This document shows, in pieces, positions 1 through 64,000 of a DNA stretch of 64,000 nt (position 1 is the stretch's first letter; each line of letters begins with the position of its first letter). The notes below the pieces were generated by a model. It was not told the origin of the DNA, ran no database searches, and saw only the letters and a program-made list of their open reading frames with translations. Location: assembly GCF_001570585.1 (NCBI RefSeq), contig NZ_BBXF01000011.1, positions 1 through 64,000 on the forward strand. The letters run 5' to 3'. The position numbers and the translations under genes are program-made. Source of the DNA: Herbidospora daliensis. Lineage in GTDB: Bacteria; Actinomycetota; Actinomycetes; Streptosporangiales; Streptosporangiaceae.

Positions 1-1
1 G

Positions 2-322
2 GCCTCCCGGCCCTCGGCGTCACGCGGATCGGGGGGCGGCATCCTCGGCGGCGGGTTCTTCGGCGGCGGCGGACGGTCGTCGTCGGGTTCGTCGTCGCGC
101 CGGTCGGCGCCGCCGCAGCGGCCCCGCCCCGAGCCGACCCGCGCCCCGCGGGCCGAGTCGGCCCGACCGGCCGAGCGGCCCTCCCGCTCCTCCGACGCGC
201 CGCCGTTGTGGCTGCCGGGCCGGTCCGACAGCGGTCGTGGCGGCGGAGGCAGCGGCGGCAGCGGGGGTGGCAGTGGTGACAGCGCCGCGCCGTTCTGGCT
301 GCGGCCCCGCGACAAGGACTGA
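2..322 (+). CDS. C-terminal tail of a truncated, low-complexity protein
   Basis: Only the last 106 codons lie in the window; the gene begins upstream. The visible part is disordered: glycine-rich stretches (GGG and GGSGGSGGG runs), then Arg/Pro/Ser-rich sequence, with two similar short blocks (APPLWLPGR and APFWLRPR) near the end. No catalytic motif is visible, so the function cannot be read. It ends two bases before the next gene and shares its strand, so it probably belongs to the same operon as the bitopic protein and cell-wall hydrolase that follow. Similar tails occur on membrane components of actinobacterial type IV secretion-like clusters, but that is context only. Confidence 0.6.
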   Translation, partial: ASRPSASRGSGGGILGGGFFGGGGRSSSGSSSRRSAPPQRPRPEPTRAPRAESARPAERPSRSSDAPPLWLPGRSDSGRGGGGSGGSGGGSGDSAAPFWLRPRDKD

Positions 323-324
323 AC

Positions 325-954
325 ATGAACGACGGCCGGAGGAAGGGCCTGTTCGTCGCGGCCGTGGTCGTGCTGGCCGTGCTCGGGATCTATTTAACGA
401 CCCTGGGCGACGGCAGCGGCGAGGTCGGGACGGCGGGCCCCGTACCGGGATCCACCCGCACGGTCACCGCGCCGCCGGTGGCCGTGCCGAGCCAGGTGGC
501 GACCACGCCGTCGGCCGACTTCGACGTCTACTCCTACCTGCCGCTGTCGCGTGACCAGCTCGGCGCGGCGGCCGACCTGGCCCGCCGGTTCACCGCCGCG
601 TACGGCACCTACAGCTACGACGACGCGGTGGGCCGGGCCGAGCGGCTCAAGGGGTTCACCACGGTCGAGTTCGGCGACGACATCACCCGTACGGTCACCT
701 CCCCGGCCGCCGTCGAGCACGACACGGCCGACCAGATCGTGTCGAAGGGCACGGCCCGCCTGAAGTCGATCCGCGACATGTCGGCCAACTCGGTCGTCGT
801 GGTCGTCGAGGGCAGCGCCGAGATCACCGCGCTCAGCGGGGCCAAGAACCAGGTCGAGGACTACGCGGTCACCGTCGTCCAGGTCGGCGCCGACTGGCGG
901 GTCTACGACCTGCAACTGGCCGGCAGCGGCCAGGACGGGGACGTCACCCCGTGA
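325..954 (+). CDS. Bitopic membrane protein, VirB8/NTF2-like (putative secretion component)
   Basis: 209 aa. A short basic N-terminus precedes one membrane helix (about residues 9-27). A Thr/Pro/Val-rich linker runs to about residue 75, and a compact C-terminal domain of about 120 residues ends in the strand DWRVYDLQLAG. The layout (one helix, linker, alpha+beta domain) resembles VirB8/TcpC-type subunits with an NTF2-like fold. It has no enzyme motif. The start is 2 bases after the upstream stop, and the stop overlaps the next start (GTGA), so translation is probably coupled to the downstream hydrolase. The pairing with a lytic transglycosylase/NlpC protein favours a conjugation- or secretion-like envelope machine; this is inference. 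Confidence 0.6.
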   Translation: MNDGRRKGLFVAAVVVLAVLGIYLTTLGDGSGEVGTAGPVPGSTRTVTAPPVAVPSQVATTPSADFDVYSYLPLSRDQLGAAADLARRFTAAYGTYSYDDAVGRAERLKGFTTVEFGDDITRTVTSPAAVEHDTADQIVSKGTARLKSIRDMSANSVVVVVEGSAEITALSGAKNQVEDYAVTVVQVGADWRVYDLQLAGSGQDGDVTP

Positions 955-2027
955 CCACGACCCGGCTCGCGAACTGGAAGTGGCTGGCCGGGCTGCTGGC
1001 GGTCATCGTGCCGCTGACCATGTTCGGCGCGATCGTGCTGATGACGCCGCTGCCCAACATCATGATGGGCGGCGGCTCGGCGGCCTGCGAGGTCGACACC
1101 TCCGACCTGTCGGAGACCGCGCAGGAGGACATCCCGCCCGAGATGCTGGAGCTCTACAAGCGGCACGGCGAGGCCGTCGGCGTGCAGTGGAACGTGCTGG
1201 CGGCCGTCGGCAAACGCGAGACCGACCACGGCCGGTCGAAGCTGCCCGGCGTGCAGAGCGGCACCAACTACGCGGGCGCGGCCGGGCCGATGCAGTTCCT
1301 CATCAGCACGTGGGGCGGCAAGGCGAGCATCCCGATCCCGTCGGAGTTCAACGGCTACGCCTCCGACGGCGACGACGACGGCGTCGCCGACGTCTACAAC
1401 CCCGCCGACGCGATCCTCGGCGCGGCCAAGATGCTCAAGCGCAACGGCGCCCCCGACGACCTGCGCAAGGCCCTGTTCGTCTACAACCGCGCCAACTGGT
1501 ACGTCGACCAGGTGCTGGAGATCGCCGCCAAGTACGCCCAGTCGGGCTCGGTCGACGTGCCGCCGGAGGCCAACCCGGCCTGCGAGGTCGCCTACGACGC
1601 GCCGAACGCGGTGGTCGACCGGATCCTCGACTACGCCCTGGCGCAGCGCGGCAAACCCTATGTGTGGGGCGGCACCGGGCCCGACGGCTACGACTGCTCG
1701 GGGATCATCTACATGGCGTACCGGAACGCGGGCCTGAACATCCCCCGCACCACCTTCGGGCAGTGGCCCTTCGGGGTGCGCATCGACGCGGGCGAGGAGC
1801 AGGCCGGAGACCTGGTGTTCTTCAACTCCGGTCCCGGTACGTCGGCCGACAACCCCGGCCACGTCGGGATGATCGTGTCGCCGGGCAAGATGGTCGAGGC
1901 GCGCTGCACGCTCTGCGGCCCCATCAAGGTGACCACCTACCGCGACCGCGGGGCCATCGTCGGGTTCACCCGGCCGCTGCAGAATCCCGATGTGCTGGAG
2001 CAGCTCAAGCGTCAGGCCCTAACCTAG
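951..2027 (+). CDS. Bifunctional lytic transglycosylase / NlpC-P60 peptidase
   Basis: 358 aa, GTG start overlapping the previous stop. One N-terminal membrane helix (about 12-30) anchors it with the enzyme domains outside. Residues about 60-190 form a lysozyme-like transglycosylase domain: catalytic Glu90 in GKRETDHG and the substrate-groove motif GPMQFLISTW. Residues about 215-345 form an NlpC/P60 endopeptidase: Cys249 in YDCSG and His304 in PGHVGM. The family cleaves glycan strands and stem peptides. Coupling both activities is typical of VirB1-like hydrolases that open the wall for a secretion or conjugation apparatus, which fits the VirB8-like neighbour. A housekeeping wall-turnover role is the alternative. 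Confidence 0.88.
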   Translation: MTTTRLANWKWLAGLLAVIVPLTMFGAIVLMTPLPNIMMGGGSAACEVDTSDLSETAQEDIPPEMLELYKRHGEAVGVQWNVLAAVGKRETDHGRSKLPGVQSGTNYAGAAGPMQFLISTWGGKASIPIPSEFNGYASDGDDDGVADVYNPADAILGAAKMLKRNGAPDDLRKALFVYNRANWYVDQVLEIAAKYAQSGSVDVPPEANPACEVAYDAPNAVVDRILDYALAQRGKPYVWGGTGPDGYDCSGIIYMAYRNAGLNIPRTTFGQWPFGVRIDAGEEQAGDLVFFNSGPGTSADNPGHVGMIVSPGKMVEARCTLCGPIKVTTYRDRGAIVGFTRPLQNPDVLEQLKRQALT

Positions 2028-2033
2028 GCTGGC

Positions 2034-2426
2034 ATGACACAGGTCGTCGTAGGGGCCGCGATCATCGCGGACGGCCGTCTGCTGAGCGCTCAGCGGGCCG
2101 AACCGCCGGAACTGCGCGGCGGGTGGGAGTTTCCCGGCGGGAAGGTCGACCCGGGAGAGAAGGACCTCGACGCGCTCGTGCGCGAATGCGAGGAGGAGCT
2201 CGGGGTCACCGTGGTGCCGGGCCGGAAGGTCGGCGGCGACTGGCCGCTCAGCAACGGCTACGTGTTGCGGATCTGGTTGTCGACCATCGTGTGCGGGCGC
2301 ACGCCGGAGGCGCGGGAACACCTCGCGCTGCAGTGGCTGGAGCCGTTCGAGTTCGAGTCGGTGCCGTGGTTGCCCGCTGATCTGCCGATCGTCCGGGAGG
2401 TCCAAGATCTGCTCAAGGAGGGTTGA
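2034..2426 (+). CDS. Nudix hydrolase, MutT-like
   Basis: 130 aa. A complete Nudix box is visible at about residues 37-59: it opens with GGKVDPGE and closes with RECEEELGV, matching G-x5-E-x7-REUxEExGU. The size, the early GGWEFPGG segment and the short C-terminal extension match MutT-type (d)NTP pyrophosphohydrolases that clean oxidised or non-canonical nucleotides. The substrate cannot be told from sequence. There is no Shine-Dalgarno sequence. A TAACCT hexamer (2020-2025) lies 8 bases before the ATG, which suggests a leaderless mRNA, although the hexamer overlaps the end of the upstream gene. Confidence 0.88.
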   Translation: MTQVVVGAAIIADGRLLSAQRAEPPELRGGWEFPGGKVDPGEKDLDALVRECEEELGVTVVPGRKVGGDWPLSNGYVLRIWLSTIVCGRTPEAREHLALQWLEPFEFESVPWLPADLPIVREVQDLLKEG

Positions 2427-2448
2427 GTCGCCCCTCTTCGTGCCATAA

Positions 2449-2467
2449 CGATTACTGAGAGTAATCG
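2449..2467. promoter_or_regulatory. Perfect 8-3-8 palindrome before the proline-rich surface gene
   Basis: CGATTACT-GAG-AGTAATCG lies in the 55-base gap between the Nudix gene and the next gene. It ends where the Shine-Dalgarno sequence GGGGAGGGG begins, 14 bases before the GTG. It is AT-rich against its surroundings and has no T-run, so an operator is more likely than a terminator. Confidence 0.45.
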
Positions 2468-2481
2468 GGGAGGGGATTCTG

Positions 2482-4071
2482 GTGGTCGCTGGACGTGTGG
2501 TGTCCCTGGTCGGAGCCGGAATCCTGGCGCTGTCGGCCACACCGGCCGTGGCCTCGGAGGATCCCGGCCGATGGATGAGAACCGGCGACGTCTGGCGGTT
2601 CCGCCTGGCGACCTCGTGCGGTCACGCGGCGTGTTCGGTGCCCGATGAGGCGAGCTCGCCCGGGTGGCGCTGCCCCGTCCAGACGAGCCCCGCGCAGCCC
2701 GACGAGACGATGACGGGCCCCGGCCTGTTCGTGGAGGCGCCGGCCGCGATGCGGCTGAACCTCGACATGGCCGAACTGGCCCGCCGGGTGGCCGTCGTCT
2801 GCGCCCGCCTCAGCGCGATGCCGCCCGGGAAGCTGAGCGCGCTGGCCGCGACGGGCGAACTCGCCGACGGCGTGACCCAGTCGGCCGAGTCGGCCGCCGT
2901 GGTCGACGCGGAGGCCCGCGCCCTCGCCGGGCAGTTCGCCGAGGAGGCCGCGCGGGTCACCCCCCAGAGCCCGACCCTGGCCGGCGACTCCCAGGGCCGC
3001 CCGCTCGTGTACGCGGGCGAAGCCCAGGTGGGGCAGCCCATGCAGGCGGAGACCTCCGCGGGCGAGAGCATGGTCGCCCCGCCGATGCAGCCTTTCGAGG
3101 GATACGCCCACCCGGCGCAGGCCCAGGCCCCCGTCTACGTTCCGGCCGACCCCTCGATCCGTGAGACCGTGTCGCGCCCGCGCATCCGGCAGGCCGAGGG
3201 CCGGAACCGGTCGAAGGCCCAGGCGCATGGCCGCCACAAGTCGCGTGGCGAGAAGCGGAACCGTCCCCGGGTCCACGAGGCCGAGATGCAGACCTGGCCC
3301 GAACTCCAGGGCGGCGCGGAGCAGGGCCCGCCTCAGATGGGCGGCTTCGAGCAGGGCCCGCCCGAGATGCGCGGCGGGCGCGGCGAGCAGGGCCCGCCTC
3401 AGATGCGCGGCGGCTTCGAGCAAGGGCCGGGGGAGCCGGGAGGGCCCAAGGGCGGTCAGCTCGTCGAGCCGATGGCGCAGCCGCAGGCCATGCCCGGCAT
3501 CCCGATGCCCGAGATGCCCGGCAATGTCAACCCTGGTCAGAGCCCGCTCGTCGACGGTGCGCCCGGTCCGCAGCCGAACCTGCCGCCCGCGCCTCAGCCC
3601 GGTCAGGAGCCCCAGGTCGCCCCTGGTCAGGCGCCGATCGGTGAGGCGCAGGGCCCGGCCGGGAACCTGCCGCCGGGAGCCCAGGGCATGCCGGGAGAGC
3701 TGCCGCAGCCGATGCCGAACGCGGCGCCGATGCCCATGCCGGGCGACCTGATGCAGGAGCCGTTGTCAGGAGGGTTGTCGAATCTTCCGCCGCTGCCGCC
3801 GCTGCCGCCGGGTGGTCCGCTGCCGCCCGGGATGGTCGAGGGAGGCACCCCGCCGGAGCTGCTGATGCCGATGGCGACGCCCACGCCGAGCGGCCCGCCG
3901 CTGACCCGGTCGCTGAACAACACGCAGGCGATCGCGCAGGAGGATTCGGGTCTCGACCTCGTGAAGGGCTGGCCCGGCGTGGTGGCCGCGATCGCGGCCC
4001 TGATCGCGGTGCTGGCGCTGCAGATGCGGCTCGGACGGCGCAAGGTCGTTTCCGACCCGCAACCAAAGTGA
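2482..4071 (+). CDS. Secreted Pro/Met/Gln-rich protein with C-terminal membrane anchor
   Basis: 529 aa, GTG start after GGGGAGGGG. Residues 1-24 form a signal peptide ending in AVA. About residues 25-175 form the only globular-looking part, with three or four Cys near the N-terminus. About 180-470 is low complexity, rich in Pro, Met, Gln and Gly, with EQGPPQM-type repeats near residue 280. A hydrophobic helix (about 493-512) and a short basic tail (RLGRRK) end the protein. This gives an exported protein held by its C-terminus, with a long flexible stalk across the wall. There is no LPxTG motif and no recognisable enzyme domain. The following gene has a similar overall design. Confidence 0.7.
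   Translation: MVAGRVVSLVGAGILALSATPAVASEDPGRWMRTGDVWRFRLATSCGHAACSVPDEASSPGWRCPVQTSPAQPDETMTGPGLFVEAPAAMRLNLDMAELARRVAVVCARLSAMPPGKLSALAATGELADGVTQSAESAAVVDAEARALAGQFAEEAARVTPQSPTLAGDSQGRPLVYAGEAQVGQPMQAETSAGESMVAPPMQPFEGYAHPAQAQAPVYVPADPSIRETVSRPRIRQAEGRNRSKAQAHGRHKSRGEKRNRPRVHEAEMQTWPELQGGAEQGPPQMGGFEQGPPEMRGGRGEQGPPQMRGGFEQGPGEPGGPKGGQLVEPMAQPQAMPGIPMPEMPGNVNPGQSPLVDGAPGPQPNLPPAPQPGQEPQVAPGQAPIGEAQGPAGNLPPGAQGMPGELPQPMPNAAPMPMPGDLMQEPLSGGLSNLPPLPPLPPGGPLPPGMVEGGTPPELLMPMATPTPSGPPLTRSLNNTQAIAQEDSGLDLVKGWPGVVAAIAALIAVLALQMRLGRRKVVSDPQPK
3319..3429 (+). repeat. EQGP-type coding repeats
   Basis: Four imperfect units begin at about 3319, 3349, 3385 and 3418, each coding EQGP followed by P-Q/E-M, Gly and Arg. 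They are in frame with unit lengths that are multiples of 3. This is degenerate protein repetition in the stalk region, not a DNA-level satellite. Confidence 0.7.
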
Positions 4072-4143
4072 GGTTTGCCGTTACTTTGCCGGACTAGTAT
4101 TTGTTTGACGTACGGAGTCAGGCGAAAGCGGCGGAGGAACCCG

Positions 4144-5151
4144 GTGGTCGGTCGAGCGCCCAGGAGAGCCGCGGCGGTGCTCGCCGCGGTGGTCGGTTCG
4201 CTCGGCGTTGCCGTGATGGTGGCCGCGGGGGCGAGTGCGGCCAACCCCGTCGATCCCTGTGACGTGAACCAGTCGTGCGACACGGTGACCACGACGGTGA
4301 CCATGACGCCGTCGCCGACCCCGTCGGAGGCGGTGGTCACCGTCACCCAGACGGTCACCCCGACGCCGACGAAGAAGCCGACGACCCCGGCGGCGGAGCA
4401 GACGCAGGAGCAGGAGCCGACGCAGCAGCAGCCGGTCCCGACGGTGACGCAGGAGCAGCCGGTCGCGCCGCCCACCAACGACGTCGCGCCGCCGCCCACC
4501 GAGACGGTGCCGTCGGAGCCCAGCGAGCCGGAGCCCGGCGTCAGCCTGGCCCCGGCCGACCCGCCGCCGGGCACCCAGCCGTCGACGGGCATGAACCAGC
4601 CGGTGCCCGAGACGGCCCAGGTGGAGATCCGCAACGCGACGCCCTACTTCGACGAGGTCACGCTCAGCCGCAAGCTGGCGGTCCCGGCCGCGGTGCTGGT
4701 GCTGCTGGCGCTGCTCGCCTGGCTGATCTTCGAGGGCCGGCTGCGCCGCCTGGCCCACGCGGCGGCGGTCCGCAAGGCGGGCCCGCAGCTGCCGCCGAAC
4801 ATGGCGATGATGCCCTACCCGGGGTACCCGATGCAGCCCTACGGCCCCCAGCCTTATGGCCCCCAGCCCTACGGCCCGCAGCCCTACCCCTACGCGCAGG
4901 CGCCCTACGCGCAGCCCTACCCGCCGCAGCAGCCCCCGCCGCAGCAGGTCGTCAACTACGTGCCGGTGCCCTATCCGATGCCGTTCCCGACGCCGGCCGC
5001 TCCGCCGCAGGACTACACGCAGCCCTACGTCTACCAGCAGCAGCCCCCGTCGACGCCGCCGCCGGCCCCCGCGCCGCCGTCGCCGACCTACGCCAAGGGG
5101 TACGTCCTCGAGAGCTCGAACCACCCGCCGGACGACGAGCAGAAGCGCTGA
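4144..5151 (+). CDS. Secreted Thr/Pro-rich single-pass protein with Tyr/Pro/Gln cytoplasmic tail
   Basis: 335 aa from a GTG preceded by GGAGG (4133-4137). Upstream in-frame codons are poor in G/C at position 3, so this start fits best. A signal peptide (about 1-31, ending ASA) leads into an extracellular Thr/Val/Pro region with repeated TVT and TPTPT motifs. A membrane helix follows at about 180-197, then a basic stop-transfer segment and a roughly 130-residue tail rich in Tyr, Pro and Gln (repeated YGPQP). No enzyme motif is present. Such tails are often interaction or condensation modules, but the role is unknown. A strong terminator follows directly, so the transcript ends here. Confidence 0.65.
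   Translation: MVGRAPRRAAAVLAAVVGSLGVAVMVAAGASAANPVDPCDVNQSCDTVTTTVTMTPSPTPSEAVVTVTQTVTPTPTKKPTTPAAEQTQEQEPTQQQPVPTVTQEQPVAPPTNDVAPPPTETVPSEPSEPEPGVSLAPADPPPGTQPSTGMNQPVPETAQVEIRNATPYFDEVTLSRKLAVPAAVLVLLALLAWLIFEGRLRRLAHAAAVRKAGPQLPPNMAMMPYPGYPMQPYGPQPYGPQPYGPQPYPYAQAPYAQPYPPQQPPPQQVVNYVPVPYPMPFPTPAAPPQDYTQPYVYQQQPPSTPPPAPAPPSPTYAKGYVLESSNHPPDDEQKR
4833..4890 (+). repeat. 15-base coding repeat (YGPQP)
   Basis: Near-identical 15-base units (CAGCCCTACGGCCCC with silent changes) code four consecutive Q-P-Y-G-P blocks in the cytoplasmic tail of the preceding CDS. Unit number could vary between strains by slippage. Confidence 0.6.
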
Positions 5152-5162
5152 CCCCGGCCCGA

Positions 5163-5193
5163 AACAGCCCTCCGACCGGAGGGCTGTTTTTTT
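5163..5193 (+). terminator. Intrinsic terminator
   Basis: An 11-bp perfect stem (AACAGCCCTCC / GGAGGGCTGTT) with loop GACC is followed by seven T (5187-5193). It ends transcription of the Thr/Pro-rich surface gene 11 bases after its stop. Confidence 0.93.
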
Positions 5194-5256
5194 GTGCGCA
5201 GAATGCGTGGACGTGCAACACGCGGCTTCAAAGCGCGCAAGAAAGCGAGAGCGTTA

Positions 5257-5269
5257 CGAAACTATTTCG
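5257..5269. promoter_or_regulatory. CGAAA-N3-TTTCG dyad upstream of the GH87 gene
   Basis: CGAAA-CTA-TTTCG sits 84 bases before the start of the alpha-glucanase gene. Dyads of the form CGAAA-N-TTTCG act as LacI-type operators before polysaccharide-degrading genes in streptomycetes (from memory); here the spacer is 3 rather than 1. It is a plausible site for a carbohydrate-responsive repressor. Confidence 0.4.
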
Positions 5270-5352
5270 CAGGGCCCTTGTGGAACGGGGCACGGGCGAC
5301 CTACTGTCACCTCACCCTCAGGTGTTCACCCCCCGACAGAAACGAGCACGAG

Positions 5353-7365
5353 ATGGCACGAAAAGTGGCGTTGGCGGCGGTCACCGCCACCGCCGTGGGC
5401 TTAGGTCTGCTGGTGGCCGGCCCGGCCGCGGCGACCCGTCAGACGGCGACCCCCACCGCGGTGACGCGGGCCGCGCTCGACCCGTCGCTGGTGGCGGGCC
5501 GCGGGGCGAACGTCCCGTTCGTCGAGCAGGAGGCCGAGAACGCGGCCACCAACGGCGTGGTGATCGGGCCCGACAGGAACGCGTACACGCTCCCGGCCGA
5601 GGCGTCGGGCCGCAGGGCGGTCAAGCTGACCCCCGGGCAGTGGGTGGAGTTCACGCTGCCGAAGGCCGCCAACGCCGTCACCGTTCGCTACAGCGTGCCC
5701 GACGCCCCGAACGGCGGGGGCATCACCGCTCCGCTGAACCTGACCGTCAACGGGGGCAACAAGAAGACCCTGACGCTGACCAGCCAGTTCGCCTGGCTCT
5801 ACAACCAGTATCCGTTCACCAACGACCCGAACGCCGGGCTGCTGCACCCCGACTGGTGGATCACCGAGTGCCAGTGCGTGCCGGCCGCGACCTCGCCCAC
5901 GCCCGAGATCACCAAGCCGTTCCGGCCGATGCACTTCTACGACGAGCAGCGGCTCCTGCTCGGCAAGACGTACAAGGCCGGTGACAAGGTCAGGCTCACC
6001 GCCCCGGCCAACAGCAACGCCGCCTGGACGGTCATCGACCTGCTCGACTCCGAGGTCGTCGGCGCTCCCCACGTGCGGGTGCTGGCCGCCAACGTGCTGC
6101 TGTTCGGCGCCGACCCGACCGGGCGCAAGGACTCGGCCCCGGCCATCGAGAAGGCCATCGCGTTCGCCAAGCGGAGCAACCTGAAGGTCTACATCCCGCC
6201 GGGCACCTACCAGGTCAACCGCCACATCATCGTCGACGACGTGACGATCGAGGGCGCGGGCAGCTGGTACACGATCATCAAGGGCAAGGAGGTCGCGCTG
6301 CCGACCCCGGCCCCCGACGGCTCGGTGCACACCGGCGTCGGCTTCTACGGCAAGGACGCCGCCGACGGCGGCAGCCGCAACGTGCACCTGTCGGGCTTCG
6401 CCATCGAGGGCGACGTACGGGAACGCATCGACACCGACCAGGTCAACGGCGTCGGCGGCGCGATGAGCGACTCGACGATCAAGGGCCTGCACATCCGGCA
6501 CACCAAGGTCGGCCTCTGGTTCGACGGCCCGATGAACAACCTGAAGGTGACCGACAACGTCATCGTCGACCAGATCGCCGACGCGCTGAACTTCCACGGC
6601 GGCGTGACCAACTCGGTCGTGGCCAACAACTTCATCCGCAACACGGGTGACGATGGCCTGGCGATGTGGTCGGAGAAGAACGCCAACGTCGGCAACGTCT
6701 TCGACCGCAACACGGTGCAGACCCCGACGCTCGCCAACGGCATCGCGATCTACGGCGGCAAGGACAACGTCGTGTCGAACAACCTGGTGGCCGACCCGCT
6801 GCGGGAGGGCTCCGGCCTGCACGCCGGTTCGCGCTTCGGCGCCGAGCCCTTCACCGGCACGCTGAAGTTCACCGACAACACCACCGTCCGGGCCGGCGCG
6901 TTCGACCTGAACTGGCGCATCGGCCTCGGCTCGATCTGGTTCTACGCCCTCGACCGCTCGATCGAGAACGACATCCAGGTCACCGGCGACCACTACCTCG
7001 ACAGCACCTACAACGCGATCATGATGGTGAGCGAGTGGGGTGTGAAGGACCTCTACTCGATCACCGGCGTGAAGTTCAAGAACGTCCGGATCGACGGCAC
7101 CGGCACGTCGGTGCTGAGCGCCCGCGTCAAGGGCGGCGCGTCGTTCGAGAACGTCGACGCCCGCAACGTCGGGGCGGTCGGCATCAACAACTGCGGCGCG
7201 TTCAACTTCCCGCCGACCGGTTCGGAGTTCTCCGTGACCGACCTCGGCGGCAACGACGGCGGCGGCACCACCGGCCCGTGGGCCGGGGCGTGGCAGCTGC
7301 CCAACACCATCACCTGTGACGACCGCCCGCCGGTCGTCGCGCCCCCGGCGCCGTCTCCCTGGTAG
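5353..7365 (+). CDS. Secreted GH87-type alpha-1,3-glucanase (mutanase-like)
   Basis: 670 aa. The ATG at 5353 opens directly into a signal peptide (about 1-28, ending AAA). A beta-sandwich carbohydrate-binding domain of CBM6/35 type (about 50-165) starts with VEQEAEN, typical of that fold. A linker leads to a right-handed parallel beta-helix (about 245-640) opening with GADPTGRKDSAPAIEKAI and IPPGTYQV. The segment NTGDDGLAMW (Asp433, Asp434) matches the conserved acidic pair region of GH87 enzymes, which hydrolyse alpha-1,3-glucan (fungal wall or streptococcal mutan) outside the cell. Another beta-helix glycosidase or lyase remains possible. A carbohydrate-type operator lies upstream. Confidence 0.8.
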   Translation: MARKVALAAVTATAVGLGLLVAGPAAATRQTATPTAVTRAALDPSLVAGRGANVPFVEQEAENAATNGVVIGPDRNAYTLPAEASGRRAVKLTPGQWVEFTLPKAANAVTVRYSVPDAPNGGGITAPLNLTVNGGNKKTLTLTSQFAWLYNQYPFTNDPNAGLLHPDWWITECQCVPAATSPTPEITKPFRPMHFYDEQRLLLGKTYKAGDKVRLTAPANSNAAWTVIDLLDSEVVGAPHVRVLAANVLLFGADPTGRKDSAPAIEKAIAFAKRSNLKVYIPPGTYQVNRHIIVDDVTIEGAGSWYTIIKGKEVALPTPAPDGSVHTGVGFYGKDAADGGSRNVHLSGFAIEGDVRERIDTDQVNGVGGAMSDSTIKGLHIRHTKVGLWFDGPMNNLKVTDNVIVDQIADALNFHGGVTNSVVANNFIRNTGDDGLAMWSEKNANVGNVFDRNTVQTPTLANGIAIYGGKDNVVSNNLVADPLREGSGLHAGSRFGAEPFTGTLKFTDNTTVRAGAFDLNWRIGLGSIWFYALDRSIENDIQVTGDHYLDSTYNAIMMVSEWGVKDLYSITGVKFKNVRIDGTGTSVLSARVKGGASFENVDARNVGAVGINNCGAFNFPPTGSEFSVTDLGGNDGGGTTGPWAGAWQLPNTITCDDRPPVVAPPAPSPW

Positions 7366-7386
7366 GACACCCGCATCGTCGATCTG

Positions 7387-7424
7387 CGCCATCTTCGGGA
7401 CGAAGCAGCGTCCCGAAGATGGCG
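7387..7424. terminator. 16-bp perfect hairpin without T-run
   Basis: The arms 7387-7402 (CGCCATCTTCGGGACG) and 7409-7424 pair perfectly around a 6-base loop AAGCAG. The hairpin lies between two same-strand genes and ends 18 bases before the esterase ATG. There is no U-tract. It may be a U-less actinobacterial terminator for the GH87 transcript, or a leader structure or operator that controls the esterase. Confidence 0.5.
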
Positions 7425-7442
7425 ATCTTGTAACGTCGGACG

Positions 7443-9056
7443 ATGATCCCCTTATGGCGAACAGTCACCACCCTCGTGACCGCTGCCGCCCTCACGGCGA
7501 CGGCGTCGCCGGTCTCGGCGACCACGACGCCTGACCGCCACCACGGCGGCCAGGCGGCCACGGTCCGCACCGACGCCGGCTGGTTGCGCGGCACCACGGC
7601 CGGCGACCACCGGCTCTTCCAGGGCATCCCGTACGCCGCCCCGCCGGTCGGCGAGTCGCGATGGCGGTCGCCGCAGCCGGTCGCGCCGTGGCAGGGCGTG
7701 CGGGCCGCGACGCAGCCGGGCGACCGGTGCGCCCAGCTTCCCGGCATCACGGCCCTGCCGGGCAGCGACAGCGAGGACTGTCTCTACCTCGACGTGGTCG
7801 TGCCGGCCTCCGCTTCGCCCCAGCGGCGCAAGCCGGTCGTGGTCTGGTTGCACGGCGGTGGCCTGATGACCGGGGCGGGCAGCGACAACGACGCCCGCAG
7901 GCTCGCCGTCAGGGGCGACGTGGTCGTGGTGACCGTCAACTACCGGCTGGGCATCCTCGGTTTCTACGGCTATCCCGGCCTGGAGAACAGCGGCGCGTTC
8001 GGCATCGAGGACCAGCAGGCCGCCCTGCGCTGGGTGGCGCGCAACGCCGCCGCCTTCGGGGGCGATCCGCGCAACGTGACGCTCGCGGGGGAGTCGGCCG
8101 GCTCCCACTCGGTCTGCGCGCAGCTCGCCTCGCCTTCGGCCGCCGGGCTCTTCCACCGGGCGATCATGCAGAGCAGCGCCTGCCGGATGGGCGACTTCGC
8201 CGCCGACGGCGTCACCCCGTTCCTGAACGTGCCGTTGTGGATCCCGCGTGAGGCGCACGAGGGCTACGGCCAGGTGATCGCCGCCGCGCTCGGGTGCGCC
8301 GATCCGGCCACCGCCCTGGCCTGCCTGCGCGGCAAGCCGGTCCCTGAGCTGCTCGCCCAGCAGCCGCTGCCGTTCCCGGGTTACGGCACCGCGGTCCTGC
8401 CGGAGGACCCCGCGAAGGTCTTCGCCGAAGGACGGTTCCACCGGGTGCCGGTGATCTCCGGCACCACTCGTGACGAGGGCACGCTGTTCGCCTCGGTGCT
8501 CTTCACCGATCCCTCGCAGGAGGCGTTCGAGGCGGCCGTGCGCAAGAACTTCGGCGATAAGGCCGCCGCCGTGCTGGCGAAGTATCCGCCGAGCGCGCAC
8601 GGTTCGCCGCCGCAGGCCGCGGCGGCCATCATGAGCGACTACGAGTGGACGCGGGTGGCCCGCGACAACAACAAGCTGTTCGCCGAGCACGTGCCCACCT
8701 ACGCGTTCGAGTTCACCGACCGCACCGCGCCGCCGCTCTTCCCCCTGGCCGACGGCGTCCGGCCGCTCGCCTTCCACAGCTCGGAGTTGTCGTACCTGTT
8801 CGACACCTCCTCGCTCACCACCCCGCTGAACAGGCAGCAGCGCCGGCTGAGCGACACCATGATCGATTACTGGACGCGCTTCGCCGCCACCGGCACCCCG
8901 AACGGTCCCGGCCTGCCGCGCTGGCAGCCGGTACGCCCCGGCGACCCCACGCCCTACGTCCAGCGCCTGGACCTAGGTCCCGGCGGCGTCGGCCCCTGGG
9001 ACCAGGCCGCCGCCCACAACCTGGCCTTCTGGGACACGCTGACCGCGAGCTCCTGA
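7443..9056 (+). CDS. Secreted type B carboxylesterase
   Basis: 537 aa with a signal peptide (about 1-26). It has the alpha/beta-hydrolase hallmarks of the carboxylesterase/cholinesterase family: FQGIPYA and EDCLYLDV near the N-terminus, oxyanion hole HGGG, nucleophile Ser218 in GESAG, and likely catalytic His445 in AFHSSELSYLF. Length matches the family. It hydrolyses carboxylic esters outside the cell; the natural substrate is unknown. No clear ribosome site precedes the ATG, and an unusually strong hairpin ends 18 bases upstream. It is convergent with the minus-strand succinate dehydrogenase operon, with a bidirectional terminator between. Confidence 0.92.
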   Translation: MIPLWRTVTTLVTAAALTATASPVSATTTPDRHHGGQAATVRTDAGWLRGTTAGDHRLFQGIPYAAPPVGESRWRSPQPVAPWQGVRAATQPGDRCAQLPGITALPGSDSEDCLYLDVVVPASASPQRRKPVVVWLHGGGLMTGAGSDNDARRLAVRGDVVVVTVNYRLGILGFYGYPGLENSGAFGIEDQQAALRWVARNAAAFGGDPRNVTLAGESAGSHSVCAQLASPSAAGLFHRAIMQSSACRMGDFAADGVTPFLNVPLWIPREAHEGYGQVIAAALGCADPATALACLRGKPVPELLAQQPLPFPGYGTAVLPEDPAKVFAEGRFHRVPVISGTTRDEGTLFASVLFTDPSQEAFEAAVRKNFGDKAAAVLAKYPPSAHGSPPQAAAAIMSDYEWTRVARDNNKLFAEHVPTYAFEFTDRTAPPLFPLADGVRPLAFHSSELSYLFDTSSLTTPLNRQQRRLSDTMIDYWTRFAATGTPNGPGLPRWQPVRPGDPTPYVQRLDLGPGGVGPWDQAAAHNLAFWDTLTASS

Positions 9057-9060
9057 ACAC

Positions 9061-9096
9061 GAAAGAGCCGGGCCGCGGATCCGGCCCGGCTCTTTC
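9061..9096. terminator. Bidirectional terminator
   Basis: A 15-bp perfect stem (GAAAGAGCCGGGCCG and complement) with a 6-base loop carries A-rich and T-rich flanks, so it can act on both strands. It lies between the convergent esterase and sdhB genes. Confidence 0.9.
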
Positions 9097-9105
9097 ATCG
9101 CACGG

Positions 9106-9852
9106 TCAGCGGCGGAAGATCTTGTTCCCCAGCCACACCAGCGGGTCGTACTTGCGGTCGACCACGCGCTCCTTCATCGGGATCAGCGCGTTGTCGGTGA
9201 TCTTGATGTGCTCGGGGCACACCTCCGTACAACACTTGGTGATGTTGCAGTAGCCCAGGCCGTGGTCCTCCTGCGCGGAGTCCTTGCGGTCGGCCACGTC
9301 GTAGGGGTGCATGTCGAGCTCGGCGATCCGCATGAGGAAACGCGGACCCGCGAAGTGGGTCTTGTTCTCCTCGTGGTCGCGGATCACGTGGCACACGTTG
9401 TTGCACATGAAGCACTCGATGCACTTGCGGAACTCCTGCGAGCGTTCCACGTCGATCTGCTGCATGCGGTACTCGCCCGGCTTCACGTCCTTCGGCGGCG
9501 TGAACGACGGGATCTCGCGGGCCTTCTGGTAGTTGTACGACACGTCGGTGACCAGGTCCTTGATGACCGGGAAGGTGCGCATCGGGGTGACCGTGATGGT
9601 CTCGTCCTCGGTGAAGGTCGACATGCGGGTCATGCAGCCCAGGCGCGGCTTGCCGTTGATCTCCATCGAGCACGAGCCGCACTTGCCGGCCTTGCAGTTC
9701 CAGCGCACCGCCAGGTCGGGGGCCTGGGTGGCCTGCAGGCGGTGGATGACGTCGAGGACGACCTCGCCCTCGTTGACCTCGACCGTGAAGTCCTCCAGGC
9801 GGCCTTCCCCGCCCTCGCCGCGCCAGACGCGGAACTTGCCCTTGTAACTCAT
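9106..9852 (-). CDS. sdhB: Succinate dehydrogenase iron-sulfur subunit (Sdh1-type)
   Basis: 248 aa. An N-terminal [2Fe-2S] ferredoxin domain has CKAGKCGSC and a later Cys in LGC. The C-terminal domain has CIECFMCNNVC and CNITKCCTEVCP, which hold the [4Fe-4S] and [3Fe-4S] centres. It passes electrons from the flavoprotein to the membrane subunit. ATG at 9852 overlaps the sdhA stop (ATGA). Operon order is membrane subunit, sdhA, sdhB, the same as the mycobacterial Sdh1 locus (Rv0249c-Rv0247c, from memory). The window has a second, clearly different SdhB at 19653. Confidence 0.95.
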   Translation of the reverse strand: MSYKGKFRVWRGEGGEGRLEDFTVEVNEGEVVLDVIHRLQATQAPDLAVRWNCKAGKCGSCSMEINGKPRLGCMTRMSTFTEDETITVTPMRTFPVIKDLVTDVSYNYQKAREIPSFTPPKDVKPGEYRMQQIDVERSQEFRKCIECFMCNNVCHVIRDHEENKTHFAGPRFLMRIAELDMHPYDVADRKDSAQEDHGLGYCNITKCCTEVCPEHIKITDNALIPMKERVVDRKYDPLVWLGNKIFRR

Positions 9853-11741
9853 GACAACTCCTTGGCCGCGGCGTCGTACTCCGCGAGTTCTTCCTCGGTG
9901 AGGTACTTCGAGAGCTCGGCCCGGTCGAACAGGGTGATCAGGTCGTCGCGCATGGAGACCTGGGTCTTCTCGACGACCTGGACCTCGGAGCCGTCGGGCT
10001 TGGACGAGCAGACCAGCAGCTTGCGCCGCCACTCCGGCTCCATGGCCGGGTAGTCGTCGCGGGTGTGGCCGCCCCGGCTCTCCTGGCGCAGCAGCGCGGC
10101 CTTGGCCACGCACTCGCTGACCAGCAGCATGTTGCGCAGGTCGATGGCGAGGTGCCAGCCCGGGTTGTAGATCTTGCCGCCGGGGGCGGTCGTGTTGGTC
10201 GCCCGCTCCTTGAGCTTCTCGACGGCCTCCAGCGCCTCGGCGACCTCGCTCTCCTTGCGGATGATGCCGACCAGCTCGTTCATCGTGCGCTGGAGCTCGT
10301 GGTGGACCTCGTAGGGGTTCTCGCCGCCCTGGCGCTCCAGGGGGGCCATCGCCTCGGCGTGGGCCTCCTCGACACCGGTCACCTGCGGGCGCCGGGCGCC
10401 CAGCGAGTCGACGTACGCCGCCGCGCCCGCGCCCGCCCGGCGGCCGAAGACCAGCAGGTCGGACAGGGAGTTGCCGCCCAGGCGGTTGGAGCCGTGCATG
10501 CCGCCCGACACCTCGCCGGCCGCGAACAGGCCGGGCACCGAGGCCGCGCCGGTGTCGGCGTCGACCTCGACGCCGCCCATGACGTAGTGGCAGGTCGGGC
10601 CGACCTGCATCGGCTCGGCGGTGATGTCGACGTCGGCCAGCTCCTTGAACTGGTGGTGCATCGACGGCAGCCGCTTGACGATCTCGGCGGCCGGGAGCCG
10701 CGAGGAGACGTCCAGGAAGACCCCGCCCTGGGGTGAGCCACGCCCGGCCTTCACCTCGGCGTTGATCGCGCGGGCGACCTCGTCACGCGGCAGCAGCTCC
10801 GGGGGACGGCGGTTGTTGGCCTGGTCGGTGTACCAGCGGTCGCCCTCCTCCTCGGTGGTGGCGTACTTGTCCTTGAAGACGTCCGGGATGTAGTCGAACA
10901 TGAACCGGCGGCCCTCGGAGTTGGTGAGCACGCCGCCGTCGCCGCGGACCGACTCGGTCACCAGGATGCCCCGGACCGACGGCGGCCAGACCATGCCGGT
11001 CGGGTGGAACTGGATGAACTCCATGTTGATCAGCTGGGCGCCGGCGAGCAGGGCCAGCGCGTGGCCGTCGCCCGTGTACTCCCAGGAGTTCGAGGTGACC
11101 ACGAACGACTTGCCGATGCCGCCGGTGGCCAGGACCACGGCCGGGGCGTCGAAGGTGATGAACTTGCCGGTCTCGCGCCAGTAGGCGAAGGCGCCGGAGA
11201 TCGCGTCGCCGTCCTTCAGCAGGCGGGTGACGGTGCACTCGGCGAAGACCTTGATGTAGGCCTCGTAGTCGCCGTGGACCTCGAAGTCCTCCTGCTGGAG
11301 GGCCACCACGCGCTGCTGGAGGGTGCGGATCATCTCCAGGCCGGTGCGGTCGCCGACGTGGGCCAGGCGGGGGTATTCGTGCCCGCCGAAGTTACGCTGG
11401 CTGATCTTGCCGTCTTTGGTGCGGTCGAACAGCGCGCCCCACGCCTCGAGCTCCCAGACCCGGTCGGGAGCCTCCTTCGCGTGCAGCTCGGCCATCCGCC
11501 AGTTGTTCAGGAACTTGCCGCCCCGCATGGTGTCGCGGAAGTGGACCATCCAGTTGTCGTCGGAGTTGACGTTGCCCATCGCCGCCGCCGCGCCGCCCTC
11601 GGCCATGACGGTGTGGGCCTTGCCGAAGAGCGACTTGCAGATGATCGCGGTGCGCTTGCCCTGCTGACGTGCCTCGATCGCCGCCCGGAGCCCGGCTCCG
11701 CCGGCTCCGATGACGACGACGTCGTATTCGTGACGTTCCAC
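9849..11741 (-). CDS. sdhA: Succinate dehydrogenase flavoprotein subunit (Sdh1-type)
   Basis: 630 aa, GTG start. The FAD-binding GxGxxG (VIGAGGAGLRAA) is at the N-terminus. The His of AHTVMAEGG is the expected covalent FAD site, and substrate-site segments include QFHPTG and HGSNRLGGNSL. The protein oxidises succinate to fumarate at the cytoplasmic face of the membrane. It starts 12 bases after the membrane subunit and overlaps sdhB. It is only distantly similar to the second SdhA at 17731, which is closer to the fumarate reductase-like group, so the two operons are not a recent duplication. Confidence 0.95.
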   Translation of the reverse strand: MERHEYDVVVIGAGGAGLRAAIEARQQGKRTAIICKSLFGKAHTVMAEGGAAAAMGNVNSDDNWMVHFRDTMRGGKFLNNWRMAELHAKEAPDRVWELEAWGALFDRTKDGKISQRNFGGHEYPRLAHVGDRTGLEMIRTLQQRVVALQQEDFEVHGDYEAYIKVFAECTVTRLLKDGDAISGAFAYWRETGKFITFDAPAVVLATGGIGKSFVVTSNSWEYTGDGHALALLAGAQLINMEFIQFHPTGMVWPPSVRGILVTESVRGDGGVLTNSEGRRFMFDYIPDVFKDKYATTEEEGDRWYTDQANNRRPPELLPRDEVARAINAEVKAGRGSPQGGVFLDVSSRLPAAEIVKRLPSMHHQFKELADVDITAEPMQVGPTCHYVMGGVEVDADTGAASVPGLFAAGEVSGGMHGSNRLGGNSLSDLLVFGRRAGAGAAAYVDSLGARRPQVTGVEEAHAEAMAPLERQGGENPYEVHHELQRTMNELVGIIRKESEVAEALEAVEKLKERATNTTAPGGKIYNPGWHLAIDLRNMLLVSECVAKAALLRQESRGGHTRDDYPAMEPEWRRKLLVCSSKPDGSEVQVVEKTQVSMRDDLITLFDRAELSKYLTEEELAEYDAAAKELS

Positions 11742-11753
11742 GGTGAACAGTCC

Positions 11754-12539
11754 TTACGCGAACGGGAAGGTGATGACGCCCTTGGCCACCATGCGGACGT
11801 AGAAGTCGGCGATCATCACCGAGAACAGCGACGCCCACGCCAGCTGCATGTGCTTGGCGTTGAGCTTGGAGACGAAGGTCCAGGCCCGGTAGCGCAGCGG
11901 GTGCTTCGAGAAGTGGTTCAGCCGCCCGGCGGTGATGTGCCGGCACGAGTGGCACGACAGCGTGTACAGCACGATCAGGGCGGCGTTGACCAGCAGGATC
12001 CAGGTGCCCAGCCCCGCCGGCTTGTGGATCAGTGCGAGGACCGCGTCATAGGACAGGATGGCGCCGATCAGGATCGCACCGTAGAAGAAGTAGCGGTGGA
12101 CGTTCTGGATGACCAGCGGCAGGCGGGTCTCGCCGGTGTACTTCTTGTGCGGCTCGCCGACGGCGCACGCGGGCGGGCTCAGCCAGAACGACCGGTAGTA
12201 CGACTTCCGATAGTAGTAACACGTGAACCGGAAGCCGGCCGGCAGGCCGAGGATGATCAAACCGGGCGGCAACGTGAACCAGTCGCCGATCGGGGCCCAG
12301 CCGAACAGCCGGGCGCCCTCGGGGCACGCCGTCGTCAGGCACGGCGACGAGAAGGGCGCGATATAGGGCTCGACGAAGTAACTCTTGTCGAAGATCGCCC
12401 AGAAACCGTAGATCAAGAAGAAGGTGAGACCGGCGAACGTGAGCGCCGGCGCGAGCCACCATCGGTCGGTGCGGAGCGTACGCACCTTGAGCTGAGCGCG
12501 TTGTTTTCTGGCCGGGCTCTCGGCCGTCTGCTGGGTCAT
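11754..12539 (-). CDS. Succinate dehydrogenase membrane subunit, Sdh1 (Rv0249c-like)
   Basis: 261 aa; ATG at 12539 follows GGAAGG. About five membrane helices are visible, with conserved His/Cys in HRYFFYG and CHSCRHITAGR that could ligate haem or bind quinone. It does not look like classical SdhC or SdhD, but it heads an sdhA-sdhB operon and resembles the single anchor of mycobacterial Sdh1. It should carry electrons from the iron-sulfur subunit to menaquinone. The 166-base gap upstream holds two CRP-like sites and a possible -10 (TAACGT, minus strand, 12635-12630). Confidence 0.8.
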   Translation of the reverse strand: MTQQTAESPARKQRAQLKVRTLRTDRWWLAPALTFAGLTFFLIYGFWAIFDKSYFVEPYIAPFSSPCLTTACPEGARLFGWAPIGDWFTLPPGLIILGLPAGFRFTCYYYRKSYYRSFWLSPPACAVGEPHKKYTGETRLPLVIQNVHRYFFYGAILIGAILSYDAVLALIHKPAGLGTWILLVNAALIVLYTLSCHSCRHITAGRLNHFSKHPLRYRAWTFVSKLNAKHMQLAWASLFSVMIADFYVRMVAKGVITFPFA

Positions 12540-12654
12540 CGGAGACCTTCCACCGGAACTGACCGCGTGACGCCGTGTTGGGCGGCTCGCGCCGAACCGC
12601 CGCGTCGCCACGCCGTATTGGTGGGGGCTACGTTACGACCATGTCATAGATACG

Positions 12655-12697
12655 TGTGAGGAGGGTCACTGACTTCTGGCCTGTGATTCCTGTCACG
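12655..12697. promoter_or_regulatory. Two tandem CRP/FNR-type sites upstream of the sdh1 operon
   Basis: TGTGA-N6-TCAC occurs at 12655-12669 and again at 12682-12696. Both also fit GTG-N6-GNCAC, the actinobacterial Crp consensus as I remember it. Centres are 27 bases apart. If the minus-strand -10 is TAACGT at 12635-12630, the sites centre near -40 and -67, positions used by CRP-type activators. No good -35 is visible there, which also fits activator dependence. Confidence 0.55.
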
Positions 12698-12705
12698 TTT
12701 CTTGA

Positions 12706-13158
12706 TCATGACCCCCTGTGGGAATTGCCCGGGAGCTTCACGACAGTCACGAAGAAATCATCGATCTGCCGTACTACCCGGATGAACTGGTCGAAATCCA
12801 CGGGCTTGGAGACGTACGCGTTGGCGTGCAGCTTGTAGCTCCGCACGATGTCCTCCTCGGCCTCCGAGGTGGTCAGCACCACCACGGGGATCGAGCGCAG
12901 CTCGGGGTCGGCCTTGATCTCCTCCAGGACCTCCCGGCCGTCCTTACGCGGCAGGTTGAGGTCGAGCAGGATCAGGTCGGGGCGCGGCGAGCCGGCGTAG
13001 TCGCCCTCGTGGCGCAGGAACCGCAGCGCCTGCTCGCCGTCGTTGACGATGTGGAGCTTGTTGCGCACCTTGTTCAGCTCGAAGGCCTCCTGGGTGAGCA
13101 GCACGTCGCCCGGGTCGTCTTCGACCAGGAGCACGTCGATCCAGCGCAGCTCATTCAT
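12706..13158 (-). CDS. Single-domain response regulator (Rcp1/CheY-like)
   Basis: 150 aa from ATG at 13158. It is only a receiver domain: acidic pair in LVEDDPGD, phospho-acceptor Asp in LILLDLNLP, Thr in VVLTTSE and Lys in AYVSKPV. There is no DNA-binding output domain, so it acts by protein contact or phosphotransfer. Sequence style (EDDPGD, NDGEQAL) is that of Rcp1-type regulators that pair with HisKA kinases like the one just upstream. The start overlaps the kinase stop by 8 bases, so the pair is translationally coupled. Confidence 0.92.
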
Positions 13159-14710
13159 CAGTGGCCTCCAGAGTGAAGCGGAACGTGGTGCCCTTGTGAT
13201 CGGGGCTCTCTTCGAGCCAGATCCGGCCACCGTGATATTCGACGATCTTCCGGCACAGCGCCAGCCCGATGCCGGTCCCGGGATAGACGTCCCGTGGGTG
13301 CAGGCGCTGGAAGATCAGGAAGATGCGGTCGGCGTACTTCGCGTCCACACCGATGCCGTTGTCGGAACAGGCGAACTCCCACATTCCGTCTTTGCGCTCG
13401 GCGGTGACGACGATCTTGGGGGGCTCTTCGGAGCGGAACTTGATCGCGTTGCCGACCAGGTTCTGGAAGAGCTGGGTGAGCAGCAGCTTGTTGCCGCTGA
13501 CCGTCGGCAGGTCGTCGTGGACGACCGTGGCGCCGTTGTCCTCGATGCGGACGGCCAGGTTGTCGAGCGCGGTCTGCAGCGCGTCGGCCGTCGAGGTCGG
13601 CACCCGGTCGCCGGTGACCCGGCCGACCCGGCTGAAGTCGAGCAGGTCGTTGATCAGCAGCTGCATGCGCTTGGCGCCGTCGACGGCGAACTTGATGTAC
13701 TGCTTGGCCCGGTCGTCGAGCTGGTCGCCGTAGCGCTGCTCCAGCATCTGGCTGAAGCTGGACACCTTGCGCAGGGGCTCCTGGAGGTCGTGGCTGGCGA
13801 CGTACGCGAACTGCTCCAGCTCGCTGTTCGACCGCTTGAGCTCGGCGGCCTGGTCGGCCAGGGCCTGCTGGGCCTTCTGGGTGGCCCGCCACTCACGCAG
13901 CACCCGGCGGCGCATTGCGTCGACGTGGCCCGACAGCTCGGCCATCTCGGCCGGGCGGGACACGTTGAGCACGCTGTCGAAGTCGCCCGCGGCGACCTTG
14001 CGGACCTGGGCCTGCAGCGCGGCCACGGGCCGCAGGACGACGTAGCGCACCAGCAGGGTGAAGGCGACCGCGGCCAGCAGCAGGACCAGGGCGAGGGTGC
14101 CGAGCGCGGCGTAGAAGACGTCCCAGCCGCGCTCCAGGCGGGTGGCGGCGTCGCCGTGGAGCAGGGTCAGGTGCCCCTGCTGGGCGGCCAGCGCGCCGCG
14201 GACCGCGCCGAACGCCTCGTTGTTCACGCTCGCCAGGTTCGAGGCGGTGTCCTTGCCCGTCTCCGGCACCTGCCGGACGATCTCCTCGGCGTAGACCCGC
14301 CGCCAGTTCTCGATCGCCGCGAACAGGCGGTCGCTGTCGTCTCTGACCTCGGGCGCCCTCGGCAGCAGCGCCTCGATCTTGGCCCTGGCGGTCGCCGACG
14401 ACTTCTCGGCGGTGTCGTAGTCCTGGAGGTAGAACGCCTCGTTGGTGCGGCCGTAGCCGCGCATGGCGCTCTCCTCGTTGGAGACCGACGTCGACATCTC
14501 CAGGGTGTGGAGCACGAGCGGGTCGATCACCTCGATGAGCGTCGCCCGCGCCTCGCGGGTGTCGTTCATGGTCGTGAGGGTGAACGCGATCGAGGCCGCG
14601 AACAGCAGCGTCACGATCGCGCCGACGAGCAGGAACCAGCGGCCCGCCGGGAGCCGGCCCAGCCCGCGTGGTGGCTTGGGCGGGGCGAGCGGACTGATGG
14701 TCCGGCTCAT
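13151..14710 (-). CDS. CHASE3-HAMP sensor histidine kinase
   Basis: 519 aa; ATG at 14710 follows GGAGGTGAC. Membrane helices at about 24-46 and 199-224 bracket an extracytoplasmic CHASE3 domain (about 47-195, with NEESAMRGY and FYLQDYDTA). HAMP is at about 222-275, a coiled coil to about 300, HisKA with phospho-His307 in [13 protein letters not shown], and HATPase_c at about 400-517 ([24 protein letters not shown]). It senses an unknown envelope or redox-related cue and should phosphorylate the downstream receiver and possibly the upstream receiver-phosphatase. The three genes form one operon. Confidence 0.94.
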
Positions 14711-14711
14711 G

Positions 14712-15866
14712 TCACCTCCGGGAGAGCGCGACGGCCGCGAGGTCATCGGTCAGCGCGTCGGCGTGCATGGTCTTGACCTGTTCGATCAGCTGGTCGAGGA
14801 AGACGCCGCCCTGCTCGCGCACCAGCCGGATCAACCCCTCAGTGCCCAGCAGGTCGCGGCCGTCACCCACGGTGGCCTCGATCAGCCCGTCGGTGAAGAA
14901 GAGCAGCGTCCAGGGCGCGTCGAGGGTGATGTCGACCGGGGTCCAGTTCATCTCGGGGAAGATCCCGATGGGCGGCCCCGACGGGATCTCGGTGACCACG
15001 TCGACGTCGTCACCGAGGATAACCACGGGCGGCGGGTGCCCGACCACGTAGAGCCGGGCCGAGTCGAGGCCGGGGCTGATCGTCGCGGTGACGAGCGTGG
15101 TGAAGATCTCGGGGGAGCCGCGCTCCAGCCGGAGCACCGCGTCCATCGTGCGCAGCACGCCGTTGCCGTCGAGCCCGGCCAGGGTGAGGGTGCGCCACGC
15201 GATGCGCAGCGCCGCGCCCAGCGCGGCCTCGTCGGGGCCGTGCCCGCAGACGTCGCCGACCAGCACGTGGACCGCGCCGTCGGCCGTCTGGATGGTGTCC
15301 CAGAAGTCGCCCGCGAGCAGCCCCGCCTGGCGGCCGGGCAGGTAGGTCGACTGGTGGATCAGCGCGTCGGTGTGGAGCACCGGGGTCGGCAGCAGGCCGT
15401 GTTCGAGCCGGGCCGCCTCCTCGCGGATCAGGCGCTGCTCGACCAGTTCGCGTTCGGCGATGTCGCCGCGCTTGCGCTCCATGGCGTAGCGGATCGCCCG
15501 CGCCAGCAGGCCGCCGTCGACGTCCTGCTTGATCAGATAGTCTTCGGCGCCGGCCGCGACCGCGTCGATGGCGATCTGCACGTCGTTGAGGCCGGTCAGC
15601 ACGACCACGGCCTTGTCGGGCGCCATGGCGGTCACCTGGCGGACGGCGTCGAGACCCATCGCGTCGGGCAGCGACAGGTCGACGAGGACGCAGTTCACCT
15701 CGGCGGTGAACCGGTCGCGTCCCTCGGCGAGGCTGCGGGCCCAGATGATCTTCGGCGGCTTCTGCGCGTCGGCCAGCAGCTCCTCGACAAGGAAAGCGTC
15801 CTCGGCGTCGTCCTCGATCAGGAGGATGGTGACGAGGTCGGGCAGACCATGGGAGAGAGCGGGCAC
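14712..15866 (-). CDS. Receiver-PP2C (RsbU/SpoIIE-type) serine phosphatase
   Basis: 384 aa, GTG start. A receiver domain (about 12-130) has LIEDDAED, acceptor Asp in VLVDLSLP and Lys in DYLIKQD. A short helical linker leads to a PP2C/SpoIIE phosphatase domain (about 165-384) with metal-site motifs AGDFWD, VGDVCGHGPDEA and FFTDGLIEA. The family dephosphorylates STAS anti-anti-sigma proteins in partner-switching cascades. No STAS protein or anti-sigma kinase is encoded nearby, so its target lies elsewhere. It ends one base before the kinase gene begins. Confidence 0.93.
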   Translation of the reverse strand: MPALSHGLPDLVTILLIEDDAEDAFLVEELLADAQKPPKIIWARSLAEGRDRFTAEVNCVLVDLSLPDAMGLDAVRQVTAMAPDKAVVVLTGLNDVQIAIDAVAAGAEDYLIKQDVDGGLLARAIRYAMERKRGDIAERELVEQRLIREEAARLEHGLLPTPVLHTDALIHQSTYLPGRQAGLLAGDFWDTIQTADGAVHVLVGDVCGHGPDEAALGAALRIAWRTLTLAGLDGNGVLRTMDAVLRLERGSPEIFTTLVTATISPGLDSARLYVVGHPPPVVILGDDVDVVTEIPSGPPIGIFPEMNWTPVDITLDAPWTLLFFTDGLIEATVGDGRDLLGTEGLIRLVREQGGVFLDQLIEQVKTMHADALTDDLAAVALSRR

Positions 15867-15901
15867 GAAGGCCTCTTTCCAGAGGAGGGCACCCCAAATA
15901 G

Positions 15902-15914
15902 TAGCGACAGGCTA
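15902..15914. promoter_or_regulatory. Possible second LysR site (TAGC-N5-GCTA)
   Basis: TAGC-GACAG-GCTA (a T-N11-A dyad, extended to 7-5-7 by flanking bases) sits at the 3' end of lysR, 36-48 bases before the receiver-PP2C start. It has the same TAGC-N5-GCTA core as the site before sdhC at 16925. It could instead be a weak lysR terminator stem. Confidence 0.4.
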
Positions 15915-16844
15915 CTAGTGCTGGGGGAGCGCTTCGACGCCTTGTGGGAGCGTGCCCTCACGGGTCGCCTCGTCGAGGAACGCCAGCAGAACGGCCCTGA
16001 ACGCCTGGGCGGCACGGGTCGGCTCAACATCCTTGCGGTGCGCCAGCGCAACGGTTCTGCGCAGCCCCGGCAGCAGGGGGGCGCCCACCAGGCCGGGCCG
16101 TCCGTCGAGCACCATCGAGGGCACCACGGCCACCCCGAGCCCGGCTTCGACGAACCGGAGGACGGCGTCCATCTCGCCTCCCTCGACCGCGAACCGGGGT
16201 TCGAACCCGGCCTGGCGGCAGGCGTTCAAGGTGGCTTCGCGCAGGTCGTAGCCGCGCCGGAACATCACCAGAGGACGGCGGCGCAGCTCGTCGATGCGGA
16301 CGTGGGGCCGGCGGGGAGCCAGGTGGGCGGGGGCGGCGACGACGAGGTGCTCCCGGAGGATCTCCTCGGTGACCAGCGACGGGTCGTCGCTCTGCAGCGG
16401 CAGGATGATCAGCGACAGGTCGAGCTGCCCCCGGGCCAGCGCCCGCACCAGGTCGCGCGAGCCGCCCTCCTCGACCTGGATCTCCACCCCCGGGTAGTCG
16501 TGGTGGAAGCGGGCCAGCGCGTCGGCCAGCAGCCCCGCGCACAGTGACGGTGTGGCCCCGAGCCTGACCCGGCCGCGCCGCAGCCCGGCGAGCTCGGCGA
16601 CCTCGCGCCGGGCCGTCTCGGCGTCGGCCAGCATGCGCCGGGCGAGCGGCAGCAGGGCCTCTCCGGCGGGGGTGAGCGTGACGTTGCCGCGCGCCCGGCT
16701 GAACAGGGGCGCGCCGAGGTCGGTCTCCAGGGTCTTGATCTGCTTGCTCAGCGACGGCTGGGCCACCCGCATCCGCTCGGCCGCGTGGGTGAAGTGACGC
16801 GTCTCCGCCACCGCCACGAAGTAGGCGAGCTGCTGCAACTGCAC
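15915..16844 (-). CDS. LysR-family transcriptional regulator
   Basis: 309 aa, GTG start. The N-terminal winged helix-turn-helix (about 1-60) contains FTHAAERMRVAQPSLSKQI; the C-terminal periplasmic-binding-like effector domain covers about 90-295. It is divergent from the sdhCAB operon, which is the usual arrangement for a LysR regulator and its target, and a LysR-type dyad lies in between. No Shine-Dalgarno sequence is visible; a TACAGT hexamer (minus strand, 16858-16853) lies 8 bases before the GTG, so the mRNA may be leaderless. The effector is unknown; a C4 dicarboxylate would be a natural guess. Confidence 0.92.
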   Translation of the reverse strand: MQLQQLAYFVAVAETRHFTHAAERMRVAQPSLSKQIKTLETDLGAPLFSRARGNVTLTPAGEALLPLARRMLADAETARREVAELAGLRRGRVRLGATPSLCAGLLADALARFHHDYPGVEIQVEEGGSRDLVRALARGQLDLSLIILPLQSDDPSLVTEEILREHLVVAAPAHLAPRRPHVRIDELRRRPLVMFRRGYDLREATLNACRQAGFEPRFAVEGGEMDAVLRFVEAGLGVAVVPSMVLDGRPGLVGAPLLPGLRRTVALAHRKDVEPTRAAQAFRAVLLAFLDEATREGTLPQGVEALPQH

Positions 16845-16924
16845 AGCTCATCACTGTACGGCTGTGACTTTCGTCGCACGGGATCACCCTGGCCCGAAGG
16901 TCTTCCGCGCCAGGCCAGAGCACA

Positions 16925-16937
16925 TAGCCAGGGGCTA
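16925..16937. promoter_or_regulatory. LysR box upstream of sdhC
   Basis: TAGCC-AGG-GGCTA is a perfect T-N11-A dyad (one more base pair on each side gives ATAGCC-N3-GGCTAT). It centres 66 bases before the predicted sdhC start point at 16997, the normal place of a LysR recognition site. Confidence 0.65.
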
Positions 16938-16959
16938 TCGAAACCAGACCCGCGATGAC

Positions 16960-16989
16960 TTGGACGCCAACTGAGCCGCTTCCTAGCGT
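16960..16989 (+). promoter_or_regulatory. sdhCAB promoter
   Basis: TTGGAC (16960-16965), 18-base spacer, TAGCGT (16984-16989). The predicted transcript start falls at or next to the GTG at 16997, which implies a leaderless mRNA. Confidence 0.55.
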
Positions 16990-16996
16990 TTCGAGC

Positions 16997-17730
16997 GTGA
17001 CTGCCACCATCGACCGGGGCAAGGCCACCGAACCGGTCACCCAGATACCCACCAGGCCCCGGCGATCCCGGCGCCGGGTCTCGTCGAACTCCCTCAAGGC
17101 CGTCATGGCCGTGTCGGGCGCGGTCCTGGTCTTCTTCCTGGTCGCCCACATGGCCGGCAACCTGAAGATCTTCGCCGGCGCCGAGTCGTTCAACGGCTAC
17201 GCCGCCTGGCTCCGCGAGGTCGGCTACCCGCTGCTGCCGCACCGGGGCCTGCTGACCATCCTCGAAGCGGGCCTGGTCGTCGCGGTCGTGGCGCACATGT
17301 ACTCGGCGATCGTGCTGGCCCGCCGCGCGGCGCACGCGCGTCCGGTCAAGTACGCCGCCAAGGTCAAGTCCCGCGCCAACGGCTACGCCACCCGGACCAT
17401 GCGCTGGGGCGGCGTGATCATCTTCTTCTTCGTGATCTACCACCTGCTCGACATGACCTTCGGCGTGGCCAACCCCGAGGGCCACGCCGCCACCCCGTTC
17501 GCCCGGATGGTGGCCGGGTTCGAGCCGGCCCGGTGGTACATCACGGTGTTCTACGTGATCTCGGTGGTCATGGTCGGCCTGCACCTGCGGCACGGCCTGT
17601 GGAGCGCCCTGCAGACCCTCGGCCTGGCCCGGCGTTACCCCGTGCTGAAGGCGAGCGCGGCCGGTCTCAGCGCCCTGCTGACGATCGGGTTCCTGGTCGT
17701 CCCGCTGGCGATCACTTTTGGAGTCGTGCG

Positions 17731-17734
<4 letters not shown>
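16997..17734 (+). CDS. sdhC: Succinate dehydrogenase cytochrome b subunit (b558 family)
   Basis: 245 aa from GTG 16997, chosen because a promoter -10 ends 7 bases before it; an in-frame ATG at 16955 lies inside that promoter. Five membrane helices carry His residues suited to haem b ([31 protein letters not shown]), as in single-subunit anchors of the TIGR02046/b558 type. It links SdhA/SdhB to the membrane and menaquinone. Its stop overlaps the sdhA start (ATGA). Confidence 0.92.
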
Positions 17735-19652
<1,918 letters not shown>

Positions 19653-19656
<4 letters not shown>

Positions 19657-20399
19657 ACCTCACCCTGAAGGTCTGGCGGCAGAGCGGCCCCGACGACGAC
19701 GGGCGGCTGGTGCGCTACGAGATCGAGGACGTCTCCCCGGACATGTCGTTCCTGGAGATGCTCGACGTGCTCAACGAGCGGCTCATCCTGGCGGGCGACG
19801 ACCCGGTCGCCTTCGACCACGACTGCCGCGAGGGCATCTGCGGCATGTGCTCGATGATGATCGACGGCGTCGCGCACGGCCCGCAGAAGAACACCACCAC
19901 GTGCCAGCTGCACATGCGCCACTACAACGACGGCGACACCATCGTCATCGAGCCGTGGCGGGCCCGCCCGTTCCCGGTCGTGAAGGACCTGGTCGTCGAC
20001 CGTTCGGCGTTCGACCGCATCATCCAGGCGGGCGGCTTCATCTCCGTCCCGGCCGGATCGGCCCCCGACGCCCACGCCACCCCGGTGCCGAAGCTCGACG
20101 CCGACTCGGCGTTCGACGCGGCCACCTGCATCGGCTGCGGCGCGTGCGTGGCCGCCTGCCCGAACGGCTCGGCCTCGCTGTTCACCGCCGCCAAGATCAC
20201 CCACCTGGGCCTGCTCCCGCAGGGCCAGCCCGAACGGGGCTCCCGGGCCCGCGCCATGGTCGAGCAGATGGACGAGGAGGGCTTCGGCGGCTGCACCAAC
20301 ACCGGCGAGTGCACCGCGGTATGCCCGAAGGGCATTCCTCTCGACACGATCGCTCGCATGAACGCCGACTACCTGAGAGCATCCCGCAAGTCTGGGTAG
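19653..20399 (+). CDS. sdhB: Succinate dehydrogenase / fumarate reductase iron-sulfur subunit
   Basis: 248 aa, GTG start inside the sdhA stop. The [2Fe-2S] motif [12 protein letters not shown] sits in the N-terminal domain; [12 protein letters not shown] and the later [12 protein letters not shown] hold the remaining clusters. Role as electron relay between SdhA and the b558 anchor is clear. The protein is unlike the SdhB at 9106 outside the cluster motifs. A strong hairpin follows. Confidence 0.95.
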
Positions 20400-20413
20400 G
20401 GACAGGGACGCCC

Positions 20414-20453
20414 GGCCCCTGCCACAACCAAATGGCCGGTTGTGGCAGGGGCC
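20414..20453. terminator. Bidirectional hairpin terminator
   Basis: A 16-bp perfect stem (GGCCCCTGCCACAACC and complement) with loop AAATGGCC lies between the convergent sdhB and Clp-N genes. There is no long T-run, so it is of the U-poor type. Confidence 0.8.
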
Positions 20454-20458
20454 GTGCT

Positions 20459-21034
20459 CTATCTGGCCGGGCTGCCCAGTTCCTGGACGAGCGCCTCCCG
20501 GACCCGGTCCGGTGAGATGCCCGACTCGACGATGATCTGCATGGCCAGCCCGCCGCCCTCGCGGATGACGCCCAGCAGGACGTGCCCGTCGCTGATCGAC
20601 TTGTGCTTGAGGGCGATGGCCTCGCGCAGCGACAACTCCAGCGTCTTCTTCGCGCGCGGGCCGAAGGGGATGTGCCTGCCGCTGCGCAGGTGGCCCCGGT
20701 GGTCGCGGACCGGTTCGCGGTCGAGGGCGCCGGGACCGAACGCCTCCTCGACCTTCTCCCTGATGGCGTCGAGGTCGATGCCGATGGTGCTCAGCAGTGC
20801 GGCGTCGAGTTCGGGCCCGCGCCGCCCGCCGGGCTGGTTGAGGATGTCGCGGAGCCGGGCCTCGGCGCCTCCGTGGTCGAGGCCCGTCAGGACGCGGGCG
20901 GCCAGCGACTCCGGGTCCTGGAGCATGCCCAGGAGGAGGTGTTCGGTGCCGATGCGCGGATGGTTCAGGCGCCGGGCCTCCACCTGGGCGGCGGAGACGA
21001 CCCGGCGGGCGTCGTCGGTGAATCGTTCGAACAT
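20459..21034 (-). CDS. Stand-alone Clp N-domain protein
   Basis: 191 aa; ATG at 21034 follows GGGGAG. Two ClpA/C N-terminal repeats (about 1-80 and 115-185) are visible, each with the pattern A-(L/R)-x-H-(K/P)-x-I-(G/S)-x-(E/D)-H-(L/V)-L-L-G. There is no AAA+ ATPase domain. Such proteins can act as adaptors or decoys that bind Clp substrates or, as for ClpC N-domains, phospho-arginine or antibiotics. It is co-transcribed with a small HTH protein whose stop lies 2 bases before its start, a pairing common in actinomycetes. Confidence 0.88.
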   Translation of the reverse strand: MFERFTDDARRVVSAAQVEARRLNHPRIGTEHLLLGMLQDPESLAARVLTGLDHGGAEARLRDILNQPGGRRGPELDAALLSTIGIDLDAIREKVEEAFGPGALDREPVRDHRGHLRSGRHIPFGPRAKKTLELSLREAIALKHKSISDGHVLLGVIREGGGLAMQIIVESGISPDRVREALVQELGSPAR

Positions 21035-21036
21035 CG

Positions 21037-21270
21037 TCAGTCTCCCCGTCTGAGCAGGCCGCGCCCGCCCGCGTACTTCTTGTGGACGGCCTGTCTGGTG
21101 ACGTCGAGGTGGACGGCGATGTCCTGCCACGACCAGCCCTGTTCGCGGGCGTTCTCGACCTGGAGGGCCTCCAGGCGGTCGACGAGGATCCGCAGCGCCC
21201 TCACGGCCCGCAGACCGATCGAGGGATCACGACTGCTCGCGTCGGAGGCGAGCTGCGCTGTCTCGTTCAT
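21037..21270 (-). CDS. Small HTH regulator paired with Clp-N protein
   Basis: 77 aa from ATG 21270. A predicted amphipathic helix (about 20-45) precedes a helix-turn-helix (about 47-68, WSWQDIAVHLDVTRQAVHKK). The -10 hexamer TACATT ends 6 bases before the ATG and lies inside one arm of the operator at 21274-21317, so the mRNA should be leaderless and the gene probably autoregulated. It is the natural candidate to bind that operator and thereby also control the divergent ABC exporter. Confidence 0.82.
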   Translation of the reverse strand: MNETAQLASDASSRDPSIGLRAVRALRILVDRLEALQVENAREQGWSWQDIAVHLDVTRQAVHKKYAGGRGLLRRGD

Positions 21271-21273
21271 GGT

Positions 21274-21317
21274 GTCAATGTAGGTTGACGCCGCCCTTCG
21301 TGTCAACCTACATTGAC
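21274..21317. promoter_or_regulatory. Double operator with two overlapping divergent promoters
   Basis: GTCAATGTAGGTTGAC (21274-21289) and its exact reverse complement (21302-21317) are separated by 12 bases. Each arm is itself a GTCAA-N6-TTGAC dyad. Plus strand: -35 TTGACG (21285-21290), 18 bases, -10 TACATT (21309-21314). Minus strand: -35 TTGACA (21306-21301), 18 bases, -10 TACATT (21282-21277). Each arm thus holds the -10 of one promoter and most of the -35 of the other. Confidence 0.8.
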
Positions 21318-21362
21318 GTAAATGGCTGGACGGCTGTTCAGCGAGGTTGCCAGGCTGGCAGG

Positions 21363-23045
21363 ATGCGCGCTCTTCCGGCCGGCGATCCCGGCCAACCAGA
21401 CACGCGCGGGCCCGGCAGATACCTCTGGTGGATGGCTCGCGAACAGGGCCTGCCCATGTGGCTCGGCATCACCTACGCAATCCTGTGGTGGACCACCCAG
21501 GCCCTCATCCCGGCCGTCATCGGGTTCGGCGTCGACGCCGTCATCGGCAAGGACACCGGCGAGCTCGCGCGCTGGTCGGCGGTGCTGTTCGCGCTCGGCG
21601 CGGTGCAGGCCCTCACCGGCGTGCTGCGGCACCGCTGCGCCGTCTACACGTGGCTCTCGGCCGCCTACACCACCGTCCAGCTGACCGGCCGCCAGGCCAC
21701 CCGCCTCGGCGCGACCCTGCCCAAGCGGCTGTCGACCGGCGAGGTGGTGAGCGTCGGCAACTCCGACATCGCCCACATCGGCAACGCGATGGACATCATT
21801 CTGCGCGGCGCGGGCGCGGCCGTCGCGGTCGTCGTCGTCACCGTCATCATGTTGTCGGCGTCGTTGCCGCTCGGCCTGCTCGTGGTGATCGGGGTGCCGT
21901 TGATGGCGCTGGTTATCAGCCCGCTGCTGCGGCCGCTGCACCGCCGCCAGCACGCCCAGCGCGACCTTCAGGGCGACCTCGCCACCCGGGCCGGCGACAT
22001 CGTCGCGGGGCTGCGGGTGCTGCGCGGCATCGGCGGCGAGCAGGTGTTCGCCGAACGCTACCGGGCCGAGTCGCAGCGCACCCGCGCGGCGGGCGTGCGG
22101 GTCGCCTCGGTCGAGTCGCTGCTCGAAGGCGCCCAGGTCCTGCTGCCCGGTCTGCTGATCGCCTGCGTGACCTGGCTCGGCGCCCGCTTCGCGCTCGCGG
22201 GCGACCTGTCGGCGGGCGAGCTCGTCTCCTTCTACGGGTACGCCGTCTTCCTGATCGCCCCGCTGCGCACGCTTACCGAGGCCGCCGACAAGCTGACCAA
22301 GGGCGTCGTGGCGTCCAAGCGGGTCGTGCGCATCCTGTCGCTGGAGCCCGAGATCACCGGCGGCGCCGGCCAGGCCCGCCACGGCGACCTGCACGACGAG
22401 GAGTCGGGCGTCGTGCTCCGCGAGGGCGTGGTCACCGCGCTCGCCGCGGCCACGCCCGAGGAGGCGAGCGCCATCGCCGACCGCCTGGGCCGCTACTCCG
22501 ACGGCCGGGTGACGCTCGGGGGCGTGCCGCTGGCCGACCTGTCCGTGACGGCGGTGCGCGAGCACATCGTGGTCGCCGACAACGCCGCCGCGCTGTTCGC
22601 CGGGGTGCTCCGCGAGGAGCTCGACGTCCGGGGCCGCGGCGACGTCGAAGCGGCCGTGCACGCCGCCTGCGCGGAGGACATCGTCGAGGCGCTGCCCGAG
22701 GGCCTGGACACCCACGTGGCCGAGGCCGGGCGGGAGTTCTCCGGCGGCCAGCAGCAGCGGCTCCGCCTCGCGCGGGCGCTGACCGCCGACCCGGAGATCC
22801 TGATCCTGGTCGAGCCGACCAGCGCCGTCGACGCGCACACCGAGGCCCGCATCGCCGAACGCCTCGCCAAGGCCCGCGCCGGGCGGGCCACCCTGGTCGT
22901 CACCACGAGCCCGCTCGTGCTCGACCGGGCCGACCACGTCTTCTACGTCGAAGACGGACGGGCGGCCGCCGAAGGCACCCACCGCGAGCTGCTGACCGCC
23001 AGCACCGCCTACCGCGCCACCGTCACCCGAGGGGAGGACCGATGA
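21363..23045 (+). CDS. ABC exporter half with degenerate nucleotide-binding domain
   Basis: 560 aa; ATG 21363 chosen because upstream in-frame sequence lies in the promoter. Six membrane helices (about 20-305) are followed by an NBD. The NBD lacks Walker A (GVVTALAAATPEEAS stands where GxxGxGKS is expected), has Val for the Walker B Asp (LILVEPTSAVD) and no H-loop His (VVTTSPLV), yet keeps a perfect signature FSGGQQQRLRLARAL. It cannot form its own ATP site but can complete the partner's. The stop overlaps the second half-transporter (ATGA), so they form a heterodimer. The substrate is unknown; drugs or lipids/peptides are usual for the family. Confidence 0.9.
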   Translation: MRALPAGDPGQPDTRGPGRYLWWMAREQGLPMWLGITYAILWWTTQALIPAVIGFGVDAVIGKDTGELARWSAVLFALGAVQALTGVLRHRCAVYTWLSAAYTTVQLTGRQATRLGATLPKRLSTGEVVSVGNSDIAHIGNAMDIILRGAGAAVAVVVVTVIMLSASLPLGLLVVIGVPLMALVISPLLRPLHRRQHAQRDLQGDLATRAGDIVAGLRVLRGIGGEQVFAERYRAESQRTRAAGVRVASVESLLEGAQVLLPGLLIACVTWLGARFALAGDLSAGELVSFYGYAVFLIAPLRTLTEAADKLTKGVVASKRVVRILSLEPEITGGAGQARHGDLHDEESGVVLREGVVTALAAATPEEASAIADRLGRYSDGRVTLGGVPLADLSVTAVREHIVVADNAAALFAGVLREELDVRGRGDVEAAVHAACAEDIVEALPEGLDTHVAEAGREFSGGQQQRLRLARALTADPEILILVEPTSAVDAHTEARIAERLAKARAGRATLVVTTSPLVLDRADHVFYVEDGRAAAEGTHRELLTASTAYRATVTRGEDR

Positions 23046-24775
23046 GCCGCCAGATCCTGCCGATCGCCGACAAGGCGCAGGTACGCGCCTACGCCCGGCG
23101 CCTGATGGTCAGGTATCCGAAGCAGTTGTCACTCGCGCTGGCCCTCCACGGCCTGGCCGCGCTCACCGGCCTGGCCGGCCCGGCGCTGCTCGGCGGCCTC
23201 GTGCAGTCGGTCGCCGAGGGCAGGCACGACGTCGCCGTCGACGTGATCGCCCTGGCGATCGCCGGGTTCGTGGTCGCCCAGGGGATCCTGACCCGGTTCG
23301 CCGTGTACGCCTCCTCGCGGCTCGGCGAGAAGGTGCTGGCCGAACTGCGCCAGGACTTCGTCGACCGGGTGCTCGGGCTGCCGCTCTCCACGGTCGAGCG
23401 GGCCGGGTCGGGCGACCTGATCACCCGGACCTCCCGCGACGTCGACTCGTTGTCGCGGACCGTCCGGCACGCCGTGCCGGAGATCCTGATCGCGCTGGTC
23501 ACCGGCGTGTTCATGATCGGCGCGCTGTTCGTGGTCGGGCCGCTGATGCTGCTGCCGTCGCTGCTGGCGGCGCCGCTGCTGTGGATCTCCACCCGGTGGT
23601 ACCTGAACCGGTCGGGCCCCGCCTACCTGCGCGAGGGCGCGGCGTACGCCAACCTCACCGAGGGCCTCGCGCAGACCGTCGAGGGCGCCCGGACCGTCGA
23701 GGCGCTGGGCCTGGCCGACCGGCGGCGCGACCGGACCGACGACGACATCCGGGAGTCCTACGCCGCCGAGCGCTACTCGCTCAGCCTGCGGACCGTCTGG
23801 TTCCCGTCGGTCGAGATGGGCTACGTCATCCCGGTCGTCGCCACGCTGTTCATCGGCGGCCTGTTCTACACGCAGGGCTGGGTCACGCTGTTCCAGGTGA
23901 CCGCGGGCACGCTCTACGTCCAGCAGCTCGTCGACCCGCTCGACCGGCTGCTGTCGTGGATCGACGAGCTCCAGGTCGGCAGCGCCTCGATGGCCCGCCT
24001 CCTGGGCGTCGCCAACGTGCCCGACGACCGGGCGCCCTCGGGGGCGACCCCCGACGGCGACGCGATCAGGGCCGACGACGTGCGCTACGCGTACCGGGAG
24101 GGACACGACGTCCTGCACGGCATCGACCTCGACGTGCGGCCGGGCGAACGGCTGGCCATGGTCGGGCCGTCGGGGGCCGGCAAGTCGACCCTCGGGCGGC
24201 TGCTGGCCGGCATCCACGGCCCCCGGACCGGCACGGTCACCGTCGGCGGCGCGTCGCTGGTCGAGCTGCCGCTCGGCGAGCTGCGCGGCCAGGTCGCCCT
24301 GGTCACCCAGGAGCACCACGTGTTCAAGGGGACGCTGCGCGACAACGTCCTCATCGGCCGTCCCGAGGCCGATGACGACGCCGTGCGGCGGGCCCTTGCG
24401 GCCGTCGACGCCTGGGAGTGGGCCAGGAGGCTGGGCCTGGACGCCGAGGTCGGCTCGGGCGGCGTGAGCGTCTCGCCGGCGCAGGCGCAGCAGCTCGCGC
24501 TGGCGCGGCTGGTGCTGGCCGACCCGCACACGCTGGTGCTCGACGAGGCGACCTCGCTGATCGACCCCCGCCAGGCCCGCCACCTGGAGCGGTCGCTGGC
24601 GGCGGTCCTCGACGGGCGCACTGTGATCGCCATCGCGCACCGTCTCTACACGGCCCACGACGCCGACCGGGTGGCCGTCGTCGAGGACGGCCGGATCAGC
24701 GAACTCGGCTCCCACGAGGAACTGGTCGAGGCCGGCGGCCCCTACGCGGCCCTGTGGGAGAGCTGGCGGCGCTAG
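23042..24775 (+). CDS. ABC exporter half with active Walker motifs
   Basis: 577 aa. Six-helix membrane domain (about 25-320) and NBD (about 350-577) with Walker A GPSGAGKST, Q-loop VTQEHH, Walker B HTLVLDEATS and H-loop AIAHRL. The signature is degenerate (VSVSPAQAQQ instead of LSGGQ). Together with the previous gene this gives one canonical site (this Walker A/B plus partner FSGGQ) and one dead site, as in asymmetric heterodimeric exporters. Expression should start from the divergent operator region at 21274-21317. Confidence 0.92.
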   Translation: MSRQILPIADKAQVRAYARRLMVRYPKQLSLALALHGLAALTGLAGPALLGGLVQSVAEGRHDVAVDVIALAIAGFVVAQGILTRFAVYASSRLGEKVLAELRQDFVDRVLGLPLSTVERAGSGDLITRTSRDVDSLSRTVRHAVPEILIALVTGVFMIGALFVVGPLMLLPSLLAAPLLWISTRWYLNRSGPAYLREGAAYANLTEGLAQTVEGARTVEALGLADRRRDRTDDDIRESYAAERYSLSLRTVWFPSVEMGYVIPVVATLFIGGLFYTQGWVTLFQVTAGTLYVQQLVDPLDRLLSWIDELQVGSASMARLLGVANVPDDRAPSGATPDGDAIRADDVRYAYREGHDVLHGIDLDVRPGERLAMVGPSGAGKSTLGRLLAGIHGPRTGTVTVGGASLVELPLGELRGQVALVTQEHHVFKGTLRDNVLIGRPEADDDAVRRALAAVDAWEWARRLGLDAEVGSGGVSVSPAQAQQLALARLVLADPHTLVLDEATSLIDPRQARHLERSLAAVLDGRTVIAIAHRLYTAHDADRVAVVEDGRISELGSHEELVEAGGPYAALWESWRR

Positions 24776-24782
24776 CCGCGGC

Positions 24783-26816
24783 TTATTTCAGGGCCCGGCG
24801 GAGGAACTCGACCTGGAGCAGCAGGAGGTTCTCGGCCACGACCTCCTGCGGCGTCATGTGGGTGACGCCCGACAGCGGCAGCACGGTGTGCGGCCGCCCG
24901 GCGGCCAGCAGCGCCGACGACAACCGCAGCGTGTGGGCGGCCACCACGTTGTCGTCGGCCAGGCCGTGGATCAGCATCAGCGGGCGTTCCAGCTTCTCGG
25001 CGTCGGCCGCCAGCAGCGAGGAGTGCTCGTAGTGGCCCTCCGACGGGTGACCCAGATACCGCTCGGTGTACGCCGTGTCGTAGAGCCGCCAGTCGGTGAC
25101 CGGCGCGCCCGCGATGGCGGCGTGGAACACGTCGGGCCGCCGCAGCACCGCCAGCGCCGCCAGGTAGCCGCCGAACGACCAGCCCCGGATCGCGACCTTG
25201 GTCAGGTCGAGGTCGGGGTGGGGCATCGACTGGAGCACCTCGACCTGGTCGTCGAGGGTGACGGTGAAGTCGTGGTGGACCTCGCGCTCGAAGGCCGGGC
25301 CCCGGCCGGGGGTGCCGCGCCCGTCGGAGACGATCACCGCGAAGCCCTGCTCCGCCCACCACTGGGGCTCCAGGAACATGCGGTGGGAGTGCAGCACCCG
25401 CTGGGCGTGCGGCCCGCCGTAGGGGTCCATCAGGACCGGCAGCTTGGCCGACCCCTCGACGTGCCACGACGGCAGCAGGACGGCCGTGGAGAGCTCGCGG
25501 GAGCCCGCCCGCGACAGGGAGACGCGCAGGTCGAGACCGGGCCGCTCGGCCACGCTCGCGATCGGCGCCGAGCTCCCGTCGAGCCGGATCACCCGCACCG
25601 ACACGCCCTCGTGGTCGAGCGACTGCGCCACCACGACGGTCACGCCGCCGCTGCGGCGGCCGGTGAACACCCCCGCGTCGGTCGAGAGGGGGCTGAGGGT
25701 GCCCTGGGCGTACGACCAGAGCTGCACCTGCGCCGGGTCGCCGCCGCTCGCCGTGAACAGCACCACGTTGTCGTCGACGTCGACCACGCTGCGGACCTGC
25801 AGCGACGGCGGGGTCACCGGGCCGGCGCCGACGAACAGCCGTCGCCCGCCGTCGGCGTCGGCGACCCAGACCACCGCGCCGTCGGCGGTGTGCGCCGGGA
25901 CGCCCGGAGCCGCCTCGACCCACGTGTCGTCGACGTCCTCCCTGACCAGGGTGGTGCCGCCGGTCGTCGGGTCGACCGAGAGCAGCCGCAGCGACTTCTG
26001 GTCGCGGGCCAGCGTCACGATGAGCGGCCCGAAGGAGTCCCAGGAGGCGGTGACCAGGTATTCGTGCTCGAACGGCACCTCGGTGCGGATCCCGTCGAGG
26101 CCCACGATGTAGAGGTTGACCCGCGCGTTGGCGGTGCCGGCCGCCGGATAGGCGACGGAGACCGGCTCGTTGCCGGGGTTGGCCGGGTCGGCGATGTGCC
26201 AGATCTGCACCGGGGAGTCGTCGACCCGGGCGACCAGCAGCGCCGAGGCGTCGGGCGACCACCAGTAGCCGCGCATCCGGTCGAGCTCCTCGGAGGCGAT
26301 GAACTCGGCCAGGCCCCAGGTCGCGCCGTCTTCCCCGGCCACCTCGAAGTCGGAGCCGGTCTCCAGGTCCTGCACCCGCAGGCGGCCGCCGCTGACGTAG
26401 GCGACCTTGCCGCCGTCGGGGGACAGCCGCGGGTCGATCACCCCTCCCGGGGTCTTCAGCCAGCGGATCTCGCCGGCCTCCCAGACGTACAGGGCGCCGG
26501 AAAGGGTGAAGACGATCCGGTGGCCCGCGTAGGAGAACCCGACCACGCCGCCGGCCGACTCGCGGGCGCGCTCACGCCGGGCCCGCTCCTCCGGTGGCAG
26601 CTCCTCCTCGGCCGCGCCCAGGATCAGCGGGTCGACGAGCAGCCGCTCCTCGCCCGAGGCGACGTCGAGTTCCCACAGGCAGGTCACGGGGTCGGTGCCC
26701 GACTTGGTCCGCTGGAAGATCACCTTGTCACCGGAGGGGGTGAGGGTGAATCCGCGCGGCACCCCGAGCGTGAACCGGCGGGTCCGGGCATGCAGGCGAG
26801 GGAAGCTCTCAGTCAT
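24783..26816 (-). CDS. Prolyl oligopeptidase-family (S9, DPP-IV-like) serine peptidase
   Basis: 677 aa, no signal peptide. An N-terminal beta-propeller (about 1-420) contains [14 protein letters not shown], which includes the Glu-Glu pair that binds the substrate amino terminus in DPP-IV enzymes. The alpha/beta-hydrolase domain has Ser547 in GWSFGGY, Asp621 in GLADDNV and His653 in GVTHM. It probably removes dipeptides or short peptides in the cytoplasm. It is convergent with the ABC exporter, 7 bases away, and divergent from mshB with only 19 bases between start codons. Confidence 0.92.
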
Positions 26817-26823
26817 AGCCCCT

Positions 26824-26829
26824 TATAGT
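26824..26829 (+). promoter_or_regulatory. mshB -10 element (leaderless)
   Basis: TATAGT lies exactly 6 bases before the mshB ATG, within the 19-base gap between divergent starts. The same bases read ACTATA on the other strand, so the S9 gene and mshB may share an overlapping promoter core. Confidence 0.5.
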
Positions 26830-26835
26830 GCCAGC

Positions 26836-27624
26836 ATGCCCGACCGACGCCTCCTCCTCGTGCACGCCCATCCCGACGACGAGACGATCGGCACCGGCGC
26901 CACGATGGCCCGCTACGCCGCCGAGGGCGTCCACGTGACCCTCGTCACGTGCACCCGCGGAGAGGAGGGCGAGATCATCCCGTCGACCCTCGCCCATCTG
27001 GGCCCCGACGAACTGGGCGCCTACCGCGAGCGGGAACTGGAAGCGGCCTGCCGGGCGCTCGGCGTCGACGACCACCGTCTCCTCGGCTACCGCGACAGCG
27101 GCATGATCGGCTCGCCCGCCAACGACGACCCCCGCTGCTTCTGGCGGGCCGACGTCGACGAGGCCGCCGGCCGCCTGCTGGCGATCATCGAGGAGGTGCG
27201 GCCCCAGGTGATCGTCACCTACGACGAGAACGGCCTCTACGGCCACCCCGACCACATCCAGGCCCACCGCGTGGCCTGGCGGGCGTTCGAGCGGGCCGGC
27301 ACGGTCGCGAAGTTCTACCAGACCGCCCAGCTCCGATCGGAGATGCTCGAAGCGGCGGCCCGGATGGAGATCTTCCGGCCAGAGGACGTCGACGCCCTCG
27401 GCTACGGCCGCGAGACGGTCACCACCTCGATCGACGCCCGCCCCCACCTCGACGCCAAGCTCGGCGCGCTGCGCGCCCACGGCACCCAGATCACCGTCGA
27501 CGCCCCCCGCTTCGCGTTGTCGAACGGGGTCGGCCAGGAGGCCCGGGGCGTCGAACACTTCGTACGCAAAGCGGGACCCACCGTAGCGGGTCACGAGGAC
27601 GACCTGTTCGCCGGCATCGGCTAG
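26836..27624 (+). CDS. mshB: N-acetylglucosaminyl-inositol deacetylase (mycothiol synthesis)
   Basis: 262 aa, PIG-L/LmbE fold. Zinc-binding motif HAHPDDE (His12, Asp15) and HPDH (137-140) are intact, and family marks [15 protein letters not shown] and [19 protein letters not shown] fit MshB rather than the related Mca amidase. It deacetylates GlcNAc-inositol to GlcN-inositol, the third step of mycothiol synthesis, in the cytoplasm. No Shine-Dalgarno sequence; the -10 TATAGT sits 6 bases upstream. The DUF6113 protein downstream is a usual neighbour. Confidence 0.93.
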
Positions 27625-27633
27625 CCTCGCCCC

Positions 27634-28077
27634 ATGATGGTGAACGCCGCTCCCGAGACCGCCGAACACGACGACGGTCCGAGTGGCGCCGAACCCGTTC
27701 TCACCGGGGCCGCCTACGGCGTGCTGTTCATGCTCGGCCTGGTCGTGGGCGTCGTGGGCGCCTTCGAGCACGAGTGGTACCTGTTCGCCACCCTCCCCAT
27801 CGGAGGAGTGCTGGCGGTGCTGGTGCTGTTCGCGGTGCCCTACGCGATGGGCCGCCTGATGCGCACCCGGCTGGCCGCCGGGGTGGTGGCCGCCGGCTGG
27901 GTGATCCCGTCGATGATCCTGGCGGGCCCGCGTCCCGAGGGTGACCTGGCCATCGCCGCGACCCTGGGCGGATACATCTACCTCTACGGCGGTCTGGTGG
28001 CCGTCGCCCTGGCCGTCGTCCTCGTCCCGTCAAGGGGAGGCTCCTGGCTGCTCAGGCAGAACATCCACATAAAGTAG
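27634..28077 (+). CDS. DUF6113-type membrane protein
   Basis: 147 aa. A polar N-terminus of about 22 residues precedes four membrane helices (about 25-46, 50-70, 80-100 and 110-132); the end is basic and short. No catalytic motif. Position after mshB and length match the DUF6113 family (from memory), whose function is unknown. Translation starts at ATG-ATG with no ribosome site; TAGCCT, overlapping the mshB stop, lies 6 bases before it. The flavin reductase begins 5 bases after the stop. Confidence 0.75.
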   Translation: MMVNAAPETAEHDDGPSGAEPVLTGAAYGVLFMLGLVVGVVGAFEHEWYLFATLPIGGVLAVLVLFAVPYAMGRLMRTRLAAGVVAAGWVIPSMILAGPRPEGDLAIAATLGGYIYLYGGLVAVALAVVLVPSRGGSWLLRQNIHIK

Positions 28078-28082
28078 CGAGC

Positions 28083-28571
28083 GTGCTCGCCGACAGGGAT
28101 CTTTACCGGAAGGTGGCCGGTCGTTTCGCGACCGGGATCGTCATCGTCACGACCGTCGACTCGTCGGGCACCGACCACGCGATGACGGTCAACTCCTTCG
28201 CCTCGGTGTCGCTCGACCCCCTGCTGGCGCTGTTCTGCGCCGAGAAGATCGCCCGCTTCCACGACACCGTGGTCGAGGCGGGCGTGTGGGGCGTGTCGGT
28301 CCTCGGCGAGGACGACGAGGAGGTCTCCCGCTACCTGGCCAAACGCGGCCGGTCGCTGGAGGGCCAGCTGACCGGCTTCCCCCACCACCGGGGCGCGCTG
28401 GGCGTCGCCCTGCTCGACAGCGCCATCGCCACCCTGGAGTGCCGGACGGTCGCCGTCCACGACGCGGGCGACCACTCGATCGTCGTCGGCGGCGTCGAGA
28501 CCGTGGCGACCCCGCGCGACGCCGCGCCGCTGATCTACCACCGGGGGCACTACTCGTTCCTGGCCCAGTGA
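28083..28571 (+). CDS. Flavin reductase-like (FMN-binding split barrel) protein
   Basis: 162 aa, GTG start. The sequence shows the flavin-reductase split barrel: FATGIVIVTT, AMTVNSFASVSLDP, GVWGVSVL and a late YHRGHYSFL. The family reduces FMN/FAD with NAD(P)H for two-component monooxygenases, but no monooxygenase is nearby, so the partner is unknown. It is tightly packed after the DUF6113 gene, so it is probably part of the mshB transcript. Confidence 0.88.
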   Translation: MLADRDLYRKVAGRFATGIVIVTTVDSSGTDHAMTVNSFASVSLDPLLALFCAEKIARFHDTVVEAGVWGVSVLGEDDEEVSRYLAKRGRSLEGQLTGFPHHRGALGVALLDSAIATLECRTVAVHDAGDHSIVVGGVETVATPRDAAPLIYHRGHYSFLAQ

Positions 28572-28586
28572 GCGCATGATGTGCTG

Positions 28587-29009
28587 ATGGGGCCGTACTT
28601 CCGCTTCCGCCGCGCCGTCAACTGGATCAACCTCTCGACCCCGCTGGGCCTGCTGATCGCCCGCATCGGCGGGGCGACCCTGCACAAGGGCGAGCTCGGT
28701 CTCCTCTACGCCCACGGCTACCGCCTGTCGTTCCCGATCGCCGGGGCCTTCACCGTGGGGAACGTCGTCCTCACCAAGCACCCCCACGGCTACCTGAGCG
28801 GCCGCCTCCTCCTGCACGAGTCCCGCCACGCCAGCCAGTACGCCGCCTGCGTCGGCCTGCCGATGCTCCCGCTCTACGTGGTGTCGGTGCTGGTGTCGGT
28901 GCTGACGTGCGGGAACCCGGCGACGTACAACCCGTTCGAGCGCATGGCCAACCTCGACGACGGCGGCTACGAGAGGGTCCCCCCGTGGTGGCGCCGCCGC
29001 CCGCGCTAG
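28587..29009 (+). CDS. Small conserved protein with HExxH motif
   Basis: 140 aa from ATG 28587 (an in-frame GTG at 28581 is an alternative; neither has a clear ribosome site). The centre carries HESRHASQY, a zincin-like HExxH, flanked by LLL and by a hydrophobic stretch (about 95-110). The C-terminus has the acidic/aromatic segment NPFERMANLDDGGY. I do not recognise a named family. It may be a very small membrane-associated metallopeptidase or a structural relic. The stop overlaps that of the convergent MshC-like gene in a shared CTAG. Confidence 0.65.
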   Translation: MGPYFRFRRAVNWINLSTPLGLLIARIGGATLHKGELGLLYAHGYRLSFPIAGAFTVGNVVLTKHPHGYLSGRLLLHESRHASQYAACVGLPMLPLYVVSVLVSVLTCGNPATYNPFERMANLDDGGYERVPPWWRRRPR

Positions 29010-29695
29010 CGGCCGATCTCGATCGAGAGGTCGAGGGCCAGGATGTGGTCGGCGTGCAGGAAGGTCTCGAACTTCGAGCCCGGGGCGACCTCGCCGTCGT
29101 CCTCCAGGTCGCGCAGGATGCGCAGCGCCCCCGGCGTGTCGAGGTCGTCGTCGAACGCCTCGGTCAGGGCGTCGGCGCGGTCCTTGGCGATCGGGAGGCT
29201 CGGCTGTTCGGCCCACTCGGCCACCTTCCGCCGCCAGCGGCCGACCGTGTCGGCGGCCGCGCTCAGGGCGTCGGGGGTGACGACGGCCGCGTCGCGGTAG
29301 CGGTGCTCCATGAGCGCGAGGCGCAGCGCCAGCGGGTCGGCGGGCGTCGGCGCGTCGAGGGTGACCGCGCTCCGGGCGCGGTGCCGGACGACCTCGTCGT
29401 CGACCGGCTCGTCGGTGTCGCCGAGGTAGAGGTCGATCCGGCCGCCCAGGAGGCGCAGCGCGCCCGCCATGCCGTCGGGCACGTGCTCGGCCGGGCGCAC
29501 GTTCAGCGGCGTCAGGTCGCCGTCGAGGCTCCGGCAGGCGAGCACCCGTACGTTCGACCGTTCGAGCACCCGCCTGATCAGGTCGGCGTGGACCTGCCCC
29601 GGCAGGCCGGCGGCGGTGTAGGTGCGCAGCGCGCGTGAGCCGGGGGGCAGGAGCGGCTCCACGAGCCGGTGACGGGTGTCATAGAGCCGCAACAT
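29006..29695 (-). CDS. MshC/CysS-like protein without the catalytic core
   Basis: 229 aa. The N-terminus (LRLYDTRHRLVEPL) and the segment ADPLALRLALMEHRYR match cysteinyl-tRNA synthetase and its mycothiol paralogue MshC; the C-terminal DDLDTPGALRILRDLE matches their anticodon-stem helix region. The middle is collapsed: no HIGH-like motif, no KMSKS and no zinc Cys/His set are visible, and the length is about half of MshC. It cannot activate cysteine in the known way. A binding or regulatory role for a cysteine-linked product, near mshB, is a guess. A TAATGT hexamer lies 7 bases before the ATG. Confidence 0.6.
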   Translation of the reverse strand: MLRLYDTRHRLVEPLLPPGSRALRTYTAAGLPGQVHADLIRRVLERSNVRVLACRSLDGDLTPLNVRPAEHVPDGMAGALRLLGGRIDLYLGDTDEPVDDEVVRHRARSAVTLDAPTPADPLALRLALMEHRYRDAAVVTPDALSAAADTVGRWRRKVAEWAEQPSLPIAKDRADALTEAFDDDLDTPGALRILRDLEDDGEVAPGSKFETFLHADHILALDLSIEIGR

Positions 29696-29705
29696 GCGTC
29701 CGACA

Positions 29706-30668
29706 TTACTTGAGGGTCACCTTCGTCGACCCGACGAGGAAGTTGATGCCGACCGGCTTGGCGCCCCTCGGCCGGGTGGCGAACTTCAGCGTGACGCTGC
29801 GGCCGGGGGCCAGGCTGTTGATCGCGCACTTGACGGTGGTCGCGGTGCGCTTGCACGCCTTCGGCGCATAGGTGAGGCGGTTGTTGCCGAAGGTCTTGCC
29901 CGAGATGTTGATCTTCGTGGCCAGCTTGGCGCCGGTGTTGGAGATCTTCAGCACGTACTGCGACCGGCTCTTGGCGCCCCCCGAGATCAGGATGCGGACC
30001 GGCGGGTCGGCCAGCGCGTGCAACTGCGACAACGTGCCGTTGAACGCGTCGGAGCCGCCGGCGTGGTCGGCCTTCTCGGCCTTCTGCCAGAACGTCCACT
30101 TCTGCCACGCGGCCGGCAGCTCGCCCGGGTCGGCGCCCCAGCGGGCGATCCAGAGCGGGTTCTTGGCGAACTTCTTGGTGTCGCCCGTGCAGGTCTTCCA
30201 CCAGGAGGTCGTCGTGTAGATGATCGCGTCGCGCTTCGTCCACGCCTTGTAGCGGGAGAGCCAGTCGCCGATCCACTTGACCATCGCGGCCTGGTCGAGG
30301 CCGTAGCAGCTGTTCAGGCCGTTGCGGTTGTTGTAGGGGTTGTCCTCGACGTCGAGCACCCCCGGCAGCGTGCGCCCGTCGGCGGTCCAGTTGCCGCCGT
30401 TGCGGACGAAGAAGTCGGCCTGCTCCTTGCCGCTCGATTCGTGCGGCTGGGCGAAGTGGTAGGCGCCCCGGTACATGCCTTCGGTCTGGGCGCCGGAGAA
30501 CTGGGTCCCGAACCGCGGGCTCTTGTAGTTGGGACCTTCGGTGGCGTGCACGAAGACGAACTCCGCGCCCTTGCCCTTGACCTCGGTCCAGTCGACGTCG
30601 CCGGTCCAGTTGCTGACGTCGGCCCCCATGACGGTCGTCGACGCGACCAGTAACAAAGCGGCGTACAT
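29706..30668 (-). CDS. Secreted GH25 muramidase with C-terminal beta domain
   Basis: 320 aa. A short signal peptide (about 1-15) is followed by a GH25 lysozyme domain (about 16-200): GADVSNW at the mouth of the barrel, HATEGPNYKSP, GAYHFAQP and the catalytic LDVEDN. Residues about 205-320 form a CARDB/DUF11-like beta-sandwich with one Cys pair, likely for wall binding. It cleaves the MurNAc-GlcNAc bond of peptidoglycan outside the cell. Start ATG 30668 follows GGAAGG. Role could be wall turnover or killing of rivals. Confidence 0.9.
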   Translation of the reverse strand: MYAALLLVASTTVMGADVSNWTGDVDWTEVKGKGAEFVFVHATEGPNYKSPRFGTQFSGAQTEGMYRGAYHFAQPHESSGKEQADFFVRNGGNWTADGRTLPGVLDVEDNPYNNRNGLNSCYGLDQAAMVKWIGDWLSRYKAWTKRDAIIYTTTSWWKTCTGDTKKFAKNPLWIARWGADPGELPAAWQKWTFWQKAEKADHAGGSDAFNGTLSQLHALADPPVRILISGGAKSRSQYVLKISNTGAKLATKINISGKTFGNNRLTYAPKACKRTATTVKCAINSLAPGRSVTLKFATRPRGAKPVGINFLVGSTKVTLK

Positions 30669-30714
30669 TCATGATCCTTCCCCGTGCGGAGAACGATCGT
30701 CCCACAAACCTTCT

Positions 30715-32544
30715 TTACAGATAGAGAAGAATGTCGCGATCCCCGCGTTCTCTCAGCCTTCCGAGAACGTCGTCCTTGCCCGCGCCGTCGGGCATGCCGA
30801 TGCGGGCGCCGATCAGCCGCAGCCCCTCGGCCTCGGAGGCGACGGGGGCGGTGTACCCGATCAGGTGGAGGGCCTTGTTGAGCGGCGGCAGCCCGGCCGC
30901 GCCCTGCGGCAGGAACCGGGTCAGCAGCTCGCCGCCGTCGGAGACGGTCAGGAAGACGTGGTCGCCCTCGCCGGCGTTGTACTCGGCCAGTATCGGGCGG
31001 ATCGACCCCATGGTCGGCTGGTTGTGCCACGAGATCACCACCTCCCCCTGCGGGGTCGAGGCGGTGAGCTGGCCGCCGGGCGCCATGCCGAGGTGGGCAG
31101 CGAACCCGGTCGGCAGCGGGGAGCCCGAGCCGCGCAGGTGCTCGGCGTTGACGTCGACCCGGTGCCACCAGCGGCCGTCGCGGCTGCGGAAGCAGCGGCG
31201 GGTCATCGACACGTCGCGGCGCGGCTGGTAGTCGGCCGGTTCCGCGCCCGCGACCCTGATCCAGCCGCGCTGGGTGCGCTCGAACCCGGGGCCGCCCGCG
31301 TAGGCGCGCACCGAGCTCTCGCTCACCTCGTAACGCGAGGTCAGCGACGCCACGATCGTGTTGACCGACGCCTCGCCGCCGGCCTTCTCGATCTCGCGGG
31401 CGATCATCTCCCTGATGCCGAGATACTCCTCGCCGCCCCATCGGGCCAGGCCGTACTTGTTCCGGTCGAGCCGCAGGAACCGGTCGTCGGCGGTGAGCTG
31501 ATTGCGGATGCCGACCAGGCTGTAGTCTTCGCCGATCCGGTTCTGGATCTCCTCCGGCGTGAGCGGGGTGCCCGCCACCGCCAAGACGGCCTCGGCCTTG
31601 TCGTTCACGCTCCTCGGCCACGGCACGACGTGGCCTTCGAGCAGCCGCAACTGCGGCACCGCGCCGAGCCAGCGTTCCCCGACGTCCTCACGCACGCCGA
31701 GCTGGGCGACCATGCCGACCGCCTCGGCCAGCGGCACCGGACCGTCGGTGAACAACTGCCGCGTCTTCTCGCGCAGCTCGTCGGCGCCCCCGGCGACCAG
31801 CCAGCCGTCGACCTGGTCGTAGCCGGTCAGTAACGTGCGGACGAACCGCCAGGCCGGGATGCCCAGCGTGGCGAGCTCGGTGCGGTGCCACGGCACCGCC
31901 GCCATCAGGTCGTCGGCCGGGACCGCCGACCCCAGCCGGGTGCGCAACCACGTGAGGTGGGCGGTCAGCGGGGTCGCCTCCTGGCCCCGCAGCCAGTTGT
32001 CGACGTGGTCGCGCAGGTCGCGCTCGATCTGCCGGATGCGCTCGCGGGTGACGGAGAACCGCTGCGCCAGTTCGTCGAGGGTGGCGCGGTGCTCGGCGTA
32101 GAGCCGGTCGCGGGCGATGGCGCGCTGCCGGTCGTCGAGCCGCTGGAACAGTTCGTCGATGATCTCGGGCAGCGGCCGTTCGGGCACCGCGGGCGGCACG
32201 CTGGCCAGCGGGTTGAGCGGCTCGGTGTCCATGAGCCGGTCGAGCACCCCGGCGAACAGCAGCCGGACGCTGTCGCGGCTGCCCGGCGTGCGCTGGCTCT
32301 CGGCGGGTGCGGTGAACCGCAGCAGCGGCATGATGTCGCCGAGGATCAGGTGTCCCCAGCAGGCGGACGTGAGATCGGCCAGTTTGGCCGCGATCTGGGC
32401 CGGCCCGACCGTGGCGCAGGCGCGGTCGATCGGGAGCGCCTGCCACCACGAGTTCGGGAGGCCGGGATCGCTGGCGATCGGCTCCACCTGGCTGGGCGCG
32501 GTCCAGCGCAGGGGGGGCACGATGTCGCTCAGGCTCAAATTCAT
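30715..32544 (-). CDS. Unknown protein with sigma region 4-like HTH and HARE-like domain (paralogue A2)
   Basis: 609 aa, no signal or membrane segment. Four parts: an N-terminal domain (about 1-105, starting NLSLSDIVPPLRW); a sigma-70 region 4-like HTH (about 138-185, with TLDELAQRFSVTRERIRQIE); a winged-helix part resembling HARE-HTH (about 315-430, LTPEEIQNRIG to RGWIRVAG); and a C-terminal domain (about 447-609, GRWWHRVDV to RERGDRDILL). The first and last parts are clearly shared with the protein at 34655. It lies 48 bases after the helicase gene. It probably binds DNA or RNA polymerase; nothing more can be read. Confidence 0.75.
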   Translation of the reverse strand: MNLSLSDIVPPLRWTAPSQVEPIASDPGLPNSWWQALPIDRACATVGPAQIAAKLADLTSACWGHLILGDIMPLLRFTAPAESQRTPGSRDSVRLLFAGVLDRLMDTEPLNPLASVPPAVPERPLPEIIDELFQRLDDRQRAIARDRLYAEHRATLDELAQRFSVTRERIRQIERDLRDHVDNWLRGQEATPLTAHLTWLRTRLGSAVPADDLMAAVPWHRTELATLGIPAWRFVRTLLTGYDQVDGWLVAGGADELREKTRQLFTDGPVPLAEAVGMVAQLGVREDVGERWLGAVPQLRLLEGHVVPWPRSVNDKAEAVLAVAGTPLTPEEIQNRIGEDYSLVGIRNQLTADDRFLRLDRNKYGLARWGGEEYLGIREMIAREIEKAGGEASVNTIVASLTSRYEVSESSVRAYAGGPGFERTQRGWIRVAGAEPADYQPRRDVSMTRRCFRSRDGRWWHRVDVNAEHLRGSGSPLPTGFAAHLGMAPGGQLTASTPQGEVVISWHNQPTMGSIRPILAEYNAGEGDHVFLTVSDGGELLTRFLPQGAAGLPPLNKALHLIGYTAPVASEAEGLRLIGARIGMPDGAGKDDVLGRLRERGDRDILLYL

Positions 32545-32592
32545 GCAGGTCCAACCGGCAAGGGGAATATATCCGCAGTTCAGATTAGGGGA

Positions 32593-34647
32593 TCAGGCGG
32601 GAAGGAAGGGACTCGCGCGACCGGAGTAGGACACGTAGAGCAACTCGTTCGCCCGCGTGCATGCGACATAGAGCAACCCCCGTTCTCGCTGCAGGTCGTG
32701 CGCTCGTGCCATCGGATCTTCGGCGTGGGGCGTGAGCGCGTCGGGCGCCGGGATGATCCCCTCTGCGACACCTATCACGGCCACCCGCCGGAACTCCAGC
32801 CCCTTCATACCGTGCAGCATCGTGACTTTCACCTCGATGCCCGCGTCGCGCAGCGCGGCGCGGGCGGTCCGGACGATCTCGACCGTGCGGGCCGTGACGG
32901 CGATCTCCTCGGGGGCGACGCCGTCGGCCAGCCAGTCGCTGACGTGGGCGACCAGGCCGCTGATCTCGGCGTCGGGGGAGACGTACTCGCGCACCAGCGG
33001 GCGCGGGCCGTGCACGGTGGAGCGGTAGCCGTACATCTCGGCCGCGCCCTCGACCAGGCCGTCGACCGGGCCGCCGCCGCGCAGCCGGACGCCGAACGAC
33101 AGGATCTCGTGCGGCAGCCGGTAGGAGATCTTCAGGTGGAACCGGCGGACCGGGATGCCCATGCCGGCCAGCGCCGCACGGGTGTCGAACATGCGCTGGT
33201 GGGGGTCGCCCACGATGAACATGTCGTTCGGGCCGGGTGGCACCGCGGCCCGAAGCAACCGCCACTGCGCGGGGTGCAGGTCCTGCGCTTCGTCGATCAC
33301 CACGTGTTTGTACGGCTCCCGCCGAGGCGCGTCGCTCTCGAGCACGTCGGTCGTGCGCCCCAGCAGCTCGGCGCCCTCGGAGGCCAGCTGGAGGAGGGTG
33401 CGCCGCCCCGAATCCCGGAGACGGCCCTCGACGTGCTCCACCGCCCGCCACACGCTGGTGCGGATGTCGGAGTTGAGCTGCACGCCCCGGCCCGGCCGTT
33501 CGGCCGCCAGGTACTCCTCCAGCGTGCGCAGGTTCTGGGAGAGGATCACCTGCTCCCACTCGCGCAGCAGGAACGCCGCGCCGAAGCGGCTCCCGGCCGC
33601 CTCCTCCCACAACTTGGTGACGTCGCCGACCAGCGTCGGGGCCTTGCCCTCGTGGGCGGCGACGATGCGGTGGGCCAGCCGGTCGACGTTGGTGACCTCG
33701 ACCCGCTTGCGCACGACCTCGTCGTCGATGATCAGGTCGAGCTTGGCCGACAACTCGTTGGCGAGCACCTGGGAGAAGGTGGTCAGCAGGATCGGCCCGC
33801 TGTTCTCCTTGGCCAGGTAGGCCGCCCGGTGCAGCGAGATCACCGTCTTGCCGGTCCCGGCGCCGCCGGTGACCAGCACGGGCCGTTCGTAGACGGGCCA
33901 GTTGGCGTAGGTGTGCTGCGGCGCGTAGAGGAACGTGCACCAGTGGGGCTTGGTCAGCACCCGGTCGAGCTCGACCCGGTCGGCGGCGAAGGCGGCCTGG
34001 CCGGGAGAGCGGTGCAGCGCGGCCTCGAGGTCGTCGAGGTCGAGGTTCTCCGCGGTGGTGACCCGGCAGCCGTCGAGTTCGCGCCAGGCCTCGGCCAGCG
34101 AGCCGCCGCGGGCGAGGACCGCGAGGGGGGCGTACTGGCTCTCTGGGAGCAGGGGTTCGACGGCGGCCAGGTGGGCGTCGGTGGCCATCATCCGGACCAT
34201 TGGGAGCAGCAGTTCCTGGTCGATGCCGATGTCGATCAGGTCGGTCTCGCAGATGTGGCCGTAGAGGCGCTTGCCCGACCCTTCGGACGACCGGCGGAGG
34301 GCGGGCTCGACGCGGGCCAGGGCCTCGGCGTCCCAGACCTCGATGACGCCGATCGCGGAGTTCACGGTGAAGCGGTGCCGTTGCGCGTAGGTGTAGGCCT
34401 CGGCGTCGGGCAGGACCGTGACGAGCCAGTAGACGTCGCGCTGGCGGACGGCGACCGCCCGGTGCCGGTCGGCCAGGCGTAACGTCGTCACGCGGGGGTC
34501 GCGCGCGTTCCGCACCCGCTCGGGCACGGGTCCGGCGGGCGAGTTGTGCAGGAACCGTCTGACGGACACCACGGCGTCCCGCCGCACCGGGCGGGCCAGT
34601 GCGGCGAGTTCCTGAGTGAAGTCCAGGGAGACGGCGAGGCGGGGCAT
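32593..34647 (-). CDS. UvrD/Rep-type superfamily 1 helicase with N-terminal RelE/ParE-fold domain
   Basis: 684 aa from ATG 34647. Residues 1-100 resemble a RelE/ParE toxin fold (LAVSLDF, then NARDPRVTTLRLADRHRAV, then DVYWLVTVLPDAEAYTYA). The rest is an SF1A helicase: Walker A GGAGTGKT (261-268), motif II IDEAQD (451-456), motif III VGDPHQRMFD (479-488), motif V LHGMKGLEF (611-619) and motif VI YVACTRA (660-666). It is shorter than UvrD, with reduced 1B/2B inserts. It should move on or unwind nucleic acid in the cytoplasm. It sits between two paralogous genes in one operon (7 bases and 48 bases apart), suggesting a three-protein machine. Confidence 0.88.
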   Translation of the reverse strand: MPRLAVSLDFTQELAALARPVRRDAVVSVRRFLHNSPAGPVPERVRNARDPRVTTLRLADRHRAVAVRQRDVYWLVTVLPDAEAYTYAQRHRFTVNSAIGVIEVWDAEALARVEPALRRSSEGSGKRLYGHICETDLIDIGIDQELLLPMVRMMATDAHLAAVEPLLPESQYAPLAVLARGGSLAEAWRELDGCRVTTAENLDLDDLEAALHRSPGQAAFAADRVELDRVLTKPHWCTFLYAPQHTYANWPVYERPVLVTGGAGTGKTVISLHRAAYLAKENSGPILLTTFSQVLANELSAKLDLIIDDEVVRKRVEVTNVDRLAHRIVAAHEGKAPTLVGDVTKLWEEAAGSRFGAAFLLREWEQVILSQNLRTLEEYLAAERPGRGVQLNSDIRTSVWRAVEHVEGRLRDSGRRTLLQLASEGAELLGRTTDVLESDAPRREPYKHVVIDEAQDLHPAQWRLLRAAVPPGPNDMFIVGDPHQRMFDTRAALAGMGIPVRRFHLKISYRLPHEILSFGVRLRGGGPVDGLVEGAAEMYGYRSTVHGPRPLVREYVSPDAEISGLVAHVSDWLADGVAPEEIAVTARTVEIVRTARAALRDAGIEVKVTMLHGMKGLEFRRVAVIGVAEGIIPAPDALTPHAEDPMARAHDLQRERGLLYVACTRANELLYVSYSGRASPFLPA

Positions 34648-34654
34648 GGGGGGC

Positions 34655-36418
34655 CTAACCCAGCAGGGACAGCAGGTCTCTGTCCCCACGTTCTCGGAGG
34701 CGGGCCCGCAGTTCGTCGGGCGGGGTCTGGCCGGTCAGGCCGATGCGCGTGGCGATGACGCGGTCGGCCTGGTCGGAGTTTCCACCGGGGGCCGTGTAGC
34801 CGACCAGGCGCAGCGCCCGCGCGATCGTGTCGCCGGAGTTGGCGGCGGGAAGATGGCGGACCCTGAGCATGCCCTCGTCGGAGAGGGTGAGAAAGATGTG
34901 GCTGCCCTCCTTGGCCGCGACCTCGCTGAGGATGCGGCCGAGCGAGTCGATGGCGGGGGAGTCCCGCCAGGTCATCGTGACGTCTCCGGCGGCGCTGCGC
35001 ACCGTTCTTTCGCCACCCGGCGACAACCCCAGGTAGAGGGCGAAGCCCTCCGGGAGGCCGACCGACGTCCCGGCCAGATGCCCGGCGTCGACGTCGACCC
35101 GCAACCACCAGCGCCCGTCGGGCTGACGGAAGCAGCGCTGGGTCTGCGACACGTCGGCCGGGGCGAGCGGCGGCGGCACGGGGGCGACGGGGGTGACCGG
35201 AGCGGGCGCCGCGCCGTTGGGACTCTGTATCCGCAACTGCGGGACGTTCTCCAGCCACTCCTTGGCGACCTCGGGGTGGATGCCGAGGGAGGAGACGAGT
35301 TCGAGGGCCCGCGACACGGTCGGCGGGCGGTCGGCGTTCACGATCAGGCCGCGGGTGCGTTCGTGCAGCTCGGCCAGGTCGCCCTGGACGACCCAGTCGC
35401 CGGAGACCTGGTAGCCGGGGAGCGTGGCGAGCACGAACTGCCAGGCGAGCACGTCGAGGGAGGGCAGCTCGCGGGTGTGCCACTCGGCCGCGTTGACCAG
35501 CCGCGACTTGGGCGCGGCCACGCCGAGGAGGTCGGTCAGGTTGAGCAGGTAGCCGCGGTAGCGGGCGGCGGGCGGCGAGGCGAGCCACTCCTTGAGCCGG
35601 GCGCGCAGCGCGTTCTCGGTCGAATCGAGGATGCCCGAGGGCACGCCGAGCAGCTTGGAGAGCGACTCGGGCGAGGTCGGGGAGTCGGTGAAGATCCGGT
35701 TCTGCGCGACCATCCAGCTCTGGTCGTCGAGCGAGGCGAAGACCCGGTCGATCACCTCGGGGAAGTCGGGATCGTCGTCCTCACCCGTCAGCCGGGGCTG
35801 CGGCACCACCGGCGCGACCGGCGCGGCCTGTGCGACGGGCGGCGCGGTGGGCGGGTCGTCGGCCTCTTCGGGCTCCGACTCGGCCACTTCGGCGACCGCG
35901 GCCTGCGCCTTGGTCTGGAACGGCGCCCTGAAGGGCGACTTGAGCGCGGCCCGCGTCTCGTAGGGCTCCTCGGCGGGCGCTTCGGGCTCGGGCTCCACCG
36001 GGGCCCTGGACGGCGCCTCGGTCGCCGCCAGCTTCGCCAGCACCGCCGTGTAGAGGGCCGCCAGCAGCGGGCGGGCCTTCACGAACGGCTGCTCGGTCAG
36101 CTCCCGGCCGGTCAGCGCCAGCAGGCCGGGCCACGACCCGGCCCGGTCGAGCGCGATGCCGACCTGGGGGTCGTCGGCGTCGTCGGGGTCGAGCACGTGC
36201 AGGGCGGGCAGCACGTCGCCCACCGCCGCGGCCGGCCACTGGTCCAGGGTCAGATCGGTCAGCAACTCGGCGAGGGCGTCGACCCCGAAGGCGGGCAGCA
36301 CCCGGCCCATGGGGAGCGAACGCCACCAGGCGTCGGGTAATCCGGCGCGGCCGGTCAGGACGGGGGCAGCATCACTCCAGCGCAGCGGTGGCACGAGGTC
36401 ACTCAGGCAGAAGTTCAT
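34655..36418 (-). CDS. Unknown protein, paralogue A1 of the helicase-flanking pair
   Basis: 587 aa; ATG 36418 has GGGGA upstream and matches the paralogue's start. The N-terminal domain (about 1-100, NFCLSDLVPPLRW) and C-terminal domain (426-587, GRWWLRVDV to RERGDRDLLS) match the protein at 30715. Between them lies a long Pro/Ala/Glu-rich linker (about 135-215), then a helical region aligned with the partner's HTH but without the RERIRQIE recognition helix. The HARE-like segment is missing. It is first in the unit, directly before the helicase. It probably forms a complex with the paralogue; the role is unknown. Confidence 0.72.
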   Translation of the reverse strand: MNFCLSDLVPPLRWSDAAPVLTGRAGLPDAWWRSLPMGRVLPAFGVDALAELLTDLTLDQWPAAAVGDVLPALHVLDPDDADDPQVGIALDRAGSWPGLLALTGRELTEQPFVKARPLLAALYTAVLAKLAATEAPSRAPVEPEPEAPAEEPYETRAALKSPFRAPFQTKAQAAVAEVAESEPEEADDPPTAPPVAQAAPVAPVVPQPRLTGEDDDPDFPEVIDRVFASLDDQSWMVAQNRIFTDSPTSPESLSKLLGVPSGILDSTENALRARLKEWLASPPAARYRGYLLNLTDLLGVAAPKSRLVNAAEWHTRELPSLDVLAWQFVLATLPGYQVSGDWVVQGDLAELHERTRGLIVNADRPPTVSRALELVSSLGIHPEVAKEWLENVPQLRIQSPNGAAPAPVTPVAPVPPPLAPADVSQTQRCFRQPDGRWWLRVDVDAGHLAGTSVGLPEGFALYLGLSPGGERTVRSAAGDVTMTWRDSPAIDSLGRILSEVAAKEGSHIFLTLSDEGMLRVRHLPAANSGDTIARALRLVGYTAPGGNSDQADRVIATRIGLTGQTPPDELRARLRERGDRDLLSLLG

Positions 36419-36523
36419 CGCTATCCCCATCACTTCCGTAAGACCAGACCATAGTCTGGCAAATCCCCTGCCGTGGCGGGAGTTTCATCCGTGACGAACA
36501 GCCACAAACGATGGTGTCACCCT

Positions 36524-37300
36524 TCAGTGGCGCACCGCTGCGAAACGCAGTCTCACGTAGTCGGCCATCCAGCCGGAGTCGTTGCGGAGGGCCGGGGCGG
36601 CGAGTTCGTTCACCCGCCGGAGCAGCGGCTCGACCGTCGCCGGGGGCACGCCGTCGAGGAGCGACCCGGCGAACATCCGCACCCAGTCGGCCGCGCCGTT
36701 GGGACACTCGTCGAGCGGGGTCGGCCGGTCGAAGTGCTCCAGGATGCGCAGGGTGAACCCGGCGCGTTCCAAACGGACGGCGTACTCGGCCGGGCTGGGG
36801 AAGAACCAGGGGAGTTCGGGCTCGCGCAGGCCGTGCTCGCGCCAGGCGGTCAGCATGGCCGAGGTGAGGGCGGCGCAGTTGCCGGCCCCGCCGAGCTCGG
36901 CCACGAACCGGCCGCCGGGCCGCAGCGCGTTGCGGACCGAGTCGATGACCGCGTCGGGGTCGCGGCTCATCCAGTGGAGGGCCGCGTTGGAGAAGACCGC
37001 GTCGAAGGGCTGGGCGACGGTGAAGTCGTGGCCGTCGCCGACCGTGAAGTCGAGCCGGGGGAACTGGGCGATGGCCGTCTCGATCATCGCCTGCGAGCCG
37101 TCGATGCCCAGGACGTAGGCCCCGCGGATGGCGATCTCGCCGCTCAGCACGCCCGTGCCGCAGCCGAGGTCGAGCACGCGCTCGCCCGGCTGCGGGTCGA
37201 GCAGCTCCACGAGGGGAGCGCCCTGCGCCGAGACGTAGCCGAACGAGCTGTCGTAGGCGCGAGCGTTCCACCTCATGAGCGTCGGGGTGTCATATCGCAA
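36524..37300 (-). CDS. Class I SAM methyltransferase (trans-aconitate methyltransferase-like)
   Basis: 258 aa with TTG start at 37300, supported by GGAAG 8 bases upstream; ATG at 37276 is the alternative. The Rossmann motif VLDLGCGTG, acidic residue in GIDGSQAMI and the segment FDAVFSNAALHWM place it with Tam-type and related small-molecule methyltransferases, where the NAALHW motif is typical. The substrate is unproven. It lies between the helicase unit and an orphan binding protein on the same strand. Confidence 0.85.
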   Translation of the reverse strand: MRYDTPTLMRWNARAYDSSFGYVSAQGAPLVELLDPQPGERVLDLGCGTGVLSGEIAIRGAYVLGIDGSQAMIETAIAQFPRLDFTVGDGHDFTVAQPFDAVFSNAALHWMSRDPDAVIDSVRNALRPGGRFVAELGGAGNCAALTSAMLTAWREHGLREPELPWFFPSPAEYAVRLERAGFTLRILEHFDRPTPLDECPNGAADWVRMFAGSLLDGVPPATVEPLLRRVNELAAPALRNDSGWMADYVRLRFAAVRH

Positions 37301-37358
37301 GATGGCTCACTTCCACGGTTGTCCGCATAGAGTACGCCAGCCGTGGAATCAGTGTTTT

Positions 37359-38450
37359 TCAGCTCATTTGCTGAGACCAGTGTTTCTGGAGATACACCTT
37401 GGCCTCGTCCTGCTGCGGGATGGTCATGAAGACCGGCGTCCCGTTCGCCTTCGGCAGCTTCCCGGCCGCCTCGTTGTCGAGGGTGCTCTTCATCTGCATG
37501 GCCTCCATCCGCGAGGGCCGCGCGTAGCCCCTGAGCAGGATGTTCTGGCCCTCGTCGGAGAACAGGAACTCGGTCCAGAGCCGGGCCGCCGCCGGGTGGG
37601 GCGCGCTCGCGCTGATCGCCTGCACGTAGGGCGCGGCCAGGATCGAGCCCGCCGGGATCGTCACCTGCCAGTTCGCCGTGTTGGCGGCCGCCCGCGCGGC
37701 GTTCAGGTAGTCCCAGTCGAGCACCGCGGCCGCCTGCTCGGGCGCGGCGGCGACCGCCCCGGCCTTCTTCAGCGCCGCGAACGCCTGCACGCCCTTGCGG
37801 GCGTCGAACTTGGCGCCCTGCCCCGAGGGCTGCATCGAGGCCGCCATCACGCCGTTGAAGCCGCTCGCGTTCTTCAGCGGGTCGCCCGCGAGCGCGACCG
37901 TGGTCCCGGCCGGGCGGCCGTTGGGCTTGAGCAACTCGGCGTACGACGCCGGCGCCTTCATCTTGCGCGGGTCGTAGCCGATCGACATGTAGCCGCCGTA
38001 GCCGGCGTACCAGGCGCCGTTGGCGGCCTTGACCTCGTCGGGGACGTCGGTCCAGCCGGTCACCTGGTAGGGGGCGAACTTGGCGGCGTTGGCCAGGGCC
38101 ACGTCGATGCTGAGGTCGAACACGTCGGGCTTCTGGGCCGTGGCGACGGCGTCGATCTGCTGCTGGCTGTTGGCCGCCGGGTTGAGCGACTCGACCTGGA
38201 TGCCGTACTTGTCGGCGAAGACGTCCATCAGCTCGCCGTGGTTGACCCATTCGCGGGGCACCCCGACGACGGTGAGCTTGCCCTCCTTCTGGGCGGACTC
38301 GACCAGCCGGTCGAAGTTGCCGAAGCCCGCCTGGAGGCTGGCGCCCTTCACGTTGACCGGCGGGAGGGCCTTGGTCTCGCCGCCCTGGGACGAACAGGCC
38401 GCCAGGGCCAGCAGGGCCGCCAGCGCGGGAGTGGTCACGAGTCTGGTCAC
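37359..38450 (-). CDS. Extracellular solute-binding lipoprotein (orphan)
   Basis: 363 aa from GTG 38450. The signal sequence ends in a lipobox (LALAAC), so it is lipid-anchored outside. The rest is a two-lobed binding protein of family 1 (iron/polyamine/phosphonate-like), with KEGKLTVVGVPREWVNH near the first lobe and LWTEFLFSDEGQNILLRGYARPSR near the end, as in Fe(III)- or aminoethylphosphonate-type receptors. No permease or ATPase gene is near, so its transporter is elsewhere. Start is uncertain because no ribosome site is clear. Confidence 0.85.
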   Translation of the reverse strand: MTRLVTTPALAALLALAACSSQGGETKALPPVNVKGASLQAGFGNFDRLVESAQKEGKLTVVGVPREWVNHGELMDVFADKYGIQVESLNPAANSQQQIDAVATAQKPDVFDLSIDVALANAAKFAPYQVTGWTDVPDEVKAANGAWYAGYGGYMSIGYDPRKMKAPASYAELLKPNGRPAGTTVALAGDPLKNASGFNGVMAASMQPSGQGAKFDARKGVQAFAALKKAGAVAAAPEQAAAVLDWDYLNAARAAANTANWQVTIPAGSILAAPYVQAISASAPHPAAARLWTEFLFSDEGQNILLRGYARPSRMEAMQMKSTLDNEAAGKLPKANGTPVFMTIPQQDEAKVYLQKHWSQQMS

Positions 38451-38497
38451 GGATCGAATGCTTGGGGCCGGGTCGCGCCGGGTCGAGACGGCACGCC

Positions 38498-38704
38498 TCA
38501 GCCTGGGACGACCTTTGCCGCCGCCATGACCTTTTCTGGGAACTCCACGAGCGTGCCGTCGCGCTTGCGCACCGCGAGCACGCCGTCCTCCCACGATTCG
38601 AGCACGCCCACGACGTCGCGGAAGCCCTCGGGCAGGGCCCTTCTGACGGTGACCCGCCTGCCGACGTCGGCCGGCGTGATGGTCACCTTGAGCTGGAAGG
38701 CCAT
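38498..38704 (-). CDS. Small SH3-like domain protein
   Basis: 68 aa; ATG 38704 follows GGAGG. The pattern ITPADVGRRVTVRRAL, GVLESWEDGVLAVRKRDG and VEFPEKVMAAAKVVP looks like the N-terminal SH3-like barrel of Rv0428c-type GNAT acetyltransferases, here as a separate protein without the acetyltransferase part. It is divergent from the ferredoxin gene. The role is unknown; the reading as an isolated domain is moderate. Confidence 0.6.
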   Translation of the reverse strand: MAFQLKVTITPADVGRRVTVRRALPEGFRDVVGVLESWEDGVLAVRKRDGTLVEFPEKVMAAAKVVPG

Positions 38705-38801
38705 GACATTGGCCCCTCCTGTTCCGGCCACCTGACAGTCACCGCAATACTAGGACGGAGCAACCTGCGGCCCATGTCGTGCCGGAAAGAAGGAGCTAGA
38801 G

Positions 38802-39128
38802 GTGACCTACGTCATCGCGCAGCCTTGCGTGGATGTTCTGGACAAGGCGTGCATCGAAGAGTGCCCTGTCGACTGCATCTACGAGGGCGAGCGCATGCTC
38901 TACATCCACCCCGACGAGTGCGTCGACTGTGGGGCGTGCGAGCCGGTCTGCCCGGTGGAGGCCATCTTCTACGAAGACGACCTGCCCGAGCAGTGGAAGG
39001 ACTTCTACAAGGCCAATGTTGACTTCTTCGAGGACCTGGGCTCGCCCGGCGGCGCCTCGAAGGTTGGCAAGATCGAGAAGGACCATCCGATCGTGGCCGC
39101 ACTGCCGCCGCAGGCGGAAGACCACTGA
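38802..39128 (+). CDS. fdxA: 7Fe ferredoxin
   Basis: 108 aa, GTG start 7 bases after AAGGAG. Cys pattern [17 protein letters not shown] gives the [3Fe-4S] side and [12 protein letters not shown] the [4Fe-4S] centre, typical of the actinobacterial FdxA/FdxC type. It is a soluble low-potential electron carrier. It is followed by dapC, 24 bases downstream; the pairing is conserved in actinobacteria (M. tuberculosis fdxC-Rv1178, from memory), though no functional link is established. Confidence 0.95.
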
Positions 39129-39152
39129 CCCTCTGACGCTGGAGAGTCCTTC

Positions 39153-40238
39153 GTGATCGCCCTGCCCGACTTTCCGTGGGACAGCCTTGCCTCGTACAAG
39201 ACGACGGCCGAGGCTCATCCCGACGGCATCGCCGACCTGTCGGTCGGCACCCCCGTCGACCCGGTTCCCGAAGTCGTGCGCAGGGCGCTCGCCGGCGCCG
39301 CCGACAGCCCGGGTTACCCGCTCACCTACGGCACCGCCCGGTTGCGCGAGGCCGCGGCGGGCTGGCTGGCCCGCCGCCACGGCGTGACCGCCGACCCGGC
39401 CGGGGTGCTGCCCACGATCGGTTCGAAGGAACTGGTCGCGTGGTTGCCGACCCTGCTCGGCCTCGGCCCCGGCGACAAGGTGATCTTCCCGGAGCTGGCC
39501 TACCCGACCTACGACGTGGGCGCGCGGCTGGCCGGCGCCGAGCCGTTCCCGACCGACGGCCTGCTCTCGCTCGGCCCCGAGCGGGTGCCGCTGGTCTGGG
39601 TGAACTCGCCGAGCAACCCCACCGGCAAGGTGCTCCCGGCCGAACACCTGGCCAAGGTGGTCGCCTGGGCCCGCGAGCGCGGTGCGGTCGTGGCCTCCGA
39701 CGAGTGCTACATCGAGCTCGGCTGGGAGAAGCGCCCGGTCTCGATCCTCCACCCCGACGTGTCGGGCGGCTCCCACGAAGGGCTGCTGGCCGTCCACTCC
39801 CTCTCCAAGCGCTCCAACCTGGCGGGCTACCGCGCCGCCTTCGTGGCCGGCGACCCGGTCCTGGTGAAGCGCCTGCTCGAGGTGCGCAAGCACGCCGGCA
39901 TGATCGTGCCCGCGCCGGTCCAGGCCGCCATGACGGCCGCCCTCGACGACGACGCCCACGCCGACGAGCAGCGCGAGCGCTACTCGGCCCGGCGCACCGC
40001 CCTGCGGGCCGCGCTCGAATCGGCGGGCTGGCGGGTCGACCACTCCGAGGCCGGCCTCTACCTGTGGGCCACCGACGGCACCGGCTGCTGGGATCAGGTC
40101 GCCCGGCTGGCCAAGCTCGGCGTCCTGGTCGCGCCCGGCAGCTTCTACGGCACGGCCGGAGAAAGCCACATCCGGGTCGCGATCACCGCCACAGACGAAA
40201 GAATCGGCGCAGCGGTCGCACGCCTCACAACCGCGTAG
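39153..40238 (+). CDS. dapC: Succinyldiaminopimelate aminotransferase
   Basis: 361 aa, GTG start after GGAG. A class I/II PLP aminotransferase: NSPSNPTGK, DECYIELGW and the PLP lysine in HSLSKRSNLAGYR. Its position directly after the 7Fe ferredoxin and the shared length and motifs with actinobacterial DapC support transamination of N-succinyl-2-amino-6-ketopimelate in the lysine/DAP pathway. dapE, the next pathway step, lies 1.5 kb downstream. Confidence 0.92.
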   Translation: MIALPDFPWDSLASYKTTAEAHPDGIADLSVGTPVDPVPEVVRRALAGAADSPGYPLTYGTARLREAAAGWLARRHGVTADPAGVLPTIGSKELVAWLPTLLGLGPGDKVIFPELAYPTYDVGARLAGAEPFPTDGLLSLGPERVPLVWVNSPSNPTGKVLPAEHLAKVVAWARERGAVVASDECYIELGWEKRPVSILHPDVSGGSHEGLLAVHSLSKRSNLAGYRAAFVAGDPVLVKRLLEVRKHAGMIVPAPVQAAMTAALDDDAHADEQRERYSARRTALRAALESAGWRVDHSEAGLYLWATDGTGCWDQVARLAKLGVLVAPGSFYGTAGESHIRVAITATDERIGAAVARLTTA

Positions 40239-40294
40239 CGAGCCGCCCTCATAAGGGCGGATATGGCGCGTTTGTGTTGATAGGATCGCGCGCC

Positions 40295-40897
40295 ATGACG
40301 ACAGCGGTGGTGCTCGGTCTGTGCCTCGCGGCGGTGGTCGTCGTGCTGGTCGCCTATCTCGCCACCGCCCGCAGAGACGGGCGTGGCCGGGCCCGCACGG
40401 CAGTCGAGGTCGAAGCCGACTTCTACGACGAGTTCGACTACTTCGACCCCCGCACCATCAAGGTCGGCGACACCGCCACCGTGGAGGGGTCGCGCTTCAA
40501 GGCGATCGGCGCCCTCCACCTGATGCGGCAGGGCGACGAGTGGACCGAGCACCTGCTCGACGACGGCAGCCGCCGCGTCCACTGGCTCTCGGTCCAGGAA
40601 CGGCCCGAGGGCCTCGAAGTGATGTTGTGGACGCCGGTCCAGGCCCAGGGCATGGTCCCGGCCAAGAGCATGCTCATCATGGAGGGCGTCGAGTTCTTCC
40701 CCGGCGACCGGGGCACCGTCGCCTACCGGGCCGAGGGCATGACCGGCCTGCCCGAGCGCGGCCTGCTCGACTTCGCCGACTACCACGCCCACGACGGACG
40801 CCTGCTGTCGTTCCAGCGGGTCCAGGGCGGCCAGTGGGTCGCCTCCTACGCCTCGCCGCTGACCCCCGGCTCGATCCAGGTCGACCGCAAGCCCTAA
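40295..40897 (+). CDS. DUF4178 membrane-anchored protein
   Basis: 200 aa. One N-terminal helix (about 4-22) is followed by a roughly 150-residue beta-rich domain of the DUF4178 type (YFDPRTIKVGDTATVEGSRF, VMLWTP, GVEFFPGDRGTVAYRAEG). Function unknown. A TAGGAT hexamer lies 8 bases before the ATG, which may be a leaderless -10, although AGGA could also serve as a weak ribosome site. The stop overlaps the convergent gene by 4 bases. Confidence 0.82.
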   Translation: MTTAVVLGLCLAAVVVVLVAYLATARRDGRGRARTAVEVEADFYDEFDYFDPRTIKVGDTATVEGSRFKAIGALHLMRQGDEWTEHLLDDGSRRVHWLSVQERPEGLEVMLWTPVQAQGMVPAKSMLIMEGVEFFPGDRGTVAYRAEGMTGLPERGLLDFADYHAHDGRLLSFQRVQGGQWVASYASPLTPGSIQVDRKP

Positions 40898-41664
40898 CCC
40901 TGGGCCACCGGCTGCCACCCGTCCTGACCGGCGGAGGCGGTCCAGACGAACCCGTCGTGGACGACCTGGCGCAGCCCGTAGACCGGGGCGTGGGTGACGA
41001 ACCAGGTCGCCTTCAGCCAGTCTTCCCTGGACGCCCCCCTGGCGCGGGTGAACTCCTTCTTCGCGGCCGACTCCTGCGGCGGGGGCGGCGACTCCTTCGG
41101 CGGATACCAGCAGTGCACCGCCCGGGGCTGGTCGCCGCGGAAGGCGGTGGCCAGGATCTCGGCGCTGCGCCGGTGGTCGGCGTAGGCGCCGCCGTCGGCC
41201 GAGCGCTGCACCGCTTGGGCGGCGTCGTGGAGGTCCATGTCGAGGTAGCCGTCGACCTTCTCCAGGGCGGCGAAGAAGCGGCGGGTGGAGTAGACCGGGT
41301 CCATGATCTGCTTGACCGTGCCCCACCCCTGGGAGGGCCGCTGCTGGAAGATGCCGACCGAGTCGCGGTCGCCGAAGGCGATGTTGGTCATCTTCGACTC
41401 CTGGATCGCCGTGATGTAGGCGATCTCCAGCGCCTGCTTGGGCAGCTTGCGCCGGGCCGCGACGGCGGCGATCGTGGCGGCCACCTGCGACTGCTCCAGA
41501 TCGAGGTCGAGCGTGCCCATTGGGACGGTGACCGTGCACCCCTCACCCAGCACGAGGGTGTCGGCCTTTTTCAGCAGCTGGTAGCCCGCGAAGAATATCG
41601 CTCCCGCCAGGACGACCACGATGGCCACGATGGTCAGTGCTGTTCTGGAGGGACGCCGCGTCAC
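40894..41664 (-). CDS. Membrane-anchored lysozyme-like (transglycosylase-fold) protein
   Basis: 256 aa from GTG 41664. One N-terminal membrane helix (about 7-29) then an extracellular domain. The segment AYITAIQESKMTNIAFGDRDSVGIFQQRP follows the lysozyme-like superfamily: Glu in IQESKM at the catalytic position and GIFQQRPSQGWGT in the substrate groove. The family is widespread in actinomycetes and often left unnamed. Peptidoglycan cleavage is likely but not proven, because the second half of the domain is unusual. Confidence 0.75.
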   Translation of the reverse strand: MTRRPSRTALTIVAIVVVLAGAIFFAGYQLLKKADTLVLGEGCTVTVPMGTLDLDLEQSQVAATIAAVAARRKLPKQALEIAYITAIQESKMTNIAFGDRDSVGIFQQRPSQGWGTVKQIMDPVYSTRRFFAALEKVDGYLDMDLHDAAQAVQRSADGGAYADHRRSAEILATAFRGDQPRAVHCWYPPKESPPPPQESAAKKEFTRARGASREDWLKATWFVTHAPVYGLRQVVHDGFVWTASAGQDGWQPVAQG

Positions 41665-41711
41665 AGCCCAAGAACCTACCTTCTCGGATGCCTGCCGTAG
41701 GCTCGGCAGAC

Positions 41712-42758
41712 ATGCGACTTGATCAGGACGTGAGGACGTTGACCGCCGAGTTGGTGGACGTCCGGTCGGAGAGCGGCGACGAGAAGGCCCTGGCCGACGA
41801 GATCGAGGAGGCACTGCGGCGGCTGCCCCACCTGACCGTCGACCGCCACGGCAACAACGTGGTGGCCCGGACCTCCCTCGGGCGGGCCGAGCGTGTCGTC
41901 GTGGCGGGCCACCTCGACACCGTGCCGATCGCGGGCAACGTGCCGAGCCGGGTCGAGGGCGGGCGCCTGATCGGCTGCGGCGGCACCGACATGAAGGCCG
42001 GCGTGGCCGTCCAGCTGAAACTGGCCCTGCTGAGCGCCCCCAACCGCGACCTGACCCTCGTCTTCTACGACCTGGAGGAGGTCGAGGCGGCCCGCAACGG
42101 CCTCGGCGTGCTGGTGCGCGAACGCCCCGACTGGGTGCGGGGCGACTTCGCCGTGCTAATGGAGCCGACCGACGGCGTGATCGAGGGCGGCTGCCAGGGC
42201 ACCATCAGGGCCGAGATCGTCTCCCGCGGTGTACGCGCCCACAGCGCCCGCAGCTGGCTGGGGTTCAACGCGATCCACGGCGCGGCCCAGATCCTCAACC
42301 GCCTGGCGGCCTACGAGCCCAGGCGGCCCGTCGTCGACGGCCTCCAGTTCCACGAGGGCCTCAACGCGGTGCTGATCCGCGGCGGCCACGCCGGCAACGT
42401 CATCCCCGACGAGTGCGTGGTGACGGTCAACTACCGCTTCGCCCCCGACCTCACCGAGGAAGAGGCCCAGCAGCACCTGCGCGAGGTCTTCGACGGCTTC
42501 GAGGTGACGATCGCCGACTCGGCCCCGGGCGCCCGGCCGGGCCTGGAACACCCGGTCGCGGCGGCATTCACGAGAGTGGTCGGCGGCGAACCCCGGGCGA
42601 AGGTCGCATGGACCGATGTGGCCCGTTTCTCCGCACTTGGAGTTCCAGCGGTGAACTACGGACCGGGCGATCCCGCGATGGCCCACAAAGTCGACGAATA
42701 CGTCGAACTCGACAAGATCGTCGAGGCCGAACGGGTCATGACCGCCTGGTTGACCTGA
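41712..42758 (+). CDS. dapE: Succinyl-diaminopimelate desuccinylase
   Basis: 348 aa M20 metallopeptidase. Metal-site motifs: GHLDTVP, GGTDMKAG, the Glu pair in DLEEVE, and a late His in PAMAHKVDEYV. Length and SDSW/HSAR segments fit actinobacterial DapE, which removes succinate from N-succinyl-LL-DAP in lysine and peptidoglycan precursor synthesis. No Shine-Dalgarno sequence; TAGGCT lies 8 bases before the ATG. A strong hairpin follows. Confidence 0.92.
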   Translation: MRLDQDVRTLTAELVDVRSESGDEKALADEIEEALRRLPHLTVDRHGNNVVARTSLGRAERVVVAGHLDTVPIAGNVPSRVEGGRLIGCGGTDMKAGVAVQLKLALLSAPNRDLTLVFYDLEEVEAARNGLGVLVRERPDWVRGDFAVLMEPTDGVIEGGCQGTIRAEIVSRGVRAHSARSWLGFNAIHGAAQILNRLAAYEPRRPVVDGLQFHEGLNAVLIRGGHAGNVIPDECVVTVNYRFAPDLTEEEAQQHLREVFDGFEVTIADSAPGARPGLEHPVAAAFTRVVGGEPRAKVAWTDVARFSALGVPAVNYGPGDPAMAHKVDEYVELDKIVEAERVMTAWLT

Positions 42759-42779
42759 GCAAACTGTCCGTAGAAAGAA

Positions 42780-42825
42780 GAAAGTGGCTTTCCTCGCCGG
42801 CCATTTGGCGGGGAAAGCCACTTTC
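42780..42825 (+). terminator. Long hairpin terminator after dapE
   Basis: A 19-bp stem with one G-U pair (outer arm GAAAGTGGCTTTCC) and an 8-base loop GGCCATTT, 21 bases after the dapE stop. There is no U-tract, so it is either a U-less terminator or an mRNA-stabilising 3' end. Confidence 0.75.
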
Positions 42826-42906
42826 CGTCCCGAGCAGCACCCTCGACTGTTAGACGCGGCCTGAACGAAATCCGGTTCCACGGTTCCGTGTGGATTCTCA
42901 AGATTT

Positions 42907-42935
42907 TTTCCACGGCCATCCTGAGGGGCTAGCGT
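42907..42935 (+). promoter_or_regulatory. Promoter of the LOG-family pair
   Basis: TTTCCA (42907-42912), 17-base spacer, TAGCGT (42930-42935), 8 bases, ATG. The transcript should start within about two bases of the start codon. Confidence 0.5.
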
Positions 42936-42943
42936 GGCGTCCC

Positions 42944-43713
<770 letters not shown>

Positions 43714-43714
<1 letters not shown>

Positions 43715-44283
43715 TGTACGTCTGCGTTTTCTGCGCCTCCTCCCAGAAGATCGACCCGAAGTACTTCCGGCTGGCCGCCGACGTCGGCGCCGAGCTCGCC
43801 CGGCGCGGCCACCACCTCGTCAGCGGGGGCGCGATCGTGTCGTGCATGGGCGAGGTCGCCCGCGCCGCCCGGGCCGGCGGCGCCCAGACGATCGGCGTGA
43901 TCCCCCAGGTCCTGGTCGACATCGAGATCGCCGACACCGACTCGACCGAGCTGGTCGTCACGACCGGCATGCGCGAGCGCAAAGGCATCATGGACGCCCG
44001 CTCCGACGCCTTCCTGGTCCTCCCGGGCGGCATCGGCACGATGGAGGAACTCTTCGAGATCTGGACCGCCCGGGCCCTGGGCATCCACCAGCGGCCCCTG
44101 GTCCTGCTCGACCCGTGGGGCCTCTACACCCCCCTGAAAGACCTCGTCGAGGGCATGTACGACCAGGGCTTCACCCGCCCCGACGTCTTCGACGGCATCG
44201 CCTGGGCCACAACGGTCGAAGAGGCCTTCGACCTGCTGGAACAGCCGACGCCCCGGATCACCCCCGGAGTCGACGAGGCGTGA
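43714..44283 (+). CDS. LOG-family (TIGR00730) phosphoribohydrolase-like protein, short form
   Basis: 189 aa, minimal LOG core. Visible motifs: FCASSQKIDPKY, LVSGGAIVSCMGEVARAA and PGGIGTMEELFE, with the Arg/Glu pair of the active site (MRERKG) present. The size and motif set match characterised cytokinin nucleoside monophosphate phosphoribohydrolases better than the longer upstream paralogue. M. tuberculosis has a LOG enzyme (Rv1205) in the equivalent place downstream of dapE, from memory. Confidence 0.9.
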
Positions 44284-44288
44284 CCGGC

Positions 44289-44486
44289 CTAGGCCAGCCC
44301 GCGCCGGGCCAGGGCCGGCGGCCTGCGCCCGGCGATGGCCTCGGCCATGGCGACCGCCTGCCCGATCGCCTCGGCGTGGGCCGGGTCGGCCACCCGGAAC
44401 TCGGCCGGGCCGCGCCAGGCGGCCAGGGCCGCCACGGCGATGGCCTCGTCGAGGTCGGCCGGCAGCTCGATGGTCTCTGTCGCCAT
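44289..44486 (-). CDS. Small Ala-rich protein of unknown function
   Basis: 65 aa, TIELPADLDEAIAVAALAAWRGPAEFRVADPAHAEAIG. It lies alone on the minus strand between the LOG pair and the DivIVA-like gene. Codon use is G/C-rich at position 3 as in its neighbours. The GAGG before the ATG is only 2 bases away. It may be a real small gene, but I cannot assign a family. Confidence 0.4.
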   Translation of the reverse strand: MATETIELPADLDEAIAVAALAAWRGPAEFRVADPAHAEAIGQAVAMAEAIAGRRPPALARRGLA

Positions 44487-44512
44487 GGCCTCGATGCTCT
44501 CACGCTCGGCAC

Positions 44513-44866
44513 ATGTGGCACGATTCGTATGTGCTGGTCGTACTCGTTCTCGCCGCGCTCGCGGTCGTGGGCTGCGTGGTCTGGGTCTCCATGGGCCAGG
44601 GCGGGGCGATGGCGGAGTTCCCGCCCGACGTGCCGCCGCTGGAGCTCCCCGACGCCGCCCAGGTGACCGCCGTCGACCTGGTGACCGTGCAGTTCCCGGT
44701 CGGCCTGGTCGGCTACCACACCGGTTCCGTCGACGAGACCCTCCAGCGGGCCGCGACCGCCATCCGCGACCGCGACACCCGCATCGCCGTCCTGGAGCAG
44801 AAGGTGGCCGAGCTGATGGCGAGCCGCCTCCAGGCCAAGTCGCTCGATTCGGAAGAGGCATGGTAG
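44513..44866 (+). CDS. Small DivIVA-domain membrane protein
   Basis: 117 aa. One membrane helix (about 7-26), a short Pro-rich linker, then GYHTGSVDETLQRAATAI and a coiled coil (about 82-105, DTRIAVLEQKVAELMASR). The GY-x-x-x-x-VDE pattern is that of DivIVA/Wag31-type N-domains. Such proteins mark poles or septa in actinomycetes. Its stop lies just inside the start of tag (ATGGTAG overlap), so the two are co-translated. Confidence 0.8.
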   Translation: MWHDSYVLVVLVLAALAVVGCVVWVSMGQGGAMAEFPPDVPPLELPDAAQVTAVDLVTVQFPVGLVGYHTGSVDETLQRAATAIRDRDTRIAVLEQKVAELMASRLQAKSLDSEEAW

Positions 44867-45405
44867 AGATCGTCCGCTGCGCCTGGGCCACGAGCGACCC
44901 GCTCTACCTCGACTACCACGACCATGAGTGGGGCCGCCCGGTCCACGGCGACGACCGGGTCTACGAACGGGTCACCCTGGAGGCCTTCCAGTCGGGCCTG
45001 TCGTGGATCACGATCCTGCGCAAGCGCGAGAACTTCCGCCGGGCCTTCGACGGCTTCGTCATCGAGAAGGTCGCGGCCTACACCGAGAAAGACGTCGAAC
45101 GCCTGATGGCCGACGCCGGGATCGTCCGCAACCGGGCCAAGGTCGACGCCGCGATCGCCAACGCCCGCGCCGCCCTCGACCTCCCCGGCGGCCTGTCGGC
45201 CCTGGTCTGGACCTACGCCGAGCCCGACTCCCCGGTCCGCAAGACCATGGCCGACATCCCCTCGTCCACGGTCAATTCCCAGGCGCTGGCCAAGGAGCTC
45301 AAGAAGAAGGGCTTCCGGTTCGTCGGCCCCACCACCGCCTACGCGCTGATGCAGGCGATCGGCCTGGTCAACGACCACATCGAAGGCTGCGTGGCTACGA
45401 CGTGA
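44860..45405 (+). CDS. tag: DNA-3-methyladenine glycosylase I
   Basis: 181 aa, ATG after GGAAGAGG. Family marks include RCAWATSDPLYLDYHDHEWG, FQSGLSWITILRKRENFRRAF and the late FVGPTTAYALMQAIGLVNDH with HIEGC; Cys and His at both ends form the Zn site of TagI. It excises 3-methyladenine from alkylated DNA. Its 3' end overlaps the convergent PaaX gene by 11 bases. Confidence 0.95.
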   Translation: MVEIVRCAWATSDPLYLDYHDHEWGRPVHGDDRVYERVTLEAFQSGLSWITILRKRENFRRAFDGFVIEKVAAYTEKDVERLMADAGIVRNRAKVDAAIANARAALDLPGGLSALVWTYAEPDSPVRKTMADIPSSTVNSQALAKELKKKGFRFVGPTTAYALMQAIGLVNDHIEGCVATT

Positions 45406-46162
45406 GGGTGCGCTCGACGAAGGCGGCCGCCTTCGGCATCAGCCGCGCCGCCTCCTGCTCGAAATAGGCCCGCGCCTTGTCGCCCGGCCACCCCGAGGGC
45501 AGCAGCGCCGCCGGGAGCCCGGGGTCGCGGAACAGGAAGTTGCGCCAGGTGTGCACCAGCCGCGACCTGACCGCGAAGACCAGGTCGTCGGGGGCGTCGT
45601 CGGGCAGCCCGTCGATCAAGGGCCGAACCCCGGCCAGCCACTCTTCGTAGGCCCGCCCGATCGCGTCGAGATCCCAGGCTCGGGCGAGCAGATCGACCGG
45701 ATCGCCGTCGAGCACCGCCTCGAACCGGTCGGCGTGCAGGTCGAGCTGGTCGAGCTCGGCCGAGGCCCGGGGGCCGATCCAGGTGGTCTCCGAGAGGGGG
45801 GCGTACCCGAGGAAGGACAGATGGGCCCGCAGCCGCTCCCGCCGGGTCCGGTCGCGGACGGGTTCGATCACCAGCAGGTGCCAGCGGCCCGGCCAGGTGA
45901 TCGTGCCGCCCCGGTAGACCCTCGCGGCCGCCTCGTCGAGACGTCGAACGCATTTCGGCGTGGCCGCGTAGCCCGGCCCCTGCGGCAGCCTGACCGGATC
46001 GAGCCACCCCTGCCGGACCATCCGGGAGATCGCCGTCCGGACGGCGGGCGCGGCGATCTCCAGCGGCGCCAGCAGCCGGACCAGGGCGGCCACCGACGCC
46101 TGGCCTCCCCGGCTGCGCAGATGGTCGCCGTAGAGGTCGAAAAGCGCGGCTCGGGCGTTCAT
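45395..46162 (-). CDS. PaaX-family transcriptional regulator
   Basis: 255 aa from ATG 46162 (GGTGGG just before). N-terminal winged helix (about 1-85, with VRTAISRMVRQGWLDP), central PaaX domain (WHLLVIEPVRDRTRRERLRAHLSFLGYAPLSE) and PaaX_C (about 180-255, with LVHTWRNFLFRDPGLPAALLP). In proteobacteria PaaX represses phenylacetate catabolism through phenylacetyl-CoA; no such genes are present here, so the target is unknown. Confidence 0.9.
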   Translation of the reverse strand: MNARAALFDLYGDHLRSRGGQASVAALVRLLAPLEIAAPAVRTAISRMVRQGWLDPVRLPQGPGYAATPKCVRRLDEAAARVYRGGTITWPGRWHLLVIEPVRDRTRRERLRAHLSFLGYAPLSETTWIGPRASAELDQLDLHADRFEAVLDGDPVDLLARAWDLDAIGRAYEEWLAGVRPLIDGLPDDAPDDLVFAVRSRLVHTWRNFLFRDPGLPAALLPSGWPGDKARAYFEQEAARLMPKAAAFVERTLTS

Positions 46163-46345
46163 CCCACCCAGTGTGGAGTCAGGATCTTCCGCCGACAATC
46201 CATCGGCCGACCGCTTTGATCCTCAACCGAGTCCTCTCCCGTTACCTTTTTGAACCCGGAGGCGGGATAATAGGACATCACAGAAGACGTGAATGCGCCG
46301 GCCACCCTTCATTGGACGGCCGACAACGCGGGAAGGGATACACGC
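46163..46345. other. Intergenic region upstream of the DUF3117 gene
   Basis: 183 bases between divergent PaaX and DUF3117 genes. It contains an AT-rich stretch with TTGAAC (46250-46255) and GGGATAATAGGAC (46264-46276); no pair with normal promoter spacing can be chosen with confidence. No coding sequence or stable hairpin is visible. Confidence 0.4.
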
Positions 46346-46513
46346 ATGGCGGCGATGAAGCCGCGGACTGGTGACGGTCCGCTGGAAGTCACCAAGGAAG
46401 GCCGGGGCATCGTCATGCGGGTCCCGCTCGAAGGTGGCGGCCGGCTTGTCGTCGAGCTATCGGCGGACGAGGCCAGCGCCCTCGGTGACGCGCTGAAGAA
46501 CGTGGTCGGCTGA
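46346..46513 (+). CDS. DUF3117 protein
   Basis: 55 aa; ATG follows GGAAGG by 9 bases. Sequence runs MAAMKPRTGDGPLEVTKEGR to ALGDALKNVVG, almost invariant across actinobacteria. It is a small basic-then-acidic beta-alpha protein with no known role. It lies between tag and pepA as in mycobacteria (Rv1211 after tagA, from memory). An intrinsic terminator follows 26 bases later. Confidence 0.92.
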   Translation: MAAMKPRTGDGPLEVTKEGRGIVMRVPLEGGGRLVVELSADEASALGDALKNVVG

Positions 46514-46538
46514 CTACAGCCGGATATCGAGCGACGTC

Positions 46539-46579
46539 GGCCCCGCCGCGGACTTCCGCGCCGGGGCCGCATCCTTTTT
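46539..46579 (+). terminator. Intrinsic terminator after the DUF3117 gene
   Basis: A 14-bp stem with one mismatch (46539-46552 / 46555-46568), 2-base loop CT, then GCATCC and five T (46575-46579). Confidence 0.8.
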
Positions 46580-46597
46580 CCTTGACGTGGAGAAACC

Positions 46598-47977
46598 GTG
46601 CCTATTGAGACCACCGTGACCACCGTGGCCCAAGCAGACGGTGACGCCGAGTTCCTCGCCGTCCCGTTCGGCCCCGACCTGGCCCCCGACGTCGAGCTGC
46701 CGGTCTCCGTCCCGGCCCTGCTCGCGCACTACGAGGCCAAGGGCGAGCCCGGAGAGGTCGTCGAGATACCCGTCGCCGCCGCCCACGGCGTGCGCCGCGT
46801 TCTCCTGTACGGCACCGGCCCGGCTCCGGCCGATCTCCGCAAGGCGGGCGCCGCCCTGGCCGGCCGCGTCAACGGCCGCGAGCGGCTGACCATCGTGGCC
46901 CCCTCCGAGGGCGACGTGGCCGAATTGGTCGCCGGGGCCCTCTTGGGCACCTACACCTACAAGCTGGGCGAGCCGAAGACCACGCCGGTCCACGAGATCG
47001 TGTTGTCGGGCGCCGACGCCGCCGCGGTCGCCCGCGGCGAGGCGGTGGCCAAGGCCACCAGCGACGCCCGCGACCTGACCAACACCCCCGCCTCGATCAA
47101 GTCCCCGGCCTGGCTGGCCGAGCAGGCGGTCGCGCTGGCGGGCGAGGGCGTCGAGGTCACGGTCGACACCGAGCTGGTCGGCTTCGGCGGCATCCGCGCC
47201 GTGGGCCAGGGTTCGGTCAACCCGCCGTGCCTGATCACCATGACCTACGCCCCGCCGGGGGCCACCCGCCACGTCGTGCTGGTCGGCAAGGGCATCACCT
47301 TCGACAGCGGCGGCCTGTCGCTGAAGCCGTCGGCGTCCATGAAGGAGATGAAGACCGACATGGCCGGCGGCGCGGCCGTGATCGCCGTCCTGTCGGCCCT
47401 GGCCGCCTTCGACGTGCCGGTCAAGGTCACCGGCCTGATCGCCTGCGCGGAGAACTCCTTCGGCGGCAACGCCCAGCGCCCCAGCGACGTGATCACCCAG
47501 TACGGCGGCCGGACCGTCGAGGTGCTGAACACCGACGCCGAGGGCCGCCTGGTGATGGCCGACGCGATGGCCTACGCCGACCGCCACCTCGACCCCGACG
47601 TGCTGATCGACATCGCCACGCTCACCGGCGCCGCCAAGGTCGCCCTGGGCACCGGCTTCGGCGCCCTCTACGCCACCGACGACGCCCTGGCCGCCGGCCT
47701 GCTGGCCTCGGCCGCCCGCAGCGGCGACCGCCTCTGGCGCATGCCGCTGATCGACGACTACCGGACCGCGCTCGACTCCGACGTGGCCGACCTCGCCAAC
47801 GTCGACAAGAAGGGCGGACTTGGTGCCGGGTCGGTCCAGGCCGCCCTGTTCCTCCAGGAGTTCACCGGCGGGCGCCCGTGGGCCCACCTCGACATCGCGG
47901 GCCCGGCCCGCAACGAGAAGGGCAGCACCGGGTTCGGCGTCAGGCTGCTGCTCGACTGGCTCAGTTCGTCAGCTTGA
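46598..47977 (+). CDS. pepA: Leucyl aminopeptidase (M17)
   Basis: 459 aa, GTG start after GGAG. N-terminal macro-like domain (about 1-150), C-terminal catalytic domain with two-metal site: VGKGITFDSGGLSLKPS, KTDMAGGAAV and the M17 signature NTDAEGRLVMADA. It removes N-terminal residues from peptides in the cytoplasm and in some bacteria also binds DNA. The 3' end overlaps the convergent methyltransferase by 17 bases. Confidence 0.95.
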   Translation: MPIETTVTTVAQADGDAEFLAVPFGPDLAPDVELPVSVPALLAHYEAKGEPGEVVEIPVAAAHGVRRVLLYGTGPAPADLRKAGAALAGRVNGRERLTIVAPSEGDVAELVAGALLGTYTYKLGEPKTTPVHEIVLSGADAAAVARGEAVAKATSDARDLTNTPASIKSPAWLAEQAVALAGEGVEVTVDTELVGFGGIRAVGQGSVNPPCLITMTYAPPGATRHVVLVGKGITFDSGGLSLKPSASMKEMKTDMAGGAAVIAVLSALAAFDVPVKVTGLIACAENSFGGNAQRPSDVITQYGGRTVEVLNTDAEGRLVMADAMAYADRHLDPDVLIDIATLTGAAKVALGTGFGALYATDDALAAGLLASAARSGDRLWRMPLIDDYRTALDSDVADLANVDKKGGLGAGSVQAALFLQEFTGGRPWAHLDIAGPARNEKGSTGFGVRLLLDWLSSSA

Positions 47978-48590
47978 CCGCGGCGAGCAGGCCGTCGCCC
48001 AGCGGCAGCATGAGCGGGCGCAGCCGCTCGTCGTTCTTGATCAGCCGGCCGACCTCGCGGATCGCGACCGATTCGGGATCGCGCTGCGTGGGGTCGGCCA
48101 CCTTGTCGTGCCACAGGGCGTTGTCGAAGGCCACGATCCCGCCGGGCCGCAGCAGCCGCAGCGCCTCGCTCAGATAGTCGCCGTACTCCTGCTTGGCGGC
48201 GTCGCAGAAGACCAGGTCGTAGCCGCCGTCGGCCAGCCGGGGCAGCACGTCGAGGGCGCGCCCCACGATGAGCCGGGTGCGCCCGCTGGCGAAGCCCGCC
48301 TCGGAGAACGTCTGCCGGGCCAGCCGCTGGTGTTCCGGCTCGACGTCGACGCTGGTCAGCGTGCCGTCGGAGCGCATTCCCCGCAGCAGCCACAGGCCCG
48401 AGACCCCGCAGCCGGTGCCGATCTCGACCACCGACCGCGCGTTGACCGCGGTCGCCAGGAAGCAGAGCGCGGCGCCCCCGCCGGGCAGGATGGGCGGGGC
48501 GCCCACCTCCTCGCCGCGCTGTCGCGCGTTGCGCAGGACGTCGTCCTCCGGGACGAAGTCCTCCGCATGGGCCAGGCTCGCCGTGTTCAT
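47961..48590 (-). CDS. O-methyltransferase (Rv1220c/catechol-OMT-like)
   Basis: 209 aa. SAM-binding motif [16 protein letters not shown], acidic residue in TSVDVEPEH, and metal/substrate segment [13 protein letters not shown] with DNALWHDKV, as in class I Mg-dependent O-methyltransferases. Divergent from sigE, the same arrangement as M. tuberculosis Rv1220c-sigE. No ribosome site; TACGCT lies 8 bases before the ATG on the minus strand. Substrate unknown. Confidence 0.9.
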
Positions 48591-48753
48591 GGTTGGCAAG
48601 CGTAGGGGAGTACGCCCCGATCGGGAACTCACGCCGCAACGGGGACGTTGCAGCTTTGAACGGTCTTTGTTAAGCCCGTTCGCCGCTGGTACGCAGGAAG
48701 GGGCGAAACCAGGCACTATGGCTGTAGCAACGGTCCTGGAGAGAGGATTGCCG

Positions 48754-49347
48754 GTGGACGATCACGACCACCAGGCGGGTGCTGAGGCGTCCACCTGGAC
48801 ACCTCCCACCTGGGAGGAGGTCGTCAGAAACCACTCGGCACGGGTATACCGGCTCGCTTACCGGCTGACCGGCAACATCCACGACGCCGAAGACCTGACC
48901 CAAGAGGTCTTCGTCCGGGTGTTCCGCTCTTTGTCCAGCTACCAGCCGGGCACGTTCGAGGGCTGGTTGCACCGGATCACCACCAACCTGTTCCTCGACG
49001 GCGCCCGCCGCAAGCAGCGGATCAGGTTCGAGGGTCTGGCCGACGACGCCGCCGAGCGCATGCACGGCCGCGAGCCGTCCCCCGAGCGGGCCTACGACGA
49101 CAACCACTTCGACGCCGACATCCAGGCCGCGCTCGACGCGCTGGCCCCGGAGTTCCGGGCGGCGGTGGTGCTCTGCGACATCGAGGGCCTCTCTTATGAG
49201 GAGATCGCGGCGACGCTGGGCGTCAAGCTCGGCACCGTCCGCAGCCGCATCCACCGGGCGCGCGCGCAACTGCGCGACGCGCTCGACCACCGCGCGCCGC
49301 GCGGTGACCAGCTTCCCCCTTCATCGTTCACCCGGGAGGGAGCATGA
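48754..49347 (+). CDS. sigE: ECF sigma factor (SigE-like)
   Basis: 197 aa from GTG 48754, chosen because GAGAGGA lies 6 bases upstream and the codons before it are poor in G/C at position 3; an in-frame ATG at 48718 would add 12 residues. Region 2 (about 30-95) has [27 protein letters not shown] and [15 protein letters not shown]; region 4 (about 130-180) has [19 protein letters not shown] and [11 protein letters not shown]. It should direct the envelope-stress regulon. The gene order sigE, anti-sigma, htrA, tatB matches mycobacterial sigE (Rv1221-Rv1224). Confidence 0.93.
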
Positions 49348-49877
49348 CGCATCTTGGTGAGCGCGTTTCCGCGCTGATCGACGGCGAGCTCGCGCACCAC
49401 GAGCGCGAGCGCGCCCTCGCCCATCTGACGTTCTGCGCCGACTGCCGCGACGAGGTCGACGGGATGCGGGCGCTGAAGAGCCGCCTGCGGTCCCTCGACC
49501 CGCCCGCGATGCCGGCCGATCTGACGATGTCGCTGCTGCGGCTGGGAGACATGGGTCCTCCGGCCCGCCCGTTGACCGGGCAGCCGCCCCGGCAGCTGCC
49601 CGGTCCCTACAGCATCGCCCCCGCCGACACCCGTCCGGCCCGCCGTCCTTTTGGCGCGACCGGCCCCGGCCGTAGCCCCCGCCGCCGCGCGGCCGGTTAC
49701 GTCGCGGTCGGGGTGGCCTCGGCGGCGGTCGCGCTCGGGTCGCTTTTTCTGGTCAACGGCGAGCCTCGCCCTGCCCCCGCGCCCGAGATGATGTTCCCCC
49801 CGCAGGTCACCGCGTCGCCCCACAGCCGGCTGCCGGGTTCTCCGTCGCCCGGTTCCTCGCCCAAGCTTGTTCCTTGA
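49344..49877 (+). CDS. Zinc anti-sigma factor for SigE (RseA-like)
   Basis: 177 aa; start overlaps the sigE stop (ATGA). N-terminal ZAS domain with the motif His-x3-Cys-x2-Cys in AHLTFCADC (about residues 27-34). A Pro/Arg-rich linker leads to one membrane helix (about 115-135) and a short Pro/Ser-rich outer tail. It should hold SigE at the membrane until stress removes it by proteolysis or thiol oxidation. The neighbouring HtrA protease is a likely part of that pathway. Confidence 0.9.
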
Positions 49878-50003
49878 CGCGACTAACCGGCACCACGTCT
49901 GGGCAGTGAGACGGCATACGATCTGGCGTGAGACACGGGTCGTATGCCTTTCTCATGAGACTGGGTGGCGGCCCCGCCACAACCGCTGGGAGTGACTGCA
50001 CCG

Positions 50004-51383
50004 ATGACCGACGACACGCGTGACGACGACGCGTACGGGCGGCCTGAGTTCTATCCGGTGGGCGAGTGGGGCGACGAAGACCCCCATCGCCGGCCCCAGC
50101 AGCAGGGTGCGGCCCATCCGCCGCCCCCGCTTCCCGGCGGAGAGCCGACACAGACCTATTTCCCGCCACCTCCGCCGCCCAACGCCTACGGCATGGGGCA
50201 GGGGTGGGCGCCACCGCCCGGCGGCATCCCCGAACCGCCCCGGCGGGAGCGGCGCGCCGGGCCGCGGACCGGCACCCTGGCCGCGCTGGGCCTGGCGATC
50301 GCGCTGGTGGCCGGTGGCGCGGCGTCGTGCGGGACCTATCTGCTGACCCGGCCGACCGCCGGCATCGACCCCGGCTACGCGATCCCGACCCCGGCGGCCG
50401 CGCCGACCGGTCGGGCGCCCGAGTCGATCGCGGGGGTGGCCGCCAAGGTGCTGCCCAGCGTGGTCTCCCTTGAGGTGCAGGGCAGCGGGCAGGCGGGCAC
50501 CGGCTCCGGGTTCCTGATCCGGGGCGGCTACATCGTCACCAACAACCACGTCGTGGCCGCCGCCGCGCGGTCGGGCGGGGGCATCCGCATCCGGTTCGCC
50601 AACCGCGAGTCGACCACCGCGCAGATCGTGGGGCGCGACCCCAACTCCGACATCGCCGTGGTGAAGCCCGACGAGACGTTCGGCTCGCCCGAGGTGGCGC
50701 TGGGCAACTCCGACTCGATGGTGGTCGGCGACCCGGTGATCGCGATCGGCTCGCCGCTGGGCCTGACCGGCACGGTCACCACCGGCATCGTCAGCTCGCT
50801 CAACCGGCCCGTCGAGGCGGGTGGCGAGAGCGGGCGCGACTCGGCGCTGATCAACGCCATCCAGACCGACGCGGCGATCAACCCCGGCAACTCGGGCGGC
50901 CCGCTGGTCAACGGCCGGGGCGAGGTCATCGGCGTCAACTCGGCCATCGCGACCATAGGAGCCGGGCAGCCGATGGGCGGGCAGCAGTCGGGCAGCATCG
51001 GCCTCGGCTTCGCCATCCCCGTCAACCAGGTCCGCCGGATCGCCGAGGAGCTCATCTCGACCGGCTCGGCCCGCACGTCCCGGATCGGGATCACGATCGA
51101 CCAGAACTACCAGGGTCAGGGGGTGCGCATCGCCGACGCCCCCGATCGTGGGGTGCCGCCGATCACCCCGCAGGGGCCCGCCGACAAGGCCGGGCTCCGG
51201 GCGGGCGACGTGATCCTCGAGGTCGACGGGCAGCCGATCAGCGACAGCCGCGAGCTGATCGTCACGATCCGCAGCAAGACGCCGGGCGACCGGGTCCCGT
51301 TCAAATACAGCAGGGCGGGCGCCGAGCGAACAGTGGATGTCGTGATCGGGGCGGCGCCGGCTCCGTCGGCCCAGCCCTCGTGA
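50004..51383 (+). CDS. htrA: HtrA/DegP-like membrane serine protease
   Basis: 459 aa from ATG 50004 (GGGAG at 49988-49992). A Pro-rich cytoplasmic tail (about 1-85), one membrane helix (about 95-117), a trypsin-like domain with His182 (TNNHVV), Asp216 (NSDIAVV) and Ser297 (NPGNSGGP), and one C-terminal PDZ domain (about 360-450, GPADKAGLRAGDVILEVDG). It degrades or refolds misfolded envelope proteins. It follows the anti-sigma gene and is a probable SigE target. Confidence 0.94.
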   Translation: MTDDTRDDDAYGRPEFYPVGEWGDEDPHRRPQQQGAAHPPPPLPGGEPTQTYFPPPPPPNAYGMGQGWAPPPGGIPEPPRRERRAGPRTGTLAALGLAIALVAGGAASCGTYLLTRPTAGIDPGYAIPTPAAAPTGRAPESIAGVAAKVLPSVVSLEVQGSGQAGTGSGFLIRGGYIVTNNHVVAAAARSGGGIRIRFANRESTTAQIVGRDPNSDIAVVKPDETFGSPEVALGNSDSMVVGDPVIAIGSPLGLTGTVTTGIVSSLNRPVEAGGESGRDSALINAIQTDAAINPGNSGGPLVNGRGEVIGVNSAIATIGAGQPMGGQQSGSIGLGFAIPVNQVRRIAEELISTGSARTSRIGITIDQNYQGQGVRIADAPDRGVPPITPQGPADKAGLRAGDVILEVDGQPISDSRELIVTIRSKTPGDRVPFKYSRAGAERTVDVVIGAAPAPSAQPS

Positions 51384-51445
51384 GCACGCCTGCCCTGGTA
51401 CTAGTCTGATTCACGACGGTTCGGGCAGGGCAAGGGAGATCTACG

Positions 51446-51802
51446 GTGTTCGGACTCGGCTGGGCGGAGATCCTGGCGCTTGTAGTGATCGCGTTGCTCG
51501 TCTTCGGGCCGGAGAAGCTGCCGGGGGTCGCCTCGCAGGCGGGCCGGACGTTGCGGCAGATCCGGCAGATGGCCAACAACGCCCGCACCGACCTCGAGGC
51601 CAACCTCGGGCCGGAGTTCAAGAACTTCGACCCGACCGACCTCAACCCCAAGAACTTCGTCCGCAAGCACCTGCTCGACGACGTCGAGAAAGACTGGAAC
51701 GCCACCCCGGAGGAGACCGCCGCGGCCGACCCGCCGCCCCCTCCGGTGGCGGTCGAGCTGACGGCGGGGGAGATACCGCCCTACGACAACGAGGCGACCT
51801 GA
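51446..51802 (+). CDS. tatB: Sec-independent translocase subunit TatB
   Basis: 118 aa, GTG start after GGGAGA. The N-terminal helix (about 5-20, GWAEILALVVIALLVFGPEKLP) with the FGPEKLP hinge, the following amphipathic helix and an acidic C-tail are those of TatB; position after htrA supports TatB over TatA. It recognises twin-arginine substrates. tatA/tatC are not in the window. Confidence 0.92.
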   Translation: MFGLGWAEILALVVIALLVFGPEKLPGVASQAGRTLRQIRQMANNARTDLEANLGPEFKNFDPTDLNPKNFVRKHLLDDVEKDWNATPEETAAADPPPPPVAVELTAGEIPPYDNEAT

Positions 51803-51812
51803 GCCTCAGCAC

Positions 51813-51843
51813 AAAGGCCCGCTCCGGAAGGAGCGGGCCTTTT
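51813..51843. terminator. Bidirectional intrinsic terminator
   Basis: A 13-bp stem (AAAGGCCCGCTCC and complement) with tetraloop GGAA, A-run before and T-run after, 10 bases past the tatB stop. It also serves the convergent mrp gene about 100 bases away. Confidence 0.92.
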
Positions 51844-51941
51844 CGGCTGTCCGGGCGCGGCCGGTTGGCGGCGGTTACGGCGCCGGCCGGAGGCGGCGGG
51901 CGGCTGCCAGGGTGGGCGGAGCCGTAACGGAGAAGAAGGCT

Positions 51942-53081
51942 TTATCGGCCTGCGGGGCTGATGTCGAGCTTCATGCCCTTCAGGCCGCCCCTCTTCTTGC
52001 TGAGGCCGGCGGCGATGCGGCGGAGTTCGGCCGCTGCCGGGGCGTCGGGGTCGGTGAGGACGAGGGGCTTGCCCTCGTCGCCGCCCTCGCGGAGCCTGGT
52101 GTCGATGGGGATCTGGCCCAGGAGCGGGACCCTCGAACCCAGGGTGCGGGTGAGGGCGTCGGCGACGGTCTGGCCGCCGCCCTCGCCGAAGACCGAGATG
52201 CGCTCGTCGCAGTGGGGGCAGGGCAGCCACGACATGTTCTCGATGACGCCGGCGATCTGCTGGTGGGTCTGGGCGGCGATCGAACCCGCGCGCTCGGCGA
52301 CCTCGGCGGCGGCCTGCTGCGGGGTGGTGACCACGAGGATCTCGGCGCTCGGCATACGCTGGGCGACCGAGATCGCGATGTCGCCGGTGCCCGGCGGCAG
52401 GTCCATCAGCAGGACGTCGAGGTCGCCCCAGAACACGTCGGCGAGGAACTGGTGGAGCGCCCGGTCGAGCATCGGGCCGCGCCACACCACCGCGCTGTTG
52501 CCCTCGGGCTTGAACATGCCGACCGAGATGACCTTGATGTCGTGGGCCACCGGCGGCATGATCATGTCTTCGACCTTGGTCGGCCGCTCGCCGACGCCCA
52601 GCATGCGCGGGATGCTGTGGCCGTAGATGTCGGCGTCGACCACGCCGACCTTGAGGCCGGAGGAGGCCATCGCGGCGGCCAGGTTGACCGTCACCGACGA
52701 CTTGCCGACGCCGCCCTTGCCGCTGGCGACCGCGAAGACGCGGGTCAGCGAGCCGGGCTGGGCGAACGGGATCTCCTTCTCGGGGCCCCGGTTGCCGCGC
52801 AGTTTGGTCTGCAGGGTTTTACGTTGCTCGGCGCTCATCACGTCCATCTCGACCGAGACGCGCGTGACGCCCTCGATCTTGGAGACGGCGGCGGTGATGT
52901 CGCGGGTGATGGTGTCCTTCATCGGACATCCGGACACGGTGAGGTAAACGCCTACGCGCACCAGCCCATCGGGGGCGATGTCGATGCTCTTGACCATGTC
53001 GAGCTCGGTGATCGGCCGGCGGATCTCGGGGTCGTTGACCGTCGCCAGGGCCGCGGTCACCACTTCTGGGGTCGGTGCCAT
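51942..53081 (-). CDS. mrp: Mrp/ApbC iron-sulfur cluster carrier ATPase
   Basis: 379 aa. N-terminal DUF59/MIP18 domain (about 5-85), then a MinD-like P-loop NTPase with deviant Walker A ASGKGGVGKSS, switch DLPPGTGD and the cluster-binding CPHC. It carries and inserts Fe-S clusters, apt for a genome with two SdhB proteins and ferredoxin. TAGCAT lies 6 bases before the ATG on the minus strand and there is no ribosome site, so the mRNA is probably leaderless. M. tuberculosis mrp (Rv1229c) is in the same neighbourhood. Confidence 0.94.
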   Translation of the reverse strand: MAPTPEVVTAALATVNDPEIRRPITELDMVKSIDIAPDGLVRVGVYLTVSGCPMKDTITRDITAAVSKIEGVTRVSVEMDVMSAEQRKTLQTKLRGNRGPEKEIPFAQPGSLTRVFAVASGKGGVGKSSVTVNLAAAMASSGLKVGVVDADIYGHSIPRMLGVGERPTKVEDMIMPPVAHDIKVISVGMFKPEGNSAVVWRGPMLDRALHQFLADVFWGDLDVLLMDLPPGTGDIAISVAQRMPSAEILVVTTPQQAAAEVAERAGSIAAQTHQQIAGVIENMSWLPCPHCDERISVFGEGGGQTVADALTRTLGSRVPLLGQIPIDTRLREGGDEGKPLVLTDPDAPAAAELRRIAAGLSKKRGGLKGMKLDISPAGR

Positions 53082-53145
53082 GTAGTCATGCTACGAACTG
53101 GCGACCGGTCATACGAATCGAGGTCGCGCCTCTAGGATGGCGCGG

Positions 53146-53595
53146 GTGAGTCCGACAAGTCCGCCTGTCCTGTCGGCGGAACAAATCGAGGTCTGGCGCA
53201 CTATGCAACGTGCCCAGATGCGGATCACCCGGAGCATCGAATCCGACCTCCTGGAGTCCCACGATCTGGCCATGGCCTCGTACGACGTGCTGCTCCAACT
53301 GTCCGAGTCGCCCTACAAACGGCTGCGGATGAACGACCTCGCCGACCGGGTGCTGCTGTCGCGCAGCGGGCTGACCCGGCTGATCGACCGGCTGCAACGC
53401 GACGGCCTGGTCGAACGGCAGGCCTGCCCGAGCGATGCGCGCGGCCTCTACGCCGTGCTCACCGACAAGGGCACGGCCCTGCTCGACGAGGCCACCCCGA
53501 CCTACCTCCGTGGGGTGCGGGCCCAGTTCGTCGAACGGCTGAGCGGGGCCGAGCTAGGGCAGTGTGCCGCGCTCGCCGTGAAGCTGGTCGACTAG
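53146..53595 (+). CDS. MarR-family transcriptional regulator
   Basis: 149 aa from GTG 53146; TAGGAT ends 7 bases upstream, so a leaderless start fits, while an ATG at 53137 inside that hexamer is less likely. Winged helix with RMNDLADRVLLSRSGLTRLIDRL and a wing at DARGLYAVLTDKG. Ligand and targets unknown; mrp is divergent and DUF1003 is convergent with a 42-base overlap. Confidence 0.9.
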   Translation: MSPTSPPVLSAEQIEVWRTMQRAQMRITRSIESDLLESHDLAMASYDVLLQLSESPYKRLRMNDLADRVLLSRSGLTRLIDRLQRDGLVERQACPSDARGLYAVLTDKGTALLDEATPTYLRGVRAQFVERLSGAELGQCAALAVKLVD

Positions 53596-54027
53596 CCACT
53601 CGGCCTCGGCCTTGATGAAGTCGCGCGTGGCGACCTCACCCAGGGCGATGCGCAGCGCGGCGATCTCCCGGGTCAGGTATTCGAGCTCGGCCCGGTTCTG
53701 CTCCGCCGCGTGGCGGTCCTGCTCGCCCTGGACCCGGTCGCGGTCGTCCTGGCGGTTCTGCGCGAGCAGGATCAGCGGGGCGGCGTACGACGCCTGGAGC
53801 GAGAGCATCAGGGTCAGGAAGATGAACGGGTAGGGGTCGAATCTCAGCGGGCCCAGGGTGTTCCAGGTGACCCAGACGATCACGAAGGCGGTCATGTAGA
53901 CGAGGAACCTGGCCGTGCCCAGGAAACGGGCGAACTTCTCCGACCACTTGCCGAACGCCTCGGGGTCGTACCGGATGGGCAGCTGCCTGCGCAGTTCGCG
54001 GGGCTGGTCGAGCCGGCCTTCAGTCAT
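53554..54027 (-). CDS. DUF1003 membrane protein
   Basis: 157 aa. Two membrane helices (about 37-57 and 66-88, ARFLVYMTAFVIVWVTWN and FIFLTLMLSLQASYAAPLILL) and a charged coiled coil (about 90-135) are the pattern of DUF1003. Function unknown. Its start overlaps the end of the MgtE_N/CBS gene by 8 bases, so it is coupled to it; the same pair occurs in mycobacteria (Rv1232c-Rv1231c, from memory). Its 3' end runs 42 bases into marR. Confidence 0.9.
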   Translation of the reverse strand: MTEGRLDQPRELRRQLPIRYDPEAFGKWSEKFARFLGTARFLVYMTAFVIVWVTWNTLGPLRFDPYPFIFLTLMLSLQASYAAPLILLAQNRQDDRDRVQGEQDRHAAEQNRAELEYLTREIAALRIALGEVATRDFIKAEAEWLVDQLHGERGTLP

Positions 54028-55228
54028 GTCGCTCCCGCCAGTCTTCGGGCAGCAGGTGGTCCAGGACGTCGTCGACGGTGACCGCGCCGATCAGGCGGCC
54101 GTCCTCGTCGATCACCGGGGCCGCCACCAGGTTGTAGGTGGCCAGGTAGGAGGCCACCTCGGGGAGGGAGAACTCGGGCCTGATCGGGTCGACGCTGTCG
54201 TCGACGAGTGAGCCGAGCAGGGCGAAGCTGGGCTCGCGGAGCAATCGCTGGATGTGCGCGATGCCGAGGTAGCGGCCGCTGGGGGTCTCGGTCGGCGGGC
54301 GGGCGACGAAGACCTGGGCGGCGATCGAGGGCGGCTGCTCACGGTTGCGCAGCCGGGCCAGCGCCTCGGCGACGGTGGAGTTCGGCGGCAGCACGACGGG
54401 CTCGGTGGTCATCATGCCGCCGGCGGTGTCCTCCGCGTAGCCGAGGAGGCGGCGTACCGGATCGGCCTCTTCGGGGATCATCAGGGCCAGCAGGCTCTCG
54501 GCCTGGTCGGGCGGGAGCTCCTGGAGCAGGTCGGCGGCGTCGTCGGGGCCCATGTGCTCCAGGACGTCGGCGGCCCGTTCGGCGTCGAGGTCGCCCAGGA
54601 TGGCGACCTGGTCGCGTTCGGGCAGCTCCTCCAGGACGTCGGCCAGCCGGTCGTCGTCGAGGGCGGCGGCGATCTCGGCCATGCGCTTTCCGGGGAGCTC
54701 CTGGAGCACCCCGGCCAGGTCGGCGGGGCGCATGGCGTCGAAGGCGGCCAGCAGGCTCTGCGCGCCCTGGTCCTTCTGGGCCACCTCGAAGCCGCTGACC
54801 TGGCCCCAGTCGACGACCGTGGTCTCGCCCCTGCGGCGGGTGCCGCGCCGGAAGGCGACCTTGGTGATCATCCAGTCGGGCGGGTTGGGCTGCTCCATGG
54901 CCAGGTCGAGCACCGTGCCGGGCTCGTCGTCGACGGTGATCTCCAGGTCGAGCAGCTCGCCGATCGCCAGGGTCTCCGACTCGCGCTGCTCGAAACGGCG
55001 CAGGTTGAGGCGTCCGGTGAAGATGACCGCCCCGGCCTCGACCGAGATCACCCGGGTGATCGGCAGGAACACCCGGCGGCGCGGCTGGACCTCCACGACG
55101 TAGCCGTGGACGCGCGGGGGCAGCGGGCCGCGCAGCGCGACGACCACGTCCCGGACCCGGCCGATCTTGTCACCGGCGGGATCGAACACCGCGAGCCCGG
55201 CCAGCCGGGCCACGAAGATCCGCTCCAC
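54020..55228 (-). CDS. PRC-barrel / MgtE_N / CBS regulatory protein without channel
   Basis: 402 aa, GTG start. A PRC-barrel-like N-terminus (about 1-110) is followed by an MgtE_N superhelix (about 150-265, LAGVLQELPGKRMAEIAAAL, repeated LPE/LPP units) and two CBS motifs (about 270-400). The membrane channel domain of MgtE is absent, so it is a cytosolic Mg/nucleotide-sensing module rather than a transporter. TAACCT lies 6 bases before the GTG on the minus strand. It is coupled to the DUF1003 gene, which may supply the membrane part. Confidence 0.88.
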   Translation of the reverse strand: MERIFVARLAGLAVFDPAGDKIGRVRDVVVALRGPLPPRVHGYVVEVQPRRRVFLPITRVISVEAGAVIFTGRLNLRRFEQRESETLAIGELLDLEITVDDEPGTVLDLAMEQPNPPDWMITKVAFRRGTRRRGETTVVDWGQVSGFEVAQKDQGAQSLLAAFDAMRPADLAGVLQELPGKRMAEIAAALDDDRLADVLEELPERDQVAILGDLDAERAADVLEHMGPDDAADLLQELPPDQAESLLALMIPEEADPVRRLLGYAEDTAGGMMTTEPVVLPPNSTVAEALARLRNREQPPSIAAQVFVARPPTETPSGRYLGIAHIQRLLREPSFALLGSLVDDSVDPIRPEFSLPEVASYLATYNLVAAPVIDEDGRLIGAVTVDDVLDHLLPEDWRERHD

Positions 55229-55309
55229 CTTGGCAGGTTATGGGGATGCCCCGGTCCGGGCGGATATGACAGGATCAAAGTAGGTCAACGGTAGTTACAG
55301 GGAAGAGTC

Positions 55310-56260
55310 ATGATCCGGTCAGTCAGCCTTGGAATCGCGGCCGTGTCCGCCGTGTGCTTCGGGTTCTCCGGACCCATGGCGAAGTACCTGAACGCCGCCG
55401 GGCTCGCCCCGCTGGAGTCGGTGTGGGTGCGCATGGCCGGGGCCGGGCTGCTCCTCCTGGCCGCCCTGGCGCTGCTGCGGCCCGCCGCGCTGCGCATCCC
55501 CCGCGGGCAGTGGCTCTTCTTCGGGGTGTACGCCCTGGTCGCCGTCGCCGGGGTGCAGGCCCTGTACTTCCTGGCCATCCAGCGGCTGCCCGTCGGCGTG
55601 ACCCTGCTGATCGAGTACACCTCGCCGGTCCTGGTCGTGCTCTGGGTGCGCTTCGTCCGCGGGATCAGGCTGCCGCGCGCGGCCTACGTCGGCGCGGTCA
55701 TCGCGGTGGGCGGGCTCGCGGTCGTGGTCGAGGTCTGGGACGGGCTGCGGCTCGACGCCATCGGGCTCGTGCTGGCCCTGCTGGCCGCCGCGTGCTGCGC
55801 GGGCTACTTCCTGATGAGCGACAACCTGCACGTCGACCCGCTCGGCCTGGTGGCCTGGGGCATGCTCGGCGCGGCGGTCGTGCTGCTGCCGTTCGCCCAG
55901 CCCTGGTCGATCGACTGGGCGGTCTTCGGCGACGTCGTGACCGTGGCGGGCAACACCCTGCCCGTCGCCGGGGCGGCCGGCTGGCTGATCCTGGTGGCGA
56001 CGGTGGTGGCGTACATCGCGGGCGTGACCGCGGTGCGGCGGTTGTCGGCGGCGGTGGGCGCGACGGTGGCCTCGCTGGAGGTCATCACCGGCGCGCTGAT
56101 CGCCTGGTTCCTGCTGGGGGAGTCGCTGGGCGCCTACCAGATCGTGGGCGGCGCGGTGGTGCTGCTCGGCGCGCTGCTGGCCCAGACAGCGACGGTACGG
56201 CGGGCTCCCGCGGAGGAGGCGCCCGCCGCACGCGAGCCGGTGCTCAACCCGTCGGCCTGA
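55310..56260 (+). CDS. EamA/RhaT-type DMT transporter
   Basis: 316 aa; ATG after GGGAAGAG. Ten membrane helices in two repeated EamA halves (about 5-135 and 145-290), with the usual LLIEYTSPVLVVLW and ATVASLEVITGALIAWFLLGE at helix ends. It probably exports amino acids or metabolites. Its last 17 bases overlap the convergent gene. Confidence 0.9.
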   Translation: MIRSVSLGIAAVSAVCFGFSGPMAKYLNAAGLAPLESVWVRMAGAGLLLLAALALLRPAALRIPRGQWLFFGVYALVAVAGVQALYFLAIQRLPVGVTLLIEYTSPVLVVLWVRFVRGIRLPRAAYVGAVIAVGGLAVVVEVWDGLRLDAIGLVLALLAAACCAGYFLMSDNLHVDPLGLVAWGMLGAAVVLLPFAQPWSIDWAVFGDVVTVAGNTLPVAGAAGWLILVATVVAYIAGVTAVRRLSAAVGATVASLEVITGALIAWFLLGESLGAYQIVGGAVVLLGALLAQTATVRRAPAEEAPAAREPVLNPSA

Positions 56261-56609
56261 GCCGGATCACCGACGAGCGTTTCGCCCAGCGGGCGGGCAG
56301 CCCGGCCGCGTCGGGGGCGTTCAGCCGCTCCTTGGCAAGGGCGGCCACCACCTCGGGGCTGGTCGTCTGGTCGACGACCTCGACGGCCGCAGGGAAGCGG
56401 ACGAGCTGGGCGCCGTTGTCCTTGCTCCGGAGCACGACCTCGATCTCGTGCTGAGTGGTGAGGCCGGGGAGGTTCTGCTCCCCGCCCCCGACCACCATGT
56501 AGATGGCGTCGTCGTGCCAGACGTGCCAGGCCAGGCGGGTGCCCTGCGGCAGCACCACCCACAACACGCTCGACCGCTTCGCTGCGTCTTCGATCAACGC
56601 GAGGCTCAT
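56244..56609 (-). CDS. Small split-barrel-like protein of unknown function
   Basis: 121 aa from ATG 56609. Strand-rich, with LWVVLPQGTRLAWHVWHDDAI, YMVVGGGEQ, IEVVLRSKDNGAQLVRFPA and a helical end; it resembles a pyridoxamine phosphate oxidase-like barrel but without a clear flavin motif. It is 32 bases after bioY on the same strand. Function unknown. Confidence 0.65.
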   Translation of the reverse strand: MSLALIEDAAKRSSVLWVVLPQGTRLAWHVWHDDAIYMVVGGGEQNLPGLTTQHEIEVVLRSKDNGAQLVRFPAAVEVVDQTTSPEVVAALAKERLNAPDAAGLPARWAKRSSVIRLRPTG

Positions 56610-56641
56610 GACCGCCAGCTTTGCACAGGTCAATTCGCCTG

Positions 56642-57202
56642 TCAGGAGGCGATTTTCCAGGCCGCGGGGAGCAGTCCGGCGGCGAGCAGGATCTTGATCC
56701 CGTCGCCGATGAGGAAGGGCACGACGCCCTGCTCGATCGCGGTCGCCAGGCTCATGTCGCCGGCCACGGCCAGCCACGGCACGCCCACGAGGTAGATCAG
56801 CAGCGTGCCGACGACCATGGTGACGAGGGTCCTGACGACGGTGCGGTCACCGCCCCGCCCGGCCAGCGCGCCGACGACCGAGGCGGCCAGGAAGAAGCCC
56901 ACGACGTAGCCGAGGGTGGAGTCGCCCGCGGCGGTGAACCACGGCACGCCGGCGAGGCCGGCGAGCAGGTAGAGGGCCATGCCCGCGGCGGCCCTGGAGA
57001 GGCCCAGAGCGGCTCCGGAGAGCAGCACGGCGAAGGTCTGGAGGGTGACCGGCACGGGGCTGCCCGGCACCGGGAACGCCACCTGAGCGGTCAGACCGGT
57101 CAGCGCGGCGGCGCCGACGACGAGCGCGACGTCGCGGACGATCGTGCCGGGGAGGAGGTCGGAGAGGACCGCGGGGCGGTTCGCGGCGACGACTCGGGAC
57201 AT
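56642..57202 (-). CDS. bioY: Biotin transporter BioY
   Basis: 186 aa; ATG 57202 with GGAGA 7 bases upstream. Six membrane helices and the family segments VTLQTFAVLLSGAALG, GLAGVPWF and GYVVGFFLAA identify BioY, the substrate-binding S component of the ECF biotin transporter. No bioM/bioN (EcfA/EcfT) genes are nearby, so it either uses shared ECF parts or works alone. Confidence 0.92.
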   Translation of the reverse strand: MSRVVAANRPAVLSDLLPGTIVRDVALVVGAAALTGLTAQVAFPVPGSPVPVTLQTFAVLLSGAALGLSRAAAGMALYLLAGLAGVPWFTAAGDSTLGYVVGFFLAASVVGALAGRGGDRTVVRTLVTMVVGTLLIYLVGVPWLAVAGDMSLATAIEQGVVPFLIGDGIKILLAAGLLPAAWKIAS

Positions 57203-57250
57203 TGTCTGTCTCCATTGAGGAAGAGGAATTACCTCCCCATTAATCGCATA

Positions 57251-57265
57251 GATCACCCGGTGATC
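57251..57265. promoter_or_regulatory. Palindrome between bioY and the CitE-like gene
   Basis: GATCACC-C-GGTGATC is a perfect 7-1-7 dyad in the divergent gap, 48 bases from the bioY start and 52 from the lyase start. It is a possible operator for either gene. Confidence 0.4.
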
Positions 57266-57317
57266 CCGTATGCGCCCTGGCACAAGGTCCACCGTCCGGC
57301 TTTGTAGGGTTGGCCCC

Positions 57318-58253
57318 ATGCGCGCGCGACGTACGTGTCTGGCGGTTCCCGGGAGCAGCCCCCGCTTTCTGGAGAAGGCCCAGGGGCTGCCCGCCGACGA
57401 GGTGTTCCTCGACCTGGAGGACTCGGTGGCCCCGCTGGCCAAGGAGCCGGCCCGGACCAACGTCGTCTCCTTCCTGAAGGAGGGCGACTGGGCGGGCAAG
57501 ACCGTCGTCGTGCGGGTCAACGACCTGTCGACCTCGTGGACCTACCGCGACGTCATCGAGGTGGTCGAGGGCGCGGGCGACCGGCTCCACTGCCTGATGC
57601 TGCCCAAGGTCGAGGACGCCTCCCACGTGCGGTGGCTCGACGTGCTGCTGACGCAGGTCGAGAAGGCCGTCGGGCTGCCCGTCGGGGGCATCGGGATCGA
57701 GGCGCAGATCGAGAGCGCCCGGGGGCTGGTGAACGTCGACGAGATCGCCCAGGCGTCGCCCCGGGTCGAGACGCTGGTCTTCGGCCCGGCCGACTTCATG
57801 GCCTCGATCGGGATGCGCACGCTCGTGGTCGGGGAGCAGCCGCCCGGTTACCCCGAGGGCGACGCCTACCACTACATCCTGATGCGCATCCTCATGGCCG
57901 CCCGCGCCCACGGCCTCCAGGCGATCGACGGGCCCTACCTGCAGATCAAGGACGTCGACGGCTTCCGCCGCGTCGCCGCGCGGGCGGCGGCGCTCGGGTT
58001 CGACGGCAAGTGGGTGCTGCACCCCGGCCAGATCGACGCCGGGAACGAGGTCTTCTCGCCCGCGCAGGACGACTACGACCACGCCGAGCTCATCCTCGAC
58101 GCCTACGACTACTACACGACGGTCGAACGGCGCGGCGCGGTCATGCTCGGCGACGAGATGATCGACGAGGCGTCGCGCAAGATGGCGCTGGTGGTGGCGG
58201 CCAAGGGCCGCGCCGCAGGGCTCGCCCGGACGAAGGCGTTCGAGCGGCCCTGA
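57318..58253 (+). CDS. HpcH/HpaI family CoA-ester lyase (CitE-like)
   Basis: 311 aa TIM barrel. Motifs RTCLAVPGSSPRFLEKA, VFLDLEDSVAP (Mg-binding Glu-Asp), VRVNDLST, MLPKVEDA, IEAQIESARGLVN and GKWVLHPGQI are those of malyl-CoA/citramalyl-CoA/CitE-like lyases. A free-standing member without citrate lyase partners usually cleaves a 3-hydroxyacyl-CoA such as malyl- or citramalyl-CoA. TAGGGT lies 7 bases before the ATG, so the mRNA may be leaderless. Confidence 0.9.
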   Translation: MRARRTCLAVPGSSPRFLEKAQGLPADEVFLDLEDSVAPLAKEPARTNVVSFLKEGDWAGKTVVVRVNDLSTSWTYRDVIEVVEGAGDRLHCLMLPKVEDASHVRWLDVLLTQVEKAVGLPVGGIGIEAQIESARGLVNVDEIAQASPRVETLVFGPADFMASIGMRTLVVGEQPPGYPEGDAYHYILMRILMAARAHGLQAIDGPYLQIKDVDGFRRVAARAAALGFDGKWVLHPGQIDAGNEVFSPAQDDYDHAELILDAYDYYTTVERRGAVMLGDEMIDEASRKMALVVAAKGRAAGLARTKAFERP

Positions 58254-58262
58254 GGCCCGATC

Positions 58263-58820
58263 TCAGAACTGCACGCCGATGGTGGTGAAGAACCAGAACG
58301 ACGAGGTCAGCCAGAGGCCGATCAGCAGCGTGAACAGCAGGCCGCCGGCGACCGGCAGCGTCCAGCCGGGCAGGCCGCGCTTGGGCAGCGACAACATCTT
58401 CGTGACGAACACGCCGTAGAAGACGCAGCCGAGGATCGAGTGGAACATGACGCGCGGGTCGTCGTAGCGCGCGCCGACCGAATAGAGGCAGTGGAAGGCG
58501 ACCGGCACGGTGGCCAGGAACGCCAGGCGGCCCGACCAGCGGTGCACCACACCGGGCCAGGAGCCCTGCACGGGGATCTTGCCCCAGATGGCGAACGCGG
58601 AGATCACCTGCACGATCGCCAGCAGCGCGGCGAGCGTGGTCAGCCAGACCTTCATGGCCAGCGGGCCGGAGAACCCGGCCAGGCCGTAGGCGAAACCGGT
58701 CGGGGGGTGCAGTTCGCCGTACACGCCGAGGGCGGCGGCGACCAGGCCGCCCGCGAGCACGGGGATGACGAGGACGGCGACGGCGCCACGGTTCTGTGGG
58801 GCGACTTGGGTGTGAGACAT
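58263..58820 (-). CDS. DUF6529-type membrane protein (cytochrome b561-like)
   Basis: 185 aa, about five membrane helices. His residues placed near helix ends (VVHRWSGRLAF, AFHCLYSVG, MFHSILGC) resemble haem ligands of b561-type proteins. It lies 33 bases after a secreted protein gene on the same strand, and the two may work together in envelope electron transfer; this is inference. Confidence 0.75.
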   Translation of the reverse strand: MSHTQVAPQNRGAVAVLVIPVLAGGLVAAALGVYGELHPPTGFAYGLAGFSGPLAMKVWLTTLAALLAIVQVISAFAIWGKIPVQGSWPGVVHRWSGRLAFLATVPVAFHCLYSVGARYDDPRVMFHSILGCVFYGVFVTKMLSLPKRGLPGWTLPVAGGLLFTLLIGLWLTSSFWFFTTIGVQF

Positions 58821-58853
58821 CTCAGGCTCTCAAGCGTTCGGGGGCGGCGATGA

Positions 58854-59576
58854 TCAGGAGGCTGGGGCCAGGAAGGCGTCGATGAACTGGTCGGGGTCCT
58901 GGGGGGTGAGCGGGATGCCGTACCACTCCTGGACGCCGCCGTCGAAGGCGGCGGCGGGCTCGCCGGAGTTCTCGCCGAGCATGATGCGGCCGACCGACTG
59001 GCCGTTGGGGAGCTTGATCCAGCCGCCGACGACACGGGCGCCGCGCACCTGGGCGGTGGCGCGGTAGAGGCCCGAGGGCTTCTTCACGGTGGCGGCCGAG
59101 AACCGCCAGCTCTTGTTCTTCCACTCGATGCGGCCCTGCGCCTTGCCGCCCCGCAGCGCGGCGGTGACCAGGGTGTCCTTGCCTTCGAGGGTGATCGTGT
59201 TGTCGGCGGCGGTGCCGCGCAGCCACGCCTCGATCTTGCCGTCGCAGAAGTAGCCGACGACCTTGCCCTTCCTGATCGAGATGGCGATCAGGCCGCCGTT
59301 CTGGTCGACGACGCCGGCGTAGTCGGCTTTCTTGGGGGTGGGGTCCTCCTCCTGCTCGGGGGCGGCCACCTCTTCGGGTTCCTGGGTCGCGTCGGGGGTG
59401 GCCGCCTCTTCGGCCTCGGGGGTCTCCTCGGGCGTGGCCAGCGGGTCGGCCCCGGCCGCGGCCGGGACGGCGGCGGTCTCCTGGATCTGGGGCGAGGCGG
59501 TCGCGCTGGCCACCGTCAGGCCCGCGGTCATCACCACTCCGACGGCCAATGTGTAAATGGGTCCTAGCCGGCTCAT
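58854..59576 (-). CDS. Secreted protein of unknown function, partner of the DUF6529 gene
   Basis: 240 aa; ATG 59576 with GGAGAG 8 bases upstream. A signal peptide (about 1-27) leads into a Pro/Glu/Ala-rich acidic linker (about 28-82) and a beta-rich domain (about 85-200: VVDQNGGLIAISIRKGKVVG, YFCDGKIEAWLRG, GLYRATAQVRG). One Cys only. The C-terminus reads as a short surface segment (DPDQFIDAFLAPAS). No family recognised. Its position before the membrane haem-like protein suggests an extracytoplasmic partner. Confidence 0.7.
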   Translation of the reverse strand: MSRLGPIYTLAVGVVMTAGLTVASATASPQIQETAAVPAAAGADPLATPEETPEAEEAATPDATQEPEEVAAPEQEEDPTPKKADYAGVVDQNGGLIAISIRKGKVVGYFCDGKIEAWLRGTAADNTITLEGKDTLVTAALRGGKAQGRIEWKNKSWRFSAATVKKPSGLYRATAQVRGARVVGGWIKLPNGQSVGRIMLGENSGEPAAAFDGGVQEWYGIPLTPQDPDQFIDAFLAPAS

Positions 59577-59677
59577 GTTCCGTCTCTCCTGGGTTTGTTT
59601 CCTGCCCCAGAGTGAATCGCGGCGGGCCGCGTCTGTCTGTGGACTAATGCGCACTCGTCTGTGATGAGAATGGGGGC

Positions 59678-60607
59678 GTGATCCAGCAGCCATCGCTCAC
59701 GTCGTGGATCGTCCCGCCGCCTCCGGGCCTCCGGTACGACCAGCTCGCGCGCACCCCGATCCACCGCTGGTGGCGGCCCCTGCTCGGGACCCTGCTGATC
59801 GTGGTGGTCTACGTCGCGCTGACGGCGGCGCTCGGCCTGGTCGCGATGCTCCTCATGGCCGTGTCGGGGGCCTCGCCGATGGGGCTGTCCCCCGGCCGGA
59901 TCCTGTTCGAGGACCCGGTGCTCGACCTCGCGTTCCAGCTCGTTGCGATCGCGCTCCTGATCCCGCTGGTGCTGGGGGCGGCCTGGCTGGTGCAGCGGCG
60001 GCCGGCCGGAACGCTCTCCTCGGTGGCCGGGCGGCTTCGGTGGCGGTGGCTCCTGCGGTGCGTTCCATTGGCGATCCTCGCGGTGGTGCTGGGGGAGGTC
60101 GCCCAGAGCCTGGTCCTGCTGGCGACGGGGGTTTCCCCTGGATACGGCTGGGCGGGCTGGTCGGATGTGCTGGTGCCGTTGCTCGTCGTCCTTCTCCTCG
60201 TGCCCATGCAGGCGGCTGCTGAGGAGTACGCGTTCCGGGGCTGGGTGGTTCAGGCTTTCGGGGGCTATTTGCGTAATCCGTGGTGGGGGATCGTCATCTC
60301 GGCGGCCGTCTTCGCGGCGTTCCACGGCTACACCGACTTCGGAATCGCCTATACGTTCGGGTTCGGCGTACTGATGGGATGGGTGTCGGTGCGCACCGGC
60401 GGACTGGAGGCGGCCATCGCGCTGCACGCGGTGAACAACGTGGGGGCGTTCGGGATCGCGGCGGTGGCGGGGGAGCTCGGGTCGGCGCTGGAGCAGGGTT
60501 CGCTGCCCTGGCAGACGCTGGTGGGAACGATCGTGCAATTTGGCGTTTTTGGGGTTGGTGTCGTGGTTTTGGCTCGTAAGTCGGGAATTTCAGTGACGAG
60601 CGGATAA
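59678..60607 (+). CDS. CPBP-family intramembrane metalloprotease
   Basis: 309 aa, GTG start. About eight membrane helices. The ABI/CPBP/Rce1 motifs are intact: AAEEYAFRG (Glu182, Glu183), FAAFHGYTD and IALHAVNN. In bacteria such proteases often mature or give immunity to bacteriocin-like peptides, or cleave membrane proteins; the substrate is unknown. The large bitopic protein follows within about 100 bases and is probably in the same transcript. Confidence 0.92.
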   Translation: MIQQPSLTSWIVPPPPGLRYDQLARTPIHRWWRPLLGTLLIVVVYVALTAALGLVAMLLMAVSGASPMGLSPGRILFEDPVLDLAFQLVAIALLIPLVLGAAWLVQRRPAGTLSSVAGRLRWRWLLRCVPLAILAVVLGEVAQSLVLLATGVSPGYGWAGWSDVLVPLLVVLLLVPMQAAAEEYAFRGWVVQAFGGYLRNPWWGIVISAAVFAAFHGYTDFGIAYTFGFGVLMGWVSVRTGGLEAAIALHAVNNVGAFGIAAVAGELGSALEQGSLPWQTLVGTIVQFGVFGVGVVVLARKSGISVTSG

Positions 60608-60619
60608 ATCTCACTAGAG

Positions 60620-60630
60620 AGGAGGTGATC
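60620..60630 (+). promoter_or_regulatory. Exceptionally complete Shine-Dalgarno sequence
   Basis: AGGAGGTGATC matches 11 consecutive bases complementary to the 3' end of 16S rRNA and is followed at once by GTG (60631). No other gene in the window has so complete a site. Confidence 0.7.
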
Positions 60631-60792
60631 GTGGGTTGCGGGAGGGGTATCAGAGGGATTGCGTCCCTCCCAGACATATGTGGAACGGTCCTGATAGAGG
60701 AGGTAAGTGGCCGTGCCCCCCGAAGACGAGGAGCAGCCGGATGTGCCCCCCAAGCTCCACCACTCGCCACCGGGCCCTGCCACGACCCCTGA
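60631..60792 (+). CDS. Possible leader peptide (uORF) upstream of the large bitopic protein
   Basis: 53 codons from GTG 60631, directly after the perfect ribosome site, to TGA at 60790-60792. It overlaps the first 80 bases of the next gene in another frame. Codon use in its first half is unlike real genes here (AGA, ATA, ATT, TGT), so if translated it is a leader that controls the next gene rather than a conserved protein. Confidence 0.3.
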   Translation: MGCGRGIRGIASLPDICGTVLIEEVSGRAPRRRGAAGCAPQAPPLATGPCHDP

Positions 60793-63700
60793 GGAGAGTC
60801 CCCGCCCGCGCACCTCACCCTGGGCCCTGCCCCCCTTCGCCGCCCCGACGCCCGAGGAGCCTCCCGTAAAGGGCCGCCGCCCCTACGACGCCGCGGCCGA
60901 CCTCGACGAGCCCCGCCCCGGCGACCTGGAGACGACCCAGCCCCGGCGCGCGATCGGCTCGTTACCCTTCGAGGCCCTGGGCGAACGCCGCCACGCCCCG
61001 ATCGGCCCCCGGCCGGGCGAACCCCAGGACCAGGTGATCTGGCCGCTGGGCAAGTCCCCGTTACCCCCGCCTCCGGTGCCTGGCGAGGCGGAACCGGCGC
61101 GGGCGGAAGACGCCCTGGGCGAACCGAGCCGATCGCGAGACACAGCGGCGATCGAGGGTCTCGGCGGCTCACGGGCCGCTGACCTTCACGGCGAGCCCGA
61201 CAGATCACGAGCCGACTCCTATGGCGACGCCGATCGGCCTGTTGGCGCAGTCGAGGGGCCGAGTGGCTGGCGTGGCGCCGATCCCTATCGCGAGCCCAGT
61301 GGACGGCGCAGTACCGATCCTTATGGCGAGGCCGATCGGCCTGTCAGCGCGGTCGAAGGGCTGGGCGGGTCCCCGGAGTCCGACCCGCACCGCGAAATCG
61401 GTCGATCGGGGAGCGCAGGCGAGCGGCCGAGTGGCTCGCGAGGTGCCGATCCCTTTGGCGAAGTCGATCGGGCGCGGGGCGCGGATCCTTATGCCGATAC
61501 CGGGCGGGCGCTGCCCGCGGTCGCCGGGCTTGGTGGGGTCGCTCGTGATGATCTGCTGAATGATCCGCTCGGGGTCTCGCGGGGAGAGGCGGGGTTGCCG
61601 CCTGGGGTCGAGCCCATGTATCCCGTCGATCCCGCCATTCGCGGAGAAGAGGCCACGCCTGAGGGGATTTATCCGCCTGACCCCGGGTTGCGGCAGAGCC
61701 GGCCGTCTGACTTTCCGCCTCGGCATCATCGGCCCTACTCCACCCCTCAGCGGCCCGATGACGACGAGCGGCGCGGGCCCCGCGAGTATCCCGACAAGCT
61801 GGTCGCCTCCGGGCCCCCGCGTGAACATGGGATCAGGGTTCGGCCGGCCATCGCGGCGGAGCCCGAGTTCGTGTCCGAGCCCGAGTTCGGGCCGGGGAGG
61901 CGGGAGAAGGACGTACCGGCGACGGTTCCCGCTGTTCGGAAGGCGCCGCCTGAGCGCATCGGGAAGCCGCCGGGCGGGCGGCCGTTGCGGCCTGATGTGC
62001 TGGCCACGCTGGGGCCGCCCCGGGGTGGGAAACACGGGCGCAGGGGGGTGCGGGCGCAGCGGCGGCGGCCGAGGATCGGGTTGCCGTTGCTGGTCATCGT
62101 GGCGGTCATCACGGCCGCCGCGTTCGGGTTGTTCGTGGTGCGGTGGGCCACCGCGCCAGCCACGTCGGGTATCCGGCTCGCCGTCGGCGACGGGCAGTCG
62201 GGCGACTCGGCGTTCCAGGCGCCGGGGTTGCCCGGCAACGGGTCGCGGCAGGTGCTCACCTCGGTCGCCTCCTCGGGGGCGACGATCGTGGCGGTCGGCA
62301 CCGACACCACCAGCGCCATCGCGCGGCCCCTGTTCATCGTGTCGGTCAACGACGGCAAGGACTGGACTCTCGGCGAGGTCAACGGGCCGCCCGGCTACGA
62401 GGCCGCGCCCGGGTCGCCCGGCCGGGTCGTCGGGAGCGGCGGGAAGTGGCTCGCCGTCAGCACCGACCCCGCCGGGCCCGAGGGCCGGGGCATGTGGACG
62501 TCGCCCGACGGCCGGTCGTGGGCGGCGGTCGACCCGGCCCGGCTCGGGATGTTCCTCGAATCCGACCGGGTGACCGATCTGGCCCGGACCGCCACCGGCT
62601 TCGTCGCCGTCGGCAGCACCATGCAGGCCGACGGCACGCCCGGCGCGGTCGCCTGGACCTCCGCCGACGGGCAGGCGTGGACGCGGGTGGAGACCCCGCG
62701 CATCGGCACCCCCGACATGATCCGCACCGTCAAGGCGGTCGTGGCCAAGGGCGACAAGGTCGTCGCGCTGGCCGAACCGGGGGCCGGCACCGCGACCGTG
62801 ATCCTGCGATCGGACGACGGCGGGAAGACGTGGCTGCGTACCGCGACGGCGCTGCCCGACATCAGGCCCGAACCGGGCGCGCTGGCCGCGTCGGGTGACG
62901 GCTTCGTGCTGGTGCCGACCGGGCAGCGGTTCTCGGGCCCGGGTGTACGCGTCCACTGCTCGCCCGAGGGCCAGAACTGGACCGCCTGCGGGACCATCGG
63001 GCCGCTGAGCCCGGCCGGGAGCGGTGTGCGCGGCCTGGCGGCCTCCGGGGCGGGCCTGGCCGCCGTCGTGGAGTCGGCGTGGGAGGAGTACGCCCTCTTC
63101 ACCAGCGACGACGGCCGCGACTGGCGGAAACGGGCCGACCTCGGCCTCATCCCGGGCACGCTGCGCGGGCTGACCATCACCGACACCGGACGCCTGGTCG
63201 CCGGCGGCGACAAACGCGGCGCCGGCGACGTGGAGAACCTGCCGGTCCTGATGACGGCCGAGAAGGGCAAGGCCGCCCGCGCCGTGCCGCTGGAGAGCGT
63301 GCCGGGCCTGAACCGGCTGGCGCGCAACACCTCCGGCGTGCTGGCGGCCGGGGGCGCGTTCGTCGCGGTCGGCTCGGCCAACGGCGACGCGGGCATCTGG
63401 ACCAGCGGGAACAACGGCGCCAACTGGCGGGCGATCAACTCCCAGTGGCTCGGCGGGTCGGGCCGGCAGGCGCTCTCCGACGTCGCCCACGGACCCAAGG
63501 GCTGGCTCGCCGTCGGCAGCACGATGGCCGACCTGCTGGTCACCAAGCCGCTGCTGGTGGTGTCGTCCGACGGCAAGGGCTGGCGGCCGGGGCCCGAGAT
63601 GTCGGCGCCCGAGGGGCACTACTACCTGGCGCCCCAGACGGTCGCCGCGGGGCCGAAGGGCTACGTCCTGGCCGGCGAAGACCAGACCGGCGCCGGGATC

Positions 63701-64000
63701 GGCCCCGCGCTCTGGTTCACCGCCGACCTGAAGAAGTTCACCCGCGTGGGCGATCTGCCCGGCAGGGCCGCCGAGGTGCGCATCCACGACGTGGCCGCCA
63801 CCGACGACGGCTTCGTGGCCATCGGCGGGACCGGCCGGTCGGAACGGGAGAACGGGGTCGTCTGGGTCTCCTCCGACGGGCTGAAGTGGGAGGCCAGGGA
63901 CCGGGTGCTGCCCGACGACGCCCAGTCGGCCGGGCTGCGCCACATCGTCGCCCGCGACGGAAAGCTGATCGCGACGGGAACCGCCCTGACCGACGACGGC
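60713..64000 (+). CDS. Very large bitopic protein: disordered cytoplasmic arm, one helix, extracellular beta-propeller (3' end outside window)
   Basis: At least 1096 aa; the frame is open to the window edge. GTG 60713 lies 8 bases after AGGAGGT (60698-60704). Residues 1 to about 455 are disordered, acidic/Pro/Arg-rich, with imperfect repeats near residues 170-275 (DPYGEADRPVSAVEGLGG type). A membrane helix spans about 457-475. The outer part has at least seven Asp-box-like BNR motifs (WTSPDGRSW, WTSADGQAW, RSDDGGKTW, FTSDDGRDW, WTSGNNGANW, SSDGKGW, VSSDGLKW), so a sialidase-like beta-propeller. No sialidase Arg triad is obvious. A sensor or wall-binding role seems likely; codon use is less G/C-biased in the repeat arm. 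Confidence 0.8.
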   Translation, partial: MPPEDEEQPDVPPKLHHSPPGPATTPEESPRPRTSPWALPPFAAPTPEEPPVKGRRPYDAAADLDEPRPGDLETTQPRRAIGSLPFEALGERRHAPIGPRPGEPQDQVIWPLGKSPLPPPPVPGEAEPARAEDALGEPSRSRDTAAIEGLGGSRAADLHGEPDRSRADSYGDADRPVGAVEGPSGWRGADPYREPSGRRSTDPYGEADRPVSAVEGLGGSPESDPHREIGRSGSAGERPSGSRGADPFGEVDRARGADPYADTGRALPAVAGLGGVARDDLLNDPLGVSRGEAGLPPGVEPMYPVDPAIRGEEATPEGIYPPDPGLRQSRPSDFPPRHHRPYSTPQRPDDDERRGPREYPDKLVASGPPREHGIRVRPAIAAEPEFVSEPEFGPGRREKDVPATVPAVRKAPPERIGKPPGGRPLRPDVLATLGPPRGGKHGRRGVRAQRRRPRIGLPLLVIVAVITAAAFGLFVVRWATAPATSGIRLAVGDGQSGDSAFQAPGLPGNGSRQVLTSVASSGATIVAVGTDTTSAIARPLFIVSVNDGKDWTLGEVNGPPGYEAAPGSPGRVVGSGGKWLAVSTDPAGPEGRGMWTSPDGRSWAAVDPARLGMFLESDRVTDLARTATGFVAVGSTMQADGTPGAVAWTSADGQAWTRVETPRIGTPDMIRTVKAVVAKGDKVVALAEPGAGTATVILRSDDGGKTWLRTATALPDIRPEPGALAASGDGFVLVPTGQRFSGPGVRVHCSPEGQNWTACGTIGPLSPAGSGVRGLAASGAGLAAVVESAWEEYALFTSDDGRDWRKRADLGLIPGTLRGLTITDTGRLVAGGDKRGAGDVENLPVLMTAEKGKAARAVPLESVPGLNRLARNTSGVLAAGGAFVAVGSANGDAGIWTSGNNGANWRAINSQWLGGSGRQALSDVAHGPKGWLAVGSTMADLLVTKPLLVVSSDGKGWRPGPEMSAPEGHYYLAPQTVAAGPKGYVLAGEDQTGAGIGPALWFTADLKKFTRVGDLPGRAAEVRIHDVAATDDGFVAIGGTGRSERENGVVWVSSDGLKWEARDRVLPDDAQSAGLRHIVARDGKLIATGTALTDDG

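Follow-up and report, generated by a model that had tools for sequence, protein, structure and literature searches.

A conserved P3–helicase–P1 gene unit, possibly a core operon of the Streptosporangiaceae, with relatives in defence-type settings

The window, the whole 64,000-nucleotide stretch of Herbidospora daliensis DNA analysed here, carries on its minus strand a unit of three genes in the order P3, SF1 helicase and P1, separated by gaps of 7 and 48 bp. Our preferred explanation, which we put forward tentatively as plausible but short of probable, is that the unit is a core operon of the Streptosporangiaceae (in the narrow sense) made of protein families that elsewhere often stand in mobile, defence-type settings, with P1 reading DNA and the helicase serving as the motor. 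At the sequence level, the core-operon part is suggested by a fixed place and gene order, strong purifying selection on P1, separate clades of P1 and P3, and non-coding elements of the unit's own. The original prediction of a three-gene unit on one strand with these two gaps was borne out by the coordinates:

34655..36418, minus strand: P3, first gene of the unit, 587 aa from its ATG
32593..34647, minus strand: SF1 (UvrD-type) helicase, middle gene, 684 aa from its ATG
34303..34647, minus strand: N-terminal domain of the helicase, RelE/ParE-like (fold suggestive only), about 115 aa
30715..32544, minus strand: P1, third gene, 609 aa
32017..32148, minus strand: sigma-70 region 4 of P1, residues 133-176, with recognition helix VTRERIRQIE
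31438..31611, minus strand: HARE-HTH-like stretch of P1, residues 312-369 (PF05066, 20.5 bits against a cut-off of 25.9)
30718..31215, minus strand: C-terminal domain of P1, common to P1, P3 and distant relatives

All three reading frames are supported by codon-position GC, which together with the gene coordinates ruled out chance or wrong-frame gene calls. The helicase would be 698 aa long, instead of 684 aa, if an upstream GTG were used as its start.

The two outer genes are a homologous pair, as had been claimed: P1 and P3 align in three colinear blocks (48% over 166 aa, 6e-45; 33% over 204 aa; 39% over 83 aa), and each forms one clade in a midpoint-rooted tree (supports 100/100 and 100/99), both clades spanning the genera sampled. 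The sigma region 4-like HTH predicted for one paralogue was found in P1, where the Pfam match to sigma-70 region 4 (1.1e-8) exceeds the family cut-off and the best match of a 66-aa stretch in the PDB set is SigA (8.7e-6 for the chain; i-Evalue of 0.0046 for the region 4 stretch alone). Compared with sigma-70 factors, P1 has a recognition helix identical to that of SigA in the PDB set but no Pfam match to region 2, and because of the latter we concluded that P1 is not a complete sigma factor. In P3 the sigma-4-like region is degenerate and the recognition helix of P1 is lost; a search of the PDB set with the equivalent stretch, at E values up to 10, turned up no sigma factor, and a Pfam search with P3 gave no match at E up to 1. 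A variable low-complexity linker takes the place of the HARE/second HTH stretch of P1. The C-terminal domain had no Pfam match in either protein; its pattern allows a guess at a B3-like fold, and the best candidate for a solved structural relative (E 0.23) was unconvincing.

The middle gene encodes a UvrD helicase (Pfam 5e-21) with PDB profile matches to UvrD1, PcrA, Rep and HelD, and its motif blocks are mostly retained across 16 aligned rows. This part of the predicted architecture stood, whereas the RelE/ParE-like N-terminus ascribed to the same protein is only suggestive. Alignment of the N-terminus with 15 ParE-family stretches by hhalign gave a probability of 9.6% and a P-value of 0.0033 over 53 columns, against P-values of 0.12, 0.37, and 0.44 in three controls, and a relative of the helicase on an E. 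coli plasmid has a ParE_like Pfam match of 0.084. In the window helicase itself, the N-terminus was recognised neither by Pfam nor in the PDB set. These matches are only suggestive of a RelE/ParE-like domain (BECR fold).

Relatives of P1 were found as 122 stretches in the genome collection, and the best 80 of the 122 were kept (75-100% identical). The triplet has the same order and place in 79/80 of these P1-fetched loci; a script counted the three genes as adjacent on one strand in 78/80, and the remaining locus (L095) fell below a cut-off yet is intact. Within the 79, P3 is cut by a contig end in three (L033, L077, and L099). As the 80 loci were selected through P1, these counts cannot tell how often P3 or the helicase exist without P1. 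The unit keeps one place across genera, between mshB and fdxA/dapC: fdxA or mshB lies inside the fetched stretch in 78/80 loci, and the other two are contigs of 8-10 kb. In relatives without the unit, the interval from mshB to fdxA/dapC measures about 4 kb in two and ranges from 7 to 50 kb in another five, and therefore the site has varied over long evolutionary times while the unit is fixed there within the family. For the family, a recent horizontal insertion behind the inserted-looking stretch was rejected because place and order are conserved (79/80 loci). By our own count, full P1 is present in 113/249 genomes of the order, and a number of genera belonging to the same GTDB family are without it.

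Among non-Herbidospora loci, the median best-segment identity to the window was 79% for P1 (n=74) and 64% for the helicase (n=74), alongside 80% for dapC (n=70) and 59% for mshB (n=53). For P3 it was 58% over segments covering a median of 63% (n=74, including L076, whose match is P1 itself). Two comparisons within Herbidospora gave dN/dS values of 0.03 and 0.05 for P1, 0.08 and 0.09 for dapC, 0.12 twice for the helicase, and 0.23 and 0.24 for P3; against a more distant genus (L027) the values were higher, at 0.14 for P1, 0.25 for the helicase, and 0.40 for P3. Judged by these substitution patterns, P1 is constrained like a housekeeping gene, and most strongly of the three unit genes. In a single genome of the family (L076/G124), P1 is intact, P3 is gone and the helicase is a remnant. 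Because this lineage kept P1 without its partners, we consider that P1 probably serves a separate function. A P3-like gene is retained alone in another genome (G206). The survival of P1 without the helicase would also fit two unrelated functions in one operon.

Two conserved non-coding elements precede P3 and P1; they are the unit's own and appear to be new:

36445..36463, minus strand: element A, TTTGCCAGACTATGGTCTG, upstream of P3
32545..32592, minus strand: element B, the 48-bp helicase–P1 gap, in which the two blocks TGAACTGCGGATA and TGCCGGTTGGAC are conserved

Element A is present at up to 3 mismatches in 75/80 loci and has a single match, with no second site, in its own genome at the same tolerance. 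A 14-base piece of element B has one exact site in its own genome and two one-mismatch sites, which on a rough estimate were taken as chance. On these counts a regulon for A or B was rejected. The elements have only a short core in common (CATAGTCTG, upstream of P1 in 28/80 loci), and the complete 75-base stretch immediately before P3 scored little higher than shuffles did (median 10, quartiles 7-35, against 7). All six pairs of element A form in 24/75 loci and the inverted repeat is perfect in 17/75; element A is therefore conserved in sequence and not in pairing, which argues against an RNA hairpin or a perfect DNA palindrome. RNA structure of element B was likewise rejected, none of its 9 predicted pairs having both sides changed. 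No consensus promoter was found, and no Rfam RNA in 30000-39000 at E up to 1. Decay of element B through helicase loss was dropped as an explanation because the element is also changed in a sister genome (G204) in which the unit is intact. Elements A and B provide concrete DNA targets for a binding assay.

By Pfam, the immediate neighbours of the unit are a GH25 protein, a SAM methyltransferase, a solute-binding protein and a 229-aa protein that matches no family. None of the four matches a DNA modification or nuclease family or is a DNA phosphorothioate Pbe/Ssp/Dnd gene (DndC/SspD, DndD/PbeC), and P1 and P3 matched no PADLOC model for such phosphorothioate genes. The gene directly upstream is:

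36524..37300, minus strand (same strand as the unit): SAM-dependent methyltransferase

Its Pfam matches are to general SAM-methyltransferase families, and it also occurs without the unit (G097). The original prediction had proposed scoring neighbours against defence-gene lists as a check; PADLOC gave 0 matches in six neighbour stretches, four of which are in frames judged to be wrong.

Further afield, relatives of P1 adjoin PbeA, PbeC, SspA/DndA and DndB genes, or GmrSD, and relatives of the helicase adjoin DrmMI-, DruE- and McrB-like genes. No defence gene was noticed in 5/11 neighbourhoods of distant P1 relatives, in which few proteins were scanned. P1-like genes are sporadic in other families of the class (11/353 genomes) and occur on plasmids (17/72,556 records), and P1 is in 0/50,697 phage records. 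Homologues of the paralogues do not always flank the helicase, which speaks in part against the original prediction: P1/P3-like proteins occur without this helicase beside them in Nocardiopsis-type genomes and, as more distant forms, in other families of the class, besides the family member that has lost P3 and retains a mere remnant of the helicase.

Pbe-linked P1-like genes of other actinobacteria (L156, L157, and L161) adjoin the PbeA/PbeC phosphorothioate genes. At 30-34% identity, they have in common with P1 the sigma-4 region, the middle region and the C-terminal domain, and like P1 have a helicase-type gene near them, namely PbeA, an SF2 helicase whose PLD match is below the Pfam cut-off. 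They differ from the unit in this SF2 partner, in having no P3 and in their sporadic spread, and from P1 in extra N-terminal sequence, which in L156 is an RpoA-CTD. The helicase has full-length relatives in L155, L176, and L177, which are 30-41% identical to it over 93-100% of their length. They adjoin methyltransferases and DruE-/McrB-like ATPases, with neither P1 nor P3 named or noticed there, and the two on plasmids, unlike the unit, have a mobile setting (integrase, IS). P1 resembles MzaA, a component of the MZA anti-phage system (NF041931), in a sigma region 4-like stretch, but P1 scored 36.7 bits where the cut-off is 800 and the match is confined to the sigma-4 part. The helicase shares its SF1 core with PcrA/UvrD and HelD/HelR and adds the N-terminal domain; it matched PcrA models below cut-off, and HelR and HelD with 55.3 and 50.9 bits against NCBIfam cut-offs of 750 and 419. 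Among its PADLOC matches (best 25 of 45 families), GajB models of Gabija reached 2.3e-26, as UvrD, while P1 and P3 on its two flanks had no GajA match. The PADLOC-scanned stretches of the window, few of them true frames, contained none of the DISARM/Druantia partners (DrmA/DrmB, DruE). No description of a P3–helicase–P1 unit was found in the open-access papers searched; 'helicase' and 'UvrD' have 0 occurrences in the main text of PMC11980606, and related work includes PMC10853773, PMC12839542, and PMC3710099.

If the unit is a core operon, P1 would bind DNA through its intact sigma-4 helix, at a −35-like or otherwise marked site, and through the HARE-type HTH and the C-terminal domain. P3, with its recognition helix lost and its flexible linker, would not read DNA itself but could tether the helicase, which would translocate from the P1 site and clear or remodel RNA polymerase, an R-loop or a protein block. 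Through elements A and B, P1 would probably regulate its own operon as well. A bolder version, which we consider a long shot, is that P1 as a sigma-like reader and P3 as its non-reading twin guide a dedicated SF1 motor with a RelE head to particular places in the chromosome, their own operon included. The three would then be a core machine for genome maintenance or for clearing transcription, derived from a defence module of the phosphorothioate/restriction type that became fixed; the direction from defence to core, as opposed to the reverse, is based on distribution, with the tree midpoint-rooted. Protein families met here in sporadic and often defence-type neighbourhoods would form a vertically kept core operon, with P1 among the most constrained genes of its surroundings, and the transition from immune modules to housekeeping genes would become testable through deletion in non-pathogenic actinomycetes.

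The original prediction had proposed a machine that would load the helicase through paired adaptor proteins, possibly for defence or transcription conflict, and had named a single locus in all relatives, with no link to mobile or defence genes, as evidence to the contrary. It found partial support. Relatives of both protein types do adjoin defence-type genes, and the helicase lies between the paralogues in 79/80 P1-fetched loci, but the unit keeps the same place across genera, with fdxA or mshB inside the fetched stretch in 78/80 loci, and P1 is under selection like that on a housekeeping gene. We hold it unlikely that the unit is an active immune system kept family-wide as a core locus, in which P1 and P3 would sense foreign or unmodified DNA, the helicase would degrade or block it and the RelE-like domain would be a toxin. 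The methyltransferases and DruE- or McrB-like ATPases beside helicase relatives, the Pbe and GmrSD genes beside P1 relatives, and the sporadic and plasmid-borne P1-like genes are what such a system would lead one to expect. Against this, P1 has a lower dN/dS than dapC, outlives helicase loss and is missing from the phage records, the unit is at the same place in 79/80 P1-fetched loci, and its immediate neighbours lack a DNA modification or nuclease family by Pfam.

Strong constraint, the SigA match of the P1 sigma-4 and the sub-threshold PcrA and HelD/HelR matches could also be explained by a housekeeping transcription-coupled helicase module of purely cellular origin that acts on RNA polymerase much as PcrA/HelD do, defence systems having taken up its relatives only afterwards. 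This seems improbable to us, given HelR and HelD scores (55 and 51 bits) far under their cut-offs, the genera of the same GTDB family without P1 (113/249 order genomes having it in full) and the sites without the unit. It is also doubtful that P1 is an independent DNA-binding regulator and that P3 and the helicase are a separate two-gene unit, co-transcribed with it by chance. P1 does stand alone in L076/G124, as the P3-like gene does in G206, and is preceded by element B, a strongly conserved element that belongs to P1 alone, but P1 and P3 are paralogues with three blocks in common, and their order and spacing are kept in 79/80 loci.

The original prediction described a helicase gene lying between two paralogous genes on one strand. 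We found this unit to be real, in the order P3-helicase-P1 with 7 and 48 bases between the genes, and the three reading frames are backed by codon-position GC. The unit and its two non-coding elements are laid out in the window as follows:

36445..36463 (-), element A, upstream of P3
34655-36418 (-), P3
32593-34647 (-), helicase
32545..32592 (-), element B, the helicase-P1 gap
30715-32544 (-), P1

P1 and P3 are paralogous over three colinear blocks, and sigma-70 region 4 is indeed recognisable in one of them only, P1. There the helix VTRERIRQIE is identical in SigA (E 8.7e-6 for the whole chain, 0.0046 for the region 4 stretch alone), while the equivalent stretch of P3 gave no sigma-factor matches. 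Region 4 of P1 is followed by a HARE-HTH match of 20.5 bits, below the Pfam cut-off of 25.9. The C-terminal domain of both proteins has no Pfam match, and no solved structure matches it convincingly (best E 0.23). It can be aligned across P1, P3 and distant relatives (21 rows), many but not all of which carry RGSG and GD..FL-like patterns, and our guess from these patterns is that it might form a B3-like barrel. Functions ascribed here to the sigma-4, HARE, PcrA and HelD families are general knowledge unless otherwise based.

The helicase is of the SF1 UvrD type (Pfam 5e-21), and in a profile search of the PDB it matched UvrD1, PcrA, Rep and HelD. It contains the blocks GGAGTGKT, DEAQD, GDPHQR, HGMKGLEF and ACTRA, which we take to be SF1 motifs; they are mostly retained across 16 aligned rows and altered in the Nonomuraea rows. 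About 70 residues ahead of DEAQD are absent from five of the 16 (L064, L065, L073, L089 and L096 in the helicase alignment A2; four Nonomuraea and one Thermoactinospora). The N-terminal 115 residues of the window helicase have no Pfam match and gave nothing notable in a PDB profile search. An E. coli plasmid relative gave a ParE_like Pfam match at only 0.084, and hhalign against 15 ParE-family stretches gave a probability of 9.6% (P 0.0033, 53 columns; controls P 0.12, 0.37 and 0.44). On these Pfam, PDB and hhalign results, a RelE/ParE-like fold of the 115 residues is suggestive only.

We compared the best 80 of 122 stretches encoding a P1 relative, a sample selected for P1 because the loci were retrieved through it. 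By script, P3, helicase and P1 are adjacent on one strand in 78 of the 80. Adding L095, which is intact and was missed through the script cut-off alone, brings the count to 79, with P3 truncated by a contig end in three (L033, L077, L099). The lone exception is L076, which we equate with genome G124, where P1 is intact, P3 is absent and the helicase is a short remnant, in L076 still a 77% match. That P1 survives the loss of P3 and helicase suggests that it has a role of its own. Within the fetched stretches of these best 80 loci, fdxA is present in 77 and mshB in 59.

At the level of genomes, where counts are hand readings of tables and the '-type' genus labels are guesses, full P1 occurs in 113 of the 249 genomes of the order-wide search (in one of them divided between two contigs). 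The P1-like gene of six Nocardiopsis-type genomes is more distant (1e-111 to 1e-130); among the rest some have P3-like matches and many only sigma-factor-like ones. At 1e-20 the P3 profile matches 182 of the 249 and the helicase 221, counts that pool orthologues and paralogues.

We examined the distance between mshB and dapC, which flank the site of the unit, in 12 genomes. It is 12.5 kb in G204, which carries the unit. Where full P1 is missing, the distance is about 4 kb (G029, G008), 7 kb (G084), 13.5 kb (G097), 18 kb (G031), 26 kb (G055) and 50 kb (G085); in G217 the genes are 4 kb apart in a different orientation, and in G143 they lie on separate contigs. G097 has the same flanking genes with the unit absent between them, and in G206 the site holds a P3-like gene and lacks both P1 and the helicase. 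From this comparison, the unit was gained or lost at the site in deep time, but is a fixed feature of those genera in which it occurs.

Median identities to the window, taken from the best segment at the non-Herbidospora loci among the best 80 of 122, are 79% for P1, 64% for the helicase and 58% for P3 (74 loci each, partial segments for P3), beside 80% for dapC (70 loci), 81% for the upstream methyltransferase (71), 95% for fdxA (71) and 59% for mshB (53). In two comparisons within Herbidospora, P1 showed dN/dS values of 0.03 and 0.05, dapC 0.08 and 0.09, the helicase 0.12 and P3 0.23 and 0.24. Against L027, from another genus, the values were 0.14, 0.25 and 0.40 for P1, helicase and P3. A midpoint-rooted tree of 41 chosen family members, with 27 of 38 inner branches well supported, long branches in four rows (two of them meeting) and unusual make-up in seven, placed P1 in one clade and P3 in another. 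The closest relatives of P3 are an extra Microbispora-type copy and a Nocardiopsis-type copy near suf-like genes, assigned by eye; in L169, L172 and L173 this P3-like protein, which clusters with P3, stands without the helicase beside genes that look like suf Fe-S genes.

Element B contains two blocks that are nearly invariant across 23 aligned sequences and discernible across the best 80 of 122 loci, with wider spacing in six Sphaerisporangium-type loci. Block 1, CTGAACTGCGGAT, was found exactly in 68 of these 80 and with at most one mismatch in 77 (locus-wide search). The 75 bases upstream of P1, about 27 of which fall within the helicase gene in the window, reach a median score of 45 against the window, compared with 28 for fdxA and 7 for shuffles. 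Those of P3 reach only 10 (quartiles 7-35), because element A is not at a constant distance. Element A, TTTG(C/T)C(A/G)GACTATGG(A/T)CTG, was found with at most three mismatches in 75 of the best 80 of 122 loci (64 exact; locus-wide search); the other five are three contigs starting inside P3, one genome without P3, and L063. A search of the source genome allowing three mismatches gave a single site for element A, and a 14-base piece of element B has one exact site and two one-mismatch sites elsewhere. Neither element showed covariation, a consensus promoter or an Rfam family. Both are candidate operators or promoters, and that P1 might bind them is a guess.

The original prediction took the unit for an inserted helicase system, possibly serving defence or transcription conflict. 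The view of an inserted defence system is half borne out, as these protein families do belong among defence systems. A P1-like protein (1e-26 or better) occurs in 11 of 353 genomes outside the family, the out-of-family part, by hand count, of 394 searched with three candidates scored per genome. All 11 neighbourhoods were retrieved and gene-called by a simple GC-position method, as were the other fetched loci, so some frames are wrong. The P1-like gene adjoins PbeA- and PbeC-type genes in L156, L157 and L161 (assigned with PADLOC for six neighbours in L156 and a single L161 gene, otherwise by similarity) and GmrSD in L158. In L166 a 2064-aa protein one gene further on best matches DrmD in PADLOC (5.4e-13), and L168 has helicase, GIY-YIG and exonuclease genes next to the P1-like part, which lies in two frames. 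No defence genes were seen among the few proteins scanned near it in L159, L160, L164, L165 and L167. Of 72,556 plasmid records, 82 hold helicase relatives, 37 of them at a coverage of 80% or more; the neighbours of the two inspected, from E. coli and Tsukamurella, include a methyltransferase and a DruE-like helicase. Another relative, from a second Herbidospora genome (L155), has a DrmMI-like methyltransferase and a McrB-like AAA protein nearby. P1 itself matches 17 of the 72,556 plasmid records, including one Nonomuraea record of 11.85 Mb, and none of 50,697 phage records.

The defence association holds for the families; the unit itself behaves otherwise. We give most weight, at a little short of even chances, to a module that settled as a core operon, with a P1 that would read DNA and a helicase that would act as the motor.

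Several neighbours of the unit were first scanned in a wrong frame, and three corrected ones were scanned with Pfam. A SAM-dependent methyltransferase gene (36524-37300, -) lies directly upstream of P3 and is present in 71 of the 74 non-Herbidospora loci among the best 80 of 122, as well as in G097, where the unit is absent. A small downstream gene (29006-29695, -), matched in 71 of the same 74, resembles by eye a shortened cysteinyl-tRNA synthetase/MshC start, with only a sub-cut-off DALR_2 match. A GH25 muramidase gene (29706-30668, -) is found in only 4 of these 74.

Among the distant loci, L156:6587-10480 encodes a 1297-aa P1-like protein that combines an RNA polymerase alpha-CTD with sigma region 4; a PbeA gene follows directly downstream. 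L168:7633-9768 encodes an Exonuclease-BRCT-HHH protein with sigma region 4 at its end, followed at 9913-10866 by a HARE-HTH protein matching the later part of P1. In the Actinomadura-type loci L194, L195 and L197, a helicase relative (46% by blastp) belongs to a repeated trio, with partners that by eye are a Ser/Thr kinase and a DNA methylase.
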